From NCBI GenBank assembly GCA_001550305.1, contig LRTP01000506.1:1-64000 (forward strand): a stretch of DNA of 64,000 nucleotides. Direction: 5' to 3'. The translations under genes were made by a program, and so were the position numbers. Of the stretch, positions 1-64,000 are shown in pieces. Under the pieces are notes generated by a model. It was not told the origin of the DNA. It did no database searches and saw nothing but the letters and a program-made list of their open reading frames with translations. Positions within the stretch are counted from its first letter, which is position 1; each line of letters begins with the position of its first letter. The stretch comes from Streptomyces diastatochromogenes. GTDB lineage: Bacteria > Actinomycetota > Actinomycetes > Streptomycetales > Streptomycetaceae.

Positions 1-75
1 GCGACCCGCTACGACAAGACCGCCGAGTCCTACCAAGCAGCCGTCACCCTCGCCTCGCTCCTGATGTGGGCGTGA
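1..75 (+). pseudogene. C-terminal end of an IS5-like DDE transposase (partial at window edge)
   Basis: The first 24 codons, open from the left edge to a TGA, encode a peptide containing RYDKTAESYQAAV. This is the characteristic C-terminal helix of IS5-family transposases common in Streptomyces. The catalytic core would lie outside the window, so intactness cannot be judged. No second copy or inverted-repeat partner is visible here. Confidence 0.7.
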
Positions 76-391
76 CATTTGACGACAACTCCTAGCGCCG
101 GGCAGTAGTGAGCAGCAGCGGGCCGGAGCAGCTACGCACGCGACTGAGTGGGTGGCGATACCGGCGAAACTCATCACGAGATCGGACCAGCCAGGCGAGC
201 GGCCTCCCAACCACTGCCTGCAGTGGCAGCCGGGCTTTCCCATCGACGCGAACGTGACCCTGCAGGGTCTGCGCCACGGCCCGACGACCCTGCCCAACCG
301 GCCGAACACGTTGTGGCGCCCGGCACGCACACCGTTCCCGTCCACCTCGCGACGGGAACGGACAGAGCTTGTACAGAAGGAGGAAACACAA
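76..391. other. Intergenic stretch between IS tail and oxidoreductase gene
   Basis: No supported gene is seen. The first part presumably contains the right end of the IS5-like element, but its partner repeat is off the window. The last bases hold the ribosome binding site AGAAGGAGG of the next gene. Open frames crossing this stretch are non-coding extensions of that gene or its antisense. Confidence 0.5.
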
Positions 392-1333
392 ATGAAAGCA
401 ATCGTGGTCACTGACCCCCACGCCGGAACCGCCGGGATGACGCTGGCTGAACGACCCGATCCGGAGACGGCGCGCCTCGCCAGCCTTGACGGCGCGAACT
501 ACGGCGACGTCGTCGTCGAAGTTCATGCGTCGGGATTCACCGGGGACGAGCTGGAGTGGCCCTCGACCTGGGTCGATCGCCTCGGCCGGAATCGGACGCC
601 CTCGATCCCCGGACACGAGGTGGCGGGCGTGGTCACCTCTCTCACCTATGGAACGGCAGGGCTGTCGGTCGGGCAGCGCGTGTTCGGCCTCACGGACTGG
701 ACCCGCGACGGCACCCTCGCGCAGTACGTCGTCGTCGAGGCGCGCAACCTCGCGCCGCTGCCCGGCGACATCGACTTCACGGTCGGCGCGAGCGTCGCGA
801 TGACGGGCCTGACTGCCTGGCAGGGACTGTTCGAGCACGGGCACTTCTCGGTGGGGCAGAGCGTGCTCGTGCACGGCGCCGCCGGCGCGGTCGGATCGAT
901 GGTGGCTCAGCTCGCGCGAGAGGCCGGTGCGCACGTCATCGGCACCGGACGCGCCGCCCACCACCAGAGCGCACTCGACTTCGGCGCGCACGAGTTCGTC
1001 GACCTCGACAACGACACGCTGGAAGACGTCGGCGGAGTCGACTTCGTCTTCGACGTATTCGGCGGCGACATCGGCGCTCGATCGGCCCGGCTGGTGCGAG
1101 GTGGAGGAACATTCGTCACCGTCACCGGCCCGCCGGAGGTGCGGCCGGCCGACGGCCTGGCGGTCGACTTCGTTGTCGTCTCCGACCGCGCCCAGCTGGG
1201 CGAGATCGCCCGGCGGGTACGGGAGGGACGTCTGCGGACGCATATCGGCCAGGTCGCGAACCTCGACGACGCTGTCGCCGCCTTCAACCCGGCCCAGAAA
1301 GTCAACGGAAAGACGATCATCCGCATGCAGTGA
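392..1333 (+). CDS. NADP-dependent quinone oxidoreductase-like protein (medium-chain dehydrogenase/reductase)
   Basis: A 313-residue member of the zinc-independent MDR branch (quinone oxidoreductase/zeta-crystallin type), expected to reduce quinones or enones with NADPH in the cytosol. The N-terminal GroES-like half contains GHEVAGVV. The Rossmann half contains VLVHGAAGAVGSMVAQLA, the AxxGxxG nucleotide-binding turn, at about residues 155-172. No catalytic-zinc cysteine cluster is seen. The ATG at 392 is chosen because a strong AGAAGGAGG lies seven bases upstream; the longer open frame to 152 has no family similarity. The gene stands alone between mobile-element remnants, so its substrate cannot be inferred from context. 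Confidence 0.85.
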   Translation: MKAIVVTDPHAGTAGMTLAERPDPETARLASLDGANYGDVVVEVHASGFTGDELEWPSTWVDRLGRNRTPSIPGHEVAGVVTSLTYGTAGLSVGQRVFGLTDWTRDGTLAQYVVVEARNLAPLPGDIDFTVGASVAMTGLTAWQGLFEHGHFSVGQSVLVHGAAGAVGSMVAQLAREAGAHVIGTGRAAHHQSALDFGAHEFVDLDNDTLEDVGGVDFVFDVFGGDIGARSARLVRGGGTFVTVTGPPEVRPADGLAVDFVVVSDRAQLGEIARRVREGRLRTHIGQVANLDDAVAAFNPAQKVNGKTIIRMQ

Positions 1334-1430
1334 AGCTGCGGACGACATCTCACGCAAGCCGAGGTGACGGGGTGTCGTCGCAGGACAGCCCCGGCGACAG
1401 CACCCCGAATTGCGTCAGGTTCGGACCGCG

Positions 1431-1787
1431 CTACCAGCTGTCGCGGGTGCTCTTCATCTCATCGATGCCGTGAGCTGAGGTGGCTGCCCCTGCCCGGCGG
1501 CGATCAGCGAGCACGGTGTACGTGCTGCGGCCATGGATTAGCGCAACGTCACTGAGGATTCGGATCTTGACGTCATGTACCGAAAGATCCTTGAAAGGAC
1601 GTGGCTTAGCTATGTACTCCAAGAATTCGGCACGGTTCCGCGTGACGCCCGGAGTCTGCACGATAAAGTCCTCGGCGAGGAACTCACTGAAGCGCTTGAC
1701 GTCGTTGTGCTGATCCGACTGGACGTAGTCATTGTTCAGCTGCTCAACGATCGCCGGATCCTCGGAAGACGGCTTGACGTCATTCAA
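1431..1787 (-). CDS. SnoaL-like / DUF4440 nuclear-transport-factor-2 family protein, ends possibly altered
   Basis: About 118 residues with the NTF2-like pattern: an N-terminal helix (VEQLNNDYVQSDQHNDV), then FLAEDFIVQTPGVTRNRAEFLEYI, then strands ending IHGRSTYTVLADRR. Such proteins form small cone-shaped alpha+beta barrels, often with an unknown ligand. The start is taken as the TTG at 1787; codons upstream of it belong to the neighbouring recombinase on the other strand. The last 15-20 residues depart from the family pattern, which usually ends in a strand with W and a xSAHxT motif, so the 3' end may be mutated. The reading begins exactly where the truncated tnpA begins, which suggests that element insertion or deletion removed its upstream region. 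Confidence 0.6.
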   Translation of the reverse strand: MNDVKPSSEDPAIVEQLNNDYVQSDQHNDVKRFSEFLAEDFIVQTPGVTRNRAEFLEYIAKPRPFKDLSVHDVKIRILSDVALIHGRSTYTVLADRRRAGAATSAHGIDEMKSTRDSW

Positions 1788-2116
1788 CGGACTACGCGAA
1801 GTACGCCGCGGGGCACGGCATGCTCCTGATCCAGCTGGCCGGCCCGCATCGCGGGGAGCCGTGGACGGCGGACGCGGCACGCGGGATGCTCCGCCGGGCC
1901 GGCCACAGGGCACAGCTGCCAGGGCGGATCACGCCCAAGGCGTTTCGTCATCAGTTCACCAACGACGTCATGGACGCTTCCGGCGGCAAGCCCTTGGTGG
2001 CGAAGGCGGCCGGAAACTGGGCCTCGATGCAGATGGTCGACGAGGTCTACGGCCACCCCGACCTGCACTCGCCAGAGTTCACGACCGCGCTGAAGAGCGT
2101 CTGGGGTGAGGAATGA
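1788..2116 (+). pseudogene. tnpA: Tn554-type TnpA tyrosine recombinase, 5'-truncated
   Basis: Only the C-terminal third of a tyrosine recombinase remains. It contains RITPKAFRHQFTND (HxxR box), then KAAGNWASMQMVDEVYGH carrying the likely catalytic Tyr. In-frame coding resembling integrase (YAKYAAGHGMLLIQLAG) can be followed back to about 1788, where it meets the divergent SnoaL-like gene, so the N-terminal DNA-binding domain and first catalytic Arg are lost. Its TGA overlaps the ATG of the next gene (ATGA at 2113-2116), as expected for the first gene of the tnpA-tnpB-tnpC operon of Tn554-like elements. An alternative start at ATG 1820 would give a 98-residue fragment with no likely activity. 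Confidence 0.75.
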
Positions 2117-4704
2117 AATCGCTCCACCTCATCAGCACGGCGCCGAACGGGACCGCGAGATCGCGGACGACATCCGACCGCCTGGAACTGCTGCGGGCCC
2201 TGATCGCGGCGCCCACCTTTGACCCGCTCTTCCGCGAAGACGTCATCATCGTCCCGGGGCACCATCCCGCCTACGGCTGGCTCTGCAAGGTCGGGGGCTG
2301 CCAGAGAGCTTCGGACTCCGGCCGGGAGTTCTGCCAGGCTCACAAGCGGCAGTGGTTCGAGCTGCGGAACAACGGCGGGAACGTCACCGAATTCCTTCAC
2401 GTCGCCGAGCCCTTGAAGTCTGCCTCCTCCTGGCACGTCACCCCTGACTGCCTGGTCTGCCCGGATATCCCCGCGTTCAGTGGCAACCAGCTGTGTTACC
2501 TCCACGAGCATCAGTGGGACCAGCGGCGCAGGGATCATGAAAAACGGACAGGCCACCCACTCGCCTTCGAGACGTGGGTGGCCGCCGCCAGAGCCTATCC
2601 CGCGTTCGGTGACTGCCGGGTTGCGGGCTGCGCCGAGCGTGCCGTCTCCCCGCTCTGCCTGTGCTATCGGCACGAGAGGCAGTACCGCCGTGATGGCCGG
2701 CCGGGCGGCGCCCGCATGGAGACGAACTGGTCCCGGATACTGGCAAAGGGCGGACGACCGCAGCTCCTCTTCACCGACGAGGAACGGTTCCGCCGGTGGT
2801 GCACGCAGTGCGTGATTCGGCATCGCCGGGCGAACGGAAGGTTGTCCCTCAAGGGGCTTCGGCCCCTGGCCAAGGCGGAGATCCAGTGGGCTATGGTCCA
2901 CCACGCCCAAGGCGCTGAGGAAGGAGCTAGCTGGCCGCCGCTCTGGGCCCAGGCCGCCGCCGACTCCTGCCGGGAACAGGACGTGAACACTCTGGTCGAC
3001 CTTGACCTGGACGCCTGCCCTCAGCAGGGCCGGTATGTCGCCAAGGCGATGCTCAAGCACCTGCGGCTGATCTACTTCACCCGCGAGGACACCAAGGACG
3101 CCGGCTTCATCGAGACCGAACACTTCGGAGTCCGCTTCCCGCACACCGAGAGCCACATCGACCTCACCGAGATCTCCCAGCGGTGGCTCCGCGACCTGCT
3201 CTGGGACAACTTGGCAGCCGAGCTCACCGCCAAGCCGCCCCGCTCCCGCAACCCCTTCGACGCCAGACGCCGCGGCTGCATCGAGCTGTCCGCCTTCCCA
3301 CAGGCGCAGGCTCCCGGTGGCGGCCACGAACCCACCACACTCACCGAGACCCACATGGTCGACTTCATCGCCGACCAGCGGCATCGCGCCCAGCACGGTC
3401 TGGAGTCGCTCGGGCTTCGCAAGCAAGGACGCAACGGCACCAGCGTGATGACGGACGGCATCGCCTGCGACAACCTCAACGGAGCTCGGCGGCTGCTTCG
3501 CGACGCGTTGGAGACCGGGGCGGCGGACCGGATCGGCCTGGACCGGGCCTTCATCGTCGTCCTGCCCCGGGTCCAGAAGAAGGTCGGCCGCCGCAAGCCG
3601 TTCTCCGACGACGTCGCCAAGGCCCTGGCCTCTGCGCAGAGCCTCGCGGACCTCGAGGCTCTGGACTGCGACGACCGCGGGCTGCGGGATGTCTGGGAGG
3701 CCCTCGTCATCACCGGCCGCCGCTGCAGCGAGGTACTCAACCTCCGTCTGGAGTGCATCGACCGGCACGGGAAGATCCCGATGTTCTGGCACGACCAGAC
3801 GAAGGTCGGGAACTTCGACGAGGGCATCCGCATCTCCGAACGGCTCTTCCAGCAGCTGGAGTCCAGGCAGGCGAAGACCATCGACCGCTTCATCCAGCGC
3901 AACGGCCGCCTGCCATCCGCCACCGACCGGCTGGAACTGGCGCTCTTTCCCCGCGCGACCTCCAACAGGCGGGGCCTGAAGGGCGTCTCCTACGGATGGT
4001 TTTCGACGCAGTTCAGTACCTGGGTCAAGGGCCTCGACCTCGGCGGGGCGGTTCCCCACCAGGCTCGCCACACGCTGGCCACCAATCTGCTGCGGGCCGG
4101 TGCGAACCTGACGCACGTCAAGCGCTACCTCGGCCAGATCTCCGAGGCGATGGCCGAGCACTACGTCCACATCGCCAACACCGATCCCGTGCTCAACGCC
4201 GCTCTTGAGGCGGTCTGGGTCGGCGGCCCCGGAGCCGCCGAGCCCGGAGTCCTCCTGGCGGGCGGTGAGCCGCTGACACGCGCGGAAGCCGAGGCCCTGG
4301 CCATCGACCTCACCCGCAGATCCACGCCCGCCGAGGGCGGCTTTTGCACCTTCCAGCCCGTCGTCAACGGTGACGCATGTCCATGGGGTCTGAACTGCCA
4401 CAGCTGCCAGGAGTTCGTGATGTCCGGAGCGGACCTCGTCTACTGGCACCGCAAGCGCGAGCAGTGGCGGATGCTCGCCGAGCGAGCTCCGGACAGCGCG
4501 ACCGCCGACTATCTGCACGAGGTATTCGAACCCACGGCCCATGCGATCGCCGGCCTGGAGAAGGCCCTGGAGGGCTTCGGGCTCCTTGAAGAGGCGCTCT
4601 CGCTCGACCTCCGCCGCCCGCAGGACTACTTCGGGCGGGTCTGGAGCACGACGTTCCGGGCGCGTGAGCTCGCGGAACTCGACACGGAGGGCGAGGCTGC
4701 ATGA
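2113..4704 (+). CDS. tnpB: Tn554-type TnpB large tyrosine recombinase
   Basis: An 863-residue protein, longer than the roughly 630 residues of Tn554 TnpB. The catalytic half has a first Arg in TGRRCSEVLNL (about residue 537), HQARHTLATNLL (HxxR, about 650), a later Gly-rich RYLGQ turn and Tyr in AEHYVHIA (about 684), so all main active-site residues appear present. Before this lie three Cys/His clusters (CKVGGCQ, CLVCPD, CRVAGC, each followed by CxxH), which look like zinc-binding modules. A further Cys-rich patch (CPWGLNCHSC) follows the catalytic domain. It is coupled by 4-base overlaps to tnpA and tnpC. It probably acts with TnpA and TnpC in site-specific transposition, but with tnpA broken the element is likely immobile. 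Confidence 0.85.
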   Translation: MKSLHLISTAPNGTARSRTTSDRLELLRALIAAPTFDPLFREDVIIVPGHHPAYGWLCKVGGCQRASDSGREFCQAHKRQWFELRNNGGNVTEFLHVAEPLKSASSWHVTPDCLVCPDIPAFSGNQLCYLHEHQWDQRRRDHEKRTGHPLAFETWVAAARAYPAFGDCRVAGCAERAVSPLCLCYRHERQYRRDGRPGGARMETNWSRILAKGGRPQLLFTDEERFRRWCTQCVIRHRRANGRLSLKGLRPLAKAEIQWAMVHHAQGAEEGASWPPLWAQAAADSCREQDVNTLVDLDLDACPQQGRYVAKAMLKHLRLIYFTREDTKDAGFIETEHFGVRFPHTESHIDLTEISQRWLRDLLWDNLAAELTAKPPRSRNPFDARRRGCIELSAFPQAQAPGGGHEPTTLTETHMVDFIADQRHRAQHGLESLGLRKQGRNGTSVMTDGIACDNLNGARRLLRDALETGAADRIGLDRAFIVVLPRVQKKVGRRKPFSDDVAKALASAQSLADLEALDCDDRGLRDVWEALVITGRRCSEVLNLRLECIDRHGKIPMFWHDQTKVGNFDEGIRISERLFQQLESRQAKTIDRFIQRNGRLPSATDRLELALFPRATSNRRGLKGVSYGWFSTQFSTWVKGLDLGGAVPHQARHTLATNLLRAGANLTHVKRYLGQISEAMAEHYVHIANTDPVLNAALEAVWVGGPGAAEPGVLLAGGEPLTRAEAEALAIDLTRRSTPAEGGFCTFQPVVNGDACPWGLNCHSCQEFVMSGADLVYWHRKREQWRMLAERAPDSATADYLHEVFEPTAHAIAGLEKALEGFGLLEEALSLDLRRPQDYFGRVWSTTFRARELAELDTEGEAA

Positions 4705-5282
4705 AACCTCACGCCACTACGGCAGCGATCGACGCACGCCGCCGCCAGACCGCGCAGAAGCTCGCGCAGGTCGAGAAGGCCATCGGTCAGCTTCGCCGCG
4801 AACGCGGTCGGCTGACAGTCCGGGCCGTCGCAGAAAGGGCCGGCGCGTCCGTCACGTTCCTCTACGAGAACTCCAAGGCCCGCGCGCTCGTGAGCAATGC
4901 AGTCGACGGCAGCCGCACCCACCGGCTCCGAGCAGCCCAGGCCGAGCACGAGCAGATCGAAGCGTCCTGGCGCGAACGCGCGCTGAACGCGGAGGCCGAA
5001 CTCGGCCGCACGCAGAAGGAGGTCTTCGCGCAACGGCAGCAGATCGGCGAGCTGATGGGAAAGCTCTGTGACCTCGACCAGATGGTTCCGGGGGAGTCGG
5101 TTCAGGCCCTGACCTCCGAGAACATCACGCTCAAGCGCCGTGTGCAGCAACTCACCCGGGAACACCGCACCTTGCAAGAACGTCTTGAAGGCGCCAGGTC
5201 GAACCTGCGCTTCGCCGACAAGCGCATCGCTGACCTCGAAGCACAAATCCTCGAACTCCAAGAGACGACTTCCTCTCGTTGA
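4701..5282 (+). CDS. tnpC: Tn554-type TnpC / DUF6262 accessory transposition protein
   Basis: A 193-residue, highly charged protein. Residues 1-65 contain a basic helical segment with a TetR-like helix-turn-helix flavour (LTVRAVAERAGASVTFLYEN). The rest is a long coiled coil (heptad-rich, many Gln/Glu/Arg/Leu) to the C-terminus. This matches the DUF6262 partner encoded third in Tn554-like recombinase trios, where TnpC affects frequency or orientation of insertion. The ATG at 4701 overlaps the tnpB stop (ATGA), so the three genes are one translationally coupled operon. The right end of the element should lie in 5283-5391, but its terminal sequence is not recognised by eye. Confidence 0.8.
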   Translation: MKPHATTAAIDARRRQTAQKLAQVEKAIGQLRRERGRLTVRAVAERAGASVTFLYENSKARALVSNAVDGSRTHRLRAAQAEHEQIEASWRERALNAEAELGRTQKEVFAQRQQIGELMGKLCDLDQMVPGESVQALTSENITLKRRVQQLTREHRTLQERLEGARSNLRFADKRIADLEAQILELQETTSSR

Positions 5283-5424
5283 TGTGTGGCTACGCCCGGA
5301 AATCACCCGACCGGGAGGTTGCCCGGTGTACCCCGCCACATAGGGCACGTGAGGGACATGCTCCAGCTGATGCGGTCGTGGAGCTCCGCCTTTGGGGTGG
5401 TTCTCGGCACGCTTGAATGTGGGG

Positions 5425-6156
5425 GTGACGAAGTGGGGGCGCCCGTACGTACCTCGGACCGCCGAGCTCCTGCCCGTACTGCTGGATCAGGTAGAGGCAG
5501 GGGCTGGCAGCGAGAGCGTGTGGCTCGAGCTATGGACCATGCTGTGCATCGAGGGAGAGACCCTCGTCCCAGGGAGTCTCGGCGCGCTGCCACGTCTGGT
5601 CGCGCTCGCCCGGAGCGAAACGCAAGCGCTGGAGATGGCCGGGGCGATCGTGCGCAGCGCGATGACGGACGACCAGGGCGAGCGCATGTTCGTGGAGAGC
5701 CCCGACGCCATCGCGGAGCTGCGGGAACTGGTCGACCAGCGTCTCCAAACGCGTCCGGCCGACTACATCTGGGGCTTTCGCACCCTCCTCGCGATCGAGG
5801 GGCAGTTCCACTGGAGTGCCGCCGTTGGTGACTTCAGCGACGACTTCTACGAGGTGGCCTGTCCCCACTGCTCCCTGAATGTGACCATCGCCATCGGCGG
5901 ATACGGGTACTACTCGGCCTGCCGGGACTGGGACGCGGGCGATGTCGACCGGCGCGACTTGCGGCCGGTATCCGTTGCGGAGCTGCACGGCATGGGGCGG
6001 TGGATGTACGACCTCGCAGTCCGTGACGGCCAGGACCGACTGGCTGAGGGGATCACGTATCTCATGGGCCGCGCAGAGTGCCCACGTTGTGCCAGTGTGT
6101 TCCACGTGGCGGACGAGTACGCAGCCGCCAACCTCCCCCCAATGCTTTCTGTTTGA
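5425..6156 (+). CDS. Hypothetical protein with CxxC zinc-ribbon-like pairs
   Basis: About 243 residues, not assigned to a family. The N-terminal half is helical and Leu-rich (LLPVLLDQVEAG, ALPRLVALARS), resembling HEAT-like or small immunity-type helical proteins. The C-terminal half has two widely spaced Cys pairs, CPHC and CPRC, that could hold one zinc ion. The start is placed at GTG 5425 (reading VTKWGRP); an in-frame TTG at 5392 would add 11 residues with little support. It lies just right of the Tn554-like operon and may mark return to host sequence. No partner gene is adjacent. Confidence 0.6.
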   Translation: MTKWGRPYVPRTAELLPVLLDQVEAGAGSESVWLELWTMLCIEGETLVPGSLGALPRLVALARSETQALEMAGAIVRSAMTDDQGERMFVESPDAIAELRELVDQRLQTRPADYIWGFRTLLAIEGQFHWSAAVGDFSDDFYEVACPHCSLNVTIAIGGYGYYSACRDWDAGDVDRRDLRPVSVAELHGMGRWMYDLAVRDGQDRLAEGITYLMGRAECPRCASVFHVADEYAAANLPPMLSV

Positions 6157-6191
6157 CTTGCCCGTTCCAAGATCGGTTGAGAGACGGCTTC

Positions 6192-6983
6192 TCAAGAAGG
6201 TGGCAGCTCAGTGTTGAGCCTGTCGGCAGGCACTCGCTCGATGCGGGTCCAGCCGCTCCAGCCACGCTCCTTCAGAATCGCCAACACCCGCTCGGCGCCC
6301 GGTGAGGACTCGACCATGGTTGAGTCCAGCAGGTCGACGAACTGATCGTCGAAGCCGTCGGCACCCACCTCGCCGGCCTCCACAGCGCGAATCATCAGGC
6401 GTTCCAGGATGTCGGCGACTTCGACGATCCGTGGATCGTCGGCCGGCCAGTCGAGCGCCCCTCTGAGAAAGCTGTAGAGCCGCACCATGTCGGGGTCGTC
6501 CAACTGCTCGTGCTTCTTGGCGATCACGGCGTCGATCAGGTGCGGCACCTGGGCGGCGATCATGATCCAGGCATCCCGCTCCAGCTCGATGTACCGCTCC
6601 TCGACACCGAGACCGCGCAGCCGGTCGAGGTAGTCCACGACGCTCTGGGGGAGCGCCAGGTGCTCTCCGGCGGCGAGCCGGGCGAGCCGTCTGCGCGTGC
6701 CCTGCAGCCGCCGGATCTCGGCACGCAGGTCCTTGTCGATCTCCTGGACGCCATCGGAGAACTCCTCCGGGCCGGCGTCGAGGAGTTCCTGCACCCTGGC
6801 CAGCGGCACGCCGGCATCTGCCAGGGTGTGGATCCGGATCAGTCGTACGACCGCGGCAGCGTCGTAGGTCCGGTACCCGGATCGGTCGCGTTCGGGCTCC
6901 GGCAGCAGCCCGATCTGGTGGTAATGGCGTACCGCCCGCACCGTCACCCCGGAATACGCCGCAAGCTGGCTGATGGTGAGCAT
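6192..6983 (-). CDS. MerR-family transcriptional regulator
   Basis: 263 residues. The MerR winged helix-turn-helix occupies residues 1-70: LTISQLAAYSGVTVRAVRHYHQIGLLPEP, then SGYRTYDAAAVVRL. A coiled-coil dimerisation helix follows, with a long C-terminal domain that probably senses a drug or small molecule. There is no Cys pattern of metal sensors. It is the last gene of a leftward unit with an ABC-2 permease (stop 6999, 15 bases upstream) and its ATPase. The arrangement fits regulation of its own drug-export operon. Confidence 0.88.
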   Translation of the reverse strand: MLTISQLAAYSGVTVRAVRHYHQIGLLPEPERDRSGYRTYDAAAVVRLIRIHTLADAGVPLARVQELLDAGPEEFSDGVQEIDKDLRAEIRRLQGTRRRLARLAAGEHLALPQSVVDYLDRLRGLGVEERYIELERDAWIMIAAQVPHLIDAVIAKKHEQLDDPDMVRLYSFLRGALDWPADDPRIVEVADILERLMIRAVEAGEVGADGFDDQFVDLLDSTMVESSPGAERVLAILKERGWSGWTRIERVPADRLNTELPPS

Positions 6984-6998
6984 GGCTCTCAGCCTGCC

Positions 6999-7760
6999 TC
7001 AGGCGATCTTCCGGCGATAGGCGACCATCGCGAAGACGTACGCCACGACGAGGACGCCGACGCACCACGCGAGCGCGATCCAGATGTCGTCGCCGACCGG
7101 CTGCCGGGCGAACAGGTCGCGGATCGTGTTGACGATCGACGTCACCGGCTGATGTTCGGCGAACCAGCGAACTGGGCCAGGCATGGTCTCCGTGGGCACG
7201 AACGCCGAGCTGATGAACGGCAAGAAGATGAGCGGGTAGGCGAACGCGCCCGCGCCCTCGACCGACGCCGCGGAGAGCCCGGGGATCACGGCGATCCAGG
7301 TCAGCGCCAGGGTGAACAGGAGCAGGATGCCGGCGACCGCGAGCCAGGCCAGTGCACCTGCCCCTGAACGGAAGCCCATGAGCAGAGCGACGCCCACGAC
7401 GATCACGAGCGAGATCAGGTTGGCGACCAGAGAGGTGAAGACATGTGCCCACAGCACACCTGACCGTGCGATCGGCATGGACTGGAATCGCTCGAAGATC
7501 CCGCTCTTCACATCGGTGAACAGCCGGTACGCGGTGTAGGAGATGCCCGACGCGATGGTCATGAGCAGGATGCCGGGCAGCATGTAGTTCACGTACGAAA
7601 CCGACCCGGTGTCGATCGCCCCGCCGAACACGTAGACGAACATCAGCATCATGGCGACCGGCGTGATGACGGTCGTGATGATGGTGTCCATGCTGCGTGT
7701 GACATGGCGCAGGGTCCGCCCCGTGAGAACAGCAGTGTCGCCGAAGAAGTACGCGGTCAT
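6999..7760 (-). CDS. ABC-2 type exporter permease (DrrB-like)
   Basis: 253 residues with about six hydrophobic segments: VITPVAMMLMFVYVFGG, MLPGILLMTIASGISY, VANLISLVIVVGVALLMG, LAWLAVAGILLLFTLAL, and a C-terminal IALAWCVGVLVVAYVFAMVAY. This is the ABC2_membrane layout of daunorubicin-resistance DrrB-type permeases. The start MTAYFFGD at 7760 is chosen because the upstream extension is antisense to the ATPase gene, and ATGA couples it to the ATPase stop at 7757. It should form the membrane channel for the adjacent ATPase and export a lipophilic drug or natural product. Confidence 0.88.
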   Translation of the reverse strand: MTAYFFGDTAVLTGRTLRHVTRSMDTIITTVITPVAMMLMFVYVFGGAIDTGSVSYVNYMLPGILLMTIASGISYTAYRLFTDVKSGIFERFQSMPIARSGVLWAHVFTSLVANLISLVIVVGVALLMGFRSGAGALAWLAVAGILLLFTLALTWIAVIPGLSAASVEGAGAFAYPLIFLPFISSAFVPTETMPGPVRWFAEHQPVTSIVNTIRDLFARQPVGDDIWIALAWCVGVLVVAYVFAMVAYRRKIA

Positions 7761-8566
7761 CCTCGTCCCCCAGTTGTCGTGCCAGTGGCGTCGCTCTTGT
7801 CGCCGCCGCCGATGACCGCGAGGAAGATCTCCTCCAGGGTCGGCTGCTTCTCGACGTACTCGACCTTGGCGGGCGGGAAGAGCTGCTTGAGCTCGGCGAG
7901 GGTGCCGTTCACGATGATCCGACCCTGGTGGAGGATCGCGATCCGGTCGGCCAACTGCTCGGCCTCGTCCAGATACTGCGTGGTGAGCAGCACCGTCGTC
8001 CCGTGGCCGGCGAGCTCCTTGACCGCATCCCATACCCCGATGCGCGCCTCGGGGTCGAGCCCGGCCGTCGGCTCGTCCAGGAAAATCACCGGCGAACTCC
8101 CGATGAGGCTCATCGCGATGTCCAGCCGGCGGCGCATCCCACCCGAATACGTCGACACTCTGCGCGCGCCCGCCTCGGTCAGCGAGAAACGATCGAGCAG
8201 GTCATCCGCGATCGCGCCCAGGTCCTTGAGGTGGCGCAGCCTGGCGACGAGTACGAGGTTCTCCCGACCACTGAGGATCTCGTCGACGGCCGCGAACTGC
8301 CCGGTGAGGCTGATGGACTCCCGCGCGTTCGCCGGTTGTGAGGCGACGTCGAAGCCATTGACGCTCGCCGTCCCCGCGTCGGCCCTAAGCAGCGTGGCGA
8401 GGATCCTCACGGTCGTGGTCTTGCCCGACCCGTTGGAGCCGAGCAGGGCGAAGATGGTGCCCCGCGCCACGTCGAAGTCCACGCCGCGCAGCACTTCGAG
8501 CTCTCCGTACGACTTCTCGAGACCCTGCACGCGAATCGCCGGACCGGCGATCGATGGGGCTGTCAT
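7757..8566 (-). CDS. ABC transporter ATP-binding protein (DrrA-like)
   Basis: 269 residues. Walker A is LLGSNGSGKTTTV (about residues 42-54), the signature is YSGGMRRRLDIA, Walker B is PVIFLDEPTAGLD, and the H-loop is VLLTTQYLDEAEQL. The C-terminal extension after residue 220, with ATVEYVEKQPTLEEIFL-like character, is typical of DrrA-type drug exporters. A strong AGGAGG lies upstream. ATG 8566 gives a nine-base spacer; ATG 8572 (MTMTAPS) is only three bases from it and is less likely. It energises the permease encoded next. The MerR regulator at the end of the operon likely controls all three genes. Confidence 0.92.
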   Translation of the reverse strand: MTAPSIAGPAIRVQGLEKSYGELEVLRGVDFDVARGTIFALLGSNGSGKTTTVRILATLLRADAGTASVNGFDVASQPANARESISLTGQFAAVDEILSGRENLVLVARLRHLKDLGAIADDLLDRFSLTEAGARRVSTYSGGMRRRLDIAMSLIGSSPVIFLDEPTAGLDPEARIGVWDAVKELAGHGTTVLLTTQYLDEAEQLADRIAILHQGRIIVNGTLAELKQLFPPAKVEYVEKQPTLEEIFLAVIGGGDKSDATGTTTGGRG

Positions 8567-9077
8567 GGTCATCTGCCTCCTTTGCGGAGCTGTTCCGGGC
8601 GACTGCGCGGAAGCTCTGCCGGAAGGATGGAGGGTTGACCCAGCGTCAAGGTCAAGCCCGCTACGACCACGACATACAGATCGCCGACGCTGGTGCGGGT
8701 CGTCCTGTGATTTGTTCCCATCGGGGGAGTGGCTGGGCGGAGCTTCTCCAGCGTCGAAGAAGTCCGCGATCAGTGCGAACGTCACCTCGGGTGAGGGCGG
8801 CGGCGTTCAAGTACCCGGACTGGAGAGCGGGGACGGCGCATACGGCAGAAAAGGGTCGCGGGCTCCGCCTCAGCCCACCCGACCAGCCCCTGCCACCCGG
8901 TTTGATCTGGAACCGCGTGACCTCTTGGTTCCCACGGCCAACTGGTCAAGGTCTGGGCGGCATTGAAAGCCGGGCGCGGACTTGGCAGGCTTGCCGCTCC
9001 CGGGTGCCCATTGCCTTGCGGCCCTGGGCTGTTTAAGGAGTGGCTGTGTGGGGTTGATGCCTTGTAGGGTCCCGGTT
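8567..9077. other. Intergenic region upstream of the ABC operon
   Basis: About 510 bases without a convincing gene. It should contain the leftward promoter of the ABC/MerR operon and the rightward promoter of the VOC gene. MerR operators were not resolved by eye. Open frames here lack codon bias or recognisable sequence. Confidence 0.4.
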
Positions 9078-9449
9078 ATGGCTTGTCGTATTTCCGAGCT
9101 GGTGATCGATTGCCGGGACCCGCAACGGTTGGCGGCGTTCTGGTGCGAGGTGTTGGGCTTCATCGTGCTCGACATCGACGACGGTGCGGTGGAGATCGGA
9201 CCACGGGAAGGGTTCGGCGGATTGCAGCCGACTCTGGTCTTCAGCCCCACCACCGAGCCCAAGGCCGGCAAGCTGCCGCTGCACATCGACGTCAACGCCA
9301 CCGACCGGGATCAGGACGCCGAACTCGAACGCCTCCTGAAGCTCGGGGCGCGCCCGGCCGACATCGGCCAGACCGGCGAGGAGCCCTGGCACTGCCTGGT
9401 GGACCCCGAAGGCAACGAATTCTGCCTCCTGAAAGCCCGCCTGAGCTGA
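9078..9449 (+). CDS. VOC-family (glyoxalase/bleomycin-resistance-like) protein
   Basis: 123 residues with the paired beta-alpha-beta-beta-beta modules of the vicinal oxygen chelate fold. The first module has VIDCRDPQRLAAFWCEVLGF, the second has LPLHIDVNATDRDQD, and the end is HCLVDPEGNEFCLL, the usual metal-site strand. It resembles the Streptomyces group annotated as VOC or glyoxalase-like proteins; substrate unknown. The ATG at 9078 gives the family N-terminus; the upstream in-frame extension has no similarity. It is monocistronic. Confidence 0.85.
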   Translation: MACRISELVIDCRDPQRLAAFWCEVLGFIVLDIDDGAVEIGPREGFGGLQPTLVFSPTTEPKAGKLPLHIDVNATDRDQDAELERLLKLGARPADIGQTGEEPWHCLVDPEGNEFCLLKARLS

Positions 9450-10517
9450 GCATCGGCCCGCGCCGGTAAGCGCCGAAACCACACCCTGAGACTTCCGATG
9501 CTGGGTTTCCCGGTCACAGGATTCGGCGCTTCCGACACTGGCCGGCCTGCTGGGAGCGGGAAGGAAGGCACGGTTGTGTACCCCTTGCTGCGCACGTGTC
9601 AGCGGATGCGGACCGACTTGTCCGCGAGCGCAGCAGATTCATCCCGTACGAGTGCGGGATTCGAGGCGAACTGTCCGCCGTCGTAAGGTCCTTGAAGAAC
9701 ATCTGACGTTTGGTCATATGTGCAGGTCAGAGACAGGATTTTTGAGCCAAGGTCAGCAAACAGTCAGCATCGGTCGCCGTCGCGTCCCCGCGCTGCTGAC
9801 CTCTGGGCTGCGGAGCCACCCAGCCCTGCTGGTTCCCAGCTCCCTACCGAAAGGCTGATCGTGCCTCGAGATGACGGAGTACTCGACAGCGGGGCATGTG
9901 AGCAGCTCCGTCGATGTCCAGATCGTCCCGGCGTTGGGCTCGCGGAAGTTGAACTCGGTTACGCCGAGCGTGGTTGAGTAGTTCCCGGACGAACATCACC
10001 GCCGCCACCGACCACTACCGGTCACGATCCGAACACGCACTCCAACTGCTCGATCTCGAAACCTGAGAACGCATCAGCCCTGCTGGCGATGGTACACGAG
10101 CATGATGCCCGATGACCTGGGCGGAAGCCTATGCTCGAGGCTCTGCACAGCGTCTTGGCCCGGTATTGGTCCGGATCTTGGATCCGCCCTCGGATTCCCT
10201 GGTCACGGGAATGCCGACGTCCGCCGCCGCGCGGTTTCTGGCTTCGCGCCGCCTGCCCGGCCCGCGGCGCCCGGCTTCGAGTGCAGGCGTACCCGGCACC
10301 GTGTCGTCGATGGTCCACCCATCCACGAGCCGCGCCGTCGGAGCCCACGAACAGCTCGATCACAAGCCGGAGTTGTAGAGGTGTCGGCGCGGAGCGGGAG
10401 GGGCGAGAGGGCGGGGCCGGGTGCTGTGGAGCACTGGTGAAAACCCTGTGGATGCGGTGTCAGTGGTGCCGTTTATGCTGCACCGGACGATCACGTGGGA
10501 CCAGGGGAGGGCGCGGC
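9450..10517. other. Gene-poor region with no supported coding sequence
   Basis: Roughly 1.07 kb. Several short frames exist on both strands (for example minus 10129-10326 and minus 9514-9717). None has a recognisable domain, a good ribosome site or consistent third-position bias, and GC content dips compared with neighbours. It looks like decayed sequence. Bases 10500-10517 hold the AGGGGAGGG ribosome site of the next gene. Confidence 0.4.
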
Positions 10518-11504
10518 ATGTTGGGCAAGCTGTTCGGAAGGAGTGCGGAGAGACCGGCGGCGGATCCGCACGCCCTTCCCGTCCCGCGCAGGCAGAAGAA
10601 CGGGATGTACACGCTGCGCGCGCTCGGGGACACGCGGGTGCTCGCGCTGGTCGAGGCGGCCGACTCGGGTGAGTGGGAGGCGGTCAAGGCTGCGCTGGGC
10701 CCCTTCGACCTCGGGCGCGACCACCAGGTGCTGGGTCAGCTCGCCGATTTGGACGGGGTGCAGGACTGGATCGGCCGTGCCGTCGAGGAGGACAAGGAGC
10801 ACCGGGCGACCGCCCTGCTGATATCCGGGGCGCGCCATATCAGCTGGGGCTGGGAGGCGCGTACCGCCGACCGGGCCGTGAACGTCACGCAGGAACAGTG
10901 GCGCATCTTCCACCAGCGGCTCCACATTGCCGAGGAACAGCTGCTGGAGGCCGCCGAGTTGCGGCCCGAGTGGATCACACCGTGGCGCCGCCTGCTGACC
11001 TCCGGCCGGGGCATGTCGCTGGGCCCCGCCGTCAACGAGACCCGGCGCGACGCCGCCCTGCGCCGCGACCCGCTGGACCTGGAGACGCGCATCGAGTGGG
11101 TGTCGTACCTTCAGCCCCGCTGGAGCGGCGAGCCGGGCCAGGCCCTCGCGTTCGCCCGTGAGGCGTTCGCCGGCGCGCCCGAGGGGCACCGTCTCGGCTG
11201 TGTGATCGCCATGGCCCACATCGAGAACTGGGTGGAGGCGGACAACAAGAACTGCCTCGAAACCCCCGAGATCCAGGACGAGTTGCTGGAAGCGGCCGAG
11301 CACAGCATCCTCCACCCCGCCTACGAGCGTTTCCCGGGCTGGCAGGAGGACTTCAACACCTTCGCCATGGCGATGTCACTGGCCTCCTCGCACAGCGCGT
11401 TGCCCCGCGTCTTCGAGCAGCTCCAAGGCGCCTTCACACCATGGCCCTGGAAGTACATGGCGCAGCCGGAAAAAATGTACGCCCGCGCCCGGCGCAACGC
11501 CTGA
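10518..11504 (+). CDS. TPR-like helical repeat protein, first gene of HSP90 operon
   Basis: 328 residues, predicted soluble and almost wholly helical. Helix-turn-helix pairs such as EEQLLEAAELRPEWITPWRRLL and EPGQALAFAREAFAGAPEGHRL have the TPR/SEL1 look, with conserved Trp residues. It resembles a DUF4034-like Streptomyces family, but the assignment is tentative. The start ATG follows AGGGGAGGG with good spacing; the longer frame from 10131 has no similarity. It ends 49 bases before the HSP90-family gene, so the two are probably co-transcribed. A co-chaperone or client-binding role is inferred only from this neighbour. Confidence 0.75.
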   Translation: MLGKLFGRSAERPAADPHALPVPRRQKNGMYTLRALGDTRVLALVEAADSGEWEAVKAALGPFDLGRDHQVLGQLADLDGVQDWIGRAVEEDKEHRATALLISGARHISWGWEARTADRAVNVTQEQWRIFHQRLHIAEEQLLEAAELRPEWITPWRRLLTSGRGMSLGPAVNETRRDAALRRDPLDLETRIEWVSYLQPRWSGEPGQALAFAREAFAGAPEGHRLGCVIAMAHIENWVEADNKNCLETPEIQDELLEAAEHSILHPAYERFPGWQEDFNTFAMAMSLASSHSALPRVFEQLQGAFTPWPWKYMAQPEKMYARARRNA

Positions 11505-11553
11505 TACAGCCATCCCACCGCCGCTCGTCGCTCACCTCACACGGGACTGCCCG

Positions 11554-13401
11554 ATGACACTGCCCGACACCCCTTTGAGCCCGGCCGGGGCCGACCGCAC
11601 CTTCCAGGTGGATCTGCGCGGCCTCGTCGACCTCCTCTCCCATCACCTCTACTCCAGCCCCCGCGTCTACCTGCGTGAACTGATGCAGAACGCTGTGGAC
11701 GCGCTGACCGCCCGGCGCCGTCTCGAACCTGCCGCACCCGCCGACGCGTTCGGCATCCGCCTGTACGCCGACGGATCCGTCGTACGTGTCGAGGACGACG
11801 GCGTCGGTCTCACCGAGGGCGACGTGCACACCTTCCTCGCCACGATCGGCCGCAGCAGCAAGCGTGCGGAGAAGATCGCCGAGCAACGCGCCGACTTCAT
11901 CGGGCAGTTCGGCATCGGCCTGCTCTCCTGCTTCCTGGTCGCGGACGAGATCCACGTCCTGAGCCGGTCCGCCGCGACGCCCGAAGTGCCCGCCGTGGAG
12001 TGGCGAGGGCGCGGAGACGGCAGCTACACCGTCCGCACCCTGCCCGCCTCCGCCCGCCCCCGGCCCGGTACGACCGTCACGCTGACGCCGCGCGCCGACG
12101 CGGGCGAGTGGACCCGCCCGGCCCAAGTACACACACTGGCACGGCACTTCGGGTCCCTGCTGCGCCACCCGGTCACCTTCGACGACGGCACAGGCGGCCC
12201 GGGCGCGCCCGTCAACCCCGAGCCCGCGCCTTGGGCACGCACGTACCCCACGCCGGGAGCCCGCTCCCGCGCACTGGCCGCGTACGGCGCGGAGGTCTTC
12301 GGATTCACGCCGCTGGACACCATCGAGCTGGACCTGCCGGCCGTGGGCCTGAAGGGCATCGCCTGTGTGCTGCCCGAGGCGGTGCCGGCCGTGCGCCGTC
12401 ACGGCCACCGCGTGCACGTCAAGGGCATGCTGCTGTCCGAACAGGCCGAGGAGATCCTGCCCGAGTGGGCCTTCTTCGTTCGCTGCGTCGTCGACGCCGA
12501 GAGCCTGCGCCCGACGGCGTCCCGCGAGTCCCTGTACGAGGACGACACGCTCGCCGCCGTCCGCGACGCCCTCGCCGAGCGGCTGCGCGCGTGGATCGCC
12601 CGCGCCGCCGCCAGCGACCCCGACCTGCTCGCGCGTTTCCTCCAGGCCCACCACCTGGCCGTGAAGTCGCTCGCGGTGCACGACGACGAGATCCTGCGGA
12701 TGCTGCTGCCCTGGCTGCCGTTCGAGACCACCGACGGGCACAGCACCCTCGACGAGTTCGCGCGCACCCACCGCACCGTGCTCGTGACGTCCAGCGTGGA
12801 GGAGTTCCGGCAGGTCGCGGCCATCGCCTCGGCCGCCGGTCTCGGCGTCGTCAACGGCGGCTACACCTACGACCGTGAACTGGTCCACCGGCTGCCCGAG
12901 ATCAGGCCCGAGGTCAGCGTCGCCGACCTCGACCCGGCGACCCTCACCGCCCACCTCGACCCCGTCGACCGGGAGACGGAACTGGCCGCCGCGGCCTACC
13001 TCGCCCTGGCCAGGGACGCCCTCGCCGTCTTCGACTGCGACGTAGCGCTGCGCACCTTCCAGCCCGCCTCCGCACCCGCCCTCCTGATGGACAGCCGCGA
13101 GGCCCGACACGAACGCACCCGCTCCCAGCTCGCCCGAGAACAGGAGGGTGGCGTGTGGGGCGACATCCTCGGTGCCCTGCGCCAAGAGGCACCGCGGGCC
13201 CAGCTGATCCTCAACCAGCTCAACCCGCTGGTCCGCACCGCCGTCTCCATCGACGAGCCCGAGCTGGCCCGCACCAGCGCCGAAGCCCTCTACGGGCAGG
13301 CCGCGATGCTCTCCCGGCGCCCGCTGAGGCCCGCCGAGTCGAGCCTCATCAACCGCTCCTTCCTCGACCTTCTCGCCCACGCCCTCCGCAAGGACAGCTG
13401 A
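11554..13401 (+). CDS. htpG: HSP90-family molecular chaperone ATPase
   Basis: 615 residues, similar in length to bacterial HtpG. The GHKL ATP site is complete: RELMQNAVDAL (Glu/Asn for Mg-ATP), VEDDGVGLTEGDV (DxGxG), and GQFGIGLLSCF (lid glycines). The middle domain has TASRESLYEDD, the HSP90 catalytic-loop region with Arg. The C-terminal dimerisation part is shorter and diverges from E. coli HtpG. It would act in the cytosol on unfolded or maturing proteins. Two TPR-like proteins flank it on the same strand, separated by 49 and 2 bases. TPR modules bind HSP90 tails in eukaryotes, so a dedicated chaperone complex is plausible but inferred. Confidence 0.9.
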   Translation: MTLPDTPLSPAGADRTFQVDLRGLVDLLSHHLYSSPRVYLRELMQNAVDALTARRRLEPAAPADAFGIRLYADGSVVRVEDDGVGLTEGDVHTFLATIGRSSKRAEKIAEQRADFIGQFGIGLLSCFLVADEIHVLSRSAATPEVPAVEWRGRGDGSYTVRTLPASARPRPGTTVTLTPRADAGEWTRPAQVHTLARHFGSLLRHPVTFDDGTGGPGAPVNPEPAPWARTYPTPGARSRALAAYGAEVFGFTPLDTIELDLPAVGLKGIACVLPEAVPAVRRHGHRVHVKGMLLSEQAEEILPEWAFFVRCVVDAESLRPTASRESLYEDDTLAAVRDALAERLRAWIARAAASDPDLLARFLQAHHLAVKSLAVHDDEILRMLLPWLPFETTDGHSTLDEFARTHRTVLVTSSVEEFRQVAAIASAAGLGVVNGGYTYDRELVHRLPEIRPEVSVADLDPATLTAHLDPVDRETELAAAAYLALARDALAVFDCDVALRTFQPASAPALLMDSREARHERTRSQLAREQEGGVWGDILGALRQEAPRAQLILNQLNPLVRTAVSIDEPELARTSAEALYGQAAMLSRRPLRPAESSLINRSFLDLLAHALRKDS

Positions 13402-13403
13402 CG

Positions 13404-16334
13404 ATGCCGACCGCACCCCATCCCCAGAACACAGACGAGCTGTTCCAGGCGCTGCAGGAGAACGACCGGCGCCCCTACGGCCGCACCCGCACCGTCACCG
13501 CCGAGGAACTCGTCGACGCCGCTGAGCAGTTCGCGGAGCCCGTCCCGCTCGTCCACGCGCTCCTCGAACTCCAGGAGGCCTACACCTACGGCTCCGAACC
13601 CCGGAAGTCGCCCGTCGTCTTCGCGCGCTTGCTCACCCTCTTCGACGAGCAGCCCGACGTCTTCGACGAGCGCCTGCGCCACATGTTGTTCTGGCGGTTC
13701 AAGTGGGTGGCCAACGCTCTGCGCCAGCTGCCCGAGATACCTGTGACCAGCCTGCGCCAGTGGCTGACGGAGATGCGCGACCGCTACGAGAAGGCCGACC
13801 TCGGGCTCCAGCCCTACTACGGACAGGCGTACCAGCTCGCCGCCCACGTCGGCGAGGACACCACCCTCGCCTACGAGTTGTGGGCGGGCCGCACCCGCAC
13901 CAGGCTCAGCGACTGCGAGGCCTGCGAGATCTGCGAGCGCGCTCTGTACTACCTCACGGCGGGCGACGACGAGCGGGCGTTGCGCACCTGGGAGTCCGTC
14001 CTGGCTGGAAAGGAGTCCTGCCAGGAGGAGCCGGCCCGCTCCGTCTCGTACGCGCTGTTGCCCCTACTGCGCACCGGCAGCACCGACCGGGCCCGCGAAC
14101 TGCACCTCGTCGGCTACCGCAGCTGCCGCCGCAACCCCTCGATGTCCCAAGAGGTCGGCCGGCACCTGGAGTTCTGCGCGCTGACCGGCAACGAGGCACG
14201 CGGCCTGGAACTGCTCGCCGAGAACCGGAACCTGTTCGACGAGGTCGACTCGCCGCTGGATCTGCTCGGCTTCCTCACCGGCGTGGAGGTCCTCCTCCAG
14301 CGCGTCGAGCTCCTCGGCCATGGCGAACTGCCCACCGCCGGGTACGCGGGCCGCACCTGGACGGTGGCCGGCCTGCGCGCCGAGGTGCGCGGCCGCGCCG
14401 ACGACCTCGCCGCCCGCTTCGACGCCCGCAACGGAACCACGGCCCACACCGACCGCCGCCGGCGTCGCCTCGACCGTGCCCCGCTCCTGGAGACGCTGGA
14501 ACTGACCCTGCGCACCCGCGGCCTCGACGAAGTGGCCCCCGTGGTCGAGCCCACCGTCCGTACGACCGCCGCCCTGCCCGACTCCTTGTCCGAACTGATC
14601 CTTCAAGCAAGGACTTTGGACGAGCAGGGGCACCCGGACGCACCTGCCTCCTGGGCGCGGCTGCGCGCGCTCGTGGCCGCCCGGGACTACGCCCACCCCG
14701 ACGATCCGGCCGTGGGGCCGCTCGTACAGCTGCGCGCGGACCTGCTGGCCGAAGAGGCGAACCGGGCGGGGGAGAAGGACGAGTTCGCCGACGCCGCGGC
14801 CCTCCACGAGGAGGCCGCGGCCCTGTACGACGACGCCGGAGAGTCGGGTCACGCGGCGCTCTCCCGAGCCTGCGCCCTGCTCGCCACCGCCGAGATTCCA
14901 GCGGAGGGCGCCGACGCAGCCGAGGCGAAGGCCGCCGCGCTGACCGCCGCCCATGCGTCCGTGGTCCGACTGCACGAGGAGACGCCAGGCCTCGCCCCGT
15001 TCCAGGAGGCCCGACTGCTGCGGCTGAGGGCCACCGCGTTCGGTCTGCGCCTGCAGACCTCGAGGAACGACGAGCACGTCGCTCCGGTCCTCGCCGAGAC
15101 GGACGTCCTGCACGCCTTCGCCACCCGGCACGACCTCGTCGGGCAGCTCTCCGGCGCCCTACTGCTGCGGGCCGGCACCTACGCCATTTCCGGCGACCTA
15201 CCCGCCGCGGTCACCGAGATCGACGCCCTCCTCGACCGGCTGAAGGTGCAGGGCCCGGCCTGGCACCTGCCCCGCACACTCGGACTGCGCGGCCGGCTCC
15301 AACTCGGCCTCCGGGACGCGCAGGCCGCGCACGCGGACCTGACCGAGGCCTTGCGCCTGGCCGCCGACTGGCCGGCCGACACGATCGACACCTCCCGCCT
15401 CCACGGTGATCTGGCCGAAGCCTGCATGCACCTGGGCCGCCGCGACGAGGCACTGCGGCACCTCACGCGCTCCGCGGAGGTGGAACTTCGCCGCGGCAGC
15501 CGGACGGAAGCGTTCTGCACCTACAGCAACGCCGCCCAGCTCGGCCTCGACCTGGGCCGTGTCGAGGACTGCATCGCCCTGCTCGACTCGCTGCTGGCCG
15601 AACCCGATGTCATCGCCGGAGAGGTGGACGACCGGCTCGTCGCTCAGCTGCGCCTCATTCGCGCCCGCGCGCTGTACGCGGGGGAGGACCTCAAGGCCGC
15701 CACGGCGGAGTTCGTCACCGTCGCGGCCGAGTCGGCCGGCTGGGACGACGACCCGGGGAGCCACGCCGTGATTGCCGCGGAGACCGCCGTACTCCTCGGC
15801 GAGTCCGGCGAGTTCGGTCGGGCCCGCGAAGCCGCCGACCAGGCACTCGCCGCCCACGCCCAGGCACCGCGCTACGAGCAGCTCAGCAACTGCCTGCGCG
15901 AACTCGCCCGCCTTCAGGCCCAGCAGCAAGGCCCCGACGGTCTGGCCGACGCTCTCAACTTCCTCACCGACGCCGGCCGTGTCGCCGACGAGGCGCGAGC
16001 CGCCGAATACGAGGCCCACGGCCGCTCCTTGGACACCGCCCTGGCCTACGAACACGGGCGGGTCAACGCCTACGCCGGCGAGTACGAGGACGCCCTGGCC
16101 GCCCTGGAGAAGGCCCTCGCCCTGCTCGGCGAGCCGGGTCGGGAGGACGAACGCGCCGGCGAGTGGGCCGAGTGCGTCCGCCTCGCGGGCGCCGTGGAGG
16201 GCCTTTATCTGGAACGCCCCGCCCCCGCCCTCACCCGCCTCGACGCGGCGATCTCCCTCCTGACCGCCCTGGCCCACACCGAGGAGACCGAGCCGCTGAT
16301 CTCCTTGGCGGCCCGGCTGCGCGACGAGGAGTGA
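13404..16334 (+). CDS. Large TPR-repeat protein, partner of the HSP90-family protein
   Basis: 976 residues, rich in Ala, Leu, Arg and Glu, organised as many degenerate 34-residue helical pairs. Clear TPR-like units include ALRHLTRSAEVELRRGSRTE, AFCTYSNAAQLGLDLGRVED and YEDALAALEKALALL near the C-terminus. No catalytic domain, signal peptide or membrane span is seen. The ATG begins two bases after the HSP90 stop (TGACG ATG), so coupled translation is likely; the frame extension to 13155 overlaps HSP90 and is non-coding. It is probably a scaffold that captures clients or delivers them to the chaperone. That role is inferred from gene order, not seen. Confidence 0.85.
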   Translation: MPTAPHPQNTDELFQALQENDRRPYGRTRTVTAEELVDAAEQFAEPVPLVHALLELQEAYTYGSEPRKSPVVFARLLTLFDEQPDVFDERLRHMLFWRFKWVANALRQLPEIPVTSLRQWLTEMRDRYEKADLGLQPYYGQAYQLAAHVGEDTTLAYELWAGRTRTRLSDCEACEICERALYYLTAGDDERALRTWESVLAGKESCQEEPARSVSYALLPLLRTGSTDRARELHLVGYRSCRRNPSMSQEVGRHLEFCALTGNEARGLELLAENRNLFDEVDSPLDLLGFLTGVEVLLQRVELLGHGELPTAGYAGRTWTVAGLRAEVRGRADDLAARFDARNGTTAHTDRRRRRLDRAPLLETLELTLRTRGLDEVAPVVEPTVRTTAALPDSLSELILQARTLDEQGHPDAPASWARLRALVAARDYAHPDDPAVGPLVQLRADLLAEEANRAGEKDEFADAAALHEEAAALYDDAGESGHAALSRACALLATAEIPAEGADAAEAKAAALTAAHASVVRLHEETPGLAPFQEARLLRLRATAFGLRLQTSRNDEHVAPVLAETDVLHAFATRHDLVGQLSGALLLRAGTYAISGDLPAAVTEIDALLDRLKVQGPAWHLPRTLGLRGRLQLGLRDAQAAHADLTEALRLAADWPADTIDTSRLHGDLAEACMHLGRRDEALRHLTRSAEVELRRGSRTEAFCTYSNAAQLGLDLGRVEDCIALLDSLLAEPDVIAGEVDDRLVAQLRLIRARALYAGEDLKAATAEFVTVAAESAGWDDDPGSHAVIAAETAVLLGESGEFGRAREAADQALAAHAQAPRYEQLSNCLRELARLQAQQQGPDGLADALNFLTDAGRVADEARAAEYEAHGRSLDTALAYEHGRVNAYAGEYEDALAALEKALALLGEPGREDERAGEWAECVRLAGAVEGLYLERPAPALTRLDAAISLLTALAHTEETEPLISLAARLRDEE

Positions 16335-16459
16335 CGTGCCGGCATGGTCGGCAAGGCCCAGTGGGTGGTGCGACGAGGGCATGCTTGGTCCTGGTGCAGC
16401 CCGCCGGATGTCGGTGACTGGGGGAGCGTTGAGGAAGCGAATCTCGTCGTAGAGGAGAG

Positions 16460-16508
16460 CGGCGGACTCATCATCCGTCGGCCGTGGGTTCGAGCCCCAC
16501 CCGCCCCA
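16460..16508 (+). pseudogene. 3' part of a tRNA-Met(CAT)-like gene (probable attachment-site remnant)
   Basis: The anticodon arm GCGGA-CTCATCA-TCCGT, a short variable loop, a T-arm GTGGG-TTCGAGC-CCCAC and an acceptor 3' strand CCGCCCC-A are all present. The matching acceptor 5' strand GGGGCGG and a D-arm are missing in the required 73-77-base span. Position 37, normally a purine in such tRNAs, is C here. A tyrosine integrase remnant follows within 500 bases. The fragment is therefore best read as one att half left by an element that integrated into a tRNA-Met gene. Confidence 0.7.
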
Positions 16509-16692
16509 CTCCGCGCTACGCGGGCAGAAGCGTTTCTACCTGCGGAACCTGAGGAACGGGGGCCGCCCCGCCGAGGCGGCGACACCCGTTCACTCGTCCA
16601 GATCAAGATCAAGTGGCCCTACAGGAGCCCGGACGGTCGAACAGCCGCCCAGAGGGGCCCGTTGGCGGTCATGCGGCCTTCCGGGGACGTTG
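16509..16692. other. Short spacer right of the tRNA fragment
   Basis: No gene is seen. The stretch contains the inverted pair CCGCCCCGCC / GGCGGCG-like G/C blocks near 16560-16580. A GTTAACAAC palindromic core lies at about 16690, outside any gene. Confidence 0.3.
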
Positions 16693-17064
16693 TTAACAAC
16701 GTCGGTAGGCACGGCTCCGCGAGCCCCCGGAGCGAGGGCTGGGCGAGGCGGGCACACCCCATTGAGAGACGTCCGGTCTCTCTGGCCTGGTGATGAAGAA
16801 GCGGAGCCACGCGAAGTGCGGTCGCTGGTCTTCCGGGTACTGGTCGTTCAGGTCCTCGACCCGAAGTATCTCCAAACCCTGACTGGCGCAGTGGCCCCGG
16901 ATCCATTTGAGAGCGGCGTCGGCCGCGTGCTCTTGGCCCCGGCCGACGGTGTGAATCGCTCCGAGGAGGGGGCTCTTGGCCCGTCTGCGCTCCGACCACT
17001 CACGTGTTTCCCGTGTAGCGGGCGCCGTGGGCGAAGAGGACGGCGACATTGCCCCGGAACGCAT
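16693..17064 (-). CDS. Possible hypothetical protein or remnant downstream of integrase
   Basis: The middle of this open frame (about 16790-17020) has sensible codon bias and reads LLGAIHTVGRGQEHAADAAL, then DLNDQYPEDQRPHFAWLRFF. That is unlike random GC-rich sequence. The ends are arginine/serine-rich and look non-coding, so the true start and stop are unclear. It overlaps the last 65 bases of the integrase pseudogene. No family is recognised. It may be a fragment of a gene carried by the same integrated element. Confidence 0.3.
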   Translation of the reverse strand: MRSGAMSPSSSPTAPATRETREWSERRRAKSPLLGAIHTVGRGQEHAADAALKWIRGHCASQGLEILRVEDLNDQYPEDQRPHFAWLRFFITRPERPDVSQWGVPASPSPRSGGSRSRAYRRC

Positions 17065-17862
17065 TGGGGGAGATCTCCAGCTTCTGGTGCACGTCGTACG
17101 CCACCTCGCGGGGTACGACGGACAGGGTGGACTCGGCTTCGGTTCGCATCATTTCGGGGAGCACGCTGGTGTAGGTGTCCGAGGTGATCTGCCGGGAGGA
17201 GTGACCCAGACGCTCTTGGACGACCTTGACATCCACTTTGCCCAGCAGCGCCGGCGTTGCGGAGATGTGCCGGAGGTCGTGGAGGCGGACAGGTGGCAGG
17301 CCGGACAGTTCCCCCAGGCGCTTGAAACGTCGTGAGACCCAGTCGGGGTGCAGCGGCTCACCGTTCTCGTGCGTCCACGCCCGGTCCGACTCGACTCGGG
17401 CTTCCACCCCGGCCCACTCGTTGAGTTCCTTCGTTTCCTGGTCTTGCCATCGGCTCAGGACTTCGCCGTGGTCCAGGCTCAGCCAGTTGGTGCGCACGCT
17501 TTCGGCCTTGGGCGCCTCGCCGTACTGGCGGTAGGCGACTTCGACCATCTGGGCCGAGATATGCAGCCAGAGGGCGTCGAGACTGACTTCGGGCCAGGGC
17601 AAGGCGCGCATCTCGCCGCGCCGCGGGCCCGAGAAGACGAACGTGTACCACAGGGAGTACAACCGGGCGCCCTTGACGGAGTCGAGGAACTGGCCGGTCT
17701 ACTCGGGGGTCCACACCATGACAGGGCCCGGCTTCTCGCCCGTCTTCTTCCAGTGGGCGACGCGTTCGGGGGTCCAGACAAGGGGCTTGGGTCGCGTGAC
17801 GGCCGGCAGTTCAACGAGCTGTGCCCAGTTCTTGGCGAACGCCTCCTCCGTCTTGATGCCCC
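17000..17862 (-). pseudogene. int: Tyrosine-type site-specific integrase with in-frame amber codon and lost N-terminus
   Basis: The catalytic half is readable: Arg I in GPRRGEMRALPWPEV, RLHDLRHISATPALL (HxLRH), RLGHSSRQITSDTY with GHSS and Tyr, then TSVLPEM, the signature of Streptomyces element integrases. Upstream, the same frame reads PLVWTPERVAHWKKTGEKPG and then meets a TAG (complement 17699-17701) where relatives have Gln or another sense codon in a WTPExTG motif. Beyond about 17862 the frame runs into the PAP2 fragment, so the N-terminal SAM-like domain is gone. Together with the tRNA-Met fragment at 16460-16508, it marks a dead integrated element. Confidence 0.8.
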
Positions 17863-18158
17863 CCCATCGTCGCCACGAGCGGTATGGTGCGCTGCTGGTG
17901 CTGTTTGATGTGTCGGTCGGTCCAGTGACCCCGCCTGGCGCCCCAGATGATGAATCCGTAGGGGATGATCCCGCAGAACAGAGAGGCGAGCAGGCCCCAG
18001 CCGGTCCCGGTGAGGCTGCGAGTGCTGTACCAGCCAACGGCGAGCAGGATGACCACGACGAGGATGCCGGGAGCGAAAGCTTCGGTGATGACCCGGGCGA
18101 TGCGGTGGGCTGCCGCGCGGTCGTCGGGGGCAGAAATGGCCGGGTCGGTGGTCGTCAC
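17863..18158 (-). pseudogene. PAP2-like membrane protein, 3'-truncated
   Basis: The 5' part encodes a start MTTTDPAISAPDDR and two hydrophobic spans (GILVVVILLAVGWY; LLASLFCGIIPYGFIIWGA), then RGHWTDRHIKQHQQRTIPLV. The last segment is the conserved cytoplasmic loop of PAP2-family membrane phosphatases that accompany MAB_1171c-type genes. Similarity stops at about 17862, where integrase sequence takes over, so the catalytic His motifs are absent. Its ATG overlaps the TGA of the upstream gene (ATGA 18155-18158), showing that both belonged to one operon before the break. Confidence 0.65.
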
Positions 18159-19296
18159 GAGGGTTCCTTCTCGATGCGGGCGGGCCAGGATGTCAGGAAG
18201 GCCTGGAGCTCGGGGGAGTTGTAGGCGCGGGCTATGAGCCGTAGGCGGCGGAGGTTGGCGACGAAGTCCTTGCTGTCTGCGGGGGAATAGTCGGTGGGGA
18301 GCAACGGCCTGTGGCGCTGGCCCTGGGAGTTGCGTGCGGCTTCCAGCTGGGCTGCTTCGGCAAAGGCGTCCGCCTCGGCGGCACTTAGTCCCGCATTCCG
18401 TCCGGCCGCGCGTGCAGCTTTCTCCATCTCTGGCTGGCGGTATTCCTGAAGAGCCAGTGCCGCGTCGTCGATCTCGATGACACAGCGGTACCGCTGGAGT
18501 CGCGTGTTGCGCTTAGGTACTTCGCGTAGCACGACGTCGGGGCGGGAACGAGTGAGCGCCAGCCACAGAGGTCTGAGGAGCTCAAGGTCCCGCTGTTCCT
18601 GGAGTCTCAGGATGGGGCTGGCCATGCAACTGGCCAGCTGAGTCGGGACAGTGGTGCCGACCACGCTCAGGAACAGTGAGGTGTACAGCAGGAAGTCGTT
18701 GATCATCTCGGTACGTGGTCCGGAGGGGGGCAGACGCAGCCACGGGAGATATCCGAGCGCAACGAAAGTCAGCCTATTGAGAATGTATCCGCAGCCGATG
18801 GCTGTGCCGGTCCCGATAATGCCGAGGCCGAGACGCAGGCGGCCCGGGGATGCCGCGCGGACTTGTTCACAGCAGAGGCGTGTGGCCAGGACCACTGCGG
18901 TGCCCAGGTAGCCGAGCCAGAACACCCAGTACAGGAATACCGAGGTCTGATCTGTGTTCGTCAGCTCGAAGCCTCTGCCACTGGGGCCGCGGGGAATGAA
19001 GGGCGATACCGCGATCATGATCGTTCCGGTGAGGCCTCCAGGCCCGTAGCAGATACGGCGCGAGTGCGGATCGGTGCCGCGATCGGCCATGTTGGCCACG
19101 AAGTCGAGGACGCTGCCGGCGGCGACGATACCGGTCACATGCTTGAAGAGGAGGTGCTCGGCGGTGAGACCGAGCCGGTTGAGAAGTGTGTCGATGTGCG
19201 GCTCGCCCAGGGCGGCTACAACGCTCAGAGCGGCGAGGGTCACGGTCAGCGGCCGTTGTTGCGGGCTCTTCCCTGGCCGTGTCACACGCCAAGCCG
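18155..19296 (-). pseudogene. MAB_1171c-type putative membrane transporter (DUF6545), 5'-truncated
   Basis: About 380 residues remain. There are several membrane spans (LTVTLAALSVVAALG; TSVFLYWVFWLGYLGTAVVLAT; LRLGLGIIGTGTAIGCGYI; DFLLYTSLFLSVVGTTVP), then a cytoplasmic tail with LWLALTRSRPDVVL, RLQRYRCVIEIDDAAL and TDYSPADSKDFVANL. The latter are hallmarks of the Streptomyces MAB_1171c/DUF6545 group. Coding similarity begins at about 19296. Upstream codons on this strand are antisense to a terminase fragment, so the N-terminal spans were replaced by phage DNA. It was coupled to the PAP2-like gene. Function in the family is unknown; transport is a database label only. Confidence 0.65.
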
Positions 19297-19297
19297 C

Positions 19298-19916
19298 GCT
19301 TTGTGGCAAGGCTGGATGCTCGAAGTCGAAGGCTTCCGCGTCGACCGCCGGCACATGCCCGACCTCAACCGGATCGTGATTGCCGTCGGCCCTGCCACCA
19401 AGAGCCACGAGAACGCTGACCTGACCGCCTGCACCGTCGCGGGACGCGGCATCCCGCCCGCCACGACGTACCCGGACAATCGGCCCCGCGGCTACGTCCT
19501 GCACGCCGAGCAGAAGCGCCACACACCGACCGCAGCGATGCGCCGCTGCGCTCTACCACCCGTACGAAGCTGACTGCGTGGACATCGAGGCAAACAACGG
19601 AGGCGACTACCTGCCAGCTCTACTGGAACAGGTAGACCCGACTGTGTCGTGGGGCATCGTACACGCCGCCAAGGGAAAGCGCGCCCGCGCTGCCCCGGTT
19701 GCGCAGCTGTACGAGCAGACGCGCATCAACCACGTTGGCCGTGCCCGTGTGTTTGCGGAGCTGGAGGAGCAGATGACCACGTTCGTCGGCATGGGCGCAG
19801 CCGAGGACTCCTCGGACCTGCTTGACTCCCTGGTCTGGGCGCTCTGGGACCTCTTCCTGGAGCACCAAACTCACGTTGGTCAAGGCGATGATCAAAGACT
19901 GTCCGCGCGACGCTGA
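19298..19916 (+). pseudogene. Phage terminase large subunit, C-terminal nuclease remnant with frameshift
   Basis: The first part reads LWQGWMLEVEGFRVDRRHMP, then LNRIVIAVGPATKSHENADL, the start of the RNase H-like nuclease domain where relatives have AVDPA (the catalytic Asp is Gly here). Near 19550 the frame shifts by one to ALYHPYEADCVDIEANNGGD, KGKRARAAPVAQLYEQ and LEEQMTTFVG. It ends SLVWALWDLFLE, matching the conserved Asp-containing end of terminases. The ATPase half is missing. This is a decayed prophage scrap butted against the MAB_1171c gene on the other strand. Confidence 0.75.
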
Positions 19917-20152
19917 CCAGAGCGTGTCTGACGGATCGCGTCATGCAGGCCGTCCCCACCGCCAGAGCTGCCATCGCTCCGCCGTCCGTCCCGCCTTCCC
20001 AGTCGGCCGCGAAGGCCTTGGGCGGGCCGGGTCAGCGGCCCCGCTCCCGACAGGCATGTCACCCGAATGGCGCAACATGATGTGCCACCCGTATGGGTGA
20101 AGATCAAGCTGGCTAGTGCCGCTATCGAGGCAATCCATGAAAGGGGAACCAA

Positions 20153-20362
20153 ATGCCCATTCGACGAATCCTCGCCGCCGTCATCGCCACGGCAGCCCTC
20201 GCCGGACTCGGCCTCACAGGCGCCGCCACCGCCGCCACCGCACAGGGCGCCCCGTCCTACGTCACCCCCTCTCAGTGCAGGGAGGGCGGCGGAGAGCCCC
20301 GGATCGACTTGCCGGGCAACCCCTGCGTGGGCGGTAGATACGACGGCCAGGCTGTCGACTAA
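20153..20362 (+). CDS. Small secreted peptide of unknown function
   Basis: 69 residues. A classic signal peptide is present: MPIRRI, hydrophobic AAVIATAALAGLGLTG, then an Ala-rich cleavage region ATAATAQGA. The mature part is about 38 residues with two Cys (SQC and NPC), which could form one disulphide. The ATG follows AAAGGGGAACC at good distance, and a strong hairpin terminator begins 10 bases after the stop, so it is a complete monocistronic gene. No family is recognised. It resembles the many small exported Streptomyces proteins. Confidence 0.7.
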   Translation: MPIRRILAAVIATAALAGLGLTGAATAATAQGAPSYVTPSQCREGGGEPRIDLPGNPCVGGRYDGQAVD

Positions 20363-20372
20363 ACCCCACAAG

Positions 20373-20401
20373 GCGCCCCGCAGCCACACGCCGCGGGGCG
20401 C
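20373..20401 (+). terminator. Rho-independent-type hairpin after the secreted peptide gene
   Basis: A nine-base perfect stem, GCGCCCCGC (20373-20381) with GCGGGGCGC (20393-20401), and an 11-base loop. No U-tract follows, which is normal for Streptomyces terminators. Confidence 0.75.
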
Positions 20402-20461
20402 TCCCGCGCGAGCGTAGCCGGGAGAGTCGCAGGGCCTGTGCCGACCCGTCGGACACGCCCT

Positions 20462-20487
20462 AGTACTCCAGCCGTAGATCGTGATCT
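20462..20487 (+). repeat. Left terminal inverted repeat of the IS701-family element
   Basis: 26 bases beginning AGTACTCCAGCCGTAG and ending GATCT. It is the exact reverse complement of 22488-22513, seen directly. Confidence 0.9.
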
Positions 20488-20564
20488 TGTGGGCGGGGCT
20501 GAGATCAGGCGACCGGATCGATATCGGATCGCGTGAGGTGGTCACCCGCTGGCACGCTGCCCCC

Positions 20565-21128
20565 ATGGATCACGCAGAAGTACTGCTCATCGGAGGACGA
20601 GCTGGTGTCGGCAAGACGACGGTGGGGTGGGAGGTTTCTGCGCTGCTGCGCTCCGAGGCGGTCGCTCACGCGATCATCGATGGTGACTTCATGGGGCAGG
20701 TGCATCCGGCTCCAGAGGGGGACCCGCACCGCGCGGAGATCACCGAGAGCAATCTGACTGCGGTGTGGGCGAACTTCGTCCAGCGCGGCTACCGACGCCT
20801 GATCTATACGAACACCGTGAGTGTGTTGCCGGAGGCGACGGGCATGTTCGAGCGTGCCATGGGGGCCGGAGTGGGGATCATACGAGTCCTGCTCACTGCC
20901 TCCGATGCCACCGCCCGCGAGCGGCTGGTGGGACGTGAACTTGGCTCAGAGCTAGGGCAGGAGCTGGAAGGAAGTGTCCGCAAGGCGCGGCTCCTGGACC
21001 AGCGGGCTCCCGCGGAGACCGTGCGAGTGGCGACGGACGGACGGCTTGTCGTTGACATTGCGCGGGAGGTAGCGGCGGCCACCGGTTGGGCCGACCCTCA
21101 CTTTGCCCGCAGATCATCATCGTGTTGA
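20565..21128 (+). CDS. P-loop NTPase (adenylylsulfate-kinase/shikimate-kinase-like) passenger of the IS701 element
   Basis: 187 residues. Walker A is LLIGGRAGVGKTTVG at residues 6-20. The Asp-containing strand AHAIIDGDFMG follows at about residues 38-48, as in small nucleoside/APS-type kinases. Later strands read RRLIYTNTVS and IIRVLLTASD, with an Arg-rich lid TARERLVGREL. The set suggests a phosphotransferase for a small molecule; the substrate is unknown. The start at ATG 20565 gives the family N-terminus, and upstream codons lie in the IS left end. It sits inside the inverted repeats, 45 bases before the transposase. It could aid the host or the element, or resist an antibiotic by phosphorylation, but none of these is shown. 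Confidence 0.8.
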   Translation: MDHAEVLLIGGRAGVGKTTVGWEVSALLRSEAVAHAIIDGDFMGQVHPAPEGDPHRAEITESNLTAVWANFVQRGYRRLIYTNTVSVLPEATGMFERAMGAGVGIIRVLLTASDATARERLVGRELGSELGQELEGSVRKARLLDQRAPAETVRVATDGRLVVDIAREVAAATGWADPHFARRSSSC

Positions 21129-21173
21129 TGGACTGGTCCGGGAACCGACACGGCCACCGGTGATCATCAGTGT

Positions 21174-22487
21174 GTGAAGACAGAAGATCAGGCGGTGGCC
21201 GCAGGTCACAGCATAGATCCTGCCCGTTGGCAGGACATGTTCGAATCCCTGATGGGCCGCATCGCGCCGCGGTTCGCGCGGGTGGAACCGCGGCGCCGGG
21301 CAAGGGAGTTCGTCCTTGGCCTGTTGTCGGACCTGCCGCGCAAGAACTGCTGGATGCTCGCCGAGCATGCCGGGAACGTGACCCCGGATGGCTTGCGGCA
21401 TCTGCTGTCCACCCGGGCCAAGAGGGATGCCGATGCGGTCCGCGACGACCTCTGCGGCTTCGTCATCGAACATCTGCAGGACGACGAGGCGGTGTTGGTC
21501 GTCGATGAGACCGGCGATCTCAAGAAGGGCACCACCACGGTCGGGGTCTGGCGCCAATACACCGGCACCGCCGGACGCATCGAGAACAGCCAGGTCGCCG
21601 TCTACCTCGCCTACTCCACCTCGCGCGGTCACGCGGCGATCGACCGGGAACTGTATGTTCCGCGCTCCTGGACCCGGGACGCGGCCCGCTGCCAGGCCGC
21701 CGGGATACCCGAGAGAGTGCGCTTCGCCACGAAACCCGCACTCGCCGCCCGTATGATCGGCCGCGCCCTGGATGCCGACGTCCTCGTGTCCTGGGTGGCC
21801 GGCGACGAGGTCTATGGGGGCAACCCGCACCTGCGGGCCGCGCTGGAGCACCGGCAGCTCGGCTACGTCCTCGCCTGCGACCACCAGATCACCACCCGCG
21901 CGGCCAAAATCCGCGCCGACACCCTGGTCAAGAGGCTCCCGAAACGGGCCTGGCAGAAGCTTTCCGCCGACGCCGGAGCCAAGGGGCATCGCTACTACGA
22001 CTGGGCCCTGGCCGACATCGCCGACGAGGGGTCCGGCCACCGGCATCTGCTCGTCAGCCGCAACCGCAGCACCGGCAAACTCGCCTTCCACCGCTGCTAC
22101 TCGGCAACCCGAGTGCCGCTGTCCACCCTCGTGAAGGTGGCCGGACGCAGATGGACCGTCGAAGAGACCTTCCAGTCCGGCAAGGGTCTGGCCGGACTGG
22201 ACGAGCACCAGGTCAGACGCTGGACGTCCTGGCACCGCTGGGTCACCCTCGCCATGCTCGCCCACGCCTTCCTGGCCACGGCCACCGCCCACGAACGCAC
22301 TCACGCACCCGCCGCCGATGACCTGATCCCACTGACCTGCAACGAGATCCAGCACCTGTTCACCGCACTCGCCACCCAGCCCACCCACACAGCTGCACAC
22401 CGGCTCCGCTGGTCCGACTGGCGACGCCGCCATCAGGCCCGGTCCCGTACATGCCACTACCAGCGCCAGGCCGTCTACCAGCCATAG
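21174..22487 (+). CDS. tnp: IS701-family transposase
   Basis: 437 residues with the DDE_5 layout: an N-terminal helical domain (FESLMGRIAPRFARVEPRRR, then GLLSDLPRKNCWMLAE), first Asp in AVLVVDETGDLKKG, second Asp in VSWVAGDEVYGG, and Glu in GRRWTVEETFQSGKG. The C-terminal helices are WTSWHRWVTLAMLAHAFL. All catalytic acidic residues appear present. The start is GTG 21174 with weak Shine-Dalgarno sequence. The right inverted repeat begins one base after the stop, so the gene fills the element's right side. Confidence 0.9.
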   Translation: MKTEDQAVAAGHSIDPARWQDMFESLMGRIAPRFARVEPRRRAREFVLGLLSDLPRKNCWMLAEHAGNVTPDGLRHLLSTRAKRDADAVRDDLCGFVIEHLQDDEAVLVVDETGDLKKGTTTVGVWRQYTGTAGRIENSQVAVYLAYSTSRGHAAIDRELYVPRSWTRDAARCQAAGIPERVRFATKPALAARMIGRALDADVLVSWVAGDEVYGGNPHLRAALEHRQLGYVLACDHQITTRAAKIRADTLVKRLPKRAWQKLSADAGAKGHRYYDWALADIADEGSGHRHLLVSRNRSTGKLAFHRCYSATRVPLSTLVKVAGRRWTVEETFQSGKGLAGLDEHQVRRWTSWHRWVTLAMLAHAFLATATAHERTHAPAADDLIPLTCNEIQHLFTALATQPTHTAAHRLRWSDWRRRHQARSRTCHYQRQAVYQP

Positions 22488-22513
22488 AGATCACGATCTA
22501 CGGCTGGAGTACT
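22488..22513 (-). repeat. Right terminal inverted repeat of the IS701-family element
   Basis: 26 bases ending GGCTGGAGTACT, the exact reverse complement of the left end at 20462-20487. It starts one base after the transposase stop codon. Confidence 0.9.
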
Positions 22514-22726
22514 GGCCGGTAGCGGGCTCATCGCCTGCCGACTGGGCGTCCAAGTCGGCGCGGACTACCCGATCCCACTGCATCGCGCCTCGCACTGCGG
22601 GCTGACCCCGCGCCCCCGCCAATAGGATCTAATGGGCAGGCGCACGCGGAGCAGACGAATAGTGATCATCACCGGTCGGCAGCTCCGCCTTGGACCCGCG
22701 CGGCCCTCAACCCTGGATGGTTGTGC

Positions 22727-22930
22727 ATGACTTCTGCCTCTCCTCATCTCGATCCTGCCCAGCCCGCACAGGACGCCGCGGGGTCGCGAGCTGCGCCGCA
22801 GTACAACGATCTCTTTCTCCAGCCGCGCTACACCGTCGACCTGCCGCCGCTGGACGAGGAGGAAGACACCTTCTCCCCGACTCCGCCTCGGCCCGCACAA
22901 AAGCGGCGCGGAGCCACCCGAGCTCGTTGA
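22727..22930 (+). CDS. Possible small hypothetical protein
   Basis: 67 residues from ATG 22727, rich in Pro, Ala and acidic residues (PRYTVDLPPLDEEEDTF), with a basic C-terminal tail (QKRRGATRAR). No domain is recognised and there is no good ribosome site. It is listed because the central part has coherent codon use, but it could be non-coding. The rest of 22514-23227 shows no gene. Confidence 0.3.
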   Translation: MTSASPHLDPAQPAQDAAGSRAAPQYNDLFLQPRYTVDLPPLDEEEDTFSPTPPRPAQKRRGATRAR

Positions 22931-23227
22931 CCGCAGACCATCTCGCCAGGTTGCGACCGGCGGCCTGCGCAGCGGGCTGGACTGCATTGGCCAGCTATCA
23001 CCGAGCATGGCCATGTATCGCTGAACGTCACAAAGGTCAGCGCGTCGACTTGGGAAATGAATCGAACCCATGGCCTACATACGGCTATGGCGCACGCCCC
23101 CCTTCCCCCCCTGACCTGATCAGGCTCAAGGCAAACTGGCAGCGCACGTACGCGGCGCTTTCGTGCCGCGTCCCGTGCACACCACTGCGCTGCGGCGCCG
23201 CCTGCAGACCTTGTCCGCGCAGTAGCT

Positions 23228-23465
23228 GTGGCATCCGATCGCTGTTTGTCAGGGGAGCCACGTCATGTCCTGCTGGCGGTACCGATCGCGTTGATCGCGA
23301 TTGTCACGGTGGTCGACATTCTCGCTCCGGCCGACGTCCACCTTGGGCCCTTCCTGGTCGCCGCACCCGCTGTCACAGCGTCGTTCGCCGGACCCTGGGC
23401 GACCGGATGCATCGGCGCCCTCGCCGTCCTGGCCCAGACCGCGGTCGCGGTAGTGCGCACCAGTC
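23228..23465 (+). pseudogene. N-terminal membrane fragment of a SpoIIE-type PP2C phosphatase (truncated)
   Basis: The start GTG 23228 leads into HVLLAVPIALIAIVTVVDIL, APADVHLGPFLVAAPAVTAS and a third span GALAVLAQTAVAVV. This is the two-to-three-span N-terminus conserved in Streptomyces SpoIIE-family PP2C phosphatases that act on anti-anti-sigma factors. Similarity ends at about 23465, and the PP2C catalytic domain is missing. A truncated aquaporin on the opposite strand begins there, so this is a deletion or rearrangement join. Confidence 0.6.
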
Positions 23466-23592
23466 TTATTACGGCGGGGTTGAAGTGCGCGCCGGAGACC
23501 GGGCCGAGCAGGGTGATCAGGACGCCGAGCCTGAAGACGGTGGCCAGCGAGTTGGCCAGCAGCTGGGGGTCTGGTTCCCAGCGTGGTGACAT
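23466..23592 (-). pseudogene. Aquaporin/MIP family, N-terminal fragment
   Basis: Reads leftward from 23592: QLLANSLATVFRLGVLITLL, then GPVSGAHFNPAV. The NPA box after SGAHF is the first half-helix signature of major intrinsic protein channels. Only about 40 residues remain before the reading meets the SpoIIE-like fragment at about 23465, so the channel is destroyed. Confidence 0.65.
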
Positions 23593-23614
23593 GCGCCAAG
23601 GGTATTAGGATGGG

Positions 23615-24641
23615 GTGAACTCGACCGGAAGGGGCGGGCGTTGGGTCTCCTCACAGCAGGCCACCCTGCGCCGTCTCGACAAGGCGTTCGCCGCGTTCTT
23701 CCGCCGTGTCAAGTCCGGTGAGACGCCCGGCTATCCGCGATTCCGTGGGGTGACCCGGTTCGACACGGTGGAGTTCGCGAAGGAAGGGGACGGCTGCCGG
23801 TGGGACTCCACCCCGCACGACCCTGTTACCCGCGTCCGCTTCCAGGGCGTCGGCCACGTCAAGGTCAACCAGCACCGCGCCGTGGTCGGCCGGGTCAAGA
23901 CCGTGTCGGTCAAGCGGGAGGGCCGTAAGTGGTTCGTCGTGCTCACCACCGAGCAGGACCAGCCCGAGCCGCTGCCCGCGACCGGCTCCGTGGTCGGCAT
24001 CGACCTGGGCATCGCGAACTTCCTCGCCGACTCGAACGGCGGGTTCGTGCCCAACCCGCGCCACGGCCGCCGGGCAGCCGGGAAGCTCCTGGCAGCGCAG
24101 CGGGCACTGTCCCGGTTCCCGCGCCGTAAGGCGAAGGACCGCACCGCCAGCCACCAGCGCGCGCGGTGGAGCAGGTCGCCCGGCTCCACGGCAAGGTGCG
24201 CCGCCGGCGGCTCGACCACGCACACAAGACCGCAGTGGGCCTGGTCCGCGCACATGACGTCATCGCGCACGAAGACCTCAAGATCCGTAACATGAGCAAG
24301 GCCCCCGCGCCGAAGCCCGACCCCGGTCGGCCGGGCACCTTCCTGCCCAACGGGGCCGCCGTCAAGGCCGGGCTCAACGCGTCGATCAGCGATGCCGGAT
24401 GGGGGTGTTCCTGACGATCCTGCACGCAAAGGCTGAAAGCGCCGGACGGGAAGTGATCGCCGTGGACCCCCGCAACACCTCCCGCACCTGCCCCGCATGC
24501 GGGCACATGGCGAAGGAGGACCGGCCCACACAGGACGAGTTCCACTGCGTCGCCTCCGGCCACCACGCGCACGCCGACACAGTGGCAGCCGCCAACGTTC
24601 TACGGGCCGGGCTGGTCCGTCGCAACGCCAACCCGGCGTAA
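23615..24641 (+). pseudogene. tnpB: IS200/IS605-type TnpB (RuvC-like RNA-guided nuclease), frameshifted and 5'-truncated
   Basis: Three reading frames must be joined. Frame one (from 23615) has FRRVKSGETPGYPRFRG and the first RuvC Asp in VVGIDLGIANF. Near 24165 it shifts to a frame with the second acidic residue in AHDVIAHEDLKIRNM. Near 24400 it shifts again to FLTILHAKAESAGREV, CPACGHM, FHCVASGHHAHADTVAA. The second zinc pair is CVAS rather than CxxC, so even a repaired protein would have a damaged zinc finger. The N-terminal helices are absent. A right-end hairpin follows at 24649. Confidence 0.85.
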
Positions 24642-24648
24642 CGAGAAG

Positions 24649-24668
24649 CCCCGTCCTTCAGGACGGGG
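24649..24668 (+). repeat. IS200/IS605 right-end hairpin
   Basis: An eight-base stem CCCCGTCC-TTCA-GGACGGGG just after the TnpB remnant, followed by AGGAGTCAC. This is the usual right-end structure of actinobacterial IS605-type elements and the 3' part of an omega-RNA in active ones. Confidence 0.75.
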
Positions 24669-24700
24669 AGGAGTCACGTGGTTGTCTCGCTGATACCTGA

Positions 24701-25642
24701 GTGCGTGGACGTACTGCACGATCGCCTTGCGCGGGCACGCGCGCCGGCGCCGTCTTCGCCCGGACGGTGGCCGAACCGCCGTGGGGGCTGCGGCTGGCCG
24801 GCTCGATCCAGCTGGCCGTGCACACCGTTGTCCGGGGGAGGGGATGGCTGTGGCTGGACGACCCCGGCAGCGCGGTGGAACTCGTGCCGGGGGAGGTGAC
24901 GCTCGTCCGCGGTGGCCCCGATCACCACATCCCGCACGAGCCGGGCGCCGAGTGCCTCGAACCGGAGGACTTCCGGGCCCGGCACGCCTACGACGGGAGT
25001 TCCGAGGACCCGCGGGCGACGGTCTTCCTCTGTGGTGCCTACCGGTTTTCGGGCGACATCGGCAGCGGGCTGCTGGAGGCACTGCCGCAGGTGCTGACCC
25101 TGTCGGCGGCGATCGGCGACCCGATGCGAGAGGTGATCGCGCTGCTGTCGTACGAGCTGACCGCCTCCGAGCCCGGCCAGCCCACCGTGCTGGACCGGCT
25201 CCTCGACGTTCTTCTGGTGCTCGCCATCCGCAACGACTTCCGCCGGAGCTCGACCGCACCCCGTTGGTACCGTGCCTCCGCGGATCCCCGGCTGAAGGCC
25301 GCGCTGCAGGCCATGCACGAGAACGCCGGCCATCCCTGGTCGGTCCCCGAACGCGCCGCGATCAGCGGCCTGTCCCGCGCGGCCTTCGCACGGACCTTCC
25401 GCGACGCCCTCGGCCAGACTCCCATGCAGTACCTGACCGACTGGCGGATGGCTCTCGCCCGCGACCACCTGCGCACCTGCGAACTCGGCATGACACGTAT
25501 CGCCCGCACTGTCGGATACAGCTCGCCCTATGCGTTCGCGGCGGCCTTCCGGCGCCACCACGGCGAGCCGCCCGGGACCTGGCGGCAACGGGAGTCACTC
25601 CGCACGCAGGCAGGCCCCGGGAACGATCCCCACACCCACTGA
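24701..25642 (+). CDS. AraC-family transcriptional regulator (cupin sensor), 5' end disturbed
   Basis: About 300 residues. An N-terminal cupin_6-like sensor (GLRLAGSIQLAVHTVVRGRG, PGEVTLVRGGPDHHI) is followed by two C-terminal helix-turn-helix units (SVPERAAISGLSRAAFARTF; MTRIARTVGYSSPYAFAAAF). A more family-like start, VDVLHDRLARARA from GTG 24705, lies in a different frame that would need a one-base shift near 24740 to reach GAVFARTVAE. The first residues from GTG 24701 are therefore odd. The IS605 right end lies 33 bases upstream, so insertion may have removed the native promoter and start. Regulatory target unknown. Confidence 0.7.
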   Translation: MRGRTARSPCAGTRAGAVFARTVAEPPWGLRLAGSIQLAVHTVVRGRGWLWLDDPGSAVELVPGEVTLVRGGPDHHIPHEPGAECLEPEDFRARHAYDGSSEDPRATVFLCGAYRFSGDIGSGLLEALPQVLTLSAAIGDPMREVIALLSYELTASEPGQPTVLDRLLDVLLVLAIRNDFRRSSTAPRWYRASADPRLKAALQAMHENAGHPWSVPERAAISGLSRAAFARTFRDALGQTPMQYLTDWRMALARDHLRTCELGMTRIARTVGYSSPYAFAAAFRRHHGEPPGTWRQRESLRTQAGPGNDPHTH

Positions 25643-25827
25643 CACCCGCCCGCCACTCCCCACATGACACCCGTCCGACTCTCTCGGCACCAGACCCAAG
25701 GCCCCGTTGGGCAACCTGCCGAGACGGAATTCCCATATGGCCGTTGGCAGCGCCAGTTGGCCACCTCGGACGGACAGTGTGACAGAGCGCCCGAACTCGT
25801 CGCCGTGACCGCGCTTTCGCGCGTCGG

Positions 25828-26445
25828 TCACAGACTCGTGAAGAGGTCGTCGAGCGGAGCCGGTGCCTGTCCGGGGTCGAGGTGCTCGACCAGGAGATGC
25901 CCGTAGCGGATCTTGCGTCCCTTCTTCGTTCCGAGGAAGCGCCGCAACTGCTGCTGCCGGGGCCGACCGTGGTGTGCGGGCTGGTGCAGGAAGGTCTGCC
26001 AGGCCCGCAGGTCGCCCTCGACCTGGATGATCTCCTCGACGCGCGCCGTACCCAGCGCGCGGATGAGTTCGTCCTCCAGGTCCGCCACGCACACGAAGAA
26101 GCCCCGGTGCGGCGCCCGGGCCCGCTTCAGGCCGCGGTCGTAGAAGCGCTGCTCGCCCTCGTCGCACAGTCCCCTCAGGCGCAGGCCAAGACCGGGTGGC
26201 CCGAGAAGACCGGCGTAGTGGCCGACACTCATCGCCCCGCCCATCGATACGACGCACACCCCTTCGGCGGCCAGGTCCCGGCCACGTCGCGCGGCCAGCG
26301 CCTCGACGGCCGCGAGGTCACTCGGTCCTTCAAGCAGCACCGCCGTCCGCAGCCCCAGTTGCACCACCAGATCACTCGCCGGTCCGCCGGGACCGCCGGC
26401 CGCCCAGCGGCTGACCGCGTCCCGGAATGCGCTCATGTCCGCCAT
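25828..26445 (-). CDS. Stand-alone TOPRIM-domain protein (OLD-nuclease-like)
   Basis: About 205 residues. TOPRIM features include VLLEGPSDLAAVEALAARR with the first Glu, a Gly strand CVVSMGGAMSVGHYAGLLG, and an acidic GLCDEGEQ in the position of the DxD motif. There is no ABC-ATPase part as in OLD/Overcoming-lysogenization nucleases, so this is the short TOPRIM class often annotated as ATP-dependent endonuclease in Streptomyces. The C-terminus is KKGRKIRYGHLLVEHLDPG. The start MADMSAFRDAV is preferred; in-frame ATGs at 26466 and 26481 lack better ribosome sites. Possible role in DNA repair or defence, unproven. Confidence 0.75.
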   Translation of the reverse strand: MADMSAFRDAVSRWAAGGPGGPASDLVVQLGLRTAVLLEGPSDLAAVEALAARRGRDLAAEGVCVVSMGGAMSVGHYAGLLGPPGLGLRLRGLCDEGEQRFYDRGLKRARAPHRGFFVCVADLEDELIRALGTARVEEIIQVEGDLRAWQTFLHQPAHHGRPRQQQLRRFLGTKKGRKIRYGHLLVEHLDPGQAPAPLDDLFTSL

Positions 26446-26765
26446 GAAGCGAGTCTGCACTTTCATCGACCGGCATGGCACGGGAATATTCGACGGCCCG
26501 GCTCGACATGTCCGGCAGTCTCGTCACCTGGGCCTGCTGATCCCCCCATCGTTTGCGGCACTGAGCTTGTGGCACTGAGCTGGCGGAGGCTCAGGGTGCC
26601 AACGTCGCCTGAGCCGGACGCTGAAGCTGACGTCGGCGGCGAGGGGGGAAACTCAGCGATGCCGGACGGGACGCTTGCTGCCGGTTCGGTGGGCTACGTC
26701 GGATGATCCGGCTTCAGGGAGCCGGCAGTTCGCCGTCGTCGACGTTGTGCCTCGTTGTGGCTTGG
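26446..26765. other. Intergenic region
   Basis: 320 bases between a leftward TOPRIM gene and the end of the leftward GlxA-type regulator. No gene or clear hairpin is seen. It probably contains the TOPRIM promoter. Confidence 0.4.
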
Positions 26766-27785
26766 CTACCGGGACACCGCTGCGGGTGCCGGATCCTTCG
26801 TGCCCACGCCGGTCGTGCGGAAGCTGGTCCGGAATGCGCCAGGTGTCACGCCGAGGTGTCGTACAAACGCTCTGCGGAGCGACTCGGGTGAGCCGAACCC
26901 GGTGCGCCGTGCCACTACCGGCAGGGAGTCGTCACCCGTCTCCAGCAGCGCCTGGGCGGCCTCCAGTCTGACCTGCTCGACGTAGCGGCCTGGAGTGGTT
27001 CCCACCTCTTCGTCGAAGAGCCGGGTCACGTGCCGGACGCTGACGCCTGCTCTGCGGGCCATGGCCGTGAGTGTGTGGTTGGCCCCGGGGTTCTCGGCGA
27101 CGGTGTCCAAGACCCGGCGGAGCATCTCCTGGCGCGTGTGCGGCGCTCGGGAGCGAACGCTGAACTGGGACTGGCCGCCCGGCCGTTGCATGAAGACGAC
27201 CATGTCCTTGGCGACCGACCGGGCGACCTCCGCACCGTAGTGATCTTCGACAAGGGCCAGGGACAGGTCGATACCGGCGCTGACACCTGCCGAAGTCATC
27301 ATCTGCCCGTCCCGTACGAAGATGGCGTCCGGCTGGACCCGCACGGACGGGAAACGAGAGGCCAGTTGCCGTGAATGCCGCCAGTGCGTCGCGGCGCGCC
27401 GGCCGTTGAGAAGTCCGGCTGCGGCCAGCAGAAATGCTCCGGTGCACACCGATGCCGTGCAGCGGCTCTTCTCGTTCAGTTGCCGGACCGTATCCAGCAG
27501 AGTGTCGTCCTTGATCAGCGTCTCCCATTCCGGGCCGCCCGGGATCACCAATACGTCGCACGGTTCTTGTACGTCGGCGGCGGACAGGTCGGCGCTGAGG
27601 CGGATCCCGGCGGAGGTGATGACCTCCGCCCCGTCCTCGGACGTGATCTGCACCCGATAGCGCCCGCCGAACTCGTTCGCCGTCGTGAACACCTCGATGG
27701 GGCCGGTCACATCGAGCAGCCGCACGCCCGGAAAGACAAGCACGGTCACGATGAGCGGATCCGTTGCCGGGCGCTTGTGGTTCAT
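26766..27785 (-). CDS. GlxA-type AraC regulator with DJ-1/PfpI sensor domain
   Basis: 339 residues. Residues 10-185 form a DJ-1/PfpI domain: VLVFPGVRLLDVTGPIEVF, VLVIPGGPEW, and the nucleophile elbow SVCTGAFLLAAAGLL with Cys. Residues 225-320 hold the AraC double helix-turn-helix, TLTAMARRAGVSVRHVTRLF and SLPVVARRTGFGSPESLRRAF. In this class the DJ-1 part senses a metabolite and is not an active amidase. The start ATG 27785 follows GGAGGC at seven bases. It is transcribed leftward; no target is adjacent, and an isonitrile-hydratase partner is not seen. Confidence 0.9.
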   Translation of the reverse strand: MNHKRPATDPLIVTVLVFPGVRLLDVTGPIEVFTTANEFGGRYRVQITSEDGAEVITSAGIRLSADLSAADVQEPCDVLVIPGGPEWETLIKDDTLLDTVRQLNEKSRCTASVCTGAFLLAAAGLLNGRRAATHWRHSRQLASRFPSVRVQPDAIFVRDGQMMTSAGVSAGIDLSLALVEDHYGAEVARSVAKDMVVFMQRPGGQSQFSVRSRAPHTRQEMLRRVLDTVAENPGANHTLTAMARRAGVSVRHVTRLFDEEVGTTPGRYVEQVRLEAAQALLETGDDSLPVVARRTGFGSPESLRRAFVRHLGVTPGAFRTSFRTTGVGTKDPAPAAVSR

Positions 27786-28185
27786 CGGATGCCTCCGGGC
27801 TGTGCGCGGTGCGGACACTGGATCGGCAGGGTGCTGGCGATGGCGTACCCGTCGGCATGCCGCCGCCGTATCCCCTCGGGATCGGGGCGAGAGCCTGGCG
27901 AACGGCCCAGGCGCCGACGTGGTCGACCCCGATTGCCGGCGCGCACTGCCGCGTGTCCTGCGGAACGCGGCAGGGCGTGGCCTGACAGGCGCCGCGGGCT
28001 GTACGAGCCCGGCCAAGGGGCCGTAACCGACCCCGGTCCGCCCAGTCGTCGGATCTCCGTGTCCTCATCATGTGCCGGTGACCGGGGCCGAAGCCACGAC
28101 CGGTTTGCTACCTGCTGGGAGCCACAGCCTCTCAGTCCGCCTTCCGCGGCGGCTGATGGACCCTCCATGTCTCCGGGCACGGCGC

Positions 28186-28330
28186 CGACGGTCTCCACAG
28201 CGACAGGCCCGGATACGCCACGCCGGTCGGGGCCATGAGCGGTTTCGCGCACCTGGTGGGCGAACCGGGCGGACCGCCCAGGAGGCCCCACACCGCGGCC
28301 GCCATCCGGATCACCCGCGCGTCGTGGTCG
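28186..28330 (+). pseudogene. Short CaiB/BaiF CoA-transferase-like fragment
   Basis: One frame in an otherwise empty 640-base gap reads SDRPGYATPVGAMSGFAHLV followed by GEPGGPPRRP. This matches the active-site neighbourhood of class III (CaiB/BaiF) CoA-transferases, where DRPG(F/Y), a catalytic-Asp-like region, MSG and GEP(D/G)GPP recur. It lacks both ends. The rest of 27786-28400 shows no gene. Confidence 0.4.
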
Positions 28331-28431
28331 TCATGGTTCTGGCCAACCGGGCCGCGCAGTGACGAACTGAGCGCGGCCGACTCAATCGCGGGCGTGGCGG
28401 GGTGGATTTACTAGGACGTCCAACTATATGC

Positions 28432-28590
28432 TCGTGAGGAATACCCGCGGTGCAGGGAAGCCGGTGTGAAACCGGCACGGTCCCGCCACTGTGACCGGGG
28501 AGTACGTCGTCGAGCAGGACGCCACTGACGAGCGAGATGTCGGGAAGGCGGACGGCGCGCGCTGATCCGGGAGTCAGGATACCGGCCGCG
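28432..28590 (+). promoter_or_regulatory. Cobalamin riboswitch
   Basis: All main landmarks are in order: a 5' element CGCGGTGCAGGGAAGCCGGT, the hairpin GCCGGTGTGAAACCGGC, the core CCGCCACTGTGACCGGGGAG (B12-box side), GCCACTGACG, a GGGAAGGCGG element, and the closing box GAGTCAGGATACC at 28571-28583. A GGACGTCC palindrome and a TATATG-like -10 lie just upstream at 28414-28429, a plausible promoter/operator. It would sense adenosylcobalamin and normally lowers expression of the downstream transcript when B12 is high. Downstream are a tandem-repeat ORF and, 412 bases from its end, the valine catabolic operon. No B12 biosynthesis or transport gene is in the window. Confidence 0.92.
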
Positions 28591-28630
28591 GTTTTGTTCC
28601 GTGTTGTCCACGAGGATGGAGCAGACACGC

Positions 28631-28885
28631 ATGGCATCAATGTGCACCCACGACCCTGGTGGTCCGCCCCGACGGGCATCGACTGCCGCGCGTCCCGCCT
28701 GGCAGGTACGGCCCATCACGCGTCCCGCCGGACGGGTACGGATCGTCACGCGTCCCGCCGGGCAGGTGTGGACCGTCACGCGTCCTGCCGGGCGGGTACG
28801 GATCGTCGCGCGTCCCGCGGTACGGACGCCGAGTCCCGAGCGCCCCGCGGATCGGGCACGCGCTCACGTGATCCGCGAGGTCTGA
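28631..28885 (+). CDS. Short Arg/Pro-rich repeat ORF between riboswitch and mmsA
   Basis: An 84-residue frame beginning ATGGCATC, 41 bases after the riboswitch, with a modest GAGGATGGAG ribosome site. Its middle is a decapeptide repeat of the kind VTRPAGRVRI, encoded by the 30-bp DNA repeat, and is extremely basic. It does not resemble CbtB or other B12-regulated products. Because the repeat period is a multiple of three, all frames stay open, so coding is not proven. It may be a leader ORF, a remnant of the gene once governed by the riboswitch, or non-coding. Confidence 0.3.
   Translation: MASMCTHDPGGPPRRASTAARPAWQVRPITRPAGRVRIVTRPAGQVWTVTRPAGRVRIVARPAVRTPSPERPADRARAHVIREV
28659..28838 (+). 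repeat. 30-bp tandem repeat array, about six units
   Basis: Four well-conserved units start at 28689, 28719, 28749 and 28779, each beginning CGCGTCC(C/T)GCC and ending near GGA(T/C)CGTC. Degenerate units flank them at 28659 and 28809. There are no spacers between units, so it is a minisatellite-like array. It lies inside the untranslated or leader region between the cobalamin riboswitch and mmsA. Confidence 0.9.
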
Positions 28886-29002
28886 ACGGCCTTTCTCTGA
28901 CCTATGCCGTCTCGCGCGGCCCCCGCACGCACAAGGCCCTGCCCGTGCGTGCCGGCGGTCGGCGCGCCATCCCCGGATCCCACCTGACGAGAGCAGGCAC
29001 CC

Positions 29003-30526
29003 ATGGTCCGTGAACACGACCGCGCCACCGTACGTGAGTTGAGCCATTTCATCGGCGGAAAGCACACCCCGGGAACATCAGGGTCCTACGGCGACGTCCA
29101 CGACCCCAACACGGGCGAGGTGCAGGCCCGCGTCCCGCTCGCCGACCGCGTCGAGACCGAGGCGGCGATCACCGTCGCCGCGGCGGCGCAGCGTGAGTGG
29201 GGCGAGTGGAATCCGCAACGCCGTGCCCGAGTCCTCCTCCGCTTCCTCCAAGTCGTCGAGGGCGAGCGGGACGCGCTCGCCCGGCTGCTCTCCTCCGAGC
29301 ACGGCAAGACGGTCGCCGACGCGCACGGCGACATCCAACGCGGCCTGGAGGTGGTGGAGTTCGCCGCCGGGATCCCGCATCTGCTGAAGGGGGAGTTCAG
29401 CGACAACGCCGGCACCGGCATCGACGTCCACTCCTTGCGCGTCCCGATCGGCGTGGTGGCCGGCATCACCCCATTCAACTTCCCCGCGATGATCCCTCTG
29501 TGGAAGGCGGCTCCCGCGTTGGCCTGCGGCAACGCGTTCGTCCTCAAGCCCTCCGAGCGCGACCCGTCCGTACCACTGCGGCTCGCCGAACTCTTCCTCG
29601 AGGCCGGCCTGCCGCCGGGCGTCCTGAACGTCGTCCACGGCGGCAAGGAGACCGTCGACACTCTCCTCGAAGACCCCCGCGTCGGCGCGCTCGGCTTCGT
29701 CGGCTCCACCCCGATCGCCGCGTACGTCTACGCCACCGCCGCGGCCCACGGCAAGCGCGCCCAGTGCTTCGGCGGCGCCAAGAACCACATGATCGTGATG
29801 CCGGACGCCGACCTCGATCAGGCCGTGGACGCCCTGATCGGAGCCGGGTACGGCTCGGCGGGGGAGCGCTGTATGGCGATCTCCGTCGCCGTCCCGGTCG
29901 GCGAGGACACCGCCGACGCCCTGGTCGCCCGTCTGAAGGAGCGCATCGGCTCGCTCCGGATCGGCCGCAGTGACGACCCCGAGGCGGACTTCGGCCCCCT
30001 GGTCGGGCGGGACGCCGTCGACCGGGTCCGCCGTTACGTCGACCTCGGTGTCGAGGAGGGCGCGGAACTCGTCGTCGACGGACGGGACTTCGTCCTGCCC
30101 GGGCACGAGAACGGCTTCTTCGCCGGTGCCTCCTTGTTCGACCGGGTCACCCCCGCGATGCGCATCCACCAGGAGGAGATCTTCGGGCCGGTCCTGACGG
30201 TGGTTCGCGCCGCGGACTACGAGGAGGCCCTGCGGCTTCCCAGCGAGCACGTCTACGGAAACGGTGTCGCGATCTTCACCCGGGACGGCGACACCGCCCG
30301 CGACTTCACCCGCCGGGTGAACACCGGCATGGTCGGCGTGAACGTGCCGATCCCCGTCCCGGTCGCCCACCACACCTTCGGCGGCTGGAAGCGTTCCGGC
30401 TTCGGCGACCTCAACCAGCACGGTCCGGACGCGATCCGCTTCTACACCCGTACCAAGACCGTCACCTCGCGCTGGCCCTCGGGCCTTCGGGAAGGCGCGA
30501 GCTTCACCATCCCGACGATGGGCTGA
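29003..30526 (+). CDS. mmsA: CoA-acylating methylmalonate-semialdehyde dehydrogenase
   Basis: 507 residues, typical for the family. The aldehyde dehydrogenase fold has the MMSDH-specific TPFNFPAMIPLW, the nucleotide region GFVGSTPIAAYVYATAAAHG, and the catalytic Cys in GSAGERCMAIS. GGAKNHMIVMPDADL is also diagnostic. It converts (S)-methylmalonate semialdehyde and CoA to propionyl-CoA with NAD+, the last step of valine catabolism, also used for thymine. It is the first gene of a five-gene operon; the acyl-CoA dehydrogenase ATG is five bases after its stop. A cobalamin riboswitch lies upstream. Confidence 0.95.
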   Translation: MVREHDRATVRELSHFIGGKHTPGTSGSYGDVHDPNTGEVQARVPLADRVETEAAITVAAAAQREWGEWNPQRRARVLLRFLQVVEGERDALARLLSSEHGKTVADAHGDIQRGLEVVEFAAGIPHLLKGEFSDNAGTGIDVHSLRVPIGVVAGITPFNFPAMIPLWKAAPALACGNAFVLKPSERDPSVPLRLAELFLEAGLPPGVLNVVHGGKETVDTLLEDPRVGALGFVGSTPIAAYVYATAAAHGKRAQCFGGAKNHMIVMPDADLDQAVDALIGAGYGSAGERCMAISVAVPVGEDTADALVARLKERIGSLRIGRSDDPEADFGPLVGRDAVDRVRRYVDLGVEEGAELVVDGRDFVLPGHENGFFAGASLFDRVTPAMRIHQEEIFGPVLTVVRAADYEEALRLPSEHVYGNGVAIFTRDGDTARDFTRRVNTGMVGVNVPIPVPVAHHTFGGWKRSGFGDLNQHGPDAIRFYTRTKTVTSRWPSGLREGASFTIPTMG

Positions 30527-30531
30527 GCGCG

Positions 30532-31680
30532 ATGACCACCACCCTGCTCACCGAGGACCAACAGGCCCTCGTCGAAACGACTCTGGACTTCGCCCAGGAC
30601 CACCTCGCGCCGCACGCCCTGGACTGGGACCGGCACAAGCACTTCCCGCTCGACGTCCTGCGCAAAGCCGCCGGGCTGGGCCTCGGCGGTGTGTACGTCC
30701 GTGAGGAGGTGGGCGGCTCGGGCCTCACCCGTGCCGACGGCGTCCTTGTCTTCGAGACCCTGGCCTCGGGCTGTCCATCCATCGCGGGCTATCTCTCCAT
30801 CCACAACATGGTCGCCTGGATGATCGACCAGTACGGCGAGCCGGCTCAGCGGGAGCGATGGCTGCCCCGGCTCTGCGCCATGGAGGACCTGGCGAGCTAC
30901 TGCCTGACCGAACCGGGCGCCGGATCGGACGCCGCCGCTCTGCGCACCTGTGCCGTCCGCGACGGCGGCCACTACGTCCTGACCGGGGTCAAGCAGTTCA
31001 TCTCCGGCGCGGGAGCCTCCCAGGTGTACGTCGTCCTGGCGCGCACCGGCGCCGACGGCCCGCACGGCATCTCCGCGTTCCTCGTCGACAAGGACGACCG
31101 CGGCCTCTCCTTCGGCCCCAACGAGCGGAAGATGGGCTGGAACGCCCAGCCCACCCGCCAGGTGATCCTGGACGGCGTCCGACTGTCCGCCGACCGGCTG
31201 CTCGGCCACGAGGGTGAGGGTTTCCGCATCGCCATGAACGGCCTCAACGGCGGACGCCTCGGCATCGCCGCCTGCTCCCTCGGCGGCGCCCGCAACGCCC
31301 TCGACCGCAGCCTGGCCCATCTCGCCGACCGGGAGGCGTTCGGCGGGCGTCTCCTCGACGCGCAGGCGCTCCAGTTCCGGCTGGCGGACATGGCGACCGA
31401 ACTGGCCGCCGCCCGCGCGCTGGTCCACCAGGCCGCCCAGGCACTGGACCGCGGCGATCCACAGGCGCCGCACCTGTGCGCGATGGCCAAGCGGTTCGCC
31501 ACCGACACCGGATACTCCGTCGCCGACCGGGCTCTGCAACTGCACGGCGGCTACGGCTACCTGAGCGAGTACGGCATTGAGAAGATCGTCCGCGACCTGC
31601 GGGTCCACCAGATCCTGGAAGGAACCAACGAGATCATGCGCGTCATCGTGGCCCGTGGCCTGACGGAGGCATTCGGATGA
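30532..31680 (+). CDS. Acyl-CoA dehydrogenase, probably isobutyryl-CoA dehydrogenase
   Basis: 382 residues with the complete ACAD fold. The FAD/substrate region is YCLTEPGAGSDAAALRT, the middle strand domain has KQFISGAGASQVYVVLART, and the C-terminal helices carry LQLHGGYGYLSEYGIEKIVR and QILEGTNEIMRVIVARGL. FAD-dependent alpha,beta-dehydrogenation of isobutyryl-CoA to methacrylyl-CoA is inferred from operon context (mmsA, 3-HIB-CoA hydrolase, 3-HIB dehydrogenase). Its TGA overlaps the next ATG (ATGA 31677-31680). Electrons would pass to ETF. Confidence 0.93.
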   Translation: MTTTLLTEDQQALVETTLDFAQDHLAPHALDWDRHKHFPLDVLRKAAGLGLGGVYVREEVGGSGLTRADGVLVFETLASGCPSIAGYLSIHNMVAWMIDQYGEPAQRERWLPRLCAMEDLASYCLTEPGAGSDAAALRTCAVRDGGHYVLTGVKQFISGAGASQVYVVLARTGADGPHGISAFLVDKDDRGLSFGPNERKMGWNAQPTRQVILDGVRLSADRLLGHEGEGFRIAMNGLNGGRLGIAACSLGGARNALDRSLAHLADREAFGGRLLDAQALQFRLADMATELAAARALVHQAAQALDRGDPQAPHLCAMAKRFATDTGYSVADRALQLHGGYGYLSEYGIEKIVRDLRVHQILEGTNEIMRVIVARGLTEAFG

Positions 31681-32780
31681 CCGACACAGACGACACCGTG
31701 CCGCCGACCGGTACCGACGACTCCCTGCTGCTGCGTACCGAGGGGCGTGCCGCATATCTGACCCTCAACCGGCCCAAGGTGCTCAACGCCCTCACCCACG
31801 CGATGGTCCGCCGCATCGACGTCGCGCTGACGGCCTGGGAGCACGACCCGGCCGTGGAGACCGTCGTCCTCACCGGCGCGGGGGAGCGGGGCCTGTGCGC
31901 TGGCGGCGACATCCGTGCCATCCACGACGACGCCCGGAATGGGGACGGGACGGCGTCGGCGGCCTTCTGGCGGGACGAGTACCGGCTCAACGCCCGCATC
32001 GCCCACTACCCGAAGCCGTACGTCGCCGTGATGGACGGCATCGTCATGGGCGGCGGCGTCGGCGTCTCATCCCACGGCAGCGTCCGGATCGTCACCGAAC
32101 GCTCGAAGATCGCCATGCCGGAGACCGGCATCGGCTTCGTACCGGACGTCGGGGGCACCTACCTGCTCGCCCTCGCGCCGGGGGAACTCGGCACGCACCT
32201 GGCGCTGACCGGATCCCCGGCGGGCGCGGGTGACGCCCTGCTGTGCGGGCTCGCCGACCTCTACGTACCGTCGGACTCCCTGCCAGGGCTGCTCGCTGCC
32301 CTCGCCCACGCGCCGGTACGACAGGTCCTGGGCGAGTACGCACGACAGGAACCGTCCGGTGAACTCGCGGCAGCACGGCCCTGGATCGACGCCTGCTACG
32401 CCGCCGACACCGTCGAGGAGATCATCGACCGCCTCCTCGAACACGGCGGTAGCGCGGCCAAGGAGACCGCCGAGACCCTGCTCACCAGATCCCCCACCTC
32501 CCTCAAGGTCACCCTCGCGGCACTCCGCAGAGCCCGGCGGCTCGGTCCGCTGGAGAACGTGCTGGACCAGGAGTACCGAGTCTCCTGCGCGGGCCTCACC
32601 GCGCCCGACCTGGTGGAGGGCATCCGCGCCCAGGTGATCGACAAGGACCGCAGCCCGCGCTGGACACCGCCGACGCTCGCCGAGGTCACGGATGCGGACG
32701 TCGAGCGCTTCTTCACGCCCCTCGGCGAGCGGGAACTCGGCCTCGCCGCATCCGACACCACGCAGGAGGTGCCCTGGTGA
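31677..32780 (+). CDS. 3-hydroxyisobutyryl-CoA hydrolase (crotonase superfamily)
   Basis: 367 residues, the longer HIBCH/ECH_2 type rather than the 260-residue hydratase. The crotonase core has LTLNRPKVLNALTHAMV, oxyanion-hole segments LTGAGERGLCAGGDIRAIHD and DGIVMGGGVGVSSHG, and the hydrolase-typical MPETGIGFVPDVGGTYLLA. The C-terminal extension (LTRSPTSLKVTLAALRRAR, then EYRVSCAGL) is also HIBCH-like. It releases 3-hydroxyisobutyrate from its CoA ester, guarding against toxic methacrylyl-CoA. It is coupled by overlaps to both neighbours. Confidence 0.92.
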   Translation: MTDTDDTVPPTGTDDSLLLRTEGRAAYLTLNRPKVLNALTHAMVRRIDVALTAWEHDPAVETVVLTGAGERGLCAGGDIRAIHDDARNGDGTASAAFWRDEYRLNARIAHYPKPYVAVMDGIVMGGGVGVSSHGSVRIVTERSKIAMPETGIGFVPDVGGTYLLALAPGELGTHLALTGSPAGAGDALLCGLADLYVPSDSLPGLLAALAHAPVRQVLGEYARQEPSGELAAARPWIDACYAADTVEEIIDRLLEHGGSAAKETAETLLTRSPTSLKVTLAALRRARRLGPLENVLDQEYRVSCAGLTAPDLVEGIRAQVIDKDRSPRWTPPTLAEVTDADVERFFTPLGERELGLAASDTTQEVPW

Positions 32781-33673
32781 GCAGGACCGTCGCGTTCATC
32801 GGGCTGGGACACATGGGCGGCCCCATGGCCGCCAACCTGGTCGAGGCCGGCCACCGGGTACGCGGTTACGACCTGTCACCCACATCCCTGAAGGCAGCGG
32901 CCGACGCGGGTGTCGAGCCCGCGGCATCCGCGACGGAGGCGGTGGCGGGCACGGAGGTGGTGATCACCATGCTGCCTGCCGGACGGCATGTGCTGGAGCT
33001 GTACCAGGACATCGTCGGGGCTGCCCGGCCCGGCACCCTCTTCGCCGACTGCTCGACCATCGATGTCGCCGACGCCCGCACCGCCCACGACAGGGCGGTC
33101 TCGGCCGGGATGCGGGCCCTGGACGCGCCGGTCTCCGGCGGAGTCGTCGGCGCCGAGGCGGCCACCCTCACCTTCATGGCCGGCGGCGGCGAGGCGGAGT
33201 ACGCCGAGGCCGAACCCCTGCTCGCCGCCATGGGCAGGAAGGTGGTCCACTGCGGCGGCGCGGGCGCCGGACAGGCCGCGAAGATCTGCAACAACATGAT
33301 CCTCGGCATTTCGATGATCGCTGTCAGCGAGGCCTTCGTACTCGGCGAGAGCCTGGGCCTGTCCCACCAGGCGCTGTACGACGTGGCCTCCACGGCGTCC
33401 GGCCAGTGCTGGGCACTCAGCGTCAACTGCCCGGTGCCGGGGCCGGTGCCGACCAGCCCCGCGAACCGTGACTACCGCCCCGGCTTCGCCGCCCCGCTCA
33501 TGGCCAAGGACCTGGGCCTGGCGGCCGACGCGGCCCGGGCCGGTGGCGTCAGGGCCGAACTCGGTCTGCGCGCGGCCGAGTTGTACGCCGCATACGCCCA
33601 GGGAGCAGGCACCGCCGAGGACTTCTCGGGCATCGTACGGACGATCAGGGACCAGAGCGGAGAACAGGCATGA
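32777..33673 (+). CDS. mmsB: 3-hydroxyisobutyrate dehydrogenase
   Basis: 298 residues. The NAD-binding Rossmann start is [20 protein letters not shown]; the substrate motif is [19 protein letters not shown]. The catalytic Lys lies in [20 protein letters not shown], and a C-terminal [18 protein letters not shown] matches the family. It oxidises 3-hydroxyisobutyrate to methylmalonate semialdehyde, the substrate of the first gene in the operon. The start is GTG in an ATG/GTG overlap with the preceding stop (GGTGAG), and its TGA overlaps the next ATG. Confidence 0.94.
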
Positions 33674-34473
33674 CCACCGACACGACACCGGCCGCGACAG
33701 ACGCGTACGACACCATTCTCGTTGAACGCAAGGGCCGCACCGCCCTGCTCACCCTCAACCGGCCCCACGCCCTCAACGCCCTCAACCTCCAGGTCATGAA
33801 CGAGGTCGTCGCGGCCACCGAAGCCCTCGACCGCGACCCGGACGTGGGCTGCATCGTGCTCACCGGATCGGCGAAGGCGTTCGCGGCCGGAGCCGACATC
33901 AAGGAAATGCGGCCGCAGAGCTATCTGGACATGTACCTCAGCGACTGGTTCACCGCCTGGGACCGGCTCGGACAGCTGCGCACGCCGACCGTGGCGGCGG
34001 TCGCCGGGTACGCGCTCGGCGGCGGGTGCGAACTCGCGATGCTCTGCGACATCCTCCTCGCGGCCGACACCGCCGTCTTCGGCCAGCCGGAGATCAAACT
34101 CGGTGTCATCCCCGGCATCGGCGGCTCCCAGCGGCTCACGCGCGCGGTCGGCAAGGCCAAGGCCATGGAACTGTGCCTGACCGGCCGCACCATGGACGCG
34201 GCCGAAGCCGAACGGGCCGGCCTGGTCTCGCGCGTGGTGCCCGCCGACGAACTGCTCGGCGAGGCACTCGCGGTCGCCGAGACCGTGGCGGGCATGTCGC
34301 TGCCGGTCGCCATGATGGCGAAGGAGGCCGTCGCCCGCGCCTTCGAGACGACACTCGCCGAGGGCGTCCGCTTCGAACGCCGCCTCTTCCACGCGGTGTT
34401 CGCCACCGCCGACCAGAAGGAGGGCATGAGCGCCTTCATCGACAAGCGCCCGCCCCACTTCACCCACCACTGA
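33670..34473 (+). CDS. Enoyl-CoA hydratase
   Basis: 267 residues, standard crotonase length. The oxyanion hole is at [18 protein letters not shown] and [15 protein letters not shown]. Both catalytic glutamates appear present, in GGGCELAM and [18 protein letters not shown], as in true hydratases. In this operon it should hydrate methacrylyl-CoA to 3-hydroxyisobutyryl-CoA, closing the path from isobutyryl-CoA to propionyl-CoA. It is the last gene, coupled to mmsB by ATGA and followed 18 bases later by a strong hairpin. Confidence 0.93.
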
Positions 34474-34490
34474 CCCACGCGCCACAACGC

Positions 34491-34533
34491 CCGGGCCGCC
34501 GCCCGCAGGAGAACACCACACCCGGCGGCCCGG
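34491..34533 (+). terminator. Terminator hairpin of the valine operon
   Basis: A ten-base perfect stem CCGGGCCGCC (34491-34500) with GGCGGCCCGG (34524-34533) and a 23-base loop, starting 18 bases after the last stop codon. Confidence 0.7.
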
Positions 34534-34639
34534 TCTCCGTCGGCGGACGACCAACTCCGCCTCCCCCGGCCCCCGTCCCGGTCGGACGGCCCGCCCCTCC
34601 ACCGGATACGGCACCTACGTACGCCGATCGGGATCGATG

Positions 34640-35020
34640 GCCGGCCGTCCGCGGCGGCGGTCGGTGAGAGGAGGGCTTCGCCGGCGGCCACAACTCGGAT
34701 GGCCTTGTCGGATGGCTTCGAGTGGGTCGGTGGGGTCGATGCGCTTGCCGAGGGGTCCGCAGGCACCGGCGTGCGGGGCCTGGGCGACGCACGCGTTTCC
34801 TCGAAGGTGGCGAGGATGACGATCTTCACTCCGACGAGATCTTCGTCGGCACCGATCGCGCGGTTGGTGGCCAGGCAGTCCATCTCGGGCTCGGGCATCC
34901 GGACGTCCATCGTGATGACATCCGCGCGGAGCCCGTGGCGAGTTCGACGGCCTTGCGTCCTGTTCCGGACTCGCCCACGACCCCCATGCCGGGTTGACCG
35001 TCGATCAGGTGGGGCCCATT
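34640..35020 (-). pseudogene. NarL-type response-regulator receiver domain, multiply frameshifted
   Basis: Leftward reading in mixed frames gives GQPGMGVVGESGTGRKAVEL, then LRADVITMDVRMPEPEMD (the phosphoacceptor Asp of MDVRMP), AIGADEDLVGVKIVILATFE (the conserved Thr position), and finally IRVVAAGEALLSP. These are the alpha4-beta5 landmarks of LuxR-type regulators. At least two frame changes are needed. The N-terminal DD pair and the LuxR helix-turn-helix are absent. No histidine kinase is recognised beside it. Confidence 0.6.
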
Positions 35021-35319
35021 TCTTAAGGACAGTCCCTACCCGCGCCCGAAGCGGTGGCTGCTCGTTCCGCGTGACCATGACCCTCGGGATTGCGCTGGTC
35101 GTCGCCGGACTGCTGTCCTTGACCAACAGACGGACGCCGGCCCCTTCGACACTCGCACGTTTCGTTCCGCGGCTTCGCCGCCGACACCGAAGGCCATGCA
35201 GGAACTCGCCACAACGCTGCCGCCGTAGAGGAATTGCCAGCCCAGCGTGCCAGGCAGCACTCGTGTCGCCGTGGACGGCGTTGAGCCGACTGTCGGTGCT
35301 GAGTGCTTGTATGCGTGCC
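35021..35319. other. Intergenic stretch right of the receiver remnant
   Basis: About 300 bases with no supported gene. A short frame with a hydrophobic run (IALVVAGLLSLTN) occurs on the plus strand but lacks a start context and neighbours. Confidence 0.3.
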
Positions 35320-35745
35320 ATGACATCATCGGTATTTCCGGCGCCGCCCGATCGCATTCAGCGGCAGGACATCACCGTCATGCAGCAGGCCACCGTCGAC
35401 GAGCTGACCCATATTCAGCGGCTTTGGCCGTCGTTCGAGCAACTGGTCGGGCTGCGCGGACGCAAGATGTACGCGCAGATCGACGAACGCCAGAACACCT
35501 ACACGGTGTGCACACCGGTCAAGGAGCACGACAGCCCGGACCGTCTGGGCCTGCAGCTGGGCACCTTGGCAGGAGGCTGGTACCTGCGCGGCCGTCTTGT
35601 CGGCGACCCTCCCCAGATCTATGGGCGAATCGCCGATGGCGTCGCCGAGCTGCAGGCAACGCTGCCGGCCGATGACACCCGGCCACTGGTCGAGTTCTAC
35701 CGCCGCCACGACCAGATTGAGCTGTGGCTGCCGATCCGGTCGTGA
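35320..35745 (+). CDS. Conserved hypothetical protein, possibly GyrI-like
   Basis: 141 residues from ATG 35320 (an ATG nine bases upstream is possible). The pattern ELTHIQRLWPSFEQLVGLRG, YTVCTPVKEHDSPDRLGL, LAGGWYLRGRLVGDPPQIYG and EFYRRHDQIELWLPI suggests a compact alpha/beta ligand-binding fold of the GyrI/AraC effector type. The repeated beta-strand plus C-terminal IELWLPI is common there. Assignment by look only. It is monocistronic. Confidence 0.6.
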   Translation: MTSSVFPAPPDRIQRQDITVMQQATVDELTHIQRLWPSFEQLVGLRGRKMYAQIDERQNTYTVCTPVKEHDSPDRLGLQLGTLAGGWYLRGRLVGDPPQIYGRIADGVAELQATLPADDTRPLVEFYRRHDQIELWLPIRS

Positions 35746-35889
35746 CACCGGATCAGCGGTACGGCAGGCCAACCGAGAGAAGCAGCCCATCGCACCCGCC
35801 GGTCAGCCGTGTGGTTGGATCGCGCCGAACAAATCGTCGCAGCGGTGGGAGGACACGTCGGCGGCTCGCGCGGTGCGCTTCGCTCCTCG

Positions 35890-36023
35890 AGACCCAACAC
35901 GCCGAGCGCTTCCTGGCCTGCCAGGACGATGACGGGGTCATCGAACTCGACCTCGCCTTCGACAACGGCGACTTCCCCGCGGGCACGGCGTACCGCTCGT
36001 ACGGGACGGACAAGGTTGATTGA
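35890..36023 (+). pseudogene. C-terminal fragment of an unrecognised protein
   Basis: About 43 codons before TGA 36021-36023 have strong coding bias and read QHAERFLACQDDDGVIELDL, then AFDNGDFPAGTAYRSYG. Upstream the same frame becomes Arg/Ser-rich and non-coding. It ends inside the start of the methyltransferase gene. The parent family is not identified. Confidence 0.3.
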
Positions 36024-36831
36024 CTACGACGGCGAGGCCCTGGACTACGACGCCTCCCGGGGTGGCGAACCGAGGGCGCAGGCGACGGTGGAGGCGCTGG
36101 AACGGCTGCTGCCGCGGGGAAGGTGCACGGTCCTGGACATCGCCTGTGGCACGGGCATCGTCACCAGGCGTCTGCTGCGGCCGGACCGTACGGTGCTGGG
36201 AGTCGACTGTTCCCAGGGGATGTTGAGGCTCGCGGCGCGTCGCGTGCCGGGCGGCGTCGTGCAGGGCGACGCGTCCGGTCTTCCCGTGGCGTCGGGGAGT
36301 GTGGACGCCGTCGTGATCGTCTGGCTGCTGCATCTCCTGCTGGACCCGGTCCCGGTGCTGGCCGAGGCGTCCAGGGTATTGCGGCCCGGCGGGACGCTGA
36401 TCACCACGGTCGACAAGGACGACGCGTATTTCGTCCCGGACAGCGATATCGCGCGCGTGACGGCAGAGGCGCGTCGTCAGTACGCGCCGCGCGTGCCCGA
36501 CCATTCGGCCCGGGTGCTGGACTGGGCGGCCCGGCAGGGGCTGGTCACGGTGGGGGAGACGGAGTTCCCCGGCACGGGACAGGGCCGTAGTCCGCGCAGC
36601 TGGCAGGAAGCGATCCGGGCGGGACGCATCCCCTGGGCCGGCCCGGATCGGATGACCGGCGTGTGCGACGGGCCAGCCGCCCTGCCGGACCAGGACACCG
36701 CCCGTCCGGATCCGCTCTACCGCGTCCTCGCCCTCAAGCACTTCGGAGAACACACCCGACGTCGAGACGGTCCTCGACCACGCTGTCGCCCCCATGATGT
36801 ATCGCATCCTCTTCCGCCCGGACAGGCTTGA
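36016..36831 (+). CDS. Class I SAM-dependent methyltransferase
   Basis: About 271 residues. Motif I is CTVLDIACGTGIVTRRLL (SAM-binding GxG) and motif II is the acidic strand LGVDCSQGMLRLA. QGDASGLPVASGSVDAVVIV and VLRPGGTLITTVDKDD follow in the Methyltransf_11 order. The start is taken as TTG 36016 giving LIDYDGEALDYDASRGG, the usual N-terminus of the family (YDxxA..YDxxRG). The C-terminal 35 residues after RVLALKH are Arg/Pro-rich and may be read-through beyond a lost stop. Substrate unknown. Confidence 0.8.
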   Translation: MIDYDGEALDYDASRGGEPRAQATVEALERLLPRGRCTVLDIACGTGIVTRRLLRPDRTVLGVDCSQGMLRLAARRVPGGVVQGDASGLPVASGSVDAVVIVWLLHLLLDPVPVLAEASRVLRPGGTLITTVDKDDAYFVPDSDIARVTAEARRQYAPRVPDHSARVLDWAARQGLVTVGETEFPGTGQGRSPRSWQEAIRAGRIPWAGPDRMTGVCDGPAALPDQDTARPDPLYRVLALKHFGEHTRRRDGPRPRCRPHDVSHPLPPGQA

Positions 36832-37021
36832 CACCGCGTATGCGCGTCAGCTGGTGGCAGCGCTCCTCGGGTCGACCGACCGCTGTCCGCACGCCTCCGC
36901 GCGCAGACTCTTCCGCTCCCGAGCCGGACTGCTGTGCCCCTGCAGGCCGCGGCCTCACCACCCCTGTCAGGGCAGCTTTTGGCAACGGGCTGGTGCTGCA
37001 ACGGTGCTTGCCATGGCCACT
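36832..37021. other. Spacer between methyltransferase and IS fragment
   Basis: No gene is seen. Short frames lack coding bias. Confidence 0.3.
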
Positions 37022-37292
37022 GGGTGGGTCCGTTGTCGGCCTGGTTACGGGTGGGCATCTTACTGATGCCACCCTTCGGACGGGCGAACTGCGTGCGGTG
37101 CGCGAGCGGTTCGTGCATCGGTTCAGCCGGGAGAGACCGCGTCAGTCGGCGCTGGCCTATGTACGGGGACTGCCTGCTCAGCCGGGGCGGAAGAACGGCC
37201 GGACGCTCGCGGAGGAAGCCGGGCACGCCGGTCCCGATCGCCTCCACCGTCTGCTGAACCGGCATCAGCATGGGCGCCTCCCCGGACGCTGA
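37022..37292 (+). pseudogene. IS701-family transposase, N-terminal fragment
   Basis: The frame reads TGELRAVRERFVHRFSRERP, SALAYVRGLPAQPGRKNGRT, then LAEEAGHAGPDRLHRLLNRH and stops after HGRLPGR. This is the N-terminal helical domain of IS701-type transposases of a different subgroup from the intact one at 21174. The catalytic domain is absent and no inverted repeats are seen. It marks an old insertion upstream of the pectate lyase gene. Confidence 0.7.
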
Positions 37293-37528
37293 CCCCTCGA
37301 CCTTCCGGGCTCCGCCCCTTGTGGCGCCTCCGTCGCCGCTTTGCGGCGATCCCAGGCGCACGCTGATGGCGTGCTGTTGATCTGCCGTCGCGCACCGGCG
37401 GGCCCGGTCGTGGAGCCGCTCTCATTCGTTCAGGCCTGGGCTTCACCCGGACCCTGCGCGCCCGGCCAACCCGTTCGGACGCCCCGACGGTTGTTCGCAA
37501 GTATGAATAAGAATCACGTAGCCATCTA
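37293..37528. other. Gap between transposase fragment and pectate lyase promoter
   Basis: No supported gene. The AT content rises at 37500-37530 just before the promoter, as expected for a regulatory region. Confidence 0.3.
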
Positions 37529-37587
37529 TTGACGCGTTCATAGCAAGCGCTTACGTTCCCCTTCGAGGACGTGAGAAAGCGCTTTCT
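37529..37587 (+). promoter_or_regulatory. Promoter with two LacI-type operators upstream of the pectate lyase gene
   Basis: A -35 TTGACG (37529-37534), a 17-base spacer and a -10 TACGTT (37552-37557) form a good housekeeping-type promoter. The palindrome AAGCGCTT (37545-37552) overlaps the spacer and -10. A 14-base perfect palindrome AGAAAGCGCTTTCT (37574-37587) lies near +10. Both share the central CG typical of LacI-family operators. Binding would block initiation, giving sugar-dependent induction. No LacI gene is adjacent; the one at 60011 has a different operator. Confidence 0.65.
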
Positions 37588-37631
37588 CTTGCACGGCACC
37601 CCTGGTCACGGACGAACCTGGAGGCAGAACG

Positions 37632-38804
37632 ATGCAAGTGAGACCCGTCATCGCGTGTGTAAGCCTGCTGGCCGGCGCGCTTGTCGCGCTGTCCGGCACC
37701 CCGGCCCAGGCCGCGAGTACCACCCAGTACGTGTCGCCGAGCGGCACCGACAGCGCGGCCGGCACGCAGTCCGCCCCGACGACGCTCACCACGGCGATCA
37801 GCCGCATCGCGTCCGGCGGCACCATCTACCTGCGCGGCGGGACGTACGACTACTCGTCGACGATCACGATCCCGGCGGGCAACAACGGCACCTCGAGCGC
37901 CCGCACCACCCTGTCCGCCTACCCGGGCGAGACCCCGGTGCTGAACTTCTCGGCGCAGAGCGAGAGTTCGTCGAACCGCGGGCTCCAGCTGTACGCCAAC
38001 TACTGGCGTCTGTACGGCATCACTGTCCAACGCGCCGGCGACAACGGCATCTACGTCGGCGGCAGCAACAACGTCATCGAGCGGACGGTGACCGCGTACA
38101 ACCGCGACACGGGACTGCAGTTGGGTCGGATCTCCTCCAGTACCCCCAGCAGCCAGTGGCCGTCGAACAACCTGATCGTGAGCTCGGAGTCGCACGACAA
38201 CGCCGACTCCGACGGCGAGGACGCCGACGGTTTCGCCGCGAAGCTCACCACCGACACCGGGAACGTCTTCCGTTACGACGTCTCCCACAACAACATCGAC
38301 GACGGCTGGGACCTGTACACGAAGACCGACACCGGCGCGATCGGCCCGGTGACCATCGAGTACTCCCTGTCCTACAGGAACGGGACGCTGAGCGACGGCA
38401 CCGTGAACTCCAACGGCGACCGCAACGGCTACAAGCTCGGCGGCGACGACCTCGCGGTCAACCACGTGGTGCAGCACGACATCGCCTACGGCAACGGTCA
38501 CCACGGATTCACGTACAACAGCAACCCGGGCAAGATGACGATCTCGAACAACGCGAGCGTCGACAACGCTCAACGCAATTTCTCCTTCGACGCGGGCACC
38601 TCGGTCTTCCGGACCAACACCTCGTGCCGCTTCAGCGTCAGCGGCTCGAACGACAAGACGGTCGGAGACGCCGACAGCTCGAACCAGTTCTGGACCGGCA
38701 CGAACGGCTCCCGCTGCTCCTCCTACAACGGAACCCTGGGCTGGTCCTTCGCTTCGGACGGGCACCTCGCCGTGACCTTCGGTGGCAAGGTCGTGACGCC
38801 CTAA
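37632..38804 (+). CDS. Secreted right-handed beta-helix pectate lyase (PL9-like)
   Basis: 390 residues. A signal peptide (MQVRPVIACVSLLAGALVAL, cleavage after PAQA) precedes a beta-helix with regular repeats. TQYVSPSGTDSAAGTQSAPT and GGTIYLRGGTYDYSSTITIP open the fold, then LYGITVQRAGDNGIYVGGSN. The Ca-binding/catalytic belt ESHDNADSDGEDADGFAAKL is characteristic of family PL9, with Asp residues for calcium and a downstream Lys (YKLGGDD) as candidate base. It should cleave polygalacturonan outside the cell by beta-elimination. It has its own regulated promoter and is followed by a terminator. Confidence 0.88.
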   Translation: MQVRPVIACVSLLAGALVALSGTPAQAASTTQYVSPSGTDSAAGTQSAPTTLTTAISRIASGGTIYLRGGTYDYSSTITIPAGNNGTSSARTTLSAYPGETPVLNFSAQSESSSNRGLQLYANYWRLYGITVQRAGDNGIYVGGSNNVIERTVTAYNRDTGLQLGRISSSTPSSQWPSNNLIVSSESHDNADSDGEDADGFAAKLTTDTGNVFRYDVSHNNIDDGWDLYTKTDTGAIGPVTIEYSLSYRNGTLSDGTVNSNGDRNGYKLGGDDLAVNHVVQHDIAYGNGHHGFTYNSNPGKMTISNNASVDNAQRNFSFDAGTSVFRTNTSCRFSVSGSNDKTVGDADSSNQFWTGTNGSRCSSYNGTLGWSFASDGHLAVTFGGKVVTP

Positions 38805-38817
38805 CCACGGCCGAGGC

Positions 38818-38869
38818 GGGGGCTGGGCGCTCGCGTTCGGCAGATACGCGAACGACGTGTCCAGCCCCC
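38818..38869 (+). terminator. Terminator of the pectate lyase gene
   Basis: The outer stem GGGGGCTGG (38818-38826) pairs with CCAGCCCCC (38861-38869). An inner complementary CGTTCG/CGAACG pair lengthens the structure. It begins 13 bases after the stop. Confidence 0.7.
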
Positions 38870-39001
38870 GTGTCAGCACCCCTGCCGTTCTCGACTCGAA
38901 CCCACCTCGACACATCGGAGAGAACAACGCGCCAAGTCCTCAGGCGAGTTGCCTGGATGTGCGGACAGTGTGCGGTGCATCACCCGCCCCGTCAGCAAGA
39001 T

Positions 39002-40030
39002 TCATCCCAGCTTCGGGAGACGAGGGAGCGATCGGGGTAGCCCGAATGACGGCAGCACGCTGTTTTCGAAGCGGGTCATGGCGCAGATCCGGTCGCCGGT
39101 GAGGGTCAGGACGTAGAGGCCGGTCCCGTGGCTGATGCCGTTGGGGGCGCGCAGGTAGGCGCCGAACGCCGGCTGACCGTTGGCTCGTGTCGGGATGAGG
39201 TCGAACCTGCGATCTGCGCGGAAAATGCTGGCGCAGAAGCGGGCCACGATGTCTCGGCCCTGGTATTCGAAGGGCATCGGTGGCATCGACATGAAGACGT
39301 CATCGGTGAGAAGTGCCACCAGTGCGTCCAGGTCGGCGGACTCCCATGCGCGGACGAATTTCGCCACGATCGCATCCTCGGAGGGTGAGTCGGAGGCGGG
39401 CGGCGGTTCTCGATCGTCGGTCGTGGGACGTCGGTGGTGCAGGCTGGCGCGCGCCCGTTTGAGGGCGCTTTTGACCGACTCGACGCTCGCGTCCAGCATG
39501 TCCGCCACCTCGGCGGCGTGGAACCCGAGGACGTCGCGCAGGACGAGCACGGCGAGCTGGTGAGGCGGCAGGAGCTGGAGGGCGGTCATGAAGGCCAGGG
39601 AGATGGATTCGGTCTGCTCGAAGCGGGCCTCCGGGTCGAGCGGTGCGTCGATGACACCCTCAAACAGGGCGTTGGGAATGGGCTCGAGCCAGACGACCTC
39701 ACCGAGCCGGGTGGGCTCGGGCGGTTCCACATGGGGCACGTCCCACTCCTTGGCCTGGCGTCGGCCGGCCGACCGGCGCGCGTTGAGGCACCGGTTGGTG
39801 GCGATCCGGTACAGCCAGGTACGCAGCGAGGCGCGTCCCTCGAACCCTGCGAAGCCTTGCCAGGCGGCCAGCAGCGTGTCCTGCAGGACGTCCTCGGCGT
39901 CCTGGAACGATCCGAGCATCCGGTAGCAGTGCACGTGCAGCTCCCGGTGGTACGGCTCGGTCAGTTGCCGGAACGCCTCGCCGTCCCCGGCCCGCGCCCT
40001 GGAGATCAAGTCGGCTGCCGCTTCGCCCAT
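39002..40030 (-). CDS. ECF-type RNA polymerase sigma factor with C-terminal SnoaL-like domain
   Basis: 342 residues. Sigma region 2 is LHVHCYRMLGSFQDAEDVLQ through SLRTWLYRIATNRCLNARR (about residues 20-95). Region 4 is LLPPHQLAVLVLRDVLGFHA followed by VADMLDASVESVKSALKRAR (about 150-210). Residues 225-342 form a SnoaL/NTF2-like domain (VAKFVRAWESADLDALVALL, FEYQGRDIVARFC). Such tails replace an anti-sigma factor in several ECF groups and modulate activity. The start ATG 40030 gives the family N-terminus. It diverges from the reductase gene at 40178, which may be a target. Confidence 0.92.
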   Translation of the reverse strand: MGEAAADLISRARAGDGEAFRQLTEPYHRELHVHCYRMLGSFQDAEDVLQDTLLAAWQGFAGFEGRASLRTWLYRIATNRCLNARRSAGRRQAKEWDVPHVEPPEPTRLGEVVWLEPIPNALFEGVIDAPLDPEARFEQTESISLAFMTALQLLPPHQLAVLVLRDVLGFHAAEVADMLDASVESVKSALKRARASLHHRRPTTDDREPPPASDSPSEDAIVAKFVRAWESADLDALVALLTDDVFMSMPPMPFEYQGRDIVARFCASIFRADRRFDLIPTRANGQPAFGAYLRAPNGISHGTGLYVLTLTGDRICAMTRFENSVLPSFGLPRSLPRLPKLG

Positions 40031-40177
40031 TCTCGGGTCACCTCTTCCCGCATCTTGTCGCCCTTCTTGTACGGACACCGGCGGAGGGGCGAAGGGGGCG
40101 GTTGGCGGGCGCCCCTTTCTCGATTTCTCGGTGTCTACCTCAGTGGTAAGTGACCACACAGCACAGGGAGAAGCACC

Positions 40178-40771
40178 ATGGGAAAGATCATCATCAGCGA
40201 GAACGTCTCGCTCGACGGTGTCGTCCAGGATCCGACCGGTGAGGAGGGCTTCAGGCTGGGTGGCTGGTACCTCCAGATGGGAGACAACGACCGCGAGGCG
40301 TGGGCGAAGCTCTTGCTCGCCGAGGCCCTGGGCGCCGAGGCCCTGCTCCTCGGTCGGCGGACCGACGAGTGGTTCGCCACGCGGTGGCTGTCCCGTACCG
40401 GCGAGTGGGCGGACAGGTTGAACGGCCTGCCCAAGTACGTCGTGTCCGCCACCCTCCAAGAGCCCAAGTGGAGCGACTCGACGGCATCCAAGGGCAGGGT
40501 GCTCAAGGGGGACGTGGTGGACGAGGTCTCGAAGCTGAAGCAGGAGCTGGATGGCGACCTCGTCGTATACGCAAGCAGCCGGCTCGTGCACACGCTGATG
40601 GAGCACGACCTCGTCGACGAACTGCGGCTCACCGTGTTCCCGGTCGTGCTCGGGGCCGGCGAGCGGCTCTTCGGCGAGACCAGCGACAAGAAGCCCATGC
40701 GTCTCGTCCACGCCCGGACCGTCGGCGACGGCCTCGCCTTCCTCACCTACCAGCCGGTCCAAGACGCCTAG
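40178..40771 (+). CDS. RibD C-terminal/dihydrofolate reductase-like protein
   Basis: 197 residues: MGKIIISENVSLDGVVQDPT, then EALLLGRRTDEWFATRW, YVVSATLQEPKW, GDLVVYASSRLVHTLMEHDL and DELRLTVFPVVLGAGERLF. This is the standard order of the RibD_C/DHFR-like reductase family, which uses NADPH. Its substrate is not known, and these proteins are not true folate reductases. The start follows GGGAGAAGCACC. It is divergent from the ECF sigma gene by 147 bases and is followed by a hairpin at 40823. Confidence 0.88.
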   Translation: MGKIIISENVSLDGVVQDPTGEEGFRLGGWYLQMGDNDREAWAKLLLAEALGAEALLLGRRTDEWFATRWLSRTGEWADRLNGLPKYVVSATLQEPKWSDSTASKGRVLKGDVVDEVSKLKQELDGDLVVYASSRLVHTLMEHDLVDELRLTVFPVVLGAGERLFGETSDKKPMRLVHARTVGDGLAFLTYQPVQDA

Positions 40772-40822
40772 CTGTCGCTGCGTCGACGTCGGCCGGCGAG
40801 CACCTCCGTGGGGGGTGAGGGG

Positions 40823-40863
40823 GCCGCCCTCCACGGGGCATGCTGGTGGGACCGGAGGGCGGC
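40823..40863 (+). terminator. Hairpin between the convergent reductase and OYE genes
   Basis: A ten-base perfect stem GCCGCCCTCC (40823-40832) with GGAGGGCGGC (40854-40863) and a 21-base loop. It lies 51 bases after the reductase stop and could serve both strands. Confidence 0.55.
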
Positions 40864-41010
40864 GCGTCTGTTCCCCCGGCCTTCGCCGCCGGGCGGCCAG
40901 CTCCCGGGCCCGGCTGGCGATGGAGAGCCAGGAGCACGTCCGAGCCCGGCACGACGCGATGAGCGCGGTGTGGAGCGGACGGTGTCGGCCCGCTCCGCCA
41001 ACAGTCTGTT

Positions 41011-42243
41011 CTAGGACGCCGACAACCACGCGCGGTAGCGGCGCAGTGCCCGTCGCTGCTGACGCTGCTCGGTGAGAAGGGCGTACGCGGGGCGGGTGTT
41101 GGGCTTGGGACGGCTTCCGCGGGCGATGCGGCGCAGCTGGTGACGGACCTGCGCCATGCTCGCGGCGGAAGCGAGGGCTTTGTCGGACCAGGTCACCGGC
41201 CGCAGTTGCCGGTCCGCCTCGCGGCCGTGGCGCCAGCGGTCGGGCAGGTCCGGGGTGACGGCGAGGGCGGTGCCCATCCCGACGAGTGCCACGCCACTGG
41301 CGAGGACCAGTTCGGCGGTATCGCGCCGGGTGATGCCGCCGGTGAGCATCAGCGGGAGAGGACTGGTCTTGACCAGGTCCTTCGCCAGGTCCAGGAAGTA
41401 CGCCTCACGGGCCTGGGTGCGCGCATCGGCGGGGCGGCCGGACATCGCGGGGCTCTCGTAACTGCCGCCGGACAGTTCCACCAGGTCGACGCCGAGCGGT
41501 TCGAGCATCGCGATCACCTGCCGAGCATCGGCGGCGTCGAATCCGCCCCGCTGGAAATCCGCGGAGTTGAGCTTCACCGCGACCGCGAAGGACGGCGAGA
41601 CGGCGGCGCGCACGGCCCGGACGACGTCCAACAGCATCCGAGCCCGGTTTTCCAGGGACCCGCCCCACTCGTCGGTGCGTTGGTTGACCAGCGGGGACAG
41701 GAACTGTGAAAGCAGGTAACCATGCGCGGCGTGGACCTCCACACCGTCAAACCCCGCCTTCTCGGCGCGGTGGGCCGTGACCGCGTACCGCGTCACAGTG
41801 GCCTCGATCTGCTCGGGGGTCATGGCGACAGGGCGACCGAAACGGCTGCTGTGCTTTCCCAGGTCGACCCCCACCGCGGACGGGCCCCACACGACGCCGG
41901 GCATGTCCGCCTGGATCTGGCGGCCTGGGTGATTGATCTGCATCCACATCGCTCCGCCGCCGGACTTGCCGGCGTTGGCCCACTCGGTGAACGGCTCCAG
42001 CGGCGCGGCATCGTCGAGTACGACTCCGGCGGGGCCGGTCAGTGCTTCGGCGTGGACCATGACGTTGCCGGTGATCAGGAGTCCGGTGCCGCCGGTGGCC
42101 CAGCGCCGGTACAGCGACAGCAGCTGTCCATCGGGCAGCTGGCCGTCGCCGGCCATGTTCTCCTCCATGGCCGCCTTCGCGATCCGGTTGCCCAATACCT
42201 GCCCAGAGCGCAGGGACAGCGGTGAGAAAAGCTCGCTGGCCAT
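41011..42243 (-). CDS. NADH:flavin oxidoreductase, old yellow enzyme family
   Basis: 410 residues forming a TIM barrel with FMN. Diagnostic segments are NRIAKAAMEENMAGDG, MWMQINHPGRQ, the substrate His and Gly run FDGVEVHAAHGYLLSQFLSP, NQRTDEWGGSLENRARML, and the phosphate-binding end MLTGGITRRDTAELVL followed by GVALVGMGTALAV. It reduces activated alkenes of enones with NAD(P)H. The start MASELFSPL at 42243 is chosen because GAGAGGAGAAT lies just upstream; ATG 42261 would sit within that site. The TetR gene at 42333 diverges and its operators lie between, suggesting repression relieved by an enone-like inducer. Confidence 0.9.
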   Translation of the reverse strand: MASELFSPLSLRSGQVLGNRIAKAAMEENMAGDGQLPDGQLLSLYRRWATGGTGLLITGNVMVHAEALTGPAGVVLDDAAPLEPFTEWANAGKSGGGAMWMQINHPGRQIQADMPGVVWGPSAVGVDLGKHSSRFGRPVAMTPEQIEATVTRYAVTAHRAEKAGFDGVEVHAAHGYLLSQFLSPLVNQRTDEWGGSLENRARMLLDVVRAVRAAVSPSFAVAVKLNSADFQRGGFDAADARQVIAMLEPLGVDLVELSGGSYESPAMSGRPADARTQAREAYFLDLAKDLVKTSPLPLMLTGGITRRDTAELVLASGVALVGMGTALAVTPDLPDRWRHGREADRQLRPVTWSDKALASAASMAQVRHQLRRIARGSRPKPNTRPAYALLTEQRQQRRALRRYRAWLSAS

Positions 42244-42268
42244 CCGGATTCTCCTCTCCATCGATTAC

Positions 42269-42317
42269 AATGTGTGCACCGTTCACATTAGGCGGGCAAT
42301 GTGCGCGGTGTAAACAT
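42269..42317. promoter_or_regulatory. Two TetR-type operator copies in the OYE/TetR divergent region
   Basis: AATGTG (42269-42274) and CACATT (42284-42289) form a perfect inverted repeat with nine-base spacing. A second, weaker copy AATGTG (42298-42303) and AACAT (42313-42317) has the same spacing. Both lie between the divergent starts at 42243 and 42333. Confidence 0.6.
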
Positions 42318-42332
42318 GAGGGAGGGTGTTCC

Positions 42333-42956
42333 GTGCCACAAGCGAATGACTCGTACCACCACGGCGATCTGCGCGCGGCCTGCCTGCGTGCTGCGCGGGA
42401 GCTGCTGGAGGAGGACGGCAGCGCCGGACTGTCCCTGCGGGCGGTCGCACGGCGGGCCGGTGTGTCGGCGACGGCCCCGTACCGCCATTACGCGGACCGC
42501 GACGCGCTCGTCTCCTCCGTTGCCGCCGAGGGCTACCGCGAACTGGCCGGATACCTGACCGCGGCGCATCCCGCGCCCGCGACGCCTGACGACCTCACCG
42601 CGGTCGCCGTTGCCTACGTCCGATTCGCGCTCGATCACCCGGCGATGTTCCGGGTGATGTTCGCGGAGCCCTGCGATCCGGGCAACGAGGAGCGGGTGGA
42701 GGCGACCGCCGCCCTGTCGGAGTACGTCCGCGGCATCGTCCGGGGCACCTTTCCCGACGCCGATCCGGAAGCGCTGTCGACCACGGTGTGGGCCCTGGTC
42801 CACGGCTTGGCCTTCCTGCACCTGGACGGCAAGCTCGACGCCTCCACGCCCGAGGTGGTCGCCGACCAGGTCCGCACAGTCGTCCACGCGCTGTTCACCG
42901 CATCCCCGGTGGCGTCGAAGGCGGCGACCGAGCCGTCCGAGCGGGCCAGGGCGTAG
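42333..42956 (+). CDS. TetR/AcrR-family repressor
   Basis: 207 residues. The N-terminal helix-turn-helix is YHHGDLRAACLRAARELLEE, SLRAVARRAGVSATAPYRHY (residues 8-60). The ligand domain includes VAYVRFALDHPAMFRVMFAE and ALVHGLAFLHLDGKL, the TetR_C_33/WHG-type signature. The start GTG 42333 follows GGGAGGGTG; the longer in-frame opening overlaps the operator region. It likely represses itself and the divergent OYE gene. Confidence 0.88.
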   Translation: MPQANDSYHHGDLRAACLRAARELLEEDGSAGLSLRAVARRAGVSATAPYRHYADRDALVSSVAAEGYRELAGYLTAAHPAPATPDDLTAVAVAYVRFALDHPAMFRVMFAEPCDPGNEERVEATAALSEYVRGIVRGTFPDADPEALSTTVWALVHGLAFLHLDGKLDASTPEVVADQVRTVVHALFTASPVASKAATEPSERARA

Positions 42957-43140
42957 CGCCCCCCGGGGGGACCGGGAACGGCCTGACGGGCGGGCCGCGG
43001 CCGGGAGGGCGGTCGGCCTCAGCGAGAGGTGAGCAGATGCGACGGTCGCCGATGACGTGGACAGCGGGGTGCCGCCGAGCGTGGCGAGACTGCCGCCGGA
43101 CCTGAGGTGACGACGACCGCGTCCCCGTTCCTGGGGCGGT

Positions 43141-43330
43141 GGTGCGTCACGCTCCAGCAGAGCGACGTGGCCGTACGCGTTCCAGCGCGGATCCTGGCCC
43201 AGCGGCTGCTTGAACCCGGCCGCCTCCGAGACGAGTTGCGCCGTTTCGCGTTGGCGCGCGAGGGTGCCCGACACGAGGTGCGGATCGCGCAGAGCACGAC
43301 GCCCGCCTCCCTCCCACCTGGGCTATGTGC
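43141..43330 (-). pseudogene. Histidine phosphatase (phosphoglycerate-mutase-like) internal fragment
   Basis: On the minus strand one frame reads LVSGTLARQRETAQLVSEAA, then GFKQPLGQDPRWNAYGHVAL. This is the segment after the first half of histidine phosphatases (VVSGTLxRQRETA...DPRWNEYDH). The RHG motif and the C-terminal His are missing on either side. An overlapping plus-strand frame also looks open but is not recognised. Confidence 0.45.
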
Positions 43331-43362
43331 TGTTGAACTGCCCACGGATACTGTCCGGCGCC

Positions 43363-43488
43363 ATGTCGATCACGGGATGGCCAGTGCACGCGACGCGCCG
43401 GGAACTGGCGCCGCCCCGCAAGGCGACGGCGCTCATGCGGGAGTCAGCGCCCTGTGCGCTGACCTCGACCAGCGGTTGGACGAGTAGG
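43363..43488 (+). pseudogene. Degenerate copy A of a small ORF flanking the L,D-transpeptidase gene
   Basis: It starts MSITGWPVHATRRELA and aligns codon by codon with copy B at 44893 (MSVTGWRVHFTHRDLT), including the end VSALCADLDQRLDE against FSALSAGLDLRLDD. A one-base loss at about 43440 puts the second half in another frame. The parent family is unknown. Confidence 0.5.
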
Positions 43489-43498
43489 GCGTGCCGGA

Positions 43499-43522
43499 GG
43501 GCCGGCCGTTTCCGGCCGGCCC
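43499..43522 (-). terminator. Terminator downstream of the L,D-transpeptidase gene
   Basis: A ten-base perfect stem GGGCCGGCCG, loop TTTC, CGGCCGGCCC. It lies 72 bases beyond the leftward gene's stop. Confidence 0.7.
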
Positions 43523-43593
43523 AAGGGCGAGTGCGAGGGTGGGTCTCGCGGTCGACACCGTCGACTGCTGATCGGCGCCGCCACCGCGGCGCG

Positions 43594-44580
43594 TCACAGC
43601 GTCGCGGTCGTCCCCTCCCCGGACGCGCTGCCCGCGAGCCACTGGTCCCATCCCAGGTTGAAGTCGGCGTAGCCGTTGTCGGCCGGCGCCTTGGCACGGG
43701 GCGAGCCGGTGATGGTGACGGGGTCGCCCTGCTTGACCTGGCCGTAGAACCACTTGGCGTCCGACATGGACAGATGGACGCAGCCGTGCGAGCCGCGGGC
43801 GCTTCCGCTGCCCGGGTTGGGGTCGCCGGTCGAGTAGTGCACGTACGTGCCGGACTGGGTCAGGTGCACGTCCCAGGGCAGCGTCAGGTCGTAGTAGTTG
43901 GGGCTGCCCTTCGTGCAGCTGATGCCGACGCTGCAGGAGGTCATGTGGACCTTCTCCTCCTTGTCGATGACGGCCATCGTGCCGTTCCACGTCGGATACT
44001 GGGCGCTGCCCGCGTTGATCGACAGGGTGCGCACCGCCTTGCCGTTCCGGGTCACCTTCATGGTGTGGCCGGTCACCGAGACGTCCGCGCGCACGTCGTC
44101 GCCGATGTTGAAGGTGTGCGTGTAGTTGCGCACCCCATAGCGCCCGTTGCCGTTGCTGACGCCGTCTACGTCAGCGTCGATCTTTACCTTCGTGCCGGAG
44201 GGCCAGTACGTCTTGGGGCGCCAGTCGGCGCGCTTGTCGCCCATCCAGTGCCAGGCACCGGCCACCGGTTGGGAGGCGCTCACCTTCATGTGCTTCTCGA
44301 CCGTGGCCCGTGCCTTTGCCGCCACCGGGTTCGTGAAGATCACCGAGATCGGCATGGCCACGCCGACCGTGGTGCCCGTCTGTGGGGTGATCGTCTCCAG
44401 CAGCATCGGCGGGCCCGCGGGCTTCGTCGGTGACGGAGAGGCGCTCGCACTCGGCTTTCCCGACGCCTTCGCGTCGTCCCCGCTCGCCTTGTTACTGCCG
44501 CCCCCGCCGCAGGCACTCGCGCCCACCAGCATCACACCCGTGACGAATGCGATCCCTATGCCGCCCTTGCGCCGTCCCAC
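43594..44580 (-). CDS. L,D-transpeptidase lipoprotein
   Basis: 328 residues from GTG 44580. A signal sequence (GIGIAFVTGVMLVGASAC) ends in a lipobox-like ASAC, then a Gly/Ser/Pro linker. Residues 60-170 form an Ig-like domain (ITPQTGTTVGVAMPISVIFT), and the YkuD catalytic domain follows with the active-site motif GSARGSHGCVHLSMSDAKWF. It forms 3-3 cross-links in peptidoglycan or attaches proteins, on the outer face of the membrane. The longer frame to 44874 lacks signal-peptide character. It stands alone between the two small ORF copies. Confidence 0.92.
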   Translation of the reverse strand: MGRRKGGIGIAFVTGVMLVGASACGGGGSNKASGDDAKASGKPSASASPSPTKPAGPPMLLETITPQTGTTVGVAMPISVIFTNPVAAKARATVEKHMKVSASQPVAGAWHWMGDKRADWRPKTYWPSGTKVKIDADVDGVSNGNGRYGVRNYTHTFNIGDDVRADVSVTGHTMKVTRNGKAVRTLSINAGSAQYPTWNGTMAVIDKEEKVHMTSCSVGISCTKGSPNYYDLTLPWDVHLTQSGTYVHYSTGDPNPGSGSARGSHGCVHLSMSDAKWFYGQVKQGDPVTITGSPRAKAPADNGYADFNLGWDQWLAGSASGEGTTATL

Positions 44581-44892
44581 GATCTGCCCCGCTCTCTCGC
44601 TCTTCGGCCCTGACGAGCCCGACTCCCTGTCAGACAACGACAAGGTGGGGCGCAGTTGCGCGCATCGCGTAAAGCGTGTCTCAAGATTCGGTGCGCACCG
44701 CCGGATCGGGGACGATGAGGGGCGCGACATCATGCCTGCCGACTTCGCTCGATCACGGCCGTGGTGTTCGCGCAGGAACCCGTACGTACTCCAGTTGCGA
44801 CGTGGACGGTGAAGTCGGCCCCGCGCCGCGGGCCGCGGCGGCCGACCCGGTTCTGCGGCCGATCGAAAGCCCACGGACTGTCGTCCACCGTC

Positions 44893-45045
44893 ATGTCAGT
44901 CACGGGTTGGCGGGTGCACTTCACCCACCGAGACCTCACCTGGCCGCGCGAAGAGACCCCGTTCATACGGGGGTTCAGTGCCCTGTCCGCCGGTCTCGAT
45001 CTGCGACTGGACGACCTGGGCGTGCCCGACGGCCGCCCTTCCTGA
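44893..45045 (+). CDS. Small ORF copy B (51 codons), paralogous to 43363
   Basis: Reads MSVTGWRVHFTHRDLTWPRE, then FIRGFSALSAGLDLRLDDLG to a TGA. Its kinship with copy A at 43363, including upstream CCCACGGA, argues that the sequence has been conserved or mobile. There is no clear ribosome site. Possibly the tail of a larger unrecognised gene rather than a free peptide. Confidence 0.4.
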   Translation: MSVTGWRVHFTHRDLTWPREETPFIRGFSALSAGLDLRLDDLGVPDGRPS

Positions 45046-45178
45046 TCAGACCGGCGGGCCCGTACGACGTGACGTTGAACCGCTACTTCTCGGTGGGTCG
45101 GTGGGTCGGTGTGACCGACGTGAGGCGACCGCGGACGACGGCGCGGTAGACACCGATCCAGGTGCGGTCTTCGTGAGA

Positions 45179-46042
45179 TCAGCGGAGACGACAGATCAGC
45201 TCGGTCGGAGCAAGGAGACCCTCCTCGATGTTCTGGAGCAACTTTGCGATCTTGGTCGATGCGTCGGTACCCATCGCCACGTTGATCGAGGCAGGAGGCG
45301 TGTCCCCGCCCGCGGGGTTGTGCGGCGTGCTGATCCGGCGGTGCGCATCGCCCGCGTCACGAAGCGACTGGACGGCTCGAGAGCGGTGATCGGGCTCGGC
45401 GACGATGTCGAACCCGGCTTTGCGCAGCAGTGAGCGGTATTCCTGGGGGCGGGCCAGGAAGCTGTGTTCGGGCTGCGAGGCCCACGGCAGTGGGTAGCGG
45501 ACGAGGGTGGGGTCGCCGAGGAGCATGACGTCGTACACGATGAAGAGGCCGTTGTCGGTCAGGACGCGGCTGATCTCGGTGAACAGGCGGCCCTTGTCCT
45601 CGATGTTCATACCCACGTGCAGCATCCAGGCCCGGTCGAAGCTCGCCCGAGGAAAGGGCAGTGCGGTCACGTCCCCCTGCTGGAAGCGGGCCCGGTCGGC
45701 GAGGCCCACACGATCGGTGAGTCGGCGCGCGACGTCGACGTACTCCTCGGTCAGGTCCACGCCGGTGACATCGGCGCCTGCGTGCTGGGCCAGATGGCGG
45801 GCCGGACCGCCCAGGCCGCTTCCCGCGTCAAGGACACGCAGCCCCGCTCTCAGCTCCAGGTGTTCGGCCAGCTCTCGCGTCGCCGCATGGCCGCCGATGT
45901 GGAACTCGTCCACGCCATGAAGGTCGTCGGTGGTGAGCGTCGTATGCCCCGGGTAGAGGCGGTCGAGCGCTTCGTCGATCTTCCGGAGCAGGCCGCCTTG
46001 TCGGTAATGGCGTGCTACGGCGGACGGCTGCTGTGCGGTCAC
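45179..46042 (-). CDS. SAM-dependent methyltransferase (sterol/gamma-tocopherol-like)
   Basis: 287 residues. Motif I is RVLDAGSGLGGPARHLA, followed by VTGVDLTEEYVDVARRLTD. FQQGDVTALPFPRASFDRAW, then an MLHVGMNIEDKGRLFTEISR segment, and RVLTDNGLFIVYDVM match the Methyltransf_11/25 layout of small-molecule methyltransferases. The GTG start follows GGAAGGACG. The last 55 residues (NPAGGDTPPASINVAMGTDA) form a cap that may hold the substrate. It lies upstream of nothing on its strand; the next leftward gene is far, so it is probably monocistronic. Confidence 0.88.
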   Translation of the reverse strand: MTAQQPSAVARHYRQGGLLRKIDEALDRLYPGHTTLTTDDLHGVDEFHIGGHAATRELAEHLELRAGLRVLDAGSGLGGPARHLAQHAGADVTGVDLTEEYVDVARRLTDRVGLADRARFQQGDVTALPFPRASFDRAWMLHVGMNIEDKGRLFTEISRVLTDNGLFIVYDVMLLGDPTLVRYPLPWASQPEHSFLARPQEYRSLLRKAGFDIVAEPDHRSRAVQSLRDAGDAHRRISTPHNPAGGDTPPASINVAMGTDASTKIAKLLQNIEEGLLAPTELICRLR

Positions 46043-46140
46043 GGGAACGTCCTTCCGGTCATGGGTGATCGAAGCGTGGCCGAAGGTCCTGAGTGGCTTC
46101 GGACCGTGGTGGCGAAGAAGGCGGATTCAGGGGTGTTGTC

Positions 46141-46971
46141 CTAGTCGTGATCGGTGGCGAGGGCGACGTGCCGCCAGGCGTCCATCTCCTTGCGGAAGGT
46201 GTCCAGTTTGGCGTCGAAGGCCTGCAGGGTGTCGGCTCCGAGCGGGAGGCGCAGGGGCGGCTCGGGGGCGGCGGCCATCTCGACTATGGCGCGCGCGGCC
46301 TTGACCGGGTCGCCGGGCTGGGCGTGGTTCAGGCTCGCGGCGGCCGCACGCATCGCGCCGACGGTGGGCGCGTAGTCGTCGATCGTGTCGGGGCCGGTGT
46401 GCAGGCTGGCGGGGTCGAGGAAGTCGGTGCGGAAGAAGCCCGGCTCCACGAGCGTCACGTGGATGCCGAGAGGGGCCAGTTCGGTGTGGAGGGTCTCGGT
46501 GAAGCCTTCGACGGCGAACTTCGTGGAGGCGTAGATGCCCCAGCCCGGCGCGGTGGCGAAACCCACGATGGAGCTGATGTTGATCACGTGGCCAGAGTGC
46601 TGGCGCCGCAGTACCGGCAGTACGGCGCGTTGGACGGCGAGCGGGCCGAACACGTTGGTCTCGAAGACCGCACGGACCGCGGCGTCGTCGGACTCTTCGA
46701 CGGCGGCGAGCAGTCCGGTGCCGGCGTTGTTGACCACGACGTCGATCCGGCCGAACCACTCGACCGCCGCGTCGACGGCCGCTTGGATGCTCTGCGGGTC
46801 GGTCACGTCCAGCGGCACGGCGAGCAGCGCGTCGCCGGCGTCGGGAAACTGCTCGCGCACGGTTTCGGCCTTCCGCGCGGTCGCGACCACCCGGTGGCCG
46901 GCGGCGAGGGCGGCACGAGTGATCTCCAGGCCGAAGCCCCGGGACGATCCAGTGATGAACCAAACGCTCAT
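46141..46971 (-). CDS. Short-chain dehydrogenase/reductase
   Basis: 276 residues, classical SDR. The nucleotide motif is WFITGSSRGFGLEITRAAL (TGxxxGxG). DVTDPQSIQAAVDAAV, VVVNNAGTGLLAAVEE (NNAG) and the catalytic YASTKFAVEGFTETL (YxxxK) with upstream ISSIVGF Ser are all present. It reduces or oxidises a carbonyl/alcohol with NAD(P). It is the last gene in a leftward set with an NmrA-type protein (15 bases apart) and an MFS transporter, all likely under the TetR at 49548. Confidence 0.92.
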   Translation of the reverse strand: MSVWFITGSSRGFGLEITRAALAAGHRVVATARKAETVREQFPDAGDALLAVPLDVTDPQSIQAAVDAAVEWFGRIDVVVNNAGTGLLAAVEESDDAAVRAVFETNVFGPLAVQRAVLPVLRRQHSGHVINISSIVGFATAPGWGIYASTKFAVEGFTETLHTELAPLGIHVTLVEPGFFRTDFLDPASLHTGPDTIDDYAPTVGAMRAAAASLNHAQPGDPVKAARAIVEMAAAPEPPLRLPLGADTLQAFDAKLDTFRKEMDAWRHVALATDHD

Positions 46972-46986
46972 TGTCTTCTCCAGTGT

Positions 46987-47862
46987 TCAGGCAGTGGGCA
47001 GGTCGAAGGCCGCGCGGTTCTGGGCGATGAAACCCTCGACGTCGAGGGGATCGCTGCCGCCGATCGTCTTCACCAGGTCGTTGGTGCCGGCGAAGACGCC
47101 GTTGCGGTAGTCGACGGCCACGGCGAGCAGGTGCTGGATCAGGTGGTCCGGCGCGCCGCGCCCGTGCAGGATGGCGGCGAATTCGTCGAGTTCGATGGGC
47201 ACGTAGGTGACTTCGCGGTCCAGCGCCCGCGACATCTTCGCGGCGATCTCGTAGTGGTTGAGCTCCTCGGCTCCGTACAGCGGGTAGATCTGGCCGGCGT
47301 GCGGGGCGGGGTCTTCCAGGATGGCCGCGATCACCTTCGCCTGGTCGCTTTCCGCGATGGGGGCGTGGCGTCCGTCGGCGAACGGCAGGCGCAGTTCGCC
47401 GGTTCCGTCGGCCCAGGTGTCGATCAGCCACTGGGCGAAGAAGGTCGGGCGGATGTGGGTGACGGGGACCGGGGAGTGGTCCAGGACGCGTTCGGCGACC
47501 CAGTGCTGGCGTGCCGCGTTGCTGGCGGTGTTACGGCGGGCGGAGACCTGCGACATGTTCACGATCGCCTGGACCCCGTTCTCCTCCGCCGCCTGGGCCA
47601 CGTTCGCGGTGGCGTCCATCAGGCCGGTGCGGATCGGGTAGGTGAAGTACAGGGCATCGGTCCCCTTGGCCGCCTGGGCCAGGGAGTCCAGGTCGAGGAC
47701 GTCGCCTTCCACAATGTCCGCTCCGAGGGCGGCGAGCCGCTCGGCGCGCCCGTCGAGACCGCGGACGAGTGCGCGGACGCGGTGCCCGCGCTGGAGCAGG
47801 AGTTCGGTGGTGTGGCCGCCGGTTTTGCCGGTGGCCCCGATCACGAGGAGGTTGCGTTCCAT
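46987..47862 (-). CDS. NmrA-like NAD(P)-binding reductase
   Basis: 291 residues. The N-terminal Rossmann motif is NLLVIGATGKTGGHTTELLL, followed by VRALVRGLDGRAERLAALG and IVEGDVLDLDSLAQAAKG. It lacks the SDR YxxxK in normal place, fitting the atypical NmrA/quinone-oxidoreductase-2 class. The start ATG follows CGGAGATCACC. It lies between SDR and MFS genes; a redox sensor or quinone reductase role tied to the exported compound is inferred. Confidence 0.9.
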   Translation of the reverse strand: MERNLLVIGATGKTGGHTTELLLQRGHRVRALVRGLDGRAERLAALGADIVEGDVLDLDSLAQAAKGTDALYFTYPIRTGLMDATANVAQAAEENGVQAIVNMSQVSARRNTASNAARQHWVAERVLDHSPVPVTHIRPTFFAQWLIDTWADGTGELRLPFADGRHAPIAESDQAKVIAAILEDPAPHAGQIYPLYGAEELNHYEIAAKMSRALDREVTYVPIELDEFAAILHGRGAPDHLIQHLLAVAVDYRNGVFAGTNDLVKTIGGSDPLDVEGFIAQNRAAFDLPTA

Positions 47863-48016
47863 GATGGTGATCTCCGTTTCTTGAGAGGGAGCTGGTGGGA
47901 AAACCAGCGTCAGTCCTTCGAATGGGCGCCGCAGAAGATGAGTGGGAGGCGGTGCGACGCCCGTCCGGCAGGGGGCTGTGGTTGCGGGCCCGGTCCGAGT
48001 GGCCAAGGCCACGTGG

Positions 48017-49445
48017 TCAGGGTGTGTGGCGGGGCCGGAGGGCGAGCAGCGCGCCGGCGGCGGCGATTCCGGCGCCGGCCTGGACGGACCAGGCGTGGTC
48101 GAATCCGGTGGTCGTGGCCTGGGGGGGTGAGGGCGACGAGCAGAGCCACGCCCACGGCGCTGCCGATCTGCCGGCTCATGTTGAGTACGGCACTGCCGGT
48201 GGTGGCGCGTTCGGGCGCGAGGGTGCCGGCGGCGGCGAACAGCGGCGCCTGGGTCAGACCGCCGGCCAGGCCGACCAGGATCAGGCCCGGGAACATGCCG
48301 CCCCAGTAGTCGGGAGTGGTGTGCACGCTCGCGATCCAGTAGCCGGCGGCGAGTGCCATGGCCAGCGTGCCCGTCACGGCGGGGGCGGTGCGTCCGAAGC
48401 GGTGCTGGATGGGGCCGGCGTTCATCGCGAAGGCGATCGAGGTCAGAGGGGCCGGGGCGATGGAGACGCCGGCGCGCAGCGGGCTGAAGTGCCAGACCTC
48501 CTGCATGAACAGGGCGGTGCTGAGCAGGACGATGGCGAAGCCGGCGGAGAACAGGAAGAGGGCCGCGGTGGCGGCGGTGAACTGCCTGCCGGCGAACAGC
48601 TGTTTCTCGATCACCGGCGCCTTGGCGCGCAGGGTGCGCTCGACGGTCGCGGCGGCGGCCAGGGCGGCTGCGGCGAACAGGGCCACGGTGCGGAGGTCCG
48701 TCCAGCCCCATCCCGGCCCCTGGACGGTGGCGAGCACCAGCAGGCTCACGGCCAGCAACAGCGCGAGGGCGGAAGCCGCGTCCGGCACGGCGGCACCTCT
48801 GGGCTGACGTACCTCGGGCAGCAGCAGCGCGCCGGCGACGAGGGTGGCGATGCCGACGGGAACGTTGATCAGGAAGATCCACCGCCAGTCGAGGGTGACG
48901 AGCAGACCGCCGACGGGCGGGCCCGCCGAGGCCGCGATCGCGCCCACGCCCGCCCACAGGCCGACCACCAGGGTGTGCTGGCGCTCGGGGAAGCTCGGGT
49001 AGAGCAGGCCGAGCGAGGTCGGCACGATCATCGCCGCGCCGACGGCCTGGAGAGCCCGGGCGCCGACCAGCACGCCGAGGCTGGGTGCGGCGGCCGCGAC
49101 GGCGGAAGTGAGGGTGAAGAGTGCCACTCCGGACAGCAGCATCTTCTTGCGTCCCCAGTGATCCGCGATCCGGCCCGCGGGCACGAGCACGGCGGCGAAG
49201 ACGATCGCGTAGGCCGACAGAATCCACGACACGCTCGCGACGCTGGTGCCCGGGAACGACTGCCCGATTCCGTCGAGGGCGACGTTGACGACGAAGAAGT
49301 CGAGCTGCGCCATGAAGGCGACGGCTCCCAGCACCGCCATGATGCTCCATCGGCGCGGGTGACCCGCCTCGGTGGCGGCCGGGGCCGGGGCCGGGGCAGT
49401 TCGCGGTGATGTGGCGACCGCCTGCGGTGGAGCCTGTGTGGACAT
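48017..49445 (-). pseudogene. MFS drug exporter (DHA2, 14-span) with C-terminal frameshift
   Basis: About 475 residues if repaired. MFS landmarks are FMAQLDFFVVNVALDGIGQS, the loop GRIADHWGRKKMLLSG, the antiporter motif AVGAAMIVPTSLGLL, and GLWAGVGAIAASAGPPVGGLL. In the last segment a run of seven C (48121-48127 on the plus strand as G) shifts the frame. With six, the reading continues QATTTGFDHAWSVQAGAGIA then AAGALLALRPRHTP and stops at 48017, exactly as in relatives. As given, translation runs on into the upstream side with an Arg/Pro tail. Either a real mutation or a homopolymer sequencing error. The last membrane span would be lost. Confidence 0.8.
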
Positions 49446-49468
49446 CCCGTCTGCCTTCCCAGAGGAAT

Positions 49469-49533
49469 GGGCTTGACAGCCCTCTTTTTGGTCTGTCTCC
49501 AGGAGACACCTCACAGAATGGGTTGTCAAGCCC
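49469..49533. promoter_or_regulatory. Divergent promoters and TetR operators of the MFS/TetR pair
   Basis: GGGCTTGACA (49469-49478) and TGTCAAGCCC (49524-49533) are perfect inverted copies, and each carries a TTGACA-type -35 for one direction. Each is also an imperfect local palindrome (GGGCT-TGAC-AGCCC; GGGTTGTCAAGCCC). A perfect GTCTCC-A-GGAGAC palindrome sits midway (49491-49505). The TetR protein at 49548 is the likely binder. Confidence 0.65.
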
Positions 49534-49547
49534 CTTTTTGCGGTACG

Positions 49548-50183
49548 ATGGCCACCATGACCACCACCAGCGAAGCGACGGGTCGGAAGCTGACCGCCAA
49601 GGGCCTGGCCACACGCGAACGAATCGTCAGGGCGGCCGCCGAGCTGATCTACGAACACGGTGCGCAGAACACCAACAACGAGCAGATCCGGGAGGCCGCC
49701 GGGGTCAGCGGCTCGCAGCTGACGCGCCACTTCCCCACCAAGGAGTCCCTGGTGCGCGCGGTGCTCGCCTGGCAGGCCGACAGCATCGTCGCCCGCCACC
49801 AGGCGCCCGAGCTGGGTGAACTCGACAGCTTCGCCGCCCTGTACCGGTGGGCCGACATGTACGTCGGATCGCAGGACATGCTGCGCGGCGGCTGCACGTT
49901 CGGCTCGCTGGCCGCTGAGGTCGTCAAGACCGAGCCCTCTCATCGGGACGCGGTGGCAGACGGCTTCGGGCGGTGGCAGGAGCTGTTCAAGCGCGGCCTG
50001 AGCAAGATGCGCGAGCGCGGCGAGTTGCGGCCGGAGGCCGACCCGGCCGCGCTCGCCCACCTGCTCGCGGCCGCGTTCCAGGGAGGAGCACTGCTGGACC
50101 AGGCGGCCGGTGAGTCCACACCCCTGCGTGACGCGCTGTACGGGGCCCTGGCCTACATCGAGTCATTCGCCGCAGAACGCTGA
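49548..50183 (+). CDS. TetR-family repressor of the SDR/NmrA/MFS locus
   Basis: About 211 residues. The helix-turn-helix is RERIVRAAAELIYEHGAQNT, NNEQIREAAGVSGSQLTRHF (residues 20-65). The C-terminal domain has GGCTFGSLAAEV and HLLAAAFQGGALLDQAA, typical of the LmrA/YxaF-like (TetR_C_18) group that controls MFS exporters. ATG 49548 or the nearby ATG 49557 can serve; both follow closely on the promoter, with little leader. Divergent from the MFS gene. Confidence 0.88.
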   Translation: MATMTTTSEATGRKLTAKGLATRERIVRAAAELIYEHGAQNTNNEQIREAAGVSGSQLTRHFPTKESLVRAVLAWQADSIVARHQAPELGELDSFAALYRWADMYVGSQDMLRGGCTFGSLAAEVVKTEPSHRDAVADGFGRWQELFKRGLSKMRERGELRPEADPAALAHLLAAAFQGGALLDQAAGESTPLRDALYGALAYIESFAAER

Positions 50184-50220
50184 CCGTACTGCGGAGTGCG
50201 GACCCTCGAGCAAGCGGCGT

Positions 50221-50859
50221 TCAGAGAGCGTCGGAGGCGACTTGGGGCGTCTGCCGGGACCGGGCCCGTGCTGTGAGTGGGAGTCCTTCGAATGCTTGAT
50301 CGGCAACGCGCTCCAGCGCGGCTGCGTCGAGCCCGGCCTTGGCCATCACTTCCATGCCGCGATTGACGGCCATGAGCAGTTGGCTGATTTCGTAGGCGCC
50401 CGCTTCGGGTTCGAGGTCGCCATGGCGCTGTGCGGCCTGAACGCACTCGGTCAGTGAGCTCTCGATTCTCCTGAGGGCCTGTCGGACTCGTTCGTTGGCC
50501 TGCGGATCGTGGTCGACGCCCTCGATGACGAATCCGGTCACCATGCAGCCGAGCCGGTCGGGGTCGTCGTGGACGAACCGCGCCGACTTGACGAGGTATG
50601 CCCGCAGCCGTTCCAGCGCGGTCTCGTCGGGGCCTTCGAGTACGGCCGCCCAGGCGGCCTCGGTGCGGTCGCAGTAGGCCGCCAGCGTCTGCAGGTACAG
50701 GTTGCTCTTGTCGCCGAAGGCGGCGTAGAGGCTGCCGCGGCCCAGCCCGCCGGCCTTGGCGATGTCGTCAACGCTGGTACCGGCGTATCCGGTACGGCGG
50801 AACTGTCGCTCGATGGCCTGTACGACCTTGTCCTTGTCGAAACCTGGTGGGCGTCCCAT
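50221..50859 (-). CDS. TetR-family repressor (second MFS locus)
   Basis: 212 residues. The N-terminus is MGRPPGFDKDKVVQAIERQF, then YAGTSVDDIAKAGGLGRGSL-YAAFGDKSNLY, a standard TetR helix-turn-helix. The C-terminal domain includes LGCMVTGFVIEG and ISQLLMAVNRGMEVMAKAG (TetR_C_ TetR/NemR-like). Divergent from two coupled MFS genes, with a pair of 24-base direct repeats between them. Confidence 0.88.
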   Translation of the reverse strand: MGRPPGFDKDKVVQAIERQFRRTGYAGTSVDDIAKAGGLGRGSLYAAFGDKSNLYLQTLAAYCDRTEAAWAAVLEGPDETALERLRAYLVKSARFVHDDPDRLGCMVTGFVIEGVDHDPQANERVRQALRRIESSLTECVQAAQRHGDLEPEAGAYEISQLLMAVNRGMEVMAKAGLDAAALERVADQAFEGLPLTARARSRQTPQVASDAL

Positions 50860-50886
50860 GGGGTCAGTTTACAGGTCGCCCGAGCA

Positions 50887-50942
50887 TTCTTGACATGTCG
50901 TTCCAGAACTTCATAGGGTTCTTGACAAGGCGGTCCAGAACT
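50887..50942. promoter_or_regulatory. Pair of 24-base direct repeats in TetR/MFS intergenic region
   Basis: Copies at 50887-50910 and 50919-50942 both begin TTCTTGACA and end TCCAGAACT, and differ at three internal bases. Each contains a TTGACA-like -35, and their spacing is 32 bases (about three helical turns). Probable operators for the TetR at 50221. Confidence 0.6.
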
Positions 50943-50986
50943 CTGCCGCCCGTTACTCACGGCATCCCTCGAAGCCCACGGAACGG

Positions 50987-52429
50987 ATGAGACGCATGTC
51001 TTCGCAAGATCAGATGGCCCCTGCGCGAGCGCAGACAGAAGGTGGGGGTACATCGAGAACACGGCCGGCTCTCATCCTCGCCGTGCTGGCCATGGCGAGT
51101 TTCCTTGGCCAACTCGACGTGTGGATCACCAACGTCGGTCTGCCGAACATCGGGCAGGGCTTGGGTTCGACCTCTTTGTCGGACCTGAGCTGGGTGCTCA
51201 ACGGCTACGCGATCGTCTTCGCCGCCCTGCTCGTCCCTGCGGGGCGGCTCGCCGACCGTTTCGGACGCAAGAGCGGCTTCCTTCTCGGCATGGCCGTCTT
51301 CGTAGCGGCGAGTCTCGGGGCGGCCCTGTCCGGCGGCGTATGGGTGCTGGTCGTCTTCCGTGCCCTTCAGGCGGTGGGCGCCGCCCTGTTGACCCCCGCC
51401 AGCCTCGGCCTGGTCCTGACGAGCGCCCCCGCCGACAAGGTGGAGCGGTACGTCAAGATCTGGTTCACCGCGGGCTCGCTGTCCGGGGTGTGCGGCCCGA
51501 TTTTCGGCGGGCTGCTGGTCCAGGTGTCCTGGCGGTGGCTGTTCCTGGTGAACATTCCCGTCGGGCTGCTCGCCATCGTGCTGGCCGCCCGGCTCGTGGC
51601 CAATGTCAAGCACGAACAGGACGCCCGCATCCCCGACCTGCTCGGCGGTGTCCTGCTGATCGTCGTGGTCGGTGCCCTGGCTCTCGGCGTGGTGAAGGCG
51701 CCCGACTGGGGCTGGTCGGACACCCGGGTCGTCATGTCCCTGGTTGTGGCAGTGGTCGGGTTGCTGGCGTTTCTGTTCCGCTCGTCACGGCACCAGGTGC
51801 CTGTAGTTGACCTGTCTCTCTTCCGTGACCGGATCTTCGCCTCGGCGAACCTCGCCGGCATGCTGCAACTGGCCTCGTTCGCCGCCCTCCTGCTGTCGAC
51901 GATCCTCTGGCTGCAGAACCACTGGCACTACTCCGCCATCAAAACCGGATGCGCCAGTCTTCCCGGCCCGATCGGCTTCGCGGTGGCTGCTACTGCCAGT
52001 GAAACCCTCCAGCGTCGATTCCGGATCCCGGCCGGTGTCATCGCGGCGGTCGGCAGTGCGATCGCCTCTGCCGGCATCCTTCTCTTCGCCGTTCTGATGC
52101 ACAACGACCCGAACTACGCCTCCGGAGTCCTCCCGTGCTGGCTGCTCTTCGGGTTCGGCGCCGGCTTGGCGCTCCCGACCGTCGTCTCCTCCGCGACGGT
52201 CGGTCTGCGCCCCGAGCAGGCCGCTACCGGCAGCGCGATCGTGACCATGTCCACTCAGATCGGCTCGGTCGTCGGCATCAGCATCCTGGTCGCCATGCTC
52301 GGCACCGCCTCCGGCGGAGCCTCCCTGGAGACCTATCGGCACGCATGGCTGGTCACGATGGCCCTCATGGCTGTCGCGGGTGTGGTGTCGCTGGGCGTCT
52401 CGCAGAAGAGGGCGGTGGCGGTCCGATGA
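50987..52429 (+). CDS. MFS drug exporter, DHA2 (EmrB/QacA) family
   Basis: 480 residues, about 14 spans. MASFLGQLDVWITNVGLPNI (motif D1), LVPAGRLADRFGRKSGFLLG (loop 2-3), ALQAVGAALLTPASLGLVLT (motif C) and PIFGGLLVQVSWRWLFLVNI follow the DHA2 order. All motifs look intact. ATG 50987 or ATG 50996 may be the start. Its TGA overlaps the ATG of a second MFS gene (ATGA 52426-52429). Controlled by the divergent TetR. Confidence 0.92.
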   Translation: MRRMSSQDQMAPARAQTEGGGTSRTRPALILAVLAMASFLGQLDVWITNVGLPNIGQGLGSTSLSDLSWVLNGYAIVFAALLVPAGRLADRFGRKSGFLLGMAVFVAASLGAALSGGVWVLVVFRALQAVGAALLTPASLGLVLTSAPADKVERYVKIWFTAGSLSGVCGPIFGGLLVQVSWRWLFLVNIPVGLLAIVLAARLVANVKHEQDARIPDLLGGVLLIVVVGALALGVVKAPDWGWSDTRVVMSLVVAVVGLLAFLFRSSRHQVPVVDLSLFRDRIFASANLAGMLQLASFAALLLSTILWLQNHWHYSAIKTGCASLPGPIGFAVAATASETLQRRFRIPAGVIAAVGSAIASAGILLFAVLMHNDPNYASGVLPCWLLFGFGAGLALPTVVSSATVGLRPEQAATGSAIVTMSTQIGSVVGISILVAMLGTASGGASLETYRHAWLVTMALMAVAGVVSLGVSQKRAVAVR

Positions 52430-53991
52430 CGGCGTCCGTTCCGGCTGAAGCCTCCCGCGCCGCGGGCCCCGGCAGCGGGCGGGCCCGCCGGCTCGGCCTT
52501 CTGGTGGTCTGCCTCGGCGTCATGATGGCCTTCGTCGACGTCACCTCCACCATCTCGGCGCTGGGCGACATACAGAGCGACCTGCACGTCACCGCGAGCA
52601 CGCTGGTATGGATCACCAGCGCGTACAGCCTCGCTGTCGTGAGCTTCGTGATGTCCGCCGGGACCTTCGGTGACCTCGTGGGGCGTCGACGCGTGTTCAG
52701 CCTGGGTGCCGTCGTCTTCCTGGCCGGCAGCGTGGTCGCTGTCTTCGCCGACAGCGCCGGCATGCTCATCGCCGCACAGGCCATCGCGGGCCTCGGCGGG
52801 GCGGCCGTGTTGCCGACGAGTCTGGCGATTGTCAGTGCCACGTTCACCGACCCGCACGAGCGCACCTCCGCGATCGGCATCTGGGCCGCGTGCTCCGGAG
52901 TGGGCCTGGCCATCGGCCCGATCCTCGCCGGAGCCCTGCTCGAACACTTCTCCTGGCACGCCGTCTACATCGCCAACATCGTCATCGCCGGCGCGGCCCT
53001 CCTCCTGGCCCCGGTCTTCGTGGCCGAGTCCCGACACCCCACCCGCAGACTCGATCCTGCTGGGCTTGTCCTGGGCACAGTGATGACGGCCTCGGCCACC
53101 TACGCGATCATTCAGGGTGGTGCCACCGGATAGACCAAGGCGCCGATCATCACCATGTATGTGGTCATCGCTGTATCCCTGTTCATGTTCGTGCGCGTAG
53201 AACTCCGGCACCCCGACCCCATGCTGGACCTGAGGCTCTTTCGGAGCGCCTCCTTCTCGGCCGTCATGGGCGTGGCTGCTGTGAGCGTTTTCGGACTGGT
53301 CGGCGTCGCCCTGCTCAGCGTGCTCTACATGGAACGCGTGGGACGGACCAGTCCCCTCGACGTCGGCGTGCGCCTGCTGCCGCTGTTCGGAACGTTCCTC
53401 CTGGTCACCGTGGTGGCGGCCCGGGTGCTGGTACACCGGGTCGGCCTCACACCCTTGATCACTGCGGGTCTGGTCCTCATCGGAGCCGGGTCTCTCGCGC
53501 TGCTCGCGACCGATGCCTCGGGAGGTTACGGGGCGATGTGGCCCGGACTGCTCGTGGCGGGCATCGGCGCGGGCCTGTTGACGGCGCCTTCGACGGCTGC
53601 CGCGGTCAACAGTGTGCCGCCACAGCAGGAGGGCATGGCGGCAGCAGCGGTGAACATGGCTCGTCAACTGGGAACGGTGCTCGGTCCCAGCGTGCTCGGA
53701 ACGGTCGTCACCAGTCGCTTCCCCCGGAACCTGCATGACCGTCTCGTCGAGGCAGGCATCCCCTCGCCGCGGGCGGACAGGATCGTGGAGGGCGCGTCAC
53801 ACGGCGGCGGCGCGACGGACCTCCCCGCATCCCTTGCTCGCGTGGTGGGAACGGCGGTACCGAAGGCGTTCACCGACGCCGTGCACTTGGGCAACGTCAT
53901 AGGCGGAGTCGTACTCATCGTCATGGCCGTGCCTGCGCTGCTGTTCGTCCGCCAGAAGGTTCACAGTCCCCGGACATCCGCCGAGGCATAA
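52426..53991 (+). pseudogene. Second MFS drug exporter, interrupted by an in-frame TAG
   Basis: Read through, it gives about 521 residues with MMAFVDVTSTISALGDIQSD, AGTFGDLVGRRRVFSLGAVV, AIAGLGGAAVLPTSLAIVSA and later PLFGTFLLVTVVAARVLVHR. At 53131-53133 a TAG follows IIQGGATG, and the same frame continues TKAPIITMYVVIAVSLFMFV without shift. Relatives usually have Trp (TGG) here. The stop falls after about seven spans, so the product would be half a transporter unless suppressed or the second half re-initiates at ATG 53155. Coupled to the preceding MFS gene. Confidence 0.85.
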
Positions 53992-54238
53992 GCACCACGT
54001 CAACGGGACGGTGCGAGGCGCCCACAGAACCTTCGGCCGAACAACGTCCCCCGAACAGCCGGTGTTGATCGCTGAGCACAGCCATCAACACCGGCACCGC
54101 CCGCGAACTGAGCACCGGTCAGACGGACTGCCGGACCCCCGGGCGACGCCGTGATCAACCGTCGGGCCACTTCAAGCCCGACTGAAACCGTGCGCCTGAC
54201 GCCTCGCGCCGGCGTGCGCGCGAAAAGGAGACACCGCC

Positions 54239-54724
54239 ATGGCCAAACTTCTGCTCAGCATCCACGTGCTGGCGGCGATCCTGCTCATCGGACCGGTCAC
54301 CATTGCGGCGAGCTTGTTCCCGCGTTTTGCACGCCAGGCACTGGCCGCCGGCCCGGAGCAGCAGTCGGCCAAGGGCTCGGTCCGGCTGCTGCACCGGATC
54401 TGCCGGGTCTACGCCGTGGCCGGCGTCTCCGTCCCGGCCTTCGGTATCGGCACCGCCGAAGTGATGGGCGTGATGGGCAGCGCCTGGCTCATCGTCTCCA
54501 TGGCTCTGACAGCGGTGGCCGCCGTACTGCTGGGCATCGCGGTGCTCGGCACCCAGGACGACGTGGTCGCCCAGCTCGACAAGCCCGACCAGACCTCGAC
54601 CGCCGCGGAGTCCCTGATCGCCCGGCTGCCCCGCCTGTCGATGATCACCGGCCTGTTCGCCCTCGCCTGGCTGATCGTGGTGGTCCTGATGATCGTCCGC
54701 CCGGGCTCGACGACAGGCGCATGA
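54239..54724 (+). CDS. DUF2269-like integral membrane protein
   Basis: 161 residues with four hydrophobic spans: LLSIHVLAAILLIGPVTIAA, VYAVAGVSVPAFGIG, AWLIVSMALTAVAAVLLGIA and LSMITGLFALAWLIVVVLMI. The N-terminal LLSIHVLAAILLIGP is typical of the DUF2269 group. The ATG follows AAAAGGAGACACC, a strong site. Function unknown. It stands alone 248 bases after the broken MFS gene. Confidence 0.8.
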   Translation: MAKLLLSIHVLAAILLIGPVTIAASLFPRFARQALAAGPEQQSAKGSVRLLHRICRVYAVAGVSVPAFGIGTAEVMGVMGSAWLIVSMALTAVAAVLLGIAVLGTQDDVVAQLDKPDQTSTAAESLIARLPRLSMITGLFALAWLIVVVLMIVRPGSTTGA

Positions 54725-55098
54725 TGGCTCAACTTCCGCAGTGAACCCCGCGCTCTGCCCATGGCTGTTGAGGTGGTCGTGCATCGGCGTCGTCGCGCCC
54801 CGCGGCCTCCGCGACCACGCCGCCGATGGCACAAGAAGCCGAGGAAAGCGTGATGCTGACAGGGGTGCGCATGACCGCCGGCGTCGTCCACGTCGGTGAG
54901 ACGGCGCGCCGACCTGCGACTCCAGCCGCAGGCTTCGTCGCTGACCCTATTGACGCCATCTTGGAACGGCAGAGCCGTAATGCCCGTTTCTGGGCTGAGT
55001 GGTTCCCTCTGCGCGACGGCTTCGGCGAACGGCTTCCTCACCGGCTTGGCCGACACCCTCTGATCTTTGTCGGCTGCTGACGGCGTCCGGCGAGGTGT
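54725..55098. other. Intergenic stretch
   Basis: About 370 bases between the membrane protein and the convergent glycosidase terminator. One plus-strand frame (54826-55080) is open but has no recognisable sequence or good start context, so it is not called. Confidence 0.35.
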
Positions 55099-55135
55099 CG
55101 CCCTCTACTCGCCCATTGACGGAGAGCAGAGGGCG
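55099..55135 (-). terminator. Terminator downstream of the RICIN-domain glycosidase gene
   Basis: An eight-base stem CGCCCTCT (55099-55106) with AGAGGGCG (55128-55135), starting six bases beyond the leftward stop codon. Confidence 0.6.
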
Positions 55136-55140
55136 GAGGC

Positions 55141-56964
55141 TCAGGCCTTGCCCTGCAGACGCCAGATCTGGTTCTTCTTGGTGCCGAGGGTGCTCGCGGC
55201 ATCGCAGGTCCACTGATGGATCAGGGCCCGCGGCTGGGTGGAGACGTTGGAGACGTCGACGCACTTTCCGCTGTGCACGGCCACGAGTTGGTAGTCGTGG
55301 CTGTTGCCGAGTGCGGTGACGGGGCTGAGGGTGAACATCTGGTTGGTCTGGCCGTTGCAGGTGTACTGGTCGACGGCGGCGCCGTCGACCGTGGAGGCGC
55401 CTGAGACATCCAGGCACTTGCCGCTGAGCTCGTTGACGATCGTGTAGGTGTTGGTCCGGCCGGCGACCGGTTTGAGGTCGAGCATCTGCTGGTAGCCGCC
55501 CTCGCAGTAGTACTGCTGGTACTGGGTGCCGTTGGCGGTGCTGAGGTCGGTGTCGTCGAGGCACTGGCCGCTGTTCTGGCTGACGGCGACCGTGGAGACG
55601 TTGGTGTTGGACGGTGGCAGCAGGGTGATGGTGTAACCGTCCTTGGCGTTCGACCAGGGGACGCTCACCGACGTGGAGTTGTTGCTCACCGTCAGGGTGG
55701 TGTCGGAGATGGTCTCCGGGCCGGTCACCGCGGCCCCGTTGTTGTAGGGGACGCGCTGGAGGACCGCGCGGACCTTGCCGCTCTCCACGACCGACGTGGT
55801 GTTCAGGCCGGTGAGGTTGACGGTGACGGTGCCGGTGTTTCCGTTGCTGCCGAGGAGGATCTTGGCGTTCTTGGCGGTGTTGTCCTTGGTCGCCAGGCCG
55901 TCGGTGCCGGTGCCGGGGATCAGGTTGACGATGTTGCCGCTCTGCGAGCCGTAGGAGCGGTACATGAACCACTCGCCGAGCGGCACGTACTGGCCGGCGC
56001 TGTTCTTGGTGAGCAGGTTGGCCTCGTAGTCGTGCAGGTTCGTGCCCCCGCCCCAGTTGCCGCGCAGTCCGTCGGCGCCGGCCCGTTCCAGGCGGCCGAT
56101 GAACCAGGCGCCGCCGCCCGGGGACTGCATGGACAGCGTGGCGTACTCGTTGATCTGGTACGGCCGGGAGTTGGCCAGCCCCGCCGCGGTGAGGGTCGAG
56201 TTGGCGCGGCCGACGTCGGTGACCGGGTCGCCCGGTTCGTCGTGCCAGCTGTAGATGTCCGGGGCGACGTTGTCGGCCTTGACGTAGGACAGGTAGGTCG
56301 TCCACCAAGTGTTGGAGGTGTTGGGCTGGCTCGCGGTGCTGGGTCCGACGATCAGCTGGTTGGGGAAGGCGGCCCGTACCTTGGCGTAGAACCGGGACCA
56401 CATCTGCAGGTACTGGCTCTGCGAGGCGCCCCAGAAGTTGCTGCCGTCGGGCTCGTTCCACAGGTCCCACTGGACCGTCATGTTGTTGGCTTTGACGTCA
56501 CTGATGAGCTGGGTGACGAAGTTGTCGAACTGCGTCCAGCTGCCGTTGTCGCCGGGCCAGCCCTGGCTGGTGGTGCCGTCGGCGCCCCACAGGTCGTGCG
56601 GGAGCAGGACGAAGGTGCCGCCCAGGGCGACCGTCCGCCTGTACTGGGCGAGGGTGGAGTTCCAGCGGGTCTGGTAGTCGGCGAGGTTGGTGGCGTAGCC
56701 GCCGCTGTTGAGCTGGGCGCCGCCGGCTCGCATGAAGTGCCACTTGATGTCCTTGAAGAAGTGGTCCTGGGGCAGTGAGCCGTCCGGGGCCATTCCGTAG
56801 ATCGTGCCGGAGGCGTGGTATGTCGGGGCGCCTCCGGAGGTGGCGAAATCCACGGTGACGCTCGTGTCGGCGGCATGTGAGGCGGTGGCGGGCAGCAGGC
56901 TCGCGGCCAGAGTGGCCAGCAGGACGGCGGCTGTGGACAGTGGGCGTGGTGGACGCAGGCGCAT
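55141..56964 (-). CDS. Secreted clan GH-A-type glycoside hydrolase with C-terminal ricin-type (CBM13) lectin domain
   Basis: 607 residues. A signal peptide (STAAVLLATLAASLLPATAS, cleavage near SHAA) leads to a TIM-barrel domain (about 40-350). The probable acid/base Glu is in WDLWNEPDGSNFW and the nucleophile Glu in PYQINEYATLSM, the paired NEP/NEY positions of clan A. A beta-sandwich follows (about 360-455). A three-lobed RICIN domain follows from about 460, with QxW-type repeats (YQQMLDL, TNQMFTL, KNQIWRL) and CLD/CVD cysteines. Extracellular plant-polysaccharide breakdown is expected; the exact family (GH39-like is a guess) needs comparison. It lies next to another secreted glycosidase, and both flank a LacI-controlled sugar importer. 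Confidence 0.85.
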   Translation of the reverse strand: MRLRPPRPLSTAAVLLATLAASLLPATASHAADTSVTVDFATSGGAPTYHASGTIYGMAPDGSLPQDHFFKDIKWHFMRAGGAQLNSGGYATNLADYQTRWNSTLAQYRRTVALGGTFVLLPHDLWGADGTTSQGWPGDNGSWTQFDNFVTQLISDVKANNMTVQWDLWNEPDGSNFWGASQSQYLQMWSRFYAKVRAAFPNQLIVGPSTASQPNTSNTWWTTYLSYVKADNVAPDIYSWHDEPGDPVTDVGRANSTLTAAGLANSRPYQINEYATLSMQSPGGGAWFIGRLERAGADGLRGNWGGGTNLHDYEANLLTKNSAGQYVPLGEWFMYRSYGSQSGNIVNLIPGTGTDGLATKDNTAKNAKILLGSNGNTGTVTVNLTGLNTTSVVESGKVRAVLQRVPYNNGAAVTGPETISDTTLTVSNNSTSVSVPWSNAKDGYTITLLPPSNTNVSTVAVSQNSGQCLDDTDLSTANGTQYQQYYCEGGYQQMLDLKPVAGRTNTYTIVNELSGKCLDVSGASTVDGAAVDQYTCNGQTNQMFTLSPVTALGNSHDYQLVAVHSGKCVDVSNVSTQPRALIHQWTCDAASTLGTKKNQIWRLQGKA

Positions 56965-57008
56965 GTGCGGCTCTTTCGTCGGAGGGAGGGGGGAGGGACC
57001 GTCGCCCG

Positions 57009-59699
57009 CTACTTCACGGCGAGCGGGGTGACGGCGATCCGGTCGATGACGGGCGCGTAAGGGGACCGTTGGTCGTACTGGTTGTAGGTGTCGCCGTTGA
57101 AGTCGGGCAGTTCCGCCGCGGTGAAGGACAGCCGGTTCGTGCCCTTTTTCAGCGTCACCGGGACGGTCAGTTCCCAGAAGTTGTCGAAGTGGAAGGTCGT
57201 CGGGAACAGCACCCTGCGGGCCGGTCCGCCGTTGACCGAGAGGTCGGCGTGCCGGGCGATCGGGTCGGGGTTGTAGTGGGTCGCGGGTGCCTGCTCGCCG
57301 TTGGAGTACCGGATGGTCACCGCGTGCCGTCCGGCGTGCCGGGCGGTGACGTCGACGGTGAGGGCGTTGGCCTTTCCGTCGCCTATGTCGGTGACCGCCT
57401 TGCCGGCGGAGGCGAAGGTGTAGGCGTCGGTCACCTTGGCGGCGCCGGTCACGGTGCCGTCCTCCGCCTGGTACACCTTGGTCGTCAGGGTGCCGCTGGA
57501 CGGGGTGACCCGCAGCCGGTCGAGGGCCAGTTCATGCGAGGCGCCGGTGACGGTGATCTTGTTGATGCCGCCGGACAGGAACATCCGGACCCGGTCGGTG
57601 CCCTTCCTGCCGCCTCCGACCTGGGGCACGTCGAGCTTCTCGCCGTTGAGGGAGAGACTCGCGCGGCCGCCGCCCAAGTGGTCGACGGACACGGTCGCTT
57701 CACCGTCGGTGCGGGAGTAGACCCAGAAGGTCGCGGAGTCGCCCTTGGCCAGTGGCACGGCACCGGCGCCCGAGGTGCCGGGGTAGGTGTAACCGGGCCG
57801 GGTGCCGGAGAGGGTGGCGTATTCGGCCTCGTAGACCGCGGGCGCGGTCACATGCCGATCGCGCAGCGACAGATCCATCTTGTCGACGATGGCGTCGCCC
57901 TTCGTGACACCGAGATCCGGATCCTTCGCGGCGAGCGTGATGCGGTGCTTGCCCGCGGTCAGTTTCACCTGGGTGTCGGTGTGACCCCAGACCACCCACT
58001 TGTAGCCGAGGGGCAGCCGCAGCTCCTGCGGGTCGGCGCCGTCGACGCGCAGGAAGACGTTGGTCGGGCCCTGTTCCTTCACCAGGTCGTACAGGTTGTA
58101 GGAGTTGGCGAAGACGCTCAGGTCGTAGGTGCCGTCCTGCGGGACGTCGACGTCGAAGGCGAGGACGCCGTCGGAGCCGGTGCGCAGGCCGCCCACGTTG
58201 TAGGAGCCGGAGGTCGCGAAGCCTCCGACGTTCGTGGGCGTGCCCTCGGGGCCGTTCTTGGAGTAACCGCTGCCGGTGTAGGTGGCGTTCTCCGCCTCGT
58301 ACGTCTGGCGCCAACCGACGGAGGGCGCGTCCGGTACACCGCCGTTGCCGCCGGGGGAGAGGATGACCTGGTACGCCGACATCTCGTTCATGCCGGTCAT
58401 GGGCAGGGTGACAGCGCCATCGGCACCGACCTTGAGCTCCTGATCGGCCAGCCGCAGCGGTGGGGCCGAGTCTCCGACCTGTCCGGTCCACGGAATCTCC
58501 TGCACGGTGGCGTGCACGGTCGTGCCGAACAGCTTGGGGTCGATGTTCTTGAAGACCACGTCCGCGTCGCCGCCCTTGCCGCCGAAGAGGGCCCTCGACT
58601 GCTTCTTGCTCTCGTCGAGCGTGGCGACGCCCTGCAGGGTGTACTGCTGGTTGGGGTGCGGGGCGGCCACCTGCACCGTGTGGCCGGACATCTGACCGTA
58701 GGCGTTGAACAGCCACCACTGTCCGTTGCCCTTGTCGGCCTCGACGGCGGAATCGTTGAGGTTGCCGTCGATGTTCCAGTACGCCAGGTCGGCATCGATC
58801 TTGGACTCCTCGATGGCGGAGACCCACTGGACCACCTGGCCGGGCACGGAGAGGTGGTAGTTGTGGCCGTACTCGTTGACGTTGATCGGCAGCGGGCCGA
58901 CCCCGACGCCCTTCTCCATCTGCCGGTACTTCGCCACGTTCGTGCGGACCGAGGCGGGGCTGGACAGCTCGTGCCAGGTCATCACGTCGGGGACGACGTC
59001 GTTGGCCTTGGCGTACTGAAGGAAGCCCTTGACCTGGTTGTAGAGGACGCTGGTGTTGGGTCCGGCGATGCGGGCGTCCGGGTCGAGGTCCTTGATGAGG
59101 TGGTAGACCTCCTTCCAGGCCTCGAAGTAGTACTGCGGGTCGTTCAGCCAGGAGACCTTGTTGAAGCTCCATTCGCCTGTGCCGAACATGTTCCCTTCGG
59201 GTTCGTTGAAGGGGACGAAGACGACATGGTTCTTGTAGTCGCCCATGGTCAGGACCTGCTGGACCTGCTTCTTGATCTTCGCCTCGAAGTCGGCGAGCCG
59301 CGCCGGACCGTCGGCACCCGGCCACTCGTACGGGAAGCCGCGGTAGATGTCGGTCATGTAGATGTAGACGTCCTCGCCGCCGGAGTCCACGAACGGCGGC
59401 AGCATCTCCAGGGCGTCCGCCCCCGGGTGCTGGGGTCCGTCCTGCGCTTTCGTCGACACCGTGCGGATGTGCATGCCCTCGAGCACGTTGCGGCTGGGCA
59501 CGCCGTCGCCGTTGACACCGTAGAGCGAGCCGGAGGCGCCCCCGTGGAAGGCGCCGGTGTCATCGGCCAGGTCGATCGCGAGCTGCTCTGGCTCGGCCGC
59601 TCGGGCCGGGCCGACGGTGGGTGCGGCGAGTAGGGCGGCGAGGGCCGCGACGGTGCCGGCACCGGCGCCGGCTCTTCTTCTGCTGCGTCTGGATCGCAC
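57009..59699 (-). CDS. Large secreted glycosidase-like protein with carbohydrate-binding modules
   Basis: About 896 residues from GTG 59699. A twin-arginine-like basic start (RSRRSRRRAG) and hydrophobic core AALAALLAAPTVGPARA suggest secretion. The TIM-barrel-like domain has GSLYGVNGDGVPSRN, VVFVPFNEPEGNMFGTG (acid/base Glu) and PLPINVNEYGHNYHL (nucleophile Glu). A beta domain follows. Two or three CBM6/CBM35-like modules come next (YEAENATYTGSGYSKNGPEG; YEAEYATLSGTRPG; YQAEDGTVTGAAKV), each starting YxAE. It may cleave a branched or acidic hemicellulose, but the family is not certain. It is preceded by two LacI operators at 59736 and 59824. Confidence 0.82.
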   Translation of the reverse strand: MRSRRSRRRAGAGAGTVAALAALLAAPTVGPARAAEPEQLAIDLADDTGAFHGGASGSLYGVNGDGVPSRNVLEGMHIRTVSTKAQDGPQHPGADALEMLPPFVDSGGEDVYIYMTDIYRGFPYEWPGADGPARLADFEAKIKKQVQQVLTMGDYKNHVVFVPFNEPEGNMFGTGEWSFNKVSWLNDPQYYFEAWKEVYHLIKDLDPDARIAGPNTSVLYNQVKGFLQYAKANDVVPDVMTWHELSSPASVRTNVAKYRQMEKGVGVGPLPINVNEYGHNYHLSVPGQVVQWVSAIEESKIDADLAYWNIDGNLNDSAVEADKGNGQWWLFNAYGQMSGHTVQVAAPHPNQQYTLQGVATLDESKKQSRALFGGKGGDADVVFKNIDPKLFGTTVHATVQEIPWTGQVGDSAPPLRLADQELKVGADGAVTLPMTGMNEMSAYQVILSPGGNGGVPDAPSVGWRQTYEAENATYTGSGYSKNGPEGTPTNVGGFATSGSYNVGGLRTGSDGVLAFDVDVPQDGTYDLSVFANSYNLYDLVKEQGPTNVFLRVDGADPQELRLPLGYKWVVWGHTDTQVKLTAGKHRITLAAKDPDLGVTKGDAIVDKMDLSLRDRHVTAPAVYEAEYATLSGTRPGYTYPGTSGAGAVPLAKGDSATFWVYSRTDGEATVSVDHLGGGRASLSLNGEKLDVPQVGGGRKGTDRVRMFLSGGINKITVTGASHELALDRLRVTPSSGTLTTKVYQAEDGTVTGAAKVTDAYTFASAGKAVTDIGDGKANALTVDVTARHAGRHAVTIRYSNGEQAPATHYNPDPIARHADLSVNGGPARRVLFPTTFHFDNFWELTVPVTLKKGTNRLSFTAAELPDFNGDTYNQYDQRSPYAPVIDRIAVTPLAVK

Positions 59700-59735
59700 T
59701 GAGGTCTCCGTGGGGTGATCCGTGCCGTGCGGGAT

Positions 59736-59837
59736 TCGAACCGGTTCGATGGGCAGCGAGCCGGGCGGGTCTGGTGTCATACCGTCAGACTCGGTGTGGC
59801 GCAGGGAAGATGCGGCGGCCGCATCGAACCGGTTCGC
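59736..59837 (-). promoter_or_regulatory. Two LacI-type operators upstream of the large glycosidase gene
   Basis: A perfect palindrome TCGAACCGGTTCGA (59736-59749) lies 36 bases before the chosen start. A second copy, TCGAACCGGTTCGC (59824-59837, one end mismatch), is 88 bases further upstream. Both match the sites before the LacI gene, so the regulator at 60011 most likely represses the leftward promoter. Confidence 0.8.
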
Positions 59838-59956
59838 CGGAAGCTAGCACCGGTGGAAATGGGCCAGCAATACCTCCGACGCGGACTGGCCGCCGTTTTC
59901 CTGAACTGCGCGCCAAGTATTGACAGGGGACCCGCCCCCTCCTAACTTCCCTTCAC

Positions 59957-59998
59957 GCGAACCGGTTCGACAACTGGCTCGCCATCGAACCGGTTCGA
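59957..59998 (+). promoter_or_regulatory. Two LacI-type operators upstream of the LacI/ABC operon
   Basis: GCGAACCGGTTCGA (59957-59970) and the perfect TCGAACCGGTTCGA (59985-59998) are 28 bases apart centre to centre. The second ends 12 bases before the GTG of the regulator gene. This implies autoregulation. A TTGACA at 59918-59923 upstream is a candidate -35. Confidence 0.8.
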
Positions 59999-60010
59999 AG
60001 AAGGAGTCTC

Positions 60011-61045
60011 GTGAACATCGGTGAGATCGCCCGGCGGGCCGGTGTCTCCCGGAGCACCGTCTCGTACGCGCTCAGCGGTAAGCGTCCGGTGTCCGACGAC
60101 ACCCGGCAGAAGATCCAGCGGGTCATCGACCAACTGGGCTACCGGCCCAACGCCAGCGCCCGTGCCCTGGCCAACGGCCGGACCAGCACCCTCGGCCTGG
60201 TCTTCCCTCCCGCCGGCACCCACTACACCGGCATGCAACTCGACTTCATCGGCAGCGTGGTGGAGGCCGCGGCGGCCTACGACTACGACGTGCTCCTCTC
60301 CCCGAGCGGCGCTGACAGCGACCGTTCGTTCCAGCGGCTGCTGGGCGAGCGGCGGGTCGACGGCGCGATCCTGATGGAGATCAGACTCCAGGACGACCGG
60401 ATCGATCACCTCGTCGCCGAGAACTTCCCGGCCGTCTGCATCGGCCGCACCGCACAGCCGGACGGCGACTGGTGGGTGGGCCTGGACCACACCGCGCTGG
60501 CGGCGGCCTGTGTCGACCACCTCGCCGACCTGGGCCACCGCCGGATCGCCCTCGTGAACCGGCCCGAGCGCATGCTGCGCGCCGGCTACGAGTCGGCTCA
60601 CCGAGGCCTGGACGGCTTCACCAAGGCCGCGGCCGAGCGCGGGCTCACCGCACGGACGTACAACTGTGGCGACGACGCCCCCTCCGGCCACGTGTGCGTG
60701 GAGCAGATCCTGCGTGACGACCCGGCCACCACGGCGCTGGTCACGCTCAACGAGGCCGCGCTGGGCGGTATTTACCGTGGCCTGGCCGCGGCGGGCCGCC
60801 ATGTGCCGCGCGACTTCTCCGTCACCGGGGTCGTGGCCGGCCGGTGGGCGGAGACGGTGACCCCGCAGCTCACCGCGGCGGATGTGCCCGCCGAGCAGAT
60901 GGGACACCTCGCCGTCGAGTTGCTCGTCGAGCGGCTGGACCATCCCGAAGCGGCGCCACGCCACCACCTGCTCGCCCCGCCCATCTCGCTGCGCGCGAGC
61001 ACCGGCCCCGCCCACCCGGATGCCGGGCCCGGCTCGAACGCCTGA
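60011..61045 (+). CDS. LacI/GalR-family transcriptional regulator
   Basis: 344 residues. The N-terminal LacI helix-turn-helix is IGEIARRAGVSRSTVSYALS, then GKRPVSDDTRQKIQRVIDQL and GYRPNASARALA with the hinge. The periplasmic-binding-protein-like sensor includes DRSFQRLLGERRVDGAILME, DHTALAAACVDHLADLGHRR and TVTPQLTAADVPAEQMGHLA. It would bind the TCGAACCGGTTCGA sites on both sides and release them when its sugar is present. The GTG start follows AAGGAGTCTC. It is followed by the binding-protein gene after 122 bases. Confidence 0.93.
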   Translation: MNIGEIARRAGVSRSTVSYALSGKRPVSDDTRQKIQRVIDQLGYRPNASARALANGRTSTLGLVFPPAGTHYTGMQLDFIGSVVEAAAAYDYDVLLSPSGADSDRSFQRLLGERRVDGAILMEIRLQDDRIDHLVAENFPAVCIGRTAQPDGDWWVGLDHTALAAACVDHLADLGHRRIALVNRPERMLRAGYESAHRGLDGFTKAAAERGLTARTYNCGDDAPSGHVCVEQILRDDPATTALVTLNEAALGGIYRGLAAAGRHVPRDFSVTGVVAGRWAETVTPQLTAADVPAEQMGHLAVELLVERLDHPEAAPRHHLLAPPISLRASTGPAHPDAGPGSNA

Positions 61046-61167
61046 CCTTCACCCACTTCTCTCCCCCCCACGTCCACAGCTCCGCTTCTTCACCGGCCGT
61101 GCTCGGCCGGCTGCTTCCCGACCCGCAGCTTCGGCATGCCCTTGCCGAAAACACGAAGGAACGCGCC

Positions 61168-62408
61168 ATGAACGGATCCACCGGACGGCGGCTCACCGCC
61201 GCGGCCCTGACCGTCGTCGCCCTCACCACAGGCACCACCGCATGCTCGTCCGGCGGCAGCTCGTCCGCGAAAGGGGAGAACGGCGGCACCTACACCCTCT
61301 GGGACCCCTACCCGCAGTTCGCCAAGGACTCGGCGTGGGCGAAGCTGCTCGACGGCTGCGGCACCAAGGCGGGTGTCAAGATCAAGCGGACCGCGTTCGA
61401 CACCAGCGACCTGGCGAACAAGGCGCTGCTGGCGGCCCAGCAGGACAACTCCCCGGACGTGCTCATCGTCGACAATCCCGTGGTCTCGACCCTGGCGGAG
61501 GCGGGGGTGCTGACCACGACGGCCGACAACAAGGTGGACACCTCGAAGGTCGACCCGAACCTCCTCGCGGCAGGCCAGTCGGGCGGGAAGACGTACGGAA
61601 CACCCATCGGCGCCAACACCCTTGCCCTCTACTACAACAAGAAGGTCCTCAAGGCCGCGGGCGTCGACATCGCTTCGGTCAAGGACTGGCCGTCGCTGAC
61701 GGCGGCCCTGGAGAAGGTCAAGAAGGCGGGCAAGAAGGGCATCACCTTCTCCGCGATCGGCACGGAGGAGGGCAGCTTCCAGTTCCTGCCGTGGTTCTGG
61801 GGCGCGGGCGCGAAGCTCACCCAACTCGACTCCTCCCAGGGTGAGTCGGCGCTGTCCCTCTGGAACGGCTGGCTTAAGAACGGCTACGCGCCCAACTCGG
61901 TGCTCAACAACACGCAGACCACCAGCTGGCAGGAGTTCGCCACCGGCGACTACGCCTTCGCCGAGAACGGCACCTGGCAGCTCGCCAACGCCGAGAAGGC
62001 CGGATTCGAATACGGCGTCCTCCCGATACCCGGCGCTTCCGGTGGCAACGCCGCGGCCCCGCCGGCGGCGAGTTCGTCACCGTCCCCGTCCAGGGCGACA
62101 CCGGCCGCTACGCCACCACACGCAAGCTGGTCGCCTGCCTGACCAGCACAGACAACCTCTACGCCACCGACACGACCCTGTCCTACGTGGCCCCCACCAG
62201 CGTGGTGCAGAACAAGCAGGTGGCCTCCGACACCAAATTGAAGCCGTGGGTCGAGGCGGTCAAGGCGGCCGAGGGACGCACCAGCGACGACCTCGGCACC
62301 AAGTACCCCAAGATCTCGGAGCAGATGTGGAAGGCGGTTCAGACGGCCCTCAGCGGGTCCAAGTCCCCGAAGGACGCGCTCACTGCGGCCCAGAACGCCG
62401 TCAAGTAA
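61168..62408 (+). pseudogene. Sugar ABC transporter solute-binding lipoprotein, frameshifted
   Basis: The first 290 or so residues are normal: a signal with lipobox-like region (VVALTTGTTAC-SSGG), TLWDPYPQFAKDSAWAKLLD, DNSPDVLIVDNPVVSTLAEA, YGTPIGANTLALYYNKKVLK and WQEFATGDYAFAENGTWQLA (SBP_bac_1 type). Near 62060, in a GC run after GNAAAP, the frame must shift by one to read GEFVTVPVQGDTGRYATTRK and on to KDALTAAQNAVK, stop 62408. Without the shift it ends in an Arg/Pro/Ser tail at 62142. A real mutation or a sequencing error; the rest of the operon looks intact. Confidence 0.85.
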
Positions 62409-62428
62409 CCGGAGCACAAGGGTCGTTG

Positions 62429-63412
62429 ATGAACCACACGACACATCTGGCGGACCGTGGGCCCCTGCTCGACCGGAACGGGGCGGCCACCGCCGCCCCG
62501 TCCCCGGCCAGCACGGCGCCCCGCCGCCGTCTCACCTCCCAGCAGTGGGCCACCTGGGCCTTCCTCGCCCCGGTCACCCTCTACCTCGGCCTCTTCTACG
62601 CCTATCCGCTGTACCGCAACCTCGACCTGAGCCTGCGGCACTACACCGTCCGCTCGTTCGTCCAGGGCAACGCCCCCTTCACCGGCCTCGCCAACTACCG
62701 CACCGTCTTCGACGACCCCACCTTCGCTCCGGCGCTCACCCACACTCTGGTGTTCACCGCCGTCTGTCTGTTCTTCCAGTACGCCGTCGGCCTGGCCCTC
62801 GCGGTCTTCTTCAACCAGCACTTCCGGCTCTCCGCCACCCTGCGGGCCCTGTTCCTCGTACCGTGGCTGCTGCCGCTGATCGTGTCGGCCTCCACCTGGT
62901 CGTGGATGCTGAACAGTGACTCGGGTGTGGTCAACGCCGCCCTGCACGCCGTGGGCATCGGTCCGGTCAACTGGCTGACGTCGCCGTCGTGGTCACTGGC
63001 CTCGGTGATCACCGCCAACGTCTGGATCGGTATCCCGTTCAACCTGGTCGTGCTGTACAGCGGCCTGCAAGCGATCCCCGGCCGCCTGTACGAGGCGGCC
63101 GCCCTCGACGGCGCGAACGCCTGGCGGCGTTTCTGGCACATCACCTTCCCGCTGCTGCGCCCGGTCTCCGCCATCACCCTGCTGCTGGGTCTGGTCTACA
63201 CGCTCAAGGTCTTCGACATCATCTGGATCATGACCAAGGGCGGCCCGGCCGACTCGTCCACCACCTTCGCCACCTGGTCCTACCGGCTCGGCTTCGGCAA
63301 CCTGCTGCCCGCCTTCGGCCCCGGAGCGGCCGTCGGCAACCTGCTCGTCGTCGCCGCCCTGGTCTTCGGCCTGGTGTATCTCAGGGTCCAGCGAAAGCAG
63401 TACGCCCCATGA
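62429..63412 (+). CDS. Sugar ABC transporter permease (MalF/UgpA type)
   Basis: 327 residues with six spans: TWAFLAPVTLYLGLFYAYPL, FTAVCLFFQYAVGLALAVFF, LFLVPWLLPLIVSASTWSWM, SVITANVWIGIPFNLVVLYS, ITLLLGLVYTLKVFDIIWIM and GNLLVVAALVFGLVYL. The EAA loop is YEAAALDGANAWRRFWHITF, which docks to the ATPase. Its TGA overlaps the next permease ATG (ATGA 63409-63412). Part of the CUT1 importer for an oligosaccharide released by the nearby secreted enzymes (inferred). Confidence 0.93.
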   Translation: MNHTTHLADRGPLLDRNGAATAAPSPASTAPRRRLTSQQWATWAFLAPVTLYLGLFYAYPLYRNLDLSLRHYTVRSFVQGNAPFTGLANYRTVFDDPTFAPALTHTLVFTAVCLFFQYAVGLALAVFFNQHFRLSATLRALFLVPWLLPLIVSASTWSWMLNSDSGVVNAALHAVGIGPVNWLTSPSWSLASVITANVWIGIPFNLVVLYSGLQAIPGRLYEAAALDGANAWRRFWHITFPLLRPVSAITLLLGLVYTLKVFDIIWIMTKGGPADSSTTFATWSYRLGFGNLLPAFGPGAAVGNLLVVAALVFGLVYLRVQRKQYAP

Positions 63413-64000
63413 CGACCATCGCGACAGCACTCCGCCCGCGCCGAGCCCGCCGGACCACCTGGTGGAAGACCGCCACCGGCCTCGCCCTCACCGCGATCAT
63501 GCTGTTCCCGGTCTACTGGATGCTCAACGCGTCCTTCACCCCCGATCAGGACATGCGCAAGAGCCCGCCCGACCTGTTCCCCGTGCACGGCACGCTGGAG
63601 GGTTACCGGGCCGTCCTGGACGACCAGTTGCCCTACCTCGGCACCAGCCTCGTCATCGGCCTGGGCACGGTCGTACTGACGGTGGCGCTCGCCGCACCCG
63701 CCGGCTATGCACTGGCCAAACTCCGCCCGCGCGGCGGCGGCGTACTCAGCTTCCTCTTCCTGGTCGCCCAGATGATCCCCGGCATCATCATGGCGATGGG
63801 CTTCTACGCCATCTACCTCAGCCTCGGACTGCTCCAGTCGGTGCCCGGGCTGATCGTCGCGGACTCCACCCTGGCCGTCCCGTTCGCCGTACTGATCTTC
63901 ACCGCGTTCATGTCCGGCATCCCCGACGAGCTGCTCCAGGCCGCGAAGACGGACGGAGCCGGCCCCCTGCGCACCTTCTGGTCGATCGTCCTGCCCATGA
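63409..64000 (+). CDS. Sugar ABC transporter permease (MalG/UgpE type), partial at window edge
   Basis: 197 codons are visible, open to the right edge. Spans include GLALTAIMLFPVYWMLNASF, SLVIGLGTVVLTVALAAPAG, SFLFLVAQMIPGIIMAMGFY and VPFAVLIFTAFMSGIPDELL. The EAA loop begins LLQAAKTDGAGPLRTFWSIV. It is coupled to the preceding permease by a 4-base overlap. No ATPase is in view; CUT1 systems in Streptomyces often share MsiK. Confidence 0.92.
   Translation, partial: MTTIATALRPRRARRTTWWKTATGLALTAIMLFPVYWMLNASFTPDQDMRKSPPDLFPVHGTLEGYRAVLDDQLPYLGTSLVIGLGTVVLTVALAAPAGYALAKLRPRGGGVLSFLFLVAQMIPGIIMAMGFYAIYLSLGLLQSVPGLIVADSTLAVPFAVLIFTAFMSGIPDELLQAAKTDGAGPLRTFWSIVLPM

What the first reader, a model, noticed from the sequence alone, without database searches (positions are those of the whole stretch)
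28414..34473. Cobalamin riboswitch placed ahead of a valine/isobutyrate catabolic operon
The sequence shows a complete B12 riboswitch (28432-28590) on the same strand as a five-gene coupled operon starting at 29003. Valine breakdown ends in propionyl-CoA, which is normally used through B12-dependent methylmalonyl-CoA mutase, so B12 control of this operon would make metabolic sense. Cobalamin riboswitches usually govern B12 synthesis, uptake or B12-independent isoenzymes. The 412-base gap, the repeat array and a possible leader ORF leave open whether the operon is the real target.
Basis: partly seen in the sequence, partly recalled or inferred. Interest (0 to 1): 0.78.

Follow-up and report, generated by a model that had tools for sequence, protein, structure and literature searches.

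The report
B12 riboswitch on valine-breakdown operon
A vitamin B12 sensor in the RNA sits in front of a set of valine-breakdown genes in some Streptomyces, apparently so that this B12-free route is switched on when B12 runs short; the link was noted once before, but its wider logic seems new.

Summary
A full cobalamin riboswitch (RF00174, 90.7 bits, 28431-28604) lies directly ahead of a five-gene isobutyryl-CoA-to-propionyl-CoA operon. The operon is very likely its target: an orthologous mmsA occurs in 34 of 295 genomes of the genus, and 33 of the 34 have the riboswitch ahead of it with little but a short leader ORF between. The association is already in print: Lee et al. 2022 saw riboswitch-linked premature termination before such a gene in S. 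griseus. New here: (1) just before the aptamer lies TTACTAGGACGTCC, a palindrome half otherwise found ahead of B12-dependent acyl-CoA mutases (27 of 30 loci); (2) a conserved leader ORF begins at 28631, seen in 35 of 35 loci, and the 'repeat array' is an in-frame expansion of it; (3) within about 20 kb, 24 of 34 loci carry other B12-independent genes (metE, aceAB, prpDBC, nrdEF), against 0 of 10 control loci. B12 response and direction remain untested.

The parts
28407..28429 (+). Probable promoter/operator element TTTACTAGGACGTCCAACTATAT; the left half is the palindrome half found ahead of acyl-CoA mutases, the right half drifts into a -10-like TATAT
   Evidence: 18-mer 28409-28426 occurs once in the window; present in 29 of the 30 loci, own included; TTACTAGGACGTCCNA in 271 of 295 genus genomes, reversed-pattern control 0. 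Promoter role inferred
28431..28604 (+). Cobalamin riboswitch aptamer
   Evidence: RF00174, 90.7 bits, model 1-189
28596..28622 (+). Predicted hairpin GUUCCGU/AUGGAGC that would mask the leader ORF's Shine-Dalgarno; a competing stem CGUGU/ACACG (28600-28604/28625-28629) is possible
   Evidence: RNAalifold on 20 sequences: pairs kept in 19 or 20 of 20, hardly any variation so no covariation support; single-strand folds of 4 sequences no better than shuffles
28631..28885 (+). Leader ORF (uORF), 84 codons here, 14-30 codons in 33 of 35 loci; MAPVxTHDPGDPA-type start
   Evidence: 35 of 35 loci, found by the conserved start block; pN/pS 0.46 in frame against 1.40 and 0.90 in the other frames, 2 of 300 column shuffles as low, 25 distinct sequences
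28689..28818 (+). 30-bp tandem repeat (4.3 copies) that lengthens the leader ORF by 10-residue units
28886..29002 (+). C-rich spacer between leader ORF stop and mmsA; its last ~35 bases (CCATCCCCGGATC..ACCTGACGAGAGCAGG) are conserved
   Evidence: Pooled spacers of 35 loci 47% C, 30% G, ends approximate; terminator scan of 28300-29100 found 0; conservation by eye
29003..30526 (+). mmsA, CoA-acylating methylmalonate-semialdehyde dehydrogenase
   Evidence: TIGR01722 633.9 bits, cut-off 448.5
30532..31680 (+). acyl-CoA dehydrogenase, probably isobutyryl-CoA dehydrogenase by context
   Evidence: Acyl-CoA_dh domains; no NCBIfam model above its cut-off
31677..32780 (+). 3-hydroxyisobutyryl-CoA hydrolase
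   Evidence: NF004127 455.1 bits, cut-off 274
32777..33673 (+). 3-hydroxyisobutyrate dehydrogenase
   Evidence: TIGR01692 378.6 bits, cut-off 291.6
33670..34473 (+). enoyl-CoA hydratase, probably methacrylyl-CoA hydratase by context
   Evidence: NF004517 446.4 bits, cut-off 396

Best explanation
The window holds a Streptomyces operon that oxidises isobutyryl-CoA (from valine) to propionyl-CoA without B12. It is controlled by two signals in series: a regulator of unknown identity acting on the promoter palindrome that also precedes B12-dependent acyl-CoA mutases (IcmA-like and IcmF), and then a B12 riboswitch acting as an OFF switch on the nascent RNA. When B12 is plentiful, the bound aptamer lets the Shine-Dalgarno of the leader ORF be masked; the leader ORF is not translated and transcription stops early (perhaps through Rho in the C-rich spacer), so isobutyryl-CoA is left to the B12-dependent mutase. 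When B12 is short, the leader ORF is translated, RNA polymerase reads through and the five enzymes are made. Shown by computation: aptamer, operon, conservation of the order, shared palindrome, leader ORF, clustering with B12-independent genes. Published in S. griseus: premature termination before such a gene, varying with growth phase. Inferred: B12 binding and its direction, Shine-Dalgarno masking, Rho, substrate partition, existence and identity of the regulator.
For: Aptamer. mmsA ortholog at 84% or more in 34 of 295 genus genomes, one more at 75%, the other listed matches at most 58% (capped list); aptamer above the Rfam cut-off ahead of it in 33 of 34. Five-gene order in 32 of 33 inspected loci. 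Palindrome ahead of mutases in 27 of 30 fetched loci (23 IcmA-like, 4 IcmF) and ahead of riboswitch-mmsA in the other 3. In 26 non-Streptomyces actinobacterial loci a similar palindrome (1-7 mismatches of 20; 17 with at most 5) lies 13-146 bp upstream of the mmsA match, leaving no room for an aptamer, so the riboswitch looks inserted between an old operator and mmsA. Leader ORF in 35 of 35 loci with a coding signal. Other riboswitches of the own genome precede genes that I recognised by eye as metE, cobD-cobQ and nrdA. Neighbours within about 20 kb: metE 16, aceA/aceB 12, methylcitrate genes 8, nrdEF 3, any 24 of 34; 0 of 10 control loci. Genome-wide: isocitrate lyase 27 of 34 against 5 of 34, PrpB 14 of 34 against 0 of 34. 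S. griseus premature termination.
Against: No B12-response data were found for this locus; the direction rests on the published interpretation in another species and on analogy. The Shine-Dalgarno hairpin is nearly invariant, so it has no covariation support, and its folding energy is no better than shuffles. Leader ORFs do not always help: in M. tuberculosis one suppresses metE and another is essential for ppe2. Propionyl-CoA still needs an outlet: the own genome has no PrpD match and no PrpB above cut-off, and 16 to 20 of the 34 lack an identifiable methylcitrate cycle. The window itself has none of the B12-independent neighbours, and 10 of 34 loci (window included) have none. Genome G010 keeps the operon with a decayed aptamer, so the switch is dispensable there. 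The control genomes were hand-picked and the 34 are related, so the Fisher values overstate independence. The mutase's isobutyryl-CoA substrate is inferred for the IcmA-like copies.
Confidence: 0.7

Rival explanations
1. Same OFF switch, different purpose: the operon supplies propionyl-CoA and methylmalonyl-CoA for polyketides and odd-chain lipids when the B12-dependent mutase cannot make methylmalonyl-CoA from succinyl-CoA.
For: 26 of 34 loci have no methylcitrate genes nearby, so propionyl-CoA must often go elsewhere; Lee et al. raise the link to polyketide precursors.
Against: The shared palindrome with isobutyryl-CoA-type mutases and the clustering with catabolic B12-independent genes fit disposal of isobutyryl-CoA better.
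Confidence: 0.15
2. One reading: B12 turns the operon ON so that valine is broken down only when B12-dependent methylmalonyl-CoA mutase can use the propionyl-CoA.
For: The pathway end product fits (enzymes).
Against: Published S. griseus data were interpreted as repression by B12; the two M. tuberculosis B12 riboswitches studied with leader ORFs are OFF switches; many neighbours are B12-independent genes.
Confidence: 0.08
3. The riboswitch RNA and leader ORF form a separate short transcription unit; mmsA has its own promoter in the spacer.
For: The last 35 bases before mmsA are strongly conserved; no transcript data for this strain.
Against: The order is kept in 33 of 34 loci; no promoter-like site found in 28300-29100 (which also does not report the proposed palindrome promoter); describes a start site and, in stationary phase, transcription of the gene without premature termination.
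Confidence: 0.05
4. Relic: a riboswitch left by rearrangement of a neighbouring B12-controlled gene such as metE, without function here.
For: metE, with a riboswitch on the opposite strand between it and mmsA, is close in some loci; one genome has a decayed aptamer and one a decayed mmsA.
Against: The aptamer core and the 30-base leader-start block are almost invariant in the aligned sequences (20, 34).
Confidence: 0.02

Closest known systems
Cobalamin riboswitch before the methylmalonate-semialdehyde dehydrogenase gene SGR_RS05925 of Streptomyces griseus (Lee et al. 2022, PMC8914203; section 23 and passages read)
   Same: Same riboswitch family, same first gene, downstream valine-degradation genes; premature transcript observed
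   Different: The passages read report termination by growth phase only; nothing there on a leader ORF, shared palindrome, paralogy, distribution or gene neighbourhood. Identity of their locus with this one was not tested by sequence here.
ppe2 B12 riboswitch with translated leader ORF of Mycobacterium tuberculosis (Kipkorir et al. 2024, PMC11260477; abstract and passages read)
   Same: Aptamer followed by a leader ORF whose start region is masked by a predicted hairpin; OFF switch; premature termination
   Different: Different target; there the leader ORF runs up to ppe2 and works mainly by termination-reinitiation, here at least 66 bases separate leader ORF and mmsA
B12 riboswitches on B12-independent isoenzymes (metE; nrdABS of Streptomyces, Borovok et al. 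2006, recalled, seen only as a citation)
   Same: Riboswitch on a gene set that replaces a B12-dependent enzyme; riboswitches ahead of metE-, nrdA- and nrdEF-type genes seen here
   Different: Those replace one enzyme; this is a five-step catabolic route with no one-to-one B12-dependent counterpart

Membership tests
Cobalamin riboswitch (RF00174) | Covariance-model match above gathering score | tested here: met
   90.7 bits against 31.5, full length; 32 further orthologous loci 47-99 bits, one ortholog (G010) without a match
Cobalamin riboswitch (RF00174) | Paired regions supported by compensatory changes | tested here: met
   6 of 55 predicted pairs have both sides changed in at least one of 20 sequences: 5 in one helix (columns 81-86/185-190), 1 in another; the rest mostly invariant
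Cobalamin riboswitch (RF00174) | Binds cobalamin and alters expression | not testable with these tools
   Needs in-line probing or reporter assays
Class I versus class II (AdoCbl or MeCbl preference) | Ligand selectivity and peripheral structure | not tested
   Not assigned
Leader-ORF-coupled B12 riboswitch (ppe2 type) | Conserved ORF right after the aptamer with Shine-Dalgarno | tested here: met
   35 of 35 loci; start block -24 to +5 invariant in 34 sequences apart from one position. Translation itself not testable here
Leader-ORF-coupled B12 riboswitch (ppe2 type) | Leader ORF overlaps or abuts the regulated gene (termination-reinitiation) | tested here: not met
   Gap 66-174 bases in 35 loci, counted to the position aligned with the window's mmsA start
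Valine/isobutyryl-CoA distal catabolic operon | Isobutyryl-CoA dehydrogenase, methacrylyl-CoA hydratase, HIBYL-CoA hydrolase, HIBADH, MMSDH in one operon | tested here: met
   Three of five above curated cut-offs of models named for the step (mmsA, hydrolase, HIBADH); dehydrogenase and hydratase assigned by context

The most novel reading that the evidence does not exclude
Some Streptomyces keep a chromosomal 'B12-independence' neighbourhood (metE, glyoxylate-shunt aceAB, methylcitrate prpDBC, class Ib nrdEF, and this operon) in which the isobutyryl-CoA branch point is set by two inputs: an operator shared with B12-dependent isobutyryl-CoA-type mutases and a leader-ORF-coupled B12 riboswitch that was inserted between the old operator and mmsA.
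Probability: 0.45. Interest if true: 0.75.

Novelty: new variant of a known kind. Interest (0 to 1): 0.6.

Why it matters
It would extend B12 riboswitch control from single B12-free isoenzymes to a whole catabolic route, and make testable how B12 supply steers isobutyryl-CoA, propionyl-CoA and methylmalonyl-CoA, building blocks of polyketide antibiotics. It also points to an unidentified regulator (a MarR-family gene lies beside the mutase in 22 of 23 loci) and to a cluster of B12-independent genes that can be examined genome-wide.

Tried and rejected
Long-range pairing of the leader ORF (GGTGATCCGG) with the block before mmsA (CCGGATC..ACCTG): looked good by eye, but duplex energies against shuffled partners gave mean z -0.1 over 35 loci with a wrongly placed start and -0.34 over 33 loci with the start corrected, control +0.63 (two loci, L163 and L049, dropped because the start was not matched). 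Not supported.

L5-L13 kissing loop: by eye no convincing partner; only a 4-bp UGGC/GCCA option at the start codon; not computed, left open.

Intrinsic-terminator and sigma-70 promoter scans: nothing in 28300-29100. A B12 gene deleted between riboswitch and mmsA: none seen in the inspected loci.

Literature: searches pairing 'cobalamin riboswitch' or 'riboswitch' with methylmalonate semialdehyde dehydrogenase, valine, isobutyryl-CoA mutase, mmsA, uORF, premature, also MarR, TAGGACGTCC and methylcitrate terms. I opened passages of six papers (PMC9600662, PMC8914203, PMC8079986, PMC11260477, PMC6767563, PMC11494915); only PMC8914203 showed this link. The others listed were seen as listings only, so they may hold it; the library lacks most subscription journals. 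The TAGGACGTCC hits look unrelated from their titles.

Loci set aside from counts: G012 (riboswitch kept, mmsA decayed, leader start ACG), G175 (promoter element and decayed riboswitch, no mmsA), G126 and G203 (riboswitch-like match elsewhere, no mmsA ortholog), G022 (75% mmsA, no riboswitch pattern and no other operon gene found), G149 and the second G048 locus (mmsA fragments only in the stretch); L051 and L052 taken as duplicates of L185 and L167 by equal contig length.
Full report
Observation. The only Rfam match at gathering threshold in the window is a full-length cobalamin riboswitch at 28431-28604 (+), 90.7 bits. The five ORFs from 29003 to 34473 are mmsA, an acyl-CoA dehydrogenase, 3-hydroxyisobutyryl-CoA hydrolase, 3-hydroxyisobutyrate dehydrogenase and an enoyl-CoA hydratase: together the distal valine route from isobutyryl-CoA to propionyl-CoA. 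The genus is taken to be Streptomyces because the nearest named genomes (86-90% mmsA identity) are Streptomyces; the genome tool's own groups are unnamed.

Is the operon the target? A DNA search with 28380-29020 over 295 genomes of the genus gave matches in 288, most of them short and confined to the riboswitch core; the strong ones cover the promoter element, the aptamer and the start of the leader ORF, then skip a variable stretch and resume at the mmsA start. RF00174 passes its cut-off ahead of mmsA in 33 of those 34 (own; 28 short loci and 4 longer ones). The exception, G010, keeps the promoter element and a leader ORF but its aptamer no longer matches. In 33 inspected loci (31 of the set plus two named genomes, Streptomyces sp. 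CB01249 and S. pyxinicus) the gene order is the same; one (L195) lacks a detectable fifth gene. The own genome has three MMSDH genes above the curated cut-off; this one scores lowest of the three, so it is an extra copy.

Prior report. Lee et al. 2022 (PMC8914203; section 23 and passages read) found in S. [quoted passage not shown] The bare association is therefore known. I did not compare their sequence with this one.

Promoter element. Directly before the aptamer, 29 of the 30 loci (own included) carry TACTAGGACGTCCAACTA or a one-base variant of its end; the 18-mer occurs once in the window. TTACTAGGACGTCCNA occurs in 271 of 295 genomes, with no hits for the reversed control pattern. Of the 30 loci that the tool fetched from these, 23 lead into an acyl-CoA mutase large subunit, 4 into the fused isobutyryl-CoA mutase IcmF and 3 into riboswitch-mmsA. 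The mutase of the own genome matches the methylmalonyl-CoA mutase N-terminal family and is nearest in the PDB to 2-hydroxyisobutyryl-CoA mutase; an isobutyryl-CoA substrate is inferred. IcmF was assigned by NCBIfam from one of the 4 (best of its matches but below a cut-off set for the whole protein, as only a third was given), the other 3 by likeness. A MarR-family gene lies beside the mutase in 22 of 23 loci and is a candidate regulator. In 27 other actinobacterial mmsA loci without the riboswitch-mmsA order the best match to the 20-base palindrome within 450 bp upstream had at most 5 mismatches in 17, 6-7 in 9, and 10 in one (S. blattellae); five alphaproteobacterial controls had 9-10. At 6-7 mismatches some loci had equally good matches elsewhere, so those nine are weaker. 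The 26 palindromes start 13-146 bp before the mmsA match, too close for an aptamer between. Rfam was run on 9 of the 27: 8 had no riboswitch, and Kribbella (L064) has one on the opposite strand that leads into metE. So the riboswitch and leader ORF look inserted between an older operator and mmsA.

Leader ORF. An ORF starts at 28631, 27 bases past the aptamer's last matched base, and its counterpart was found by the conserved start block in 35 of 35 loci; 33 have 14-30 codons, the window 84 and L175 174. The block from -24 to +5 is invariant over 34 aligned sequences apart from one position (L189 left out for an insertion). Codons 4-12 of 25 distinct sequences show pN/pS 0.46 in frame against 1.40 and 0.90 out of frame; 2 of 300 column shuffles were as low. 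The window's repeat array is an in-frame expansion of this ORF, not a separate feature. RNAalifold pairs GUUCCGU with AUGGAGC, covering the Shine-Dalgarno, but without covariation, and single folds of four sequences are no better than shuffles. The spacer to mmsA is 47% C and 30% G pooled over 35 loci, with no intrinsic terminator in 28300-29100; Rho is a plausible but unproven terminator. Kipkorir et al. 2024 (PMC11260477; abstract and passages) give a precedent of a B12 OFF riboswitch acting through a leader ORF (ppe2), and a contrary case in which a leader ORF suppresses the gene (metE).

Neighbourhood. In stretches reaching up to about 20 kb on each side (shorter at contig ends; the window 29 and 35 kb; G152 only 9 kb in all), metE is found in 16 of 34 loci, aceA and aceB in 12, methylcitrate genes in 8 (prpC 8, prpD and prpB 7), class Ib nrdEF in 3, and at least one of these in 24 of 34; the B12-dependent mutase in none. 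About 20 kb on each side of 10 diverged mmsA paralogs, 6 in genomes with the operon and 4 without, had none. Identities of the query proteins were checked. A riboswitch precedes the nrd genes of G277, and riboswitches on the opposite strand lie between metE and mmsA in some loci. Across 34 genomes with the operon and 34 hand-picked without, isocitrate lyase passes its cut-off in 27 against 5, PrpB in 14 against 0, and a PrpD match (all below that model's cut-off) occurs in 18 against 1 (Fisher p 1e-7, 2e-5, 5e-6, not corrected for relatedness). Two control genomes (G014, G045) have PrpB-like matches of 309 and 290 bits, below the cut-off of 354. The window itself has none of these neighbours; the own genome has isocitrate lyase but no PrpB above cut-off and no PrpD match. 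metE, aceAB, prpDBC and nrdEF are, from general knowledge, B12-free counterparts of MetH, the ethylmalonyl-CoA pathway, methylmalonyl-CoA mutase and NrdJ.

Interpretation. The simplest reading is that the operon is a B12-independent outlet for isobutyryl-CoA, co-controlled with the B12-dependent mutases by the palindrome and silenced by B12 through the riboswitch. What is shown is anatomy, conservation and context; the B12 response, its direction at this locus, the regulator and the termination mechanism are inferred.

Noticed in passing
L184:5700-7230 (genome G203): The promoter-element core and a riboswitch (81.8 bits) stand ahead of a lipoate-protein-ligase-like gene (PF21948), beside genes that look like cobF and metE; this genome lacks the mmsA ortholog. 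G126 (L182) looks similar in gene order but was not tested with Rfam.
   Followed up: partly
L226:4780-5330 (genome G010): Natural loss of the aptamer with promoter element, leader ORF and at least four operon genes kept: a ready comparison strain.
   Followed up: partly
L229 / L031 (genome G012): Riboswitch still scores 85.6 bits but mmsA is reduced to a fragment and the leader start codon is ACG.
   Followed up: partly
window 26766-28016 (-): DJ-1/PfpI plus AraC-type regulator upstream, divergent from the riboswitch; not examined in relatives.
   Followed up: no
window 39002-41029 (-): ORF with sigma-70 regions 2 and 4 and a SnoaL-like domain (ECF sigma factor type).
   Followed up: no
L230:1214-11790 (genome G277): RamB/ScfR-type regulator divergent from prpD-prpB-prpC, then riboswitch-led nrdEF on the other strand, all within about 20 kb of mmsA.
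   Followed up: partly
L006 (G000:C724), L005 (G000:C722): Two further riboswitch matches in the own genome (28.3 bits, below cut-off, and 37.8 bits) whose target genes were not established.
   Followed up: no
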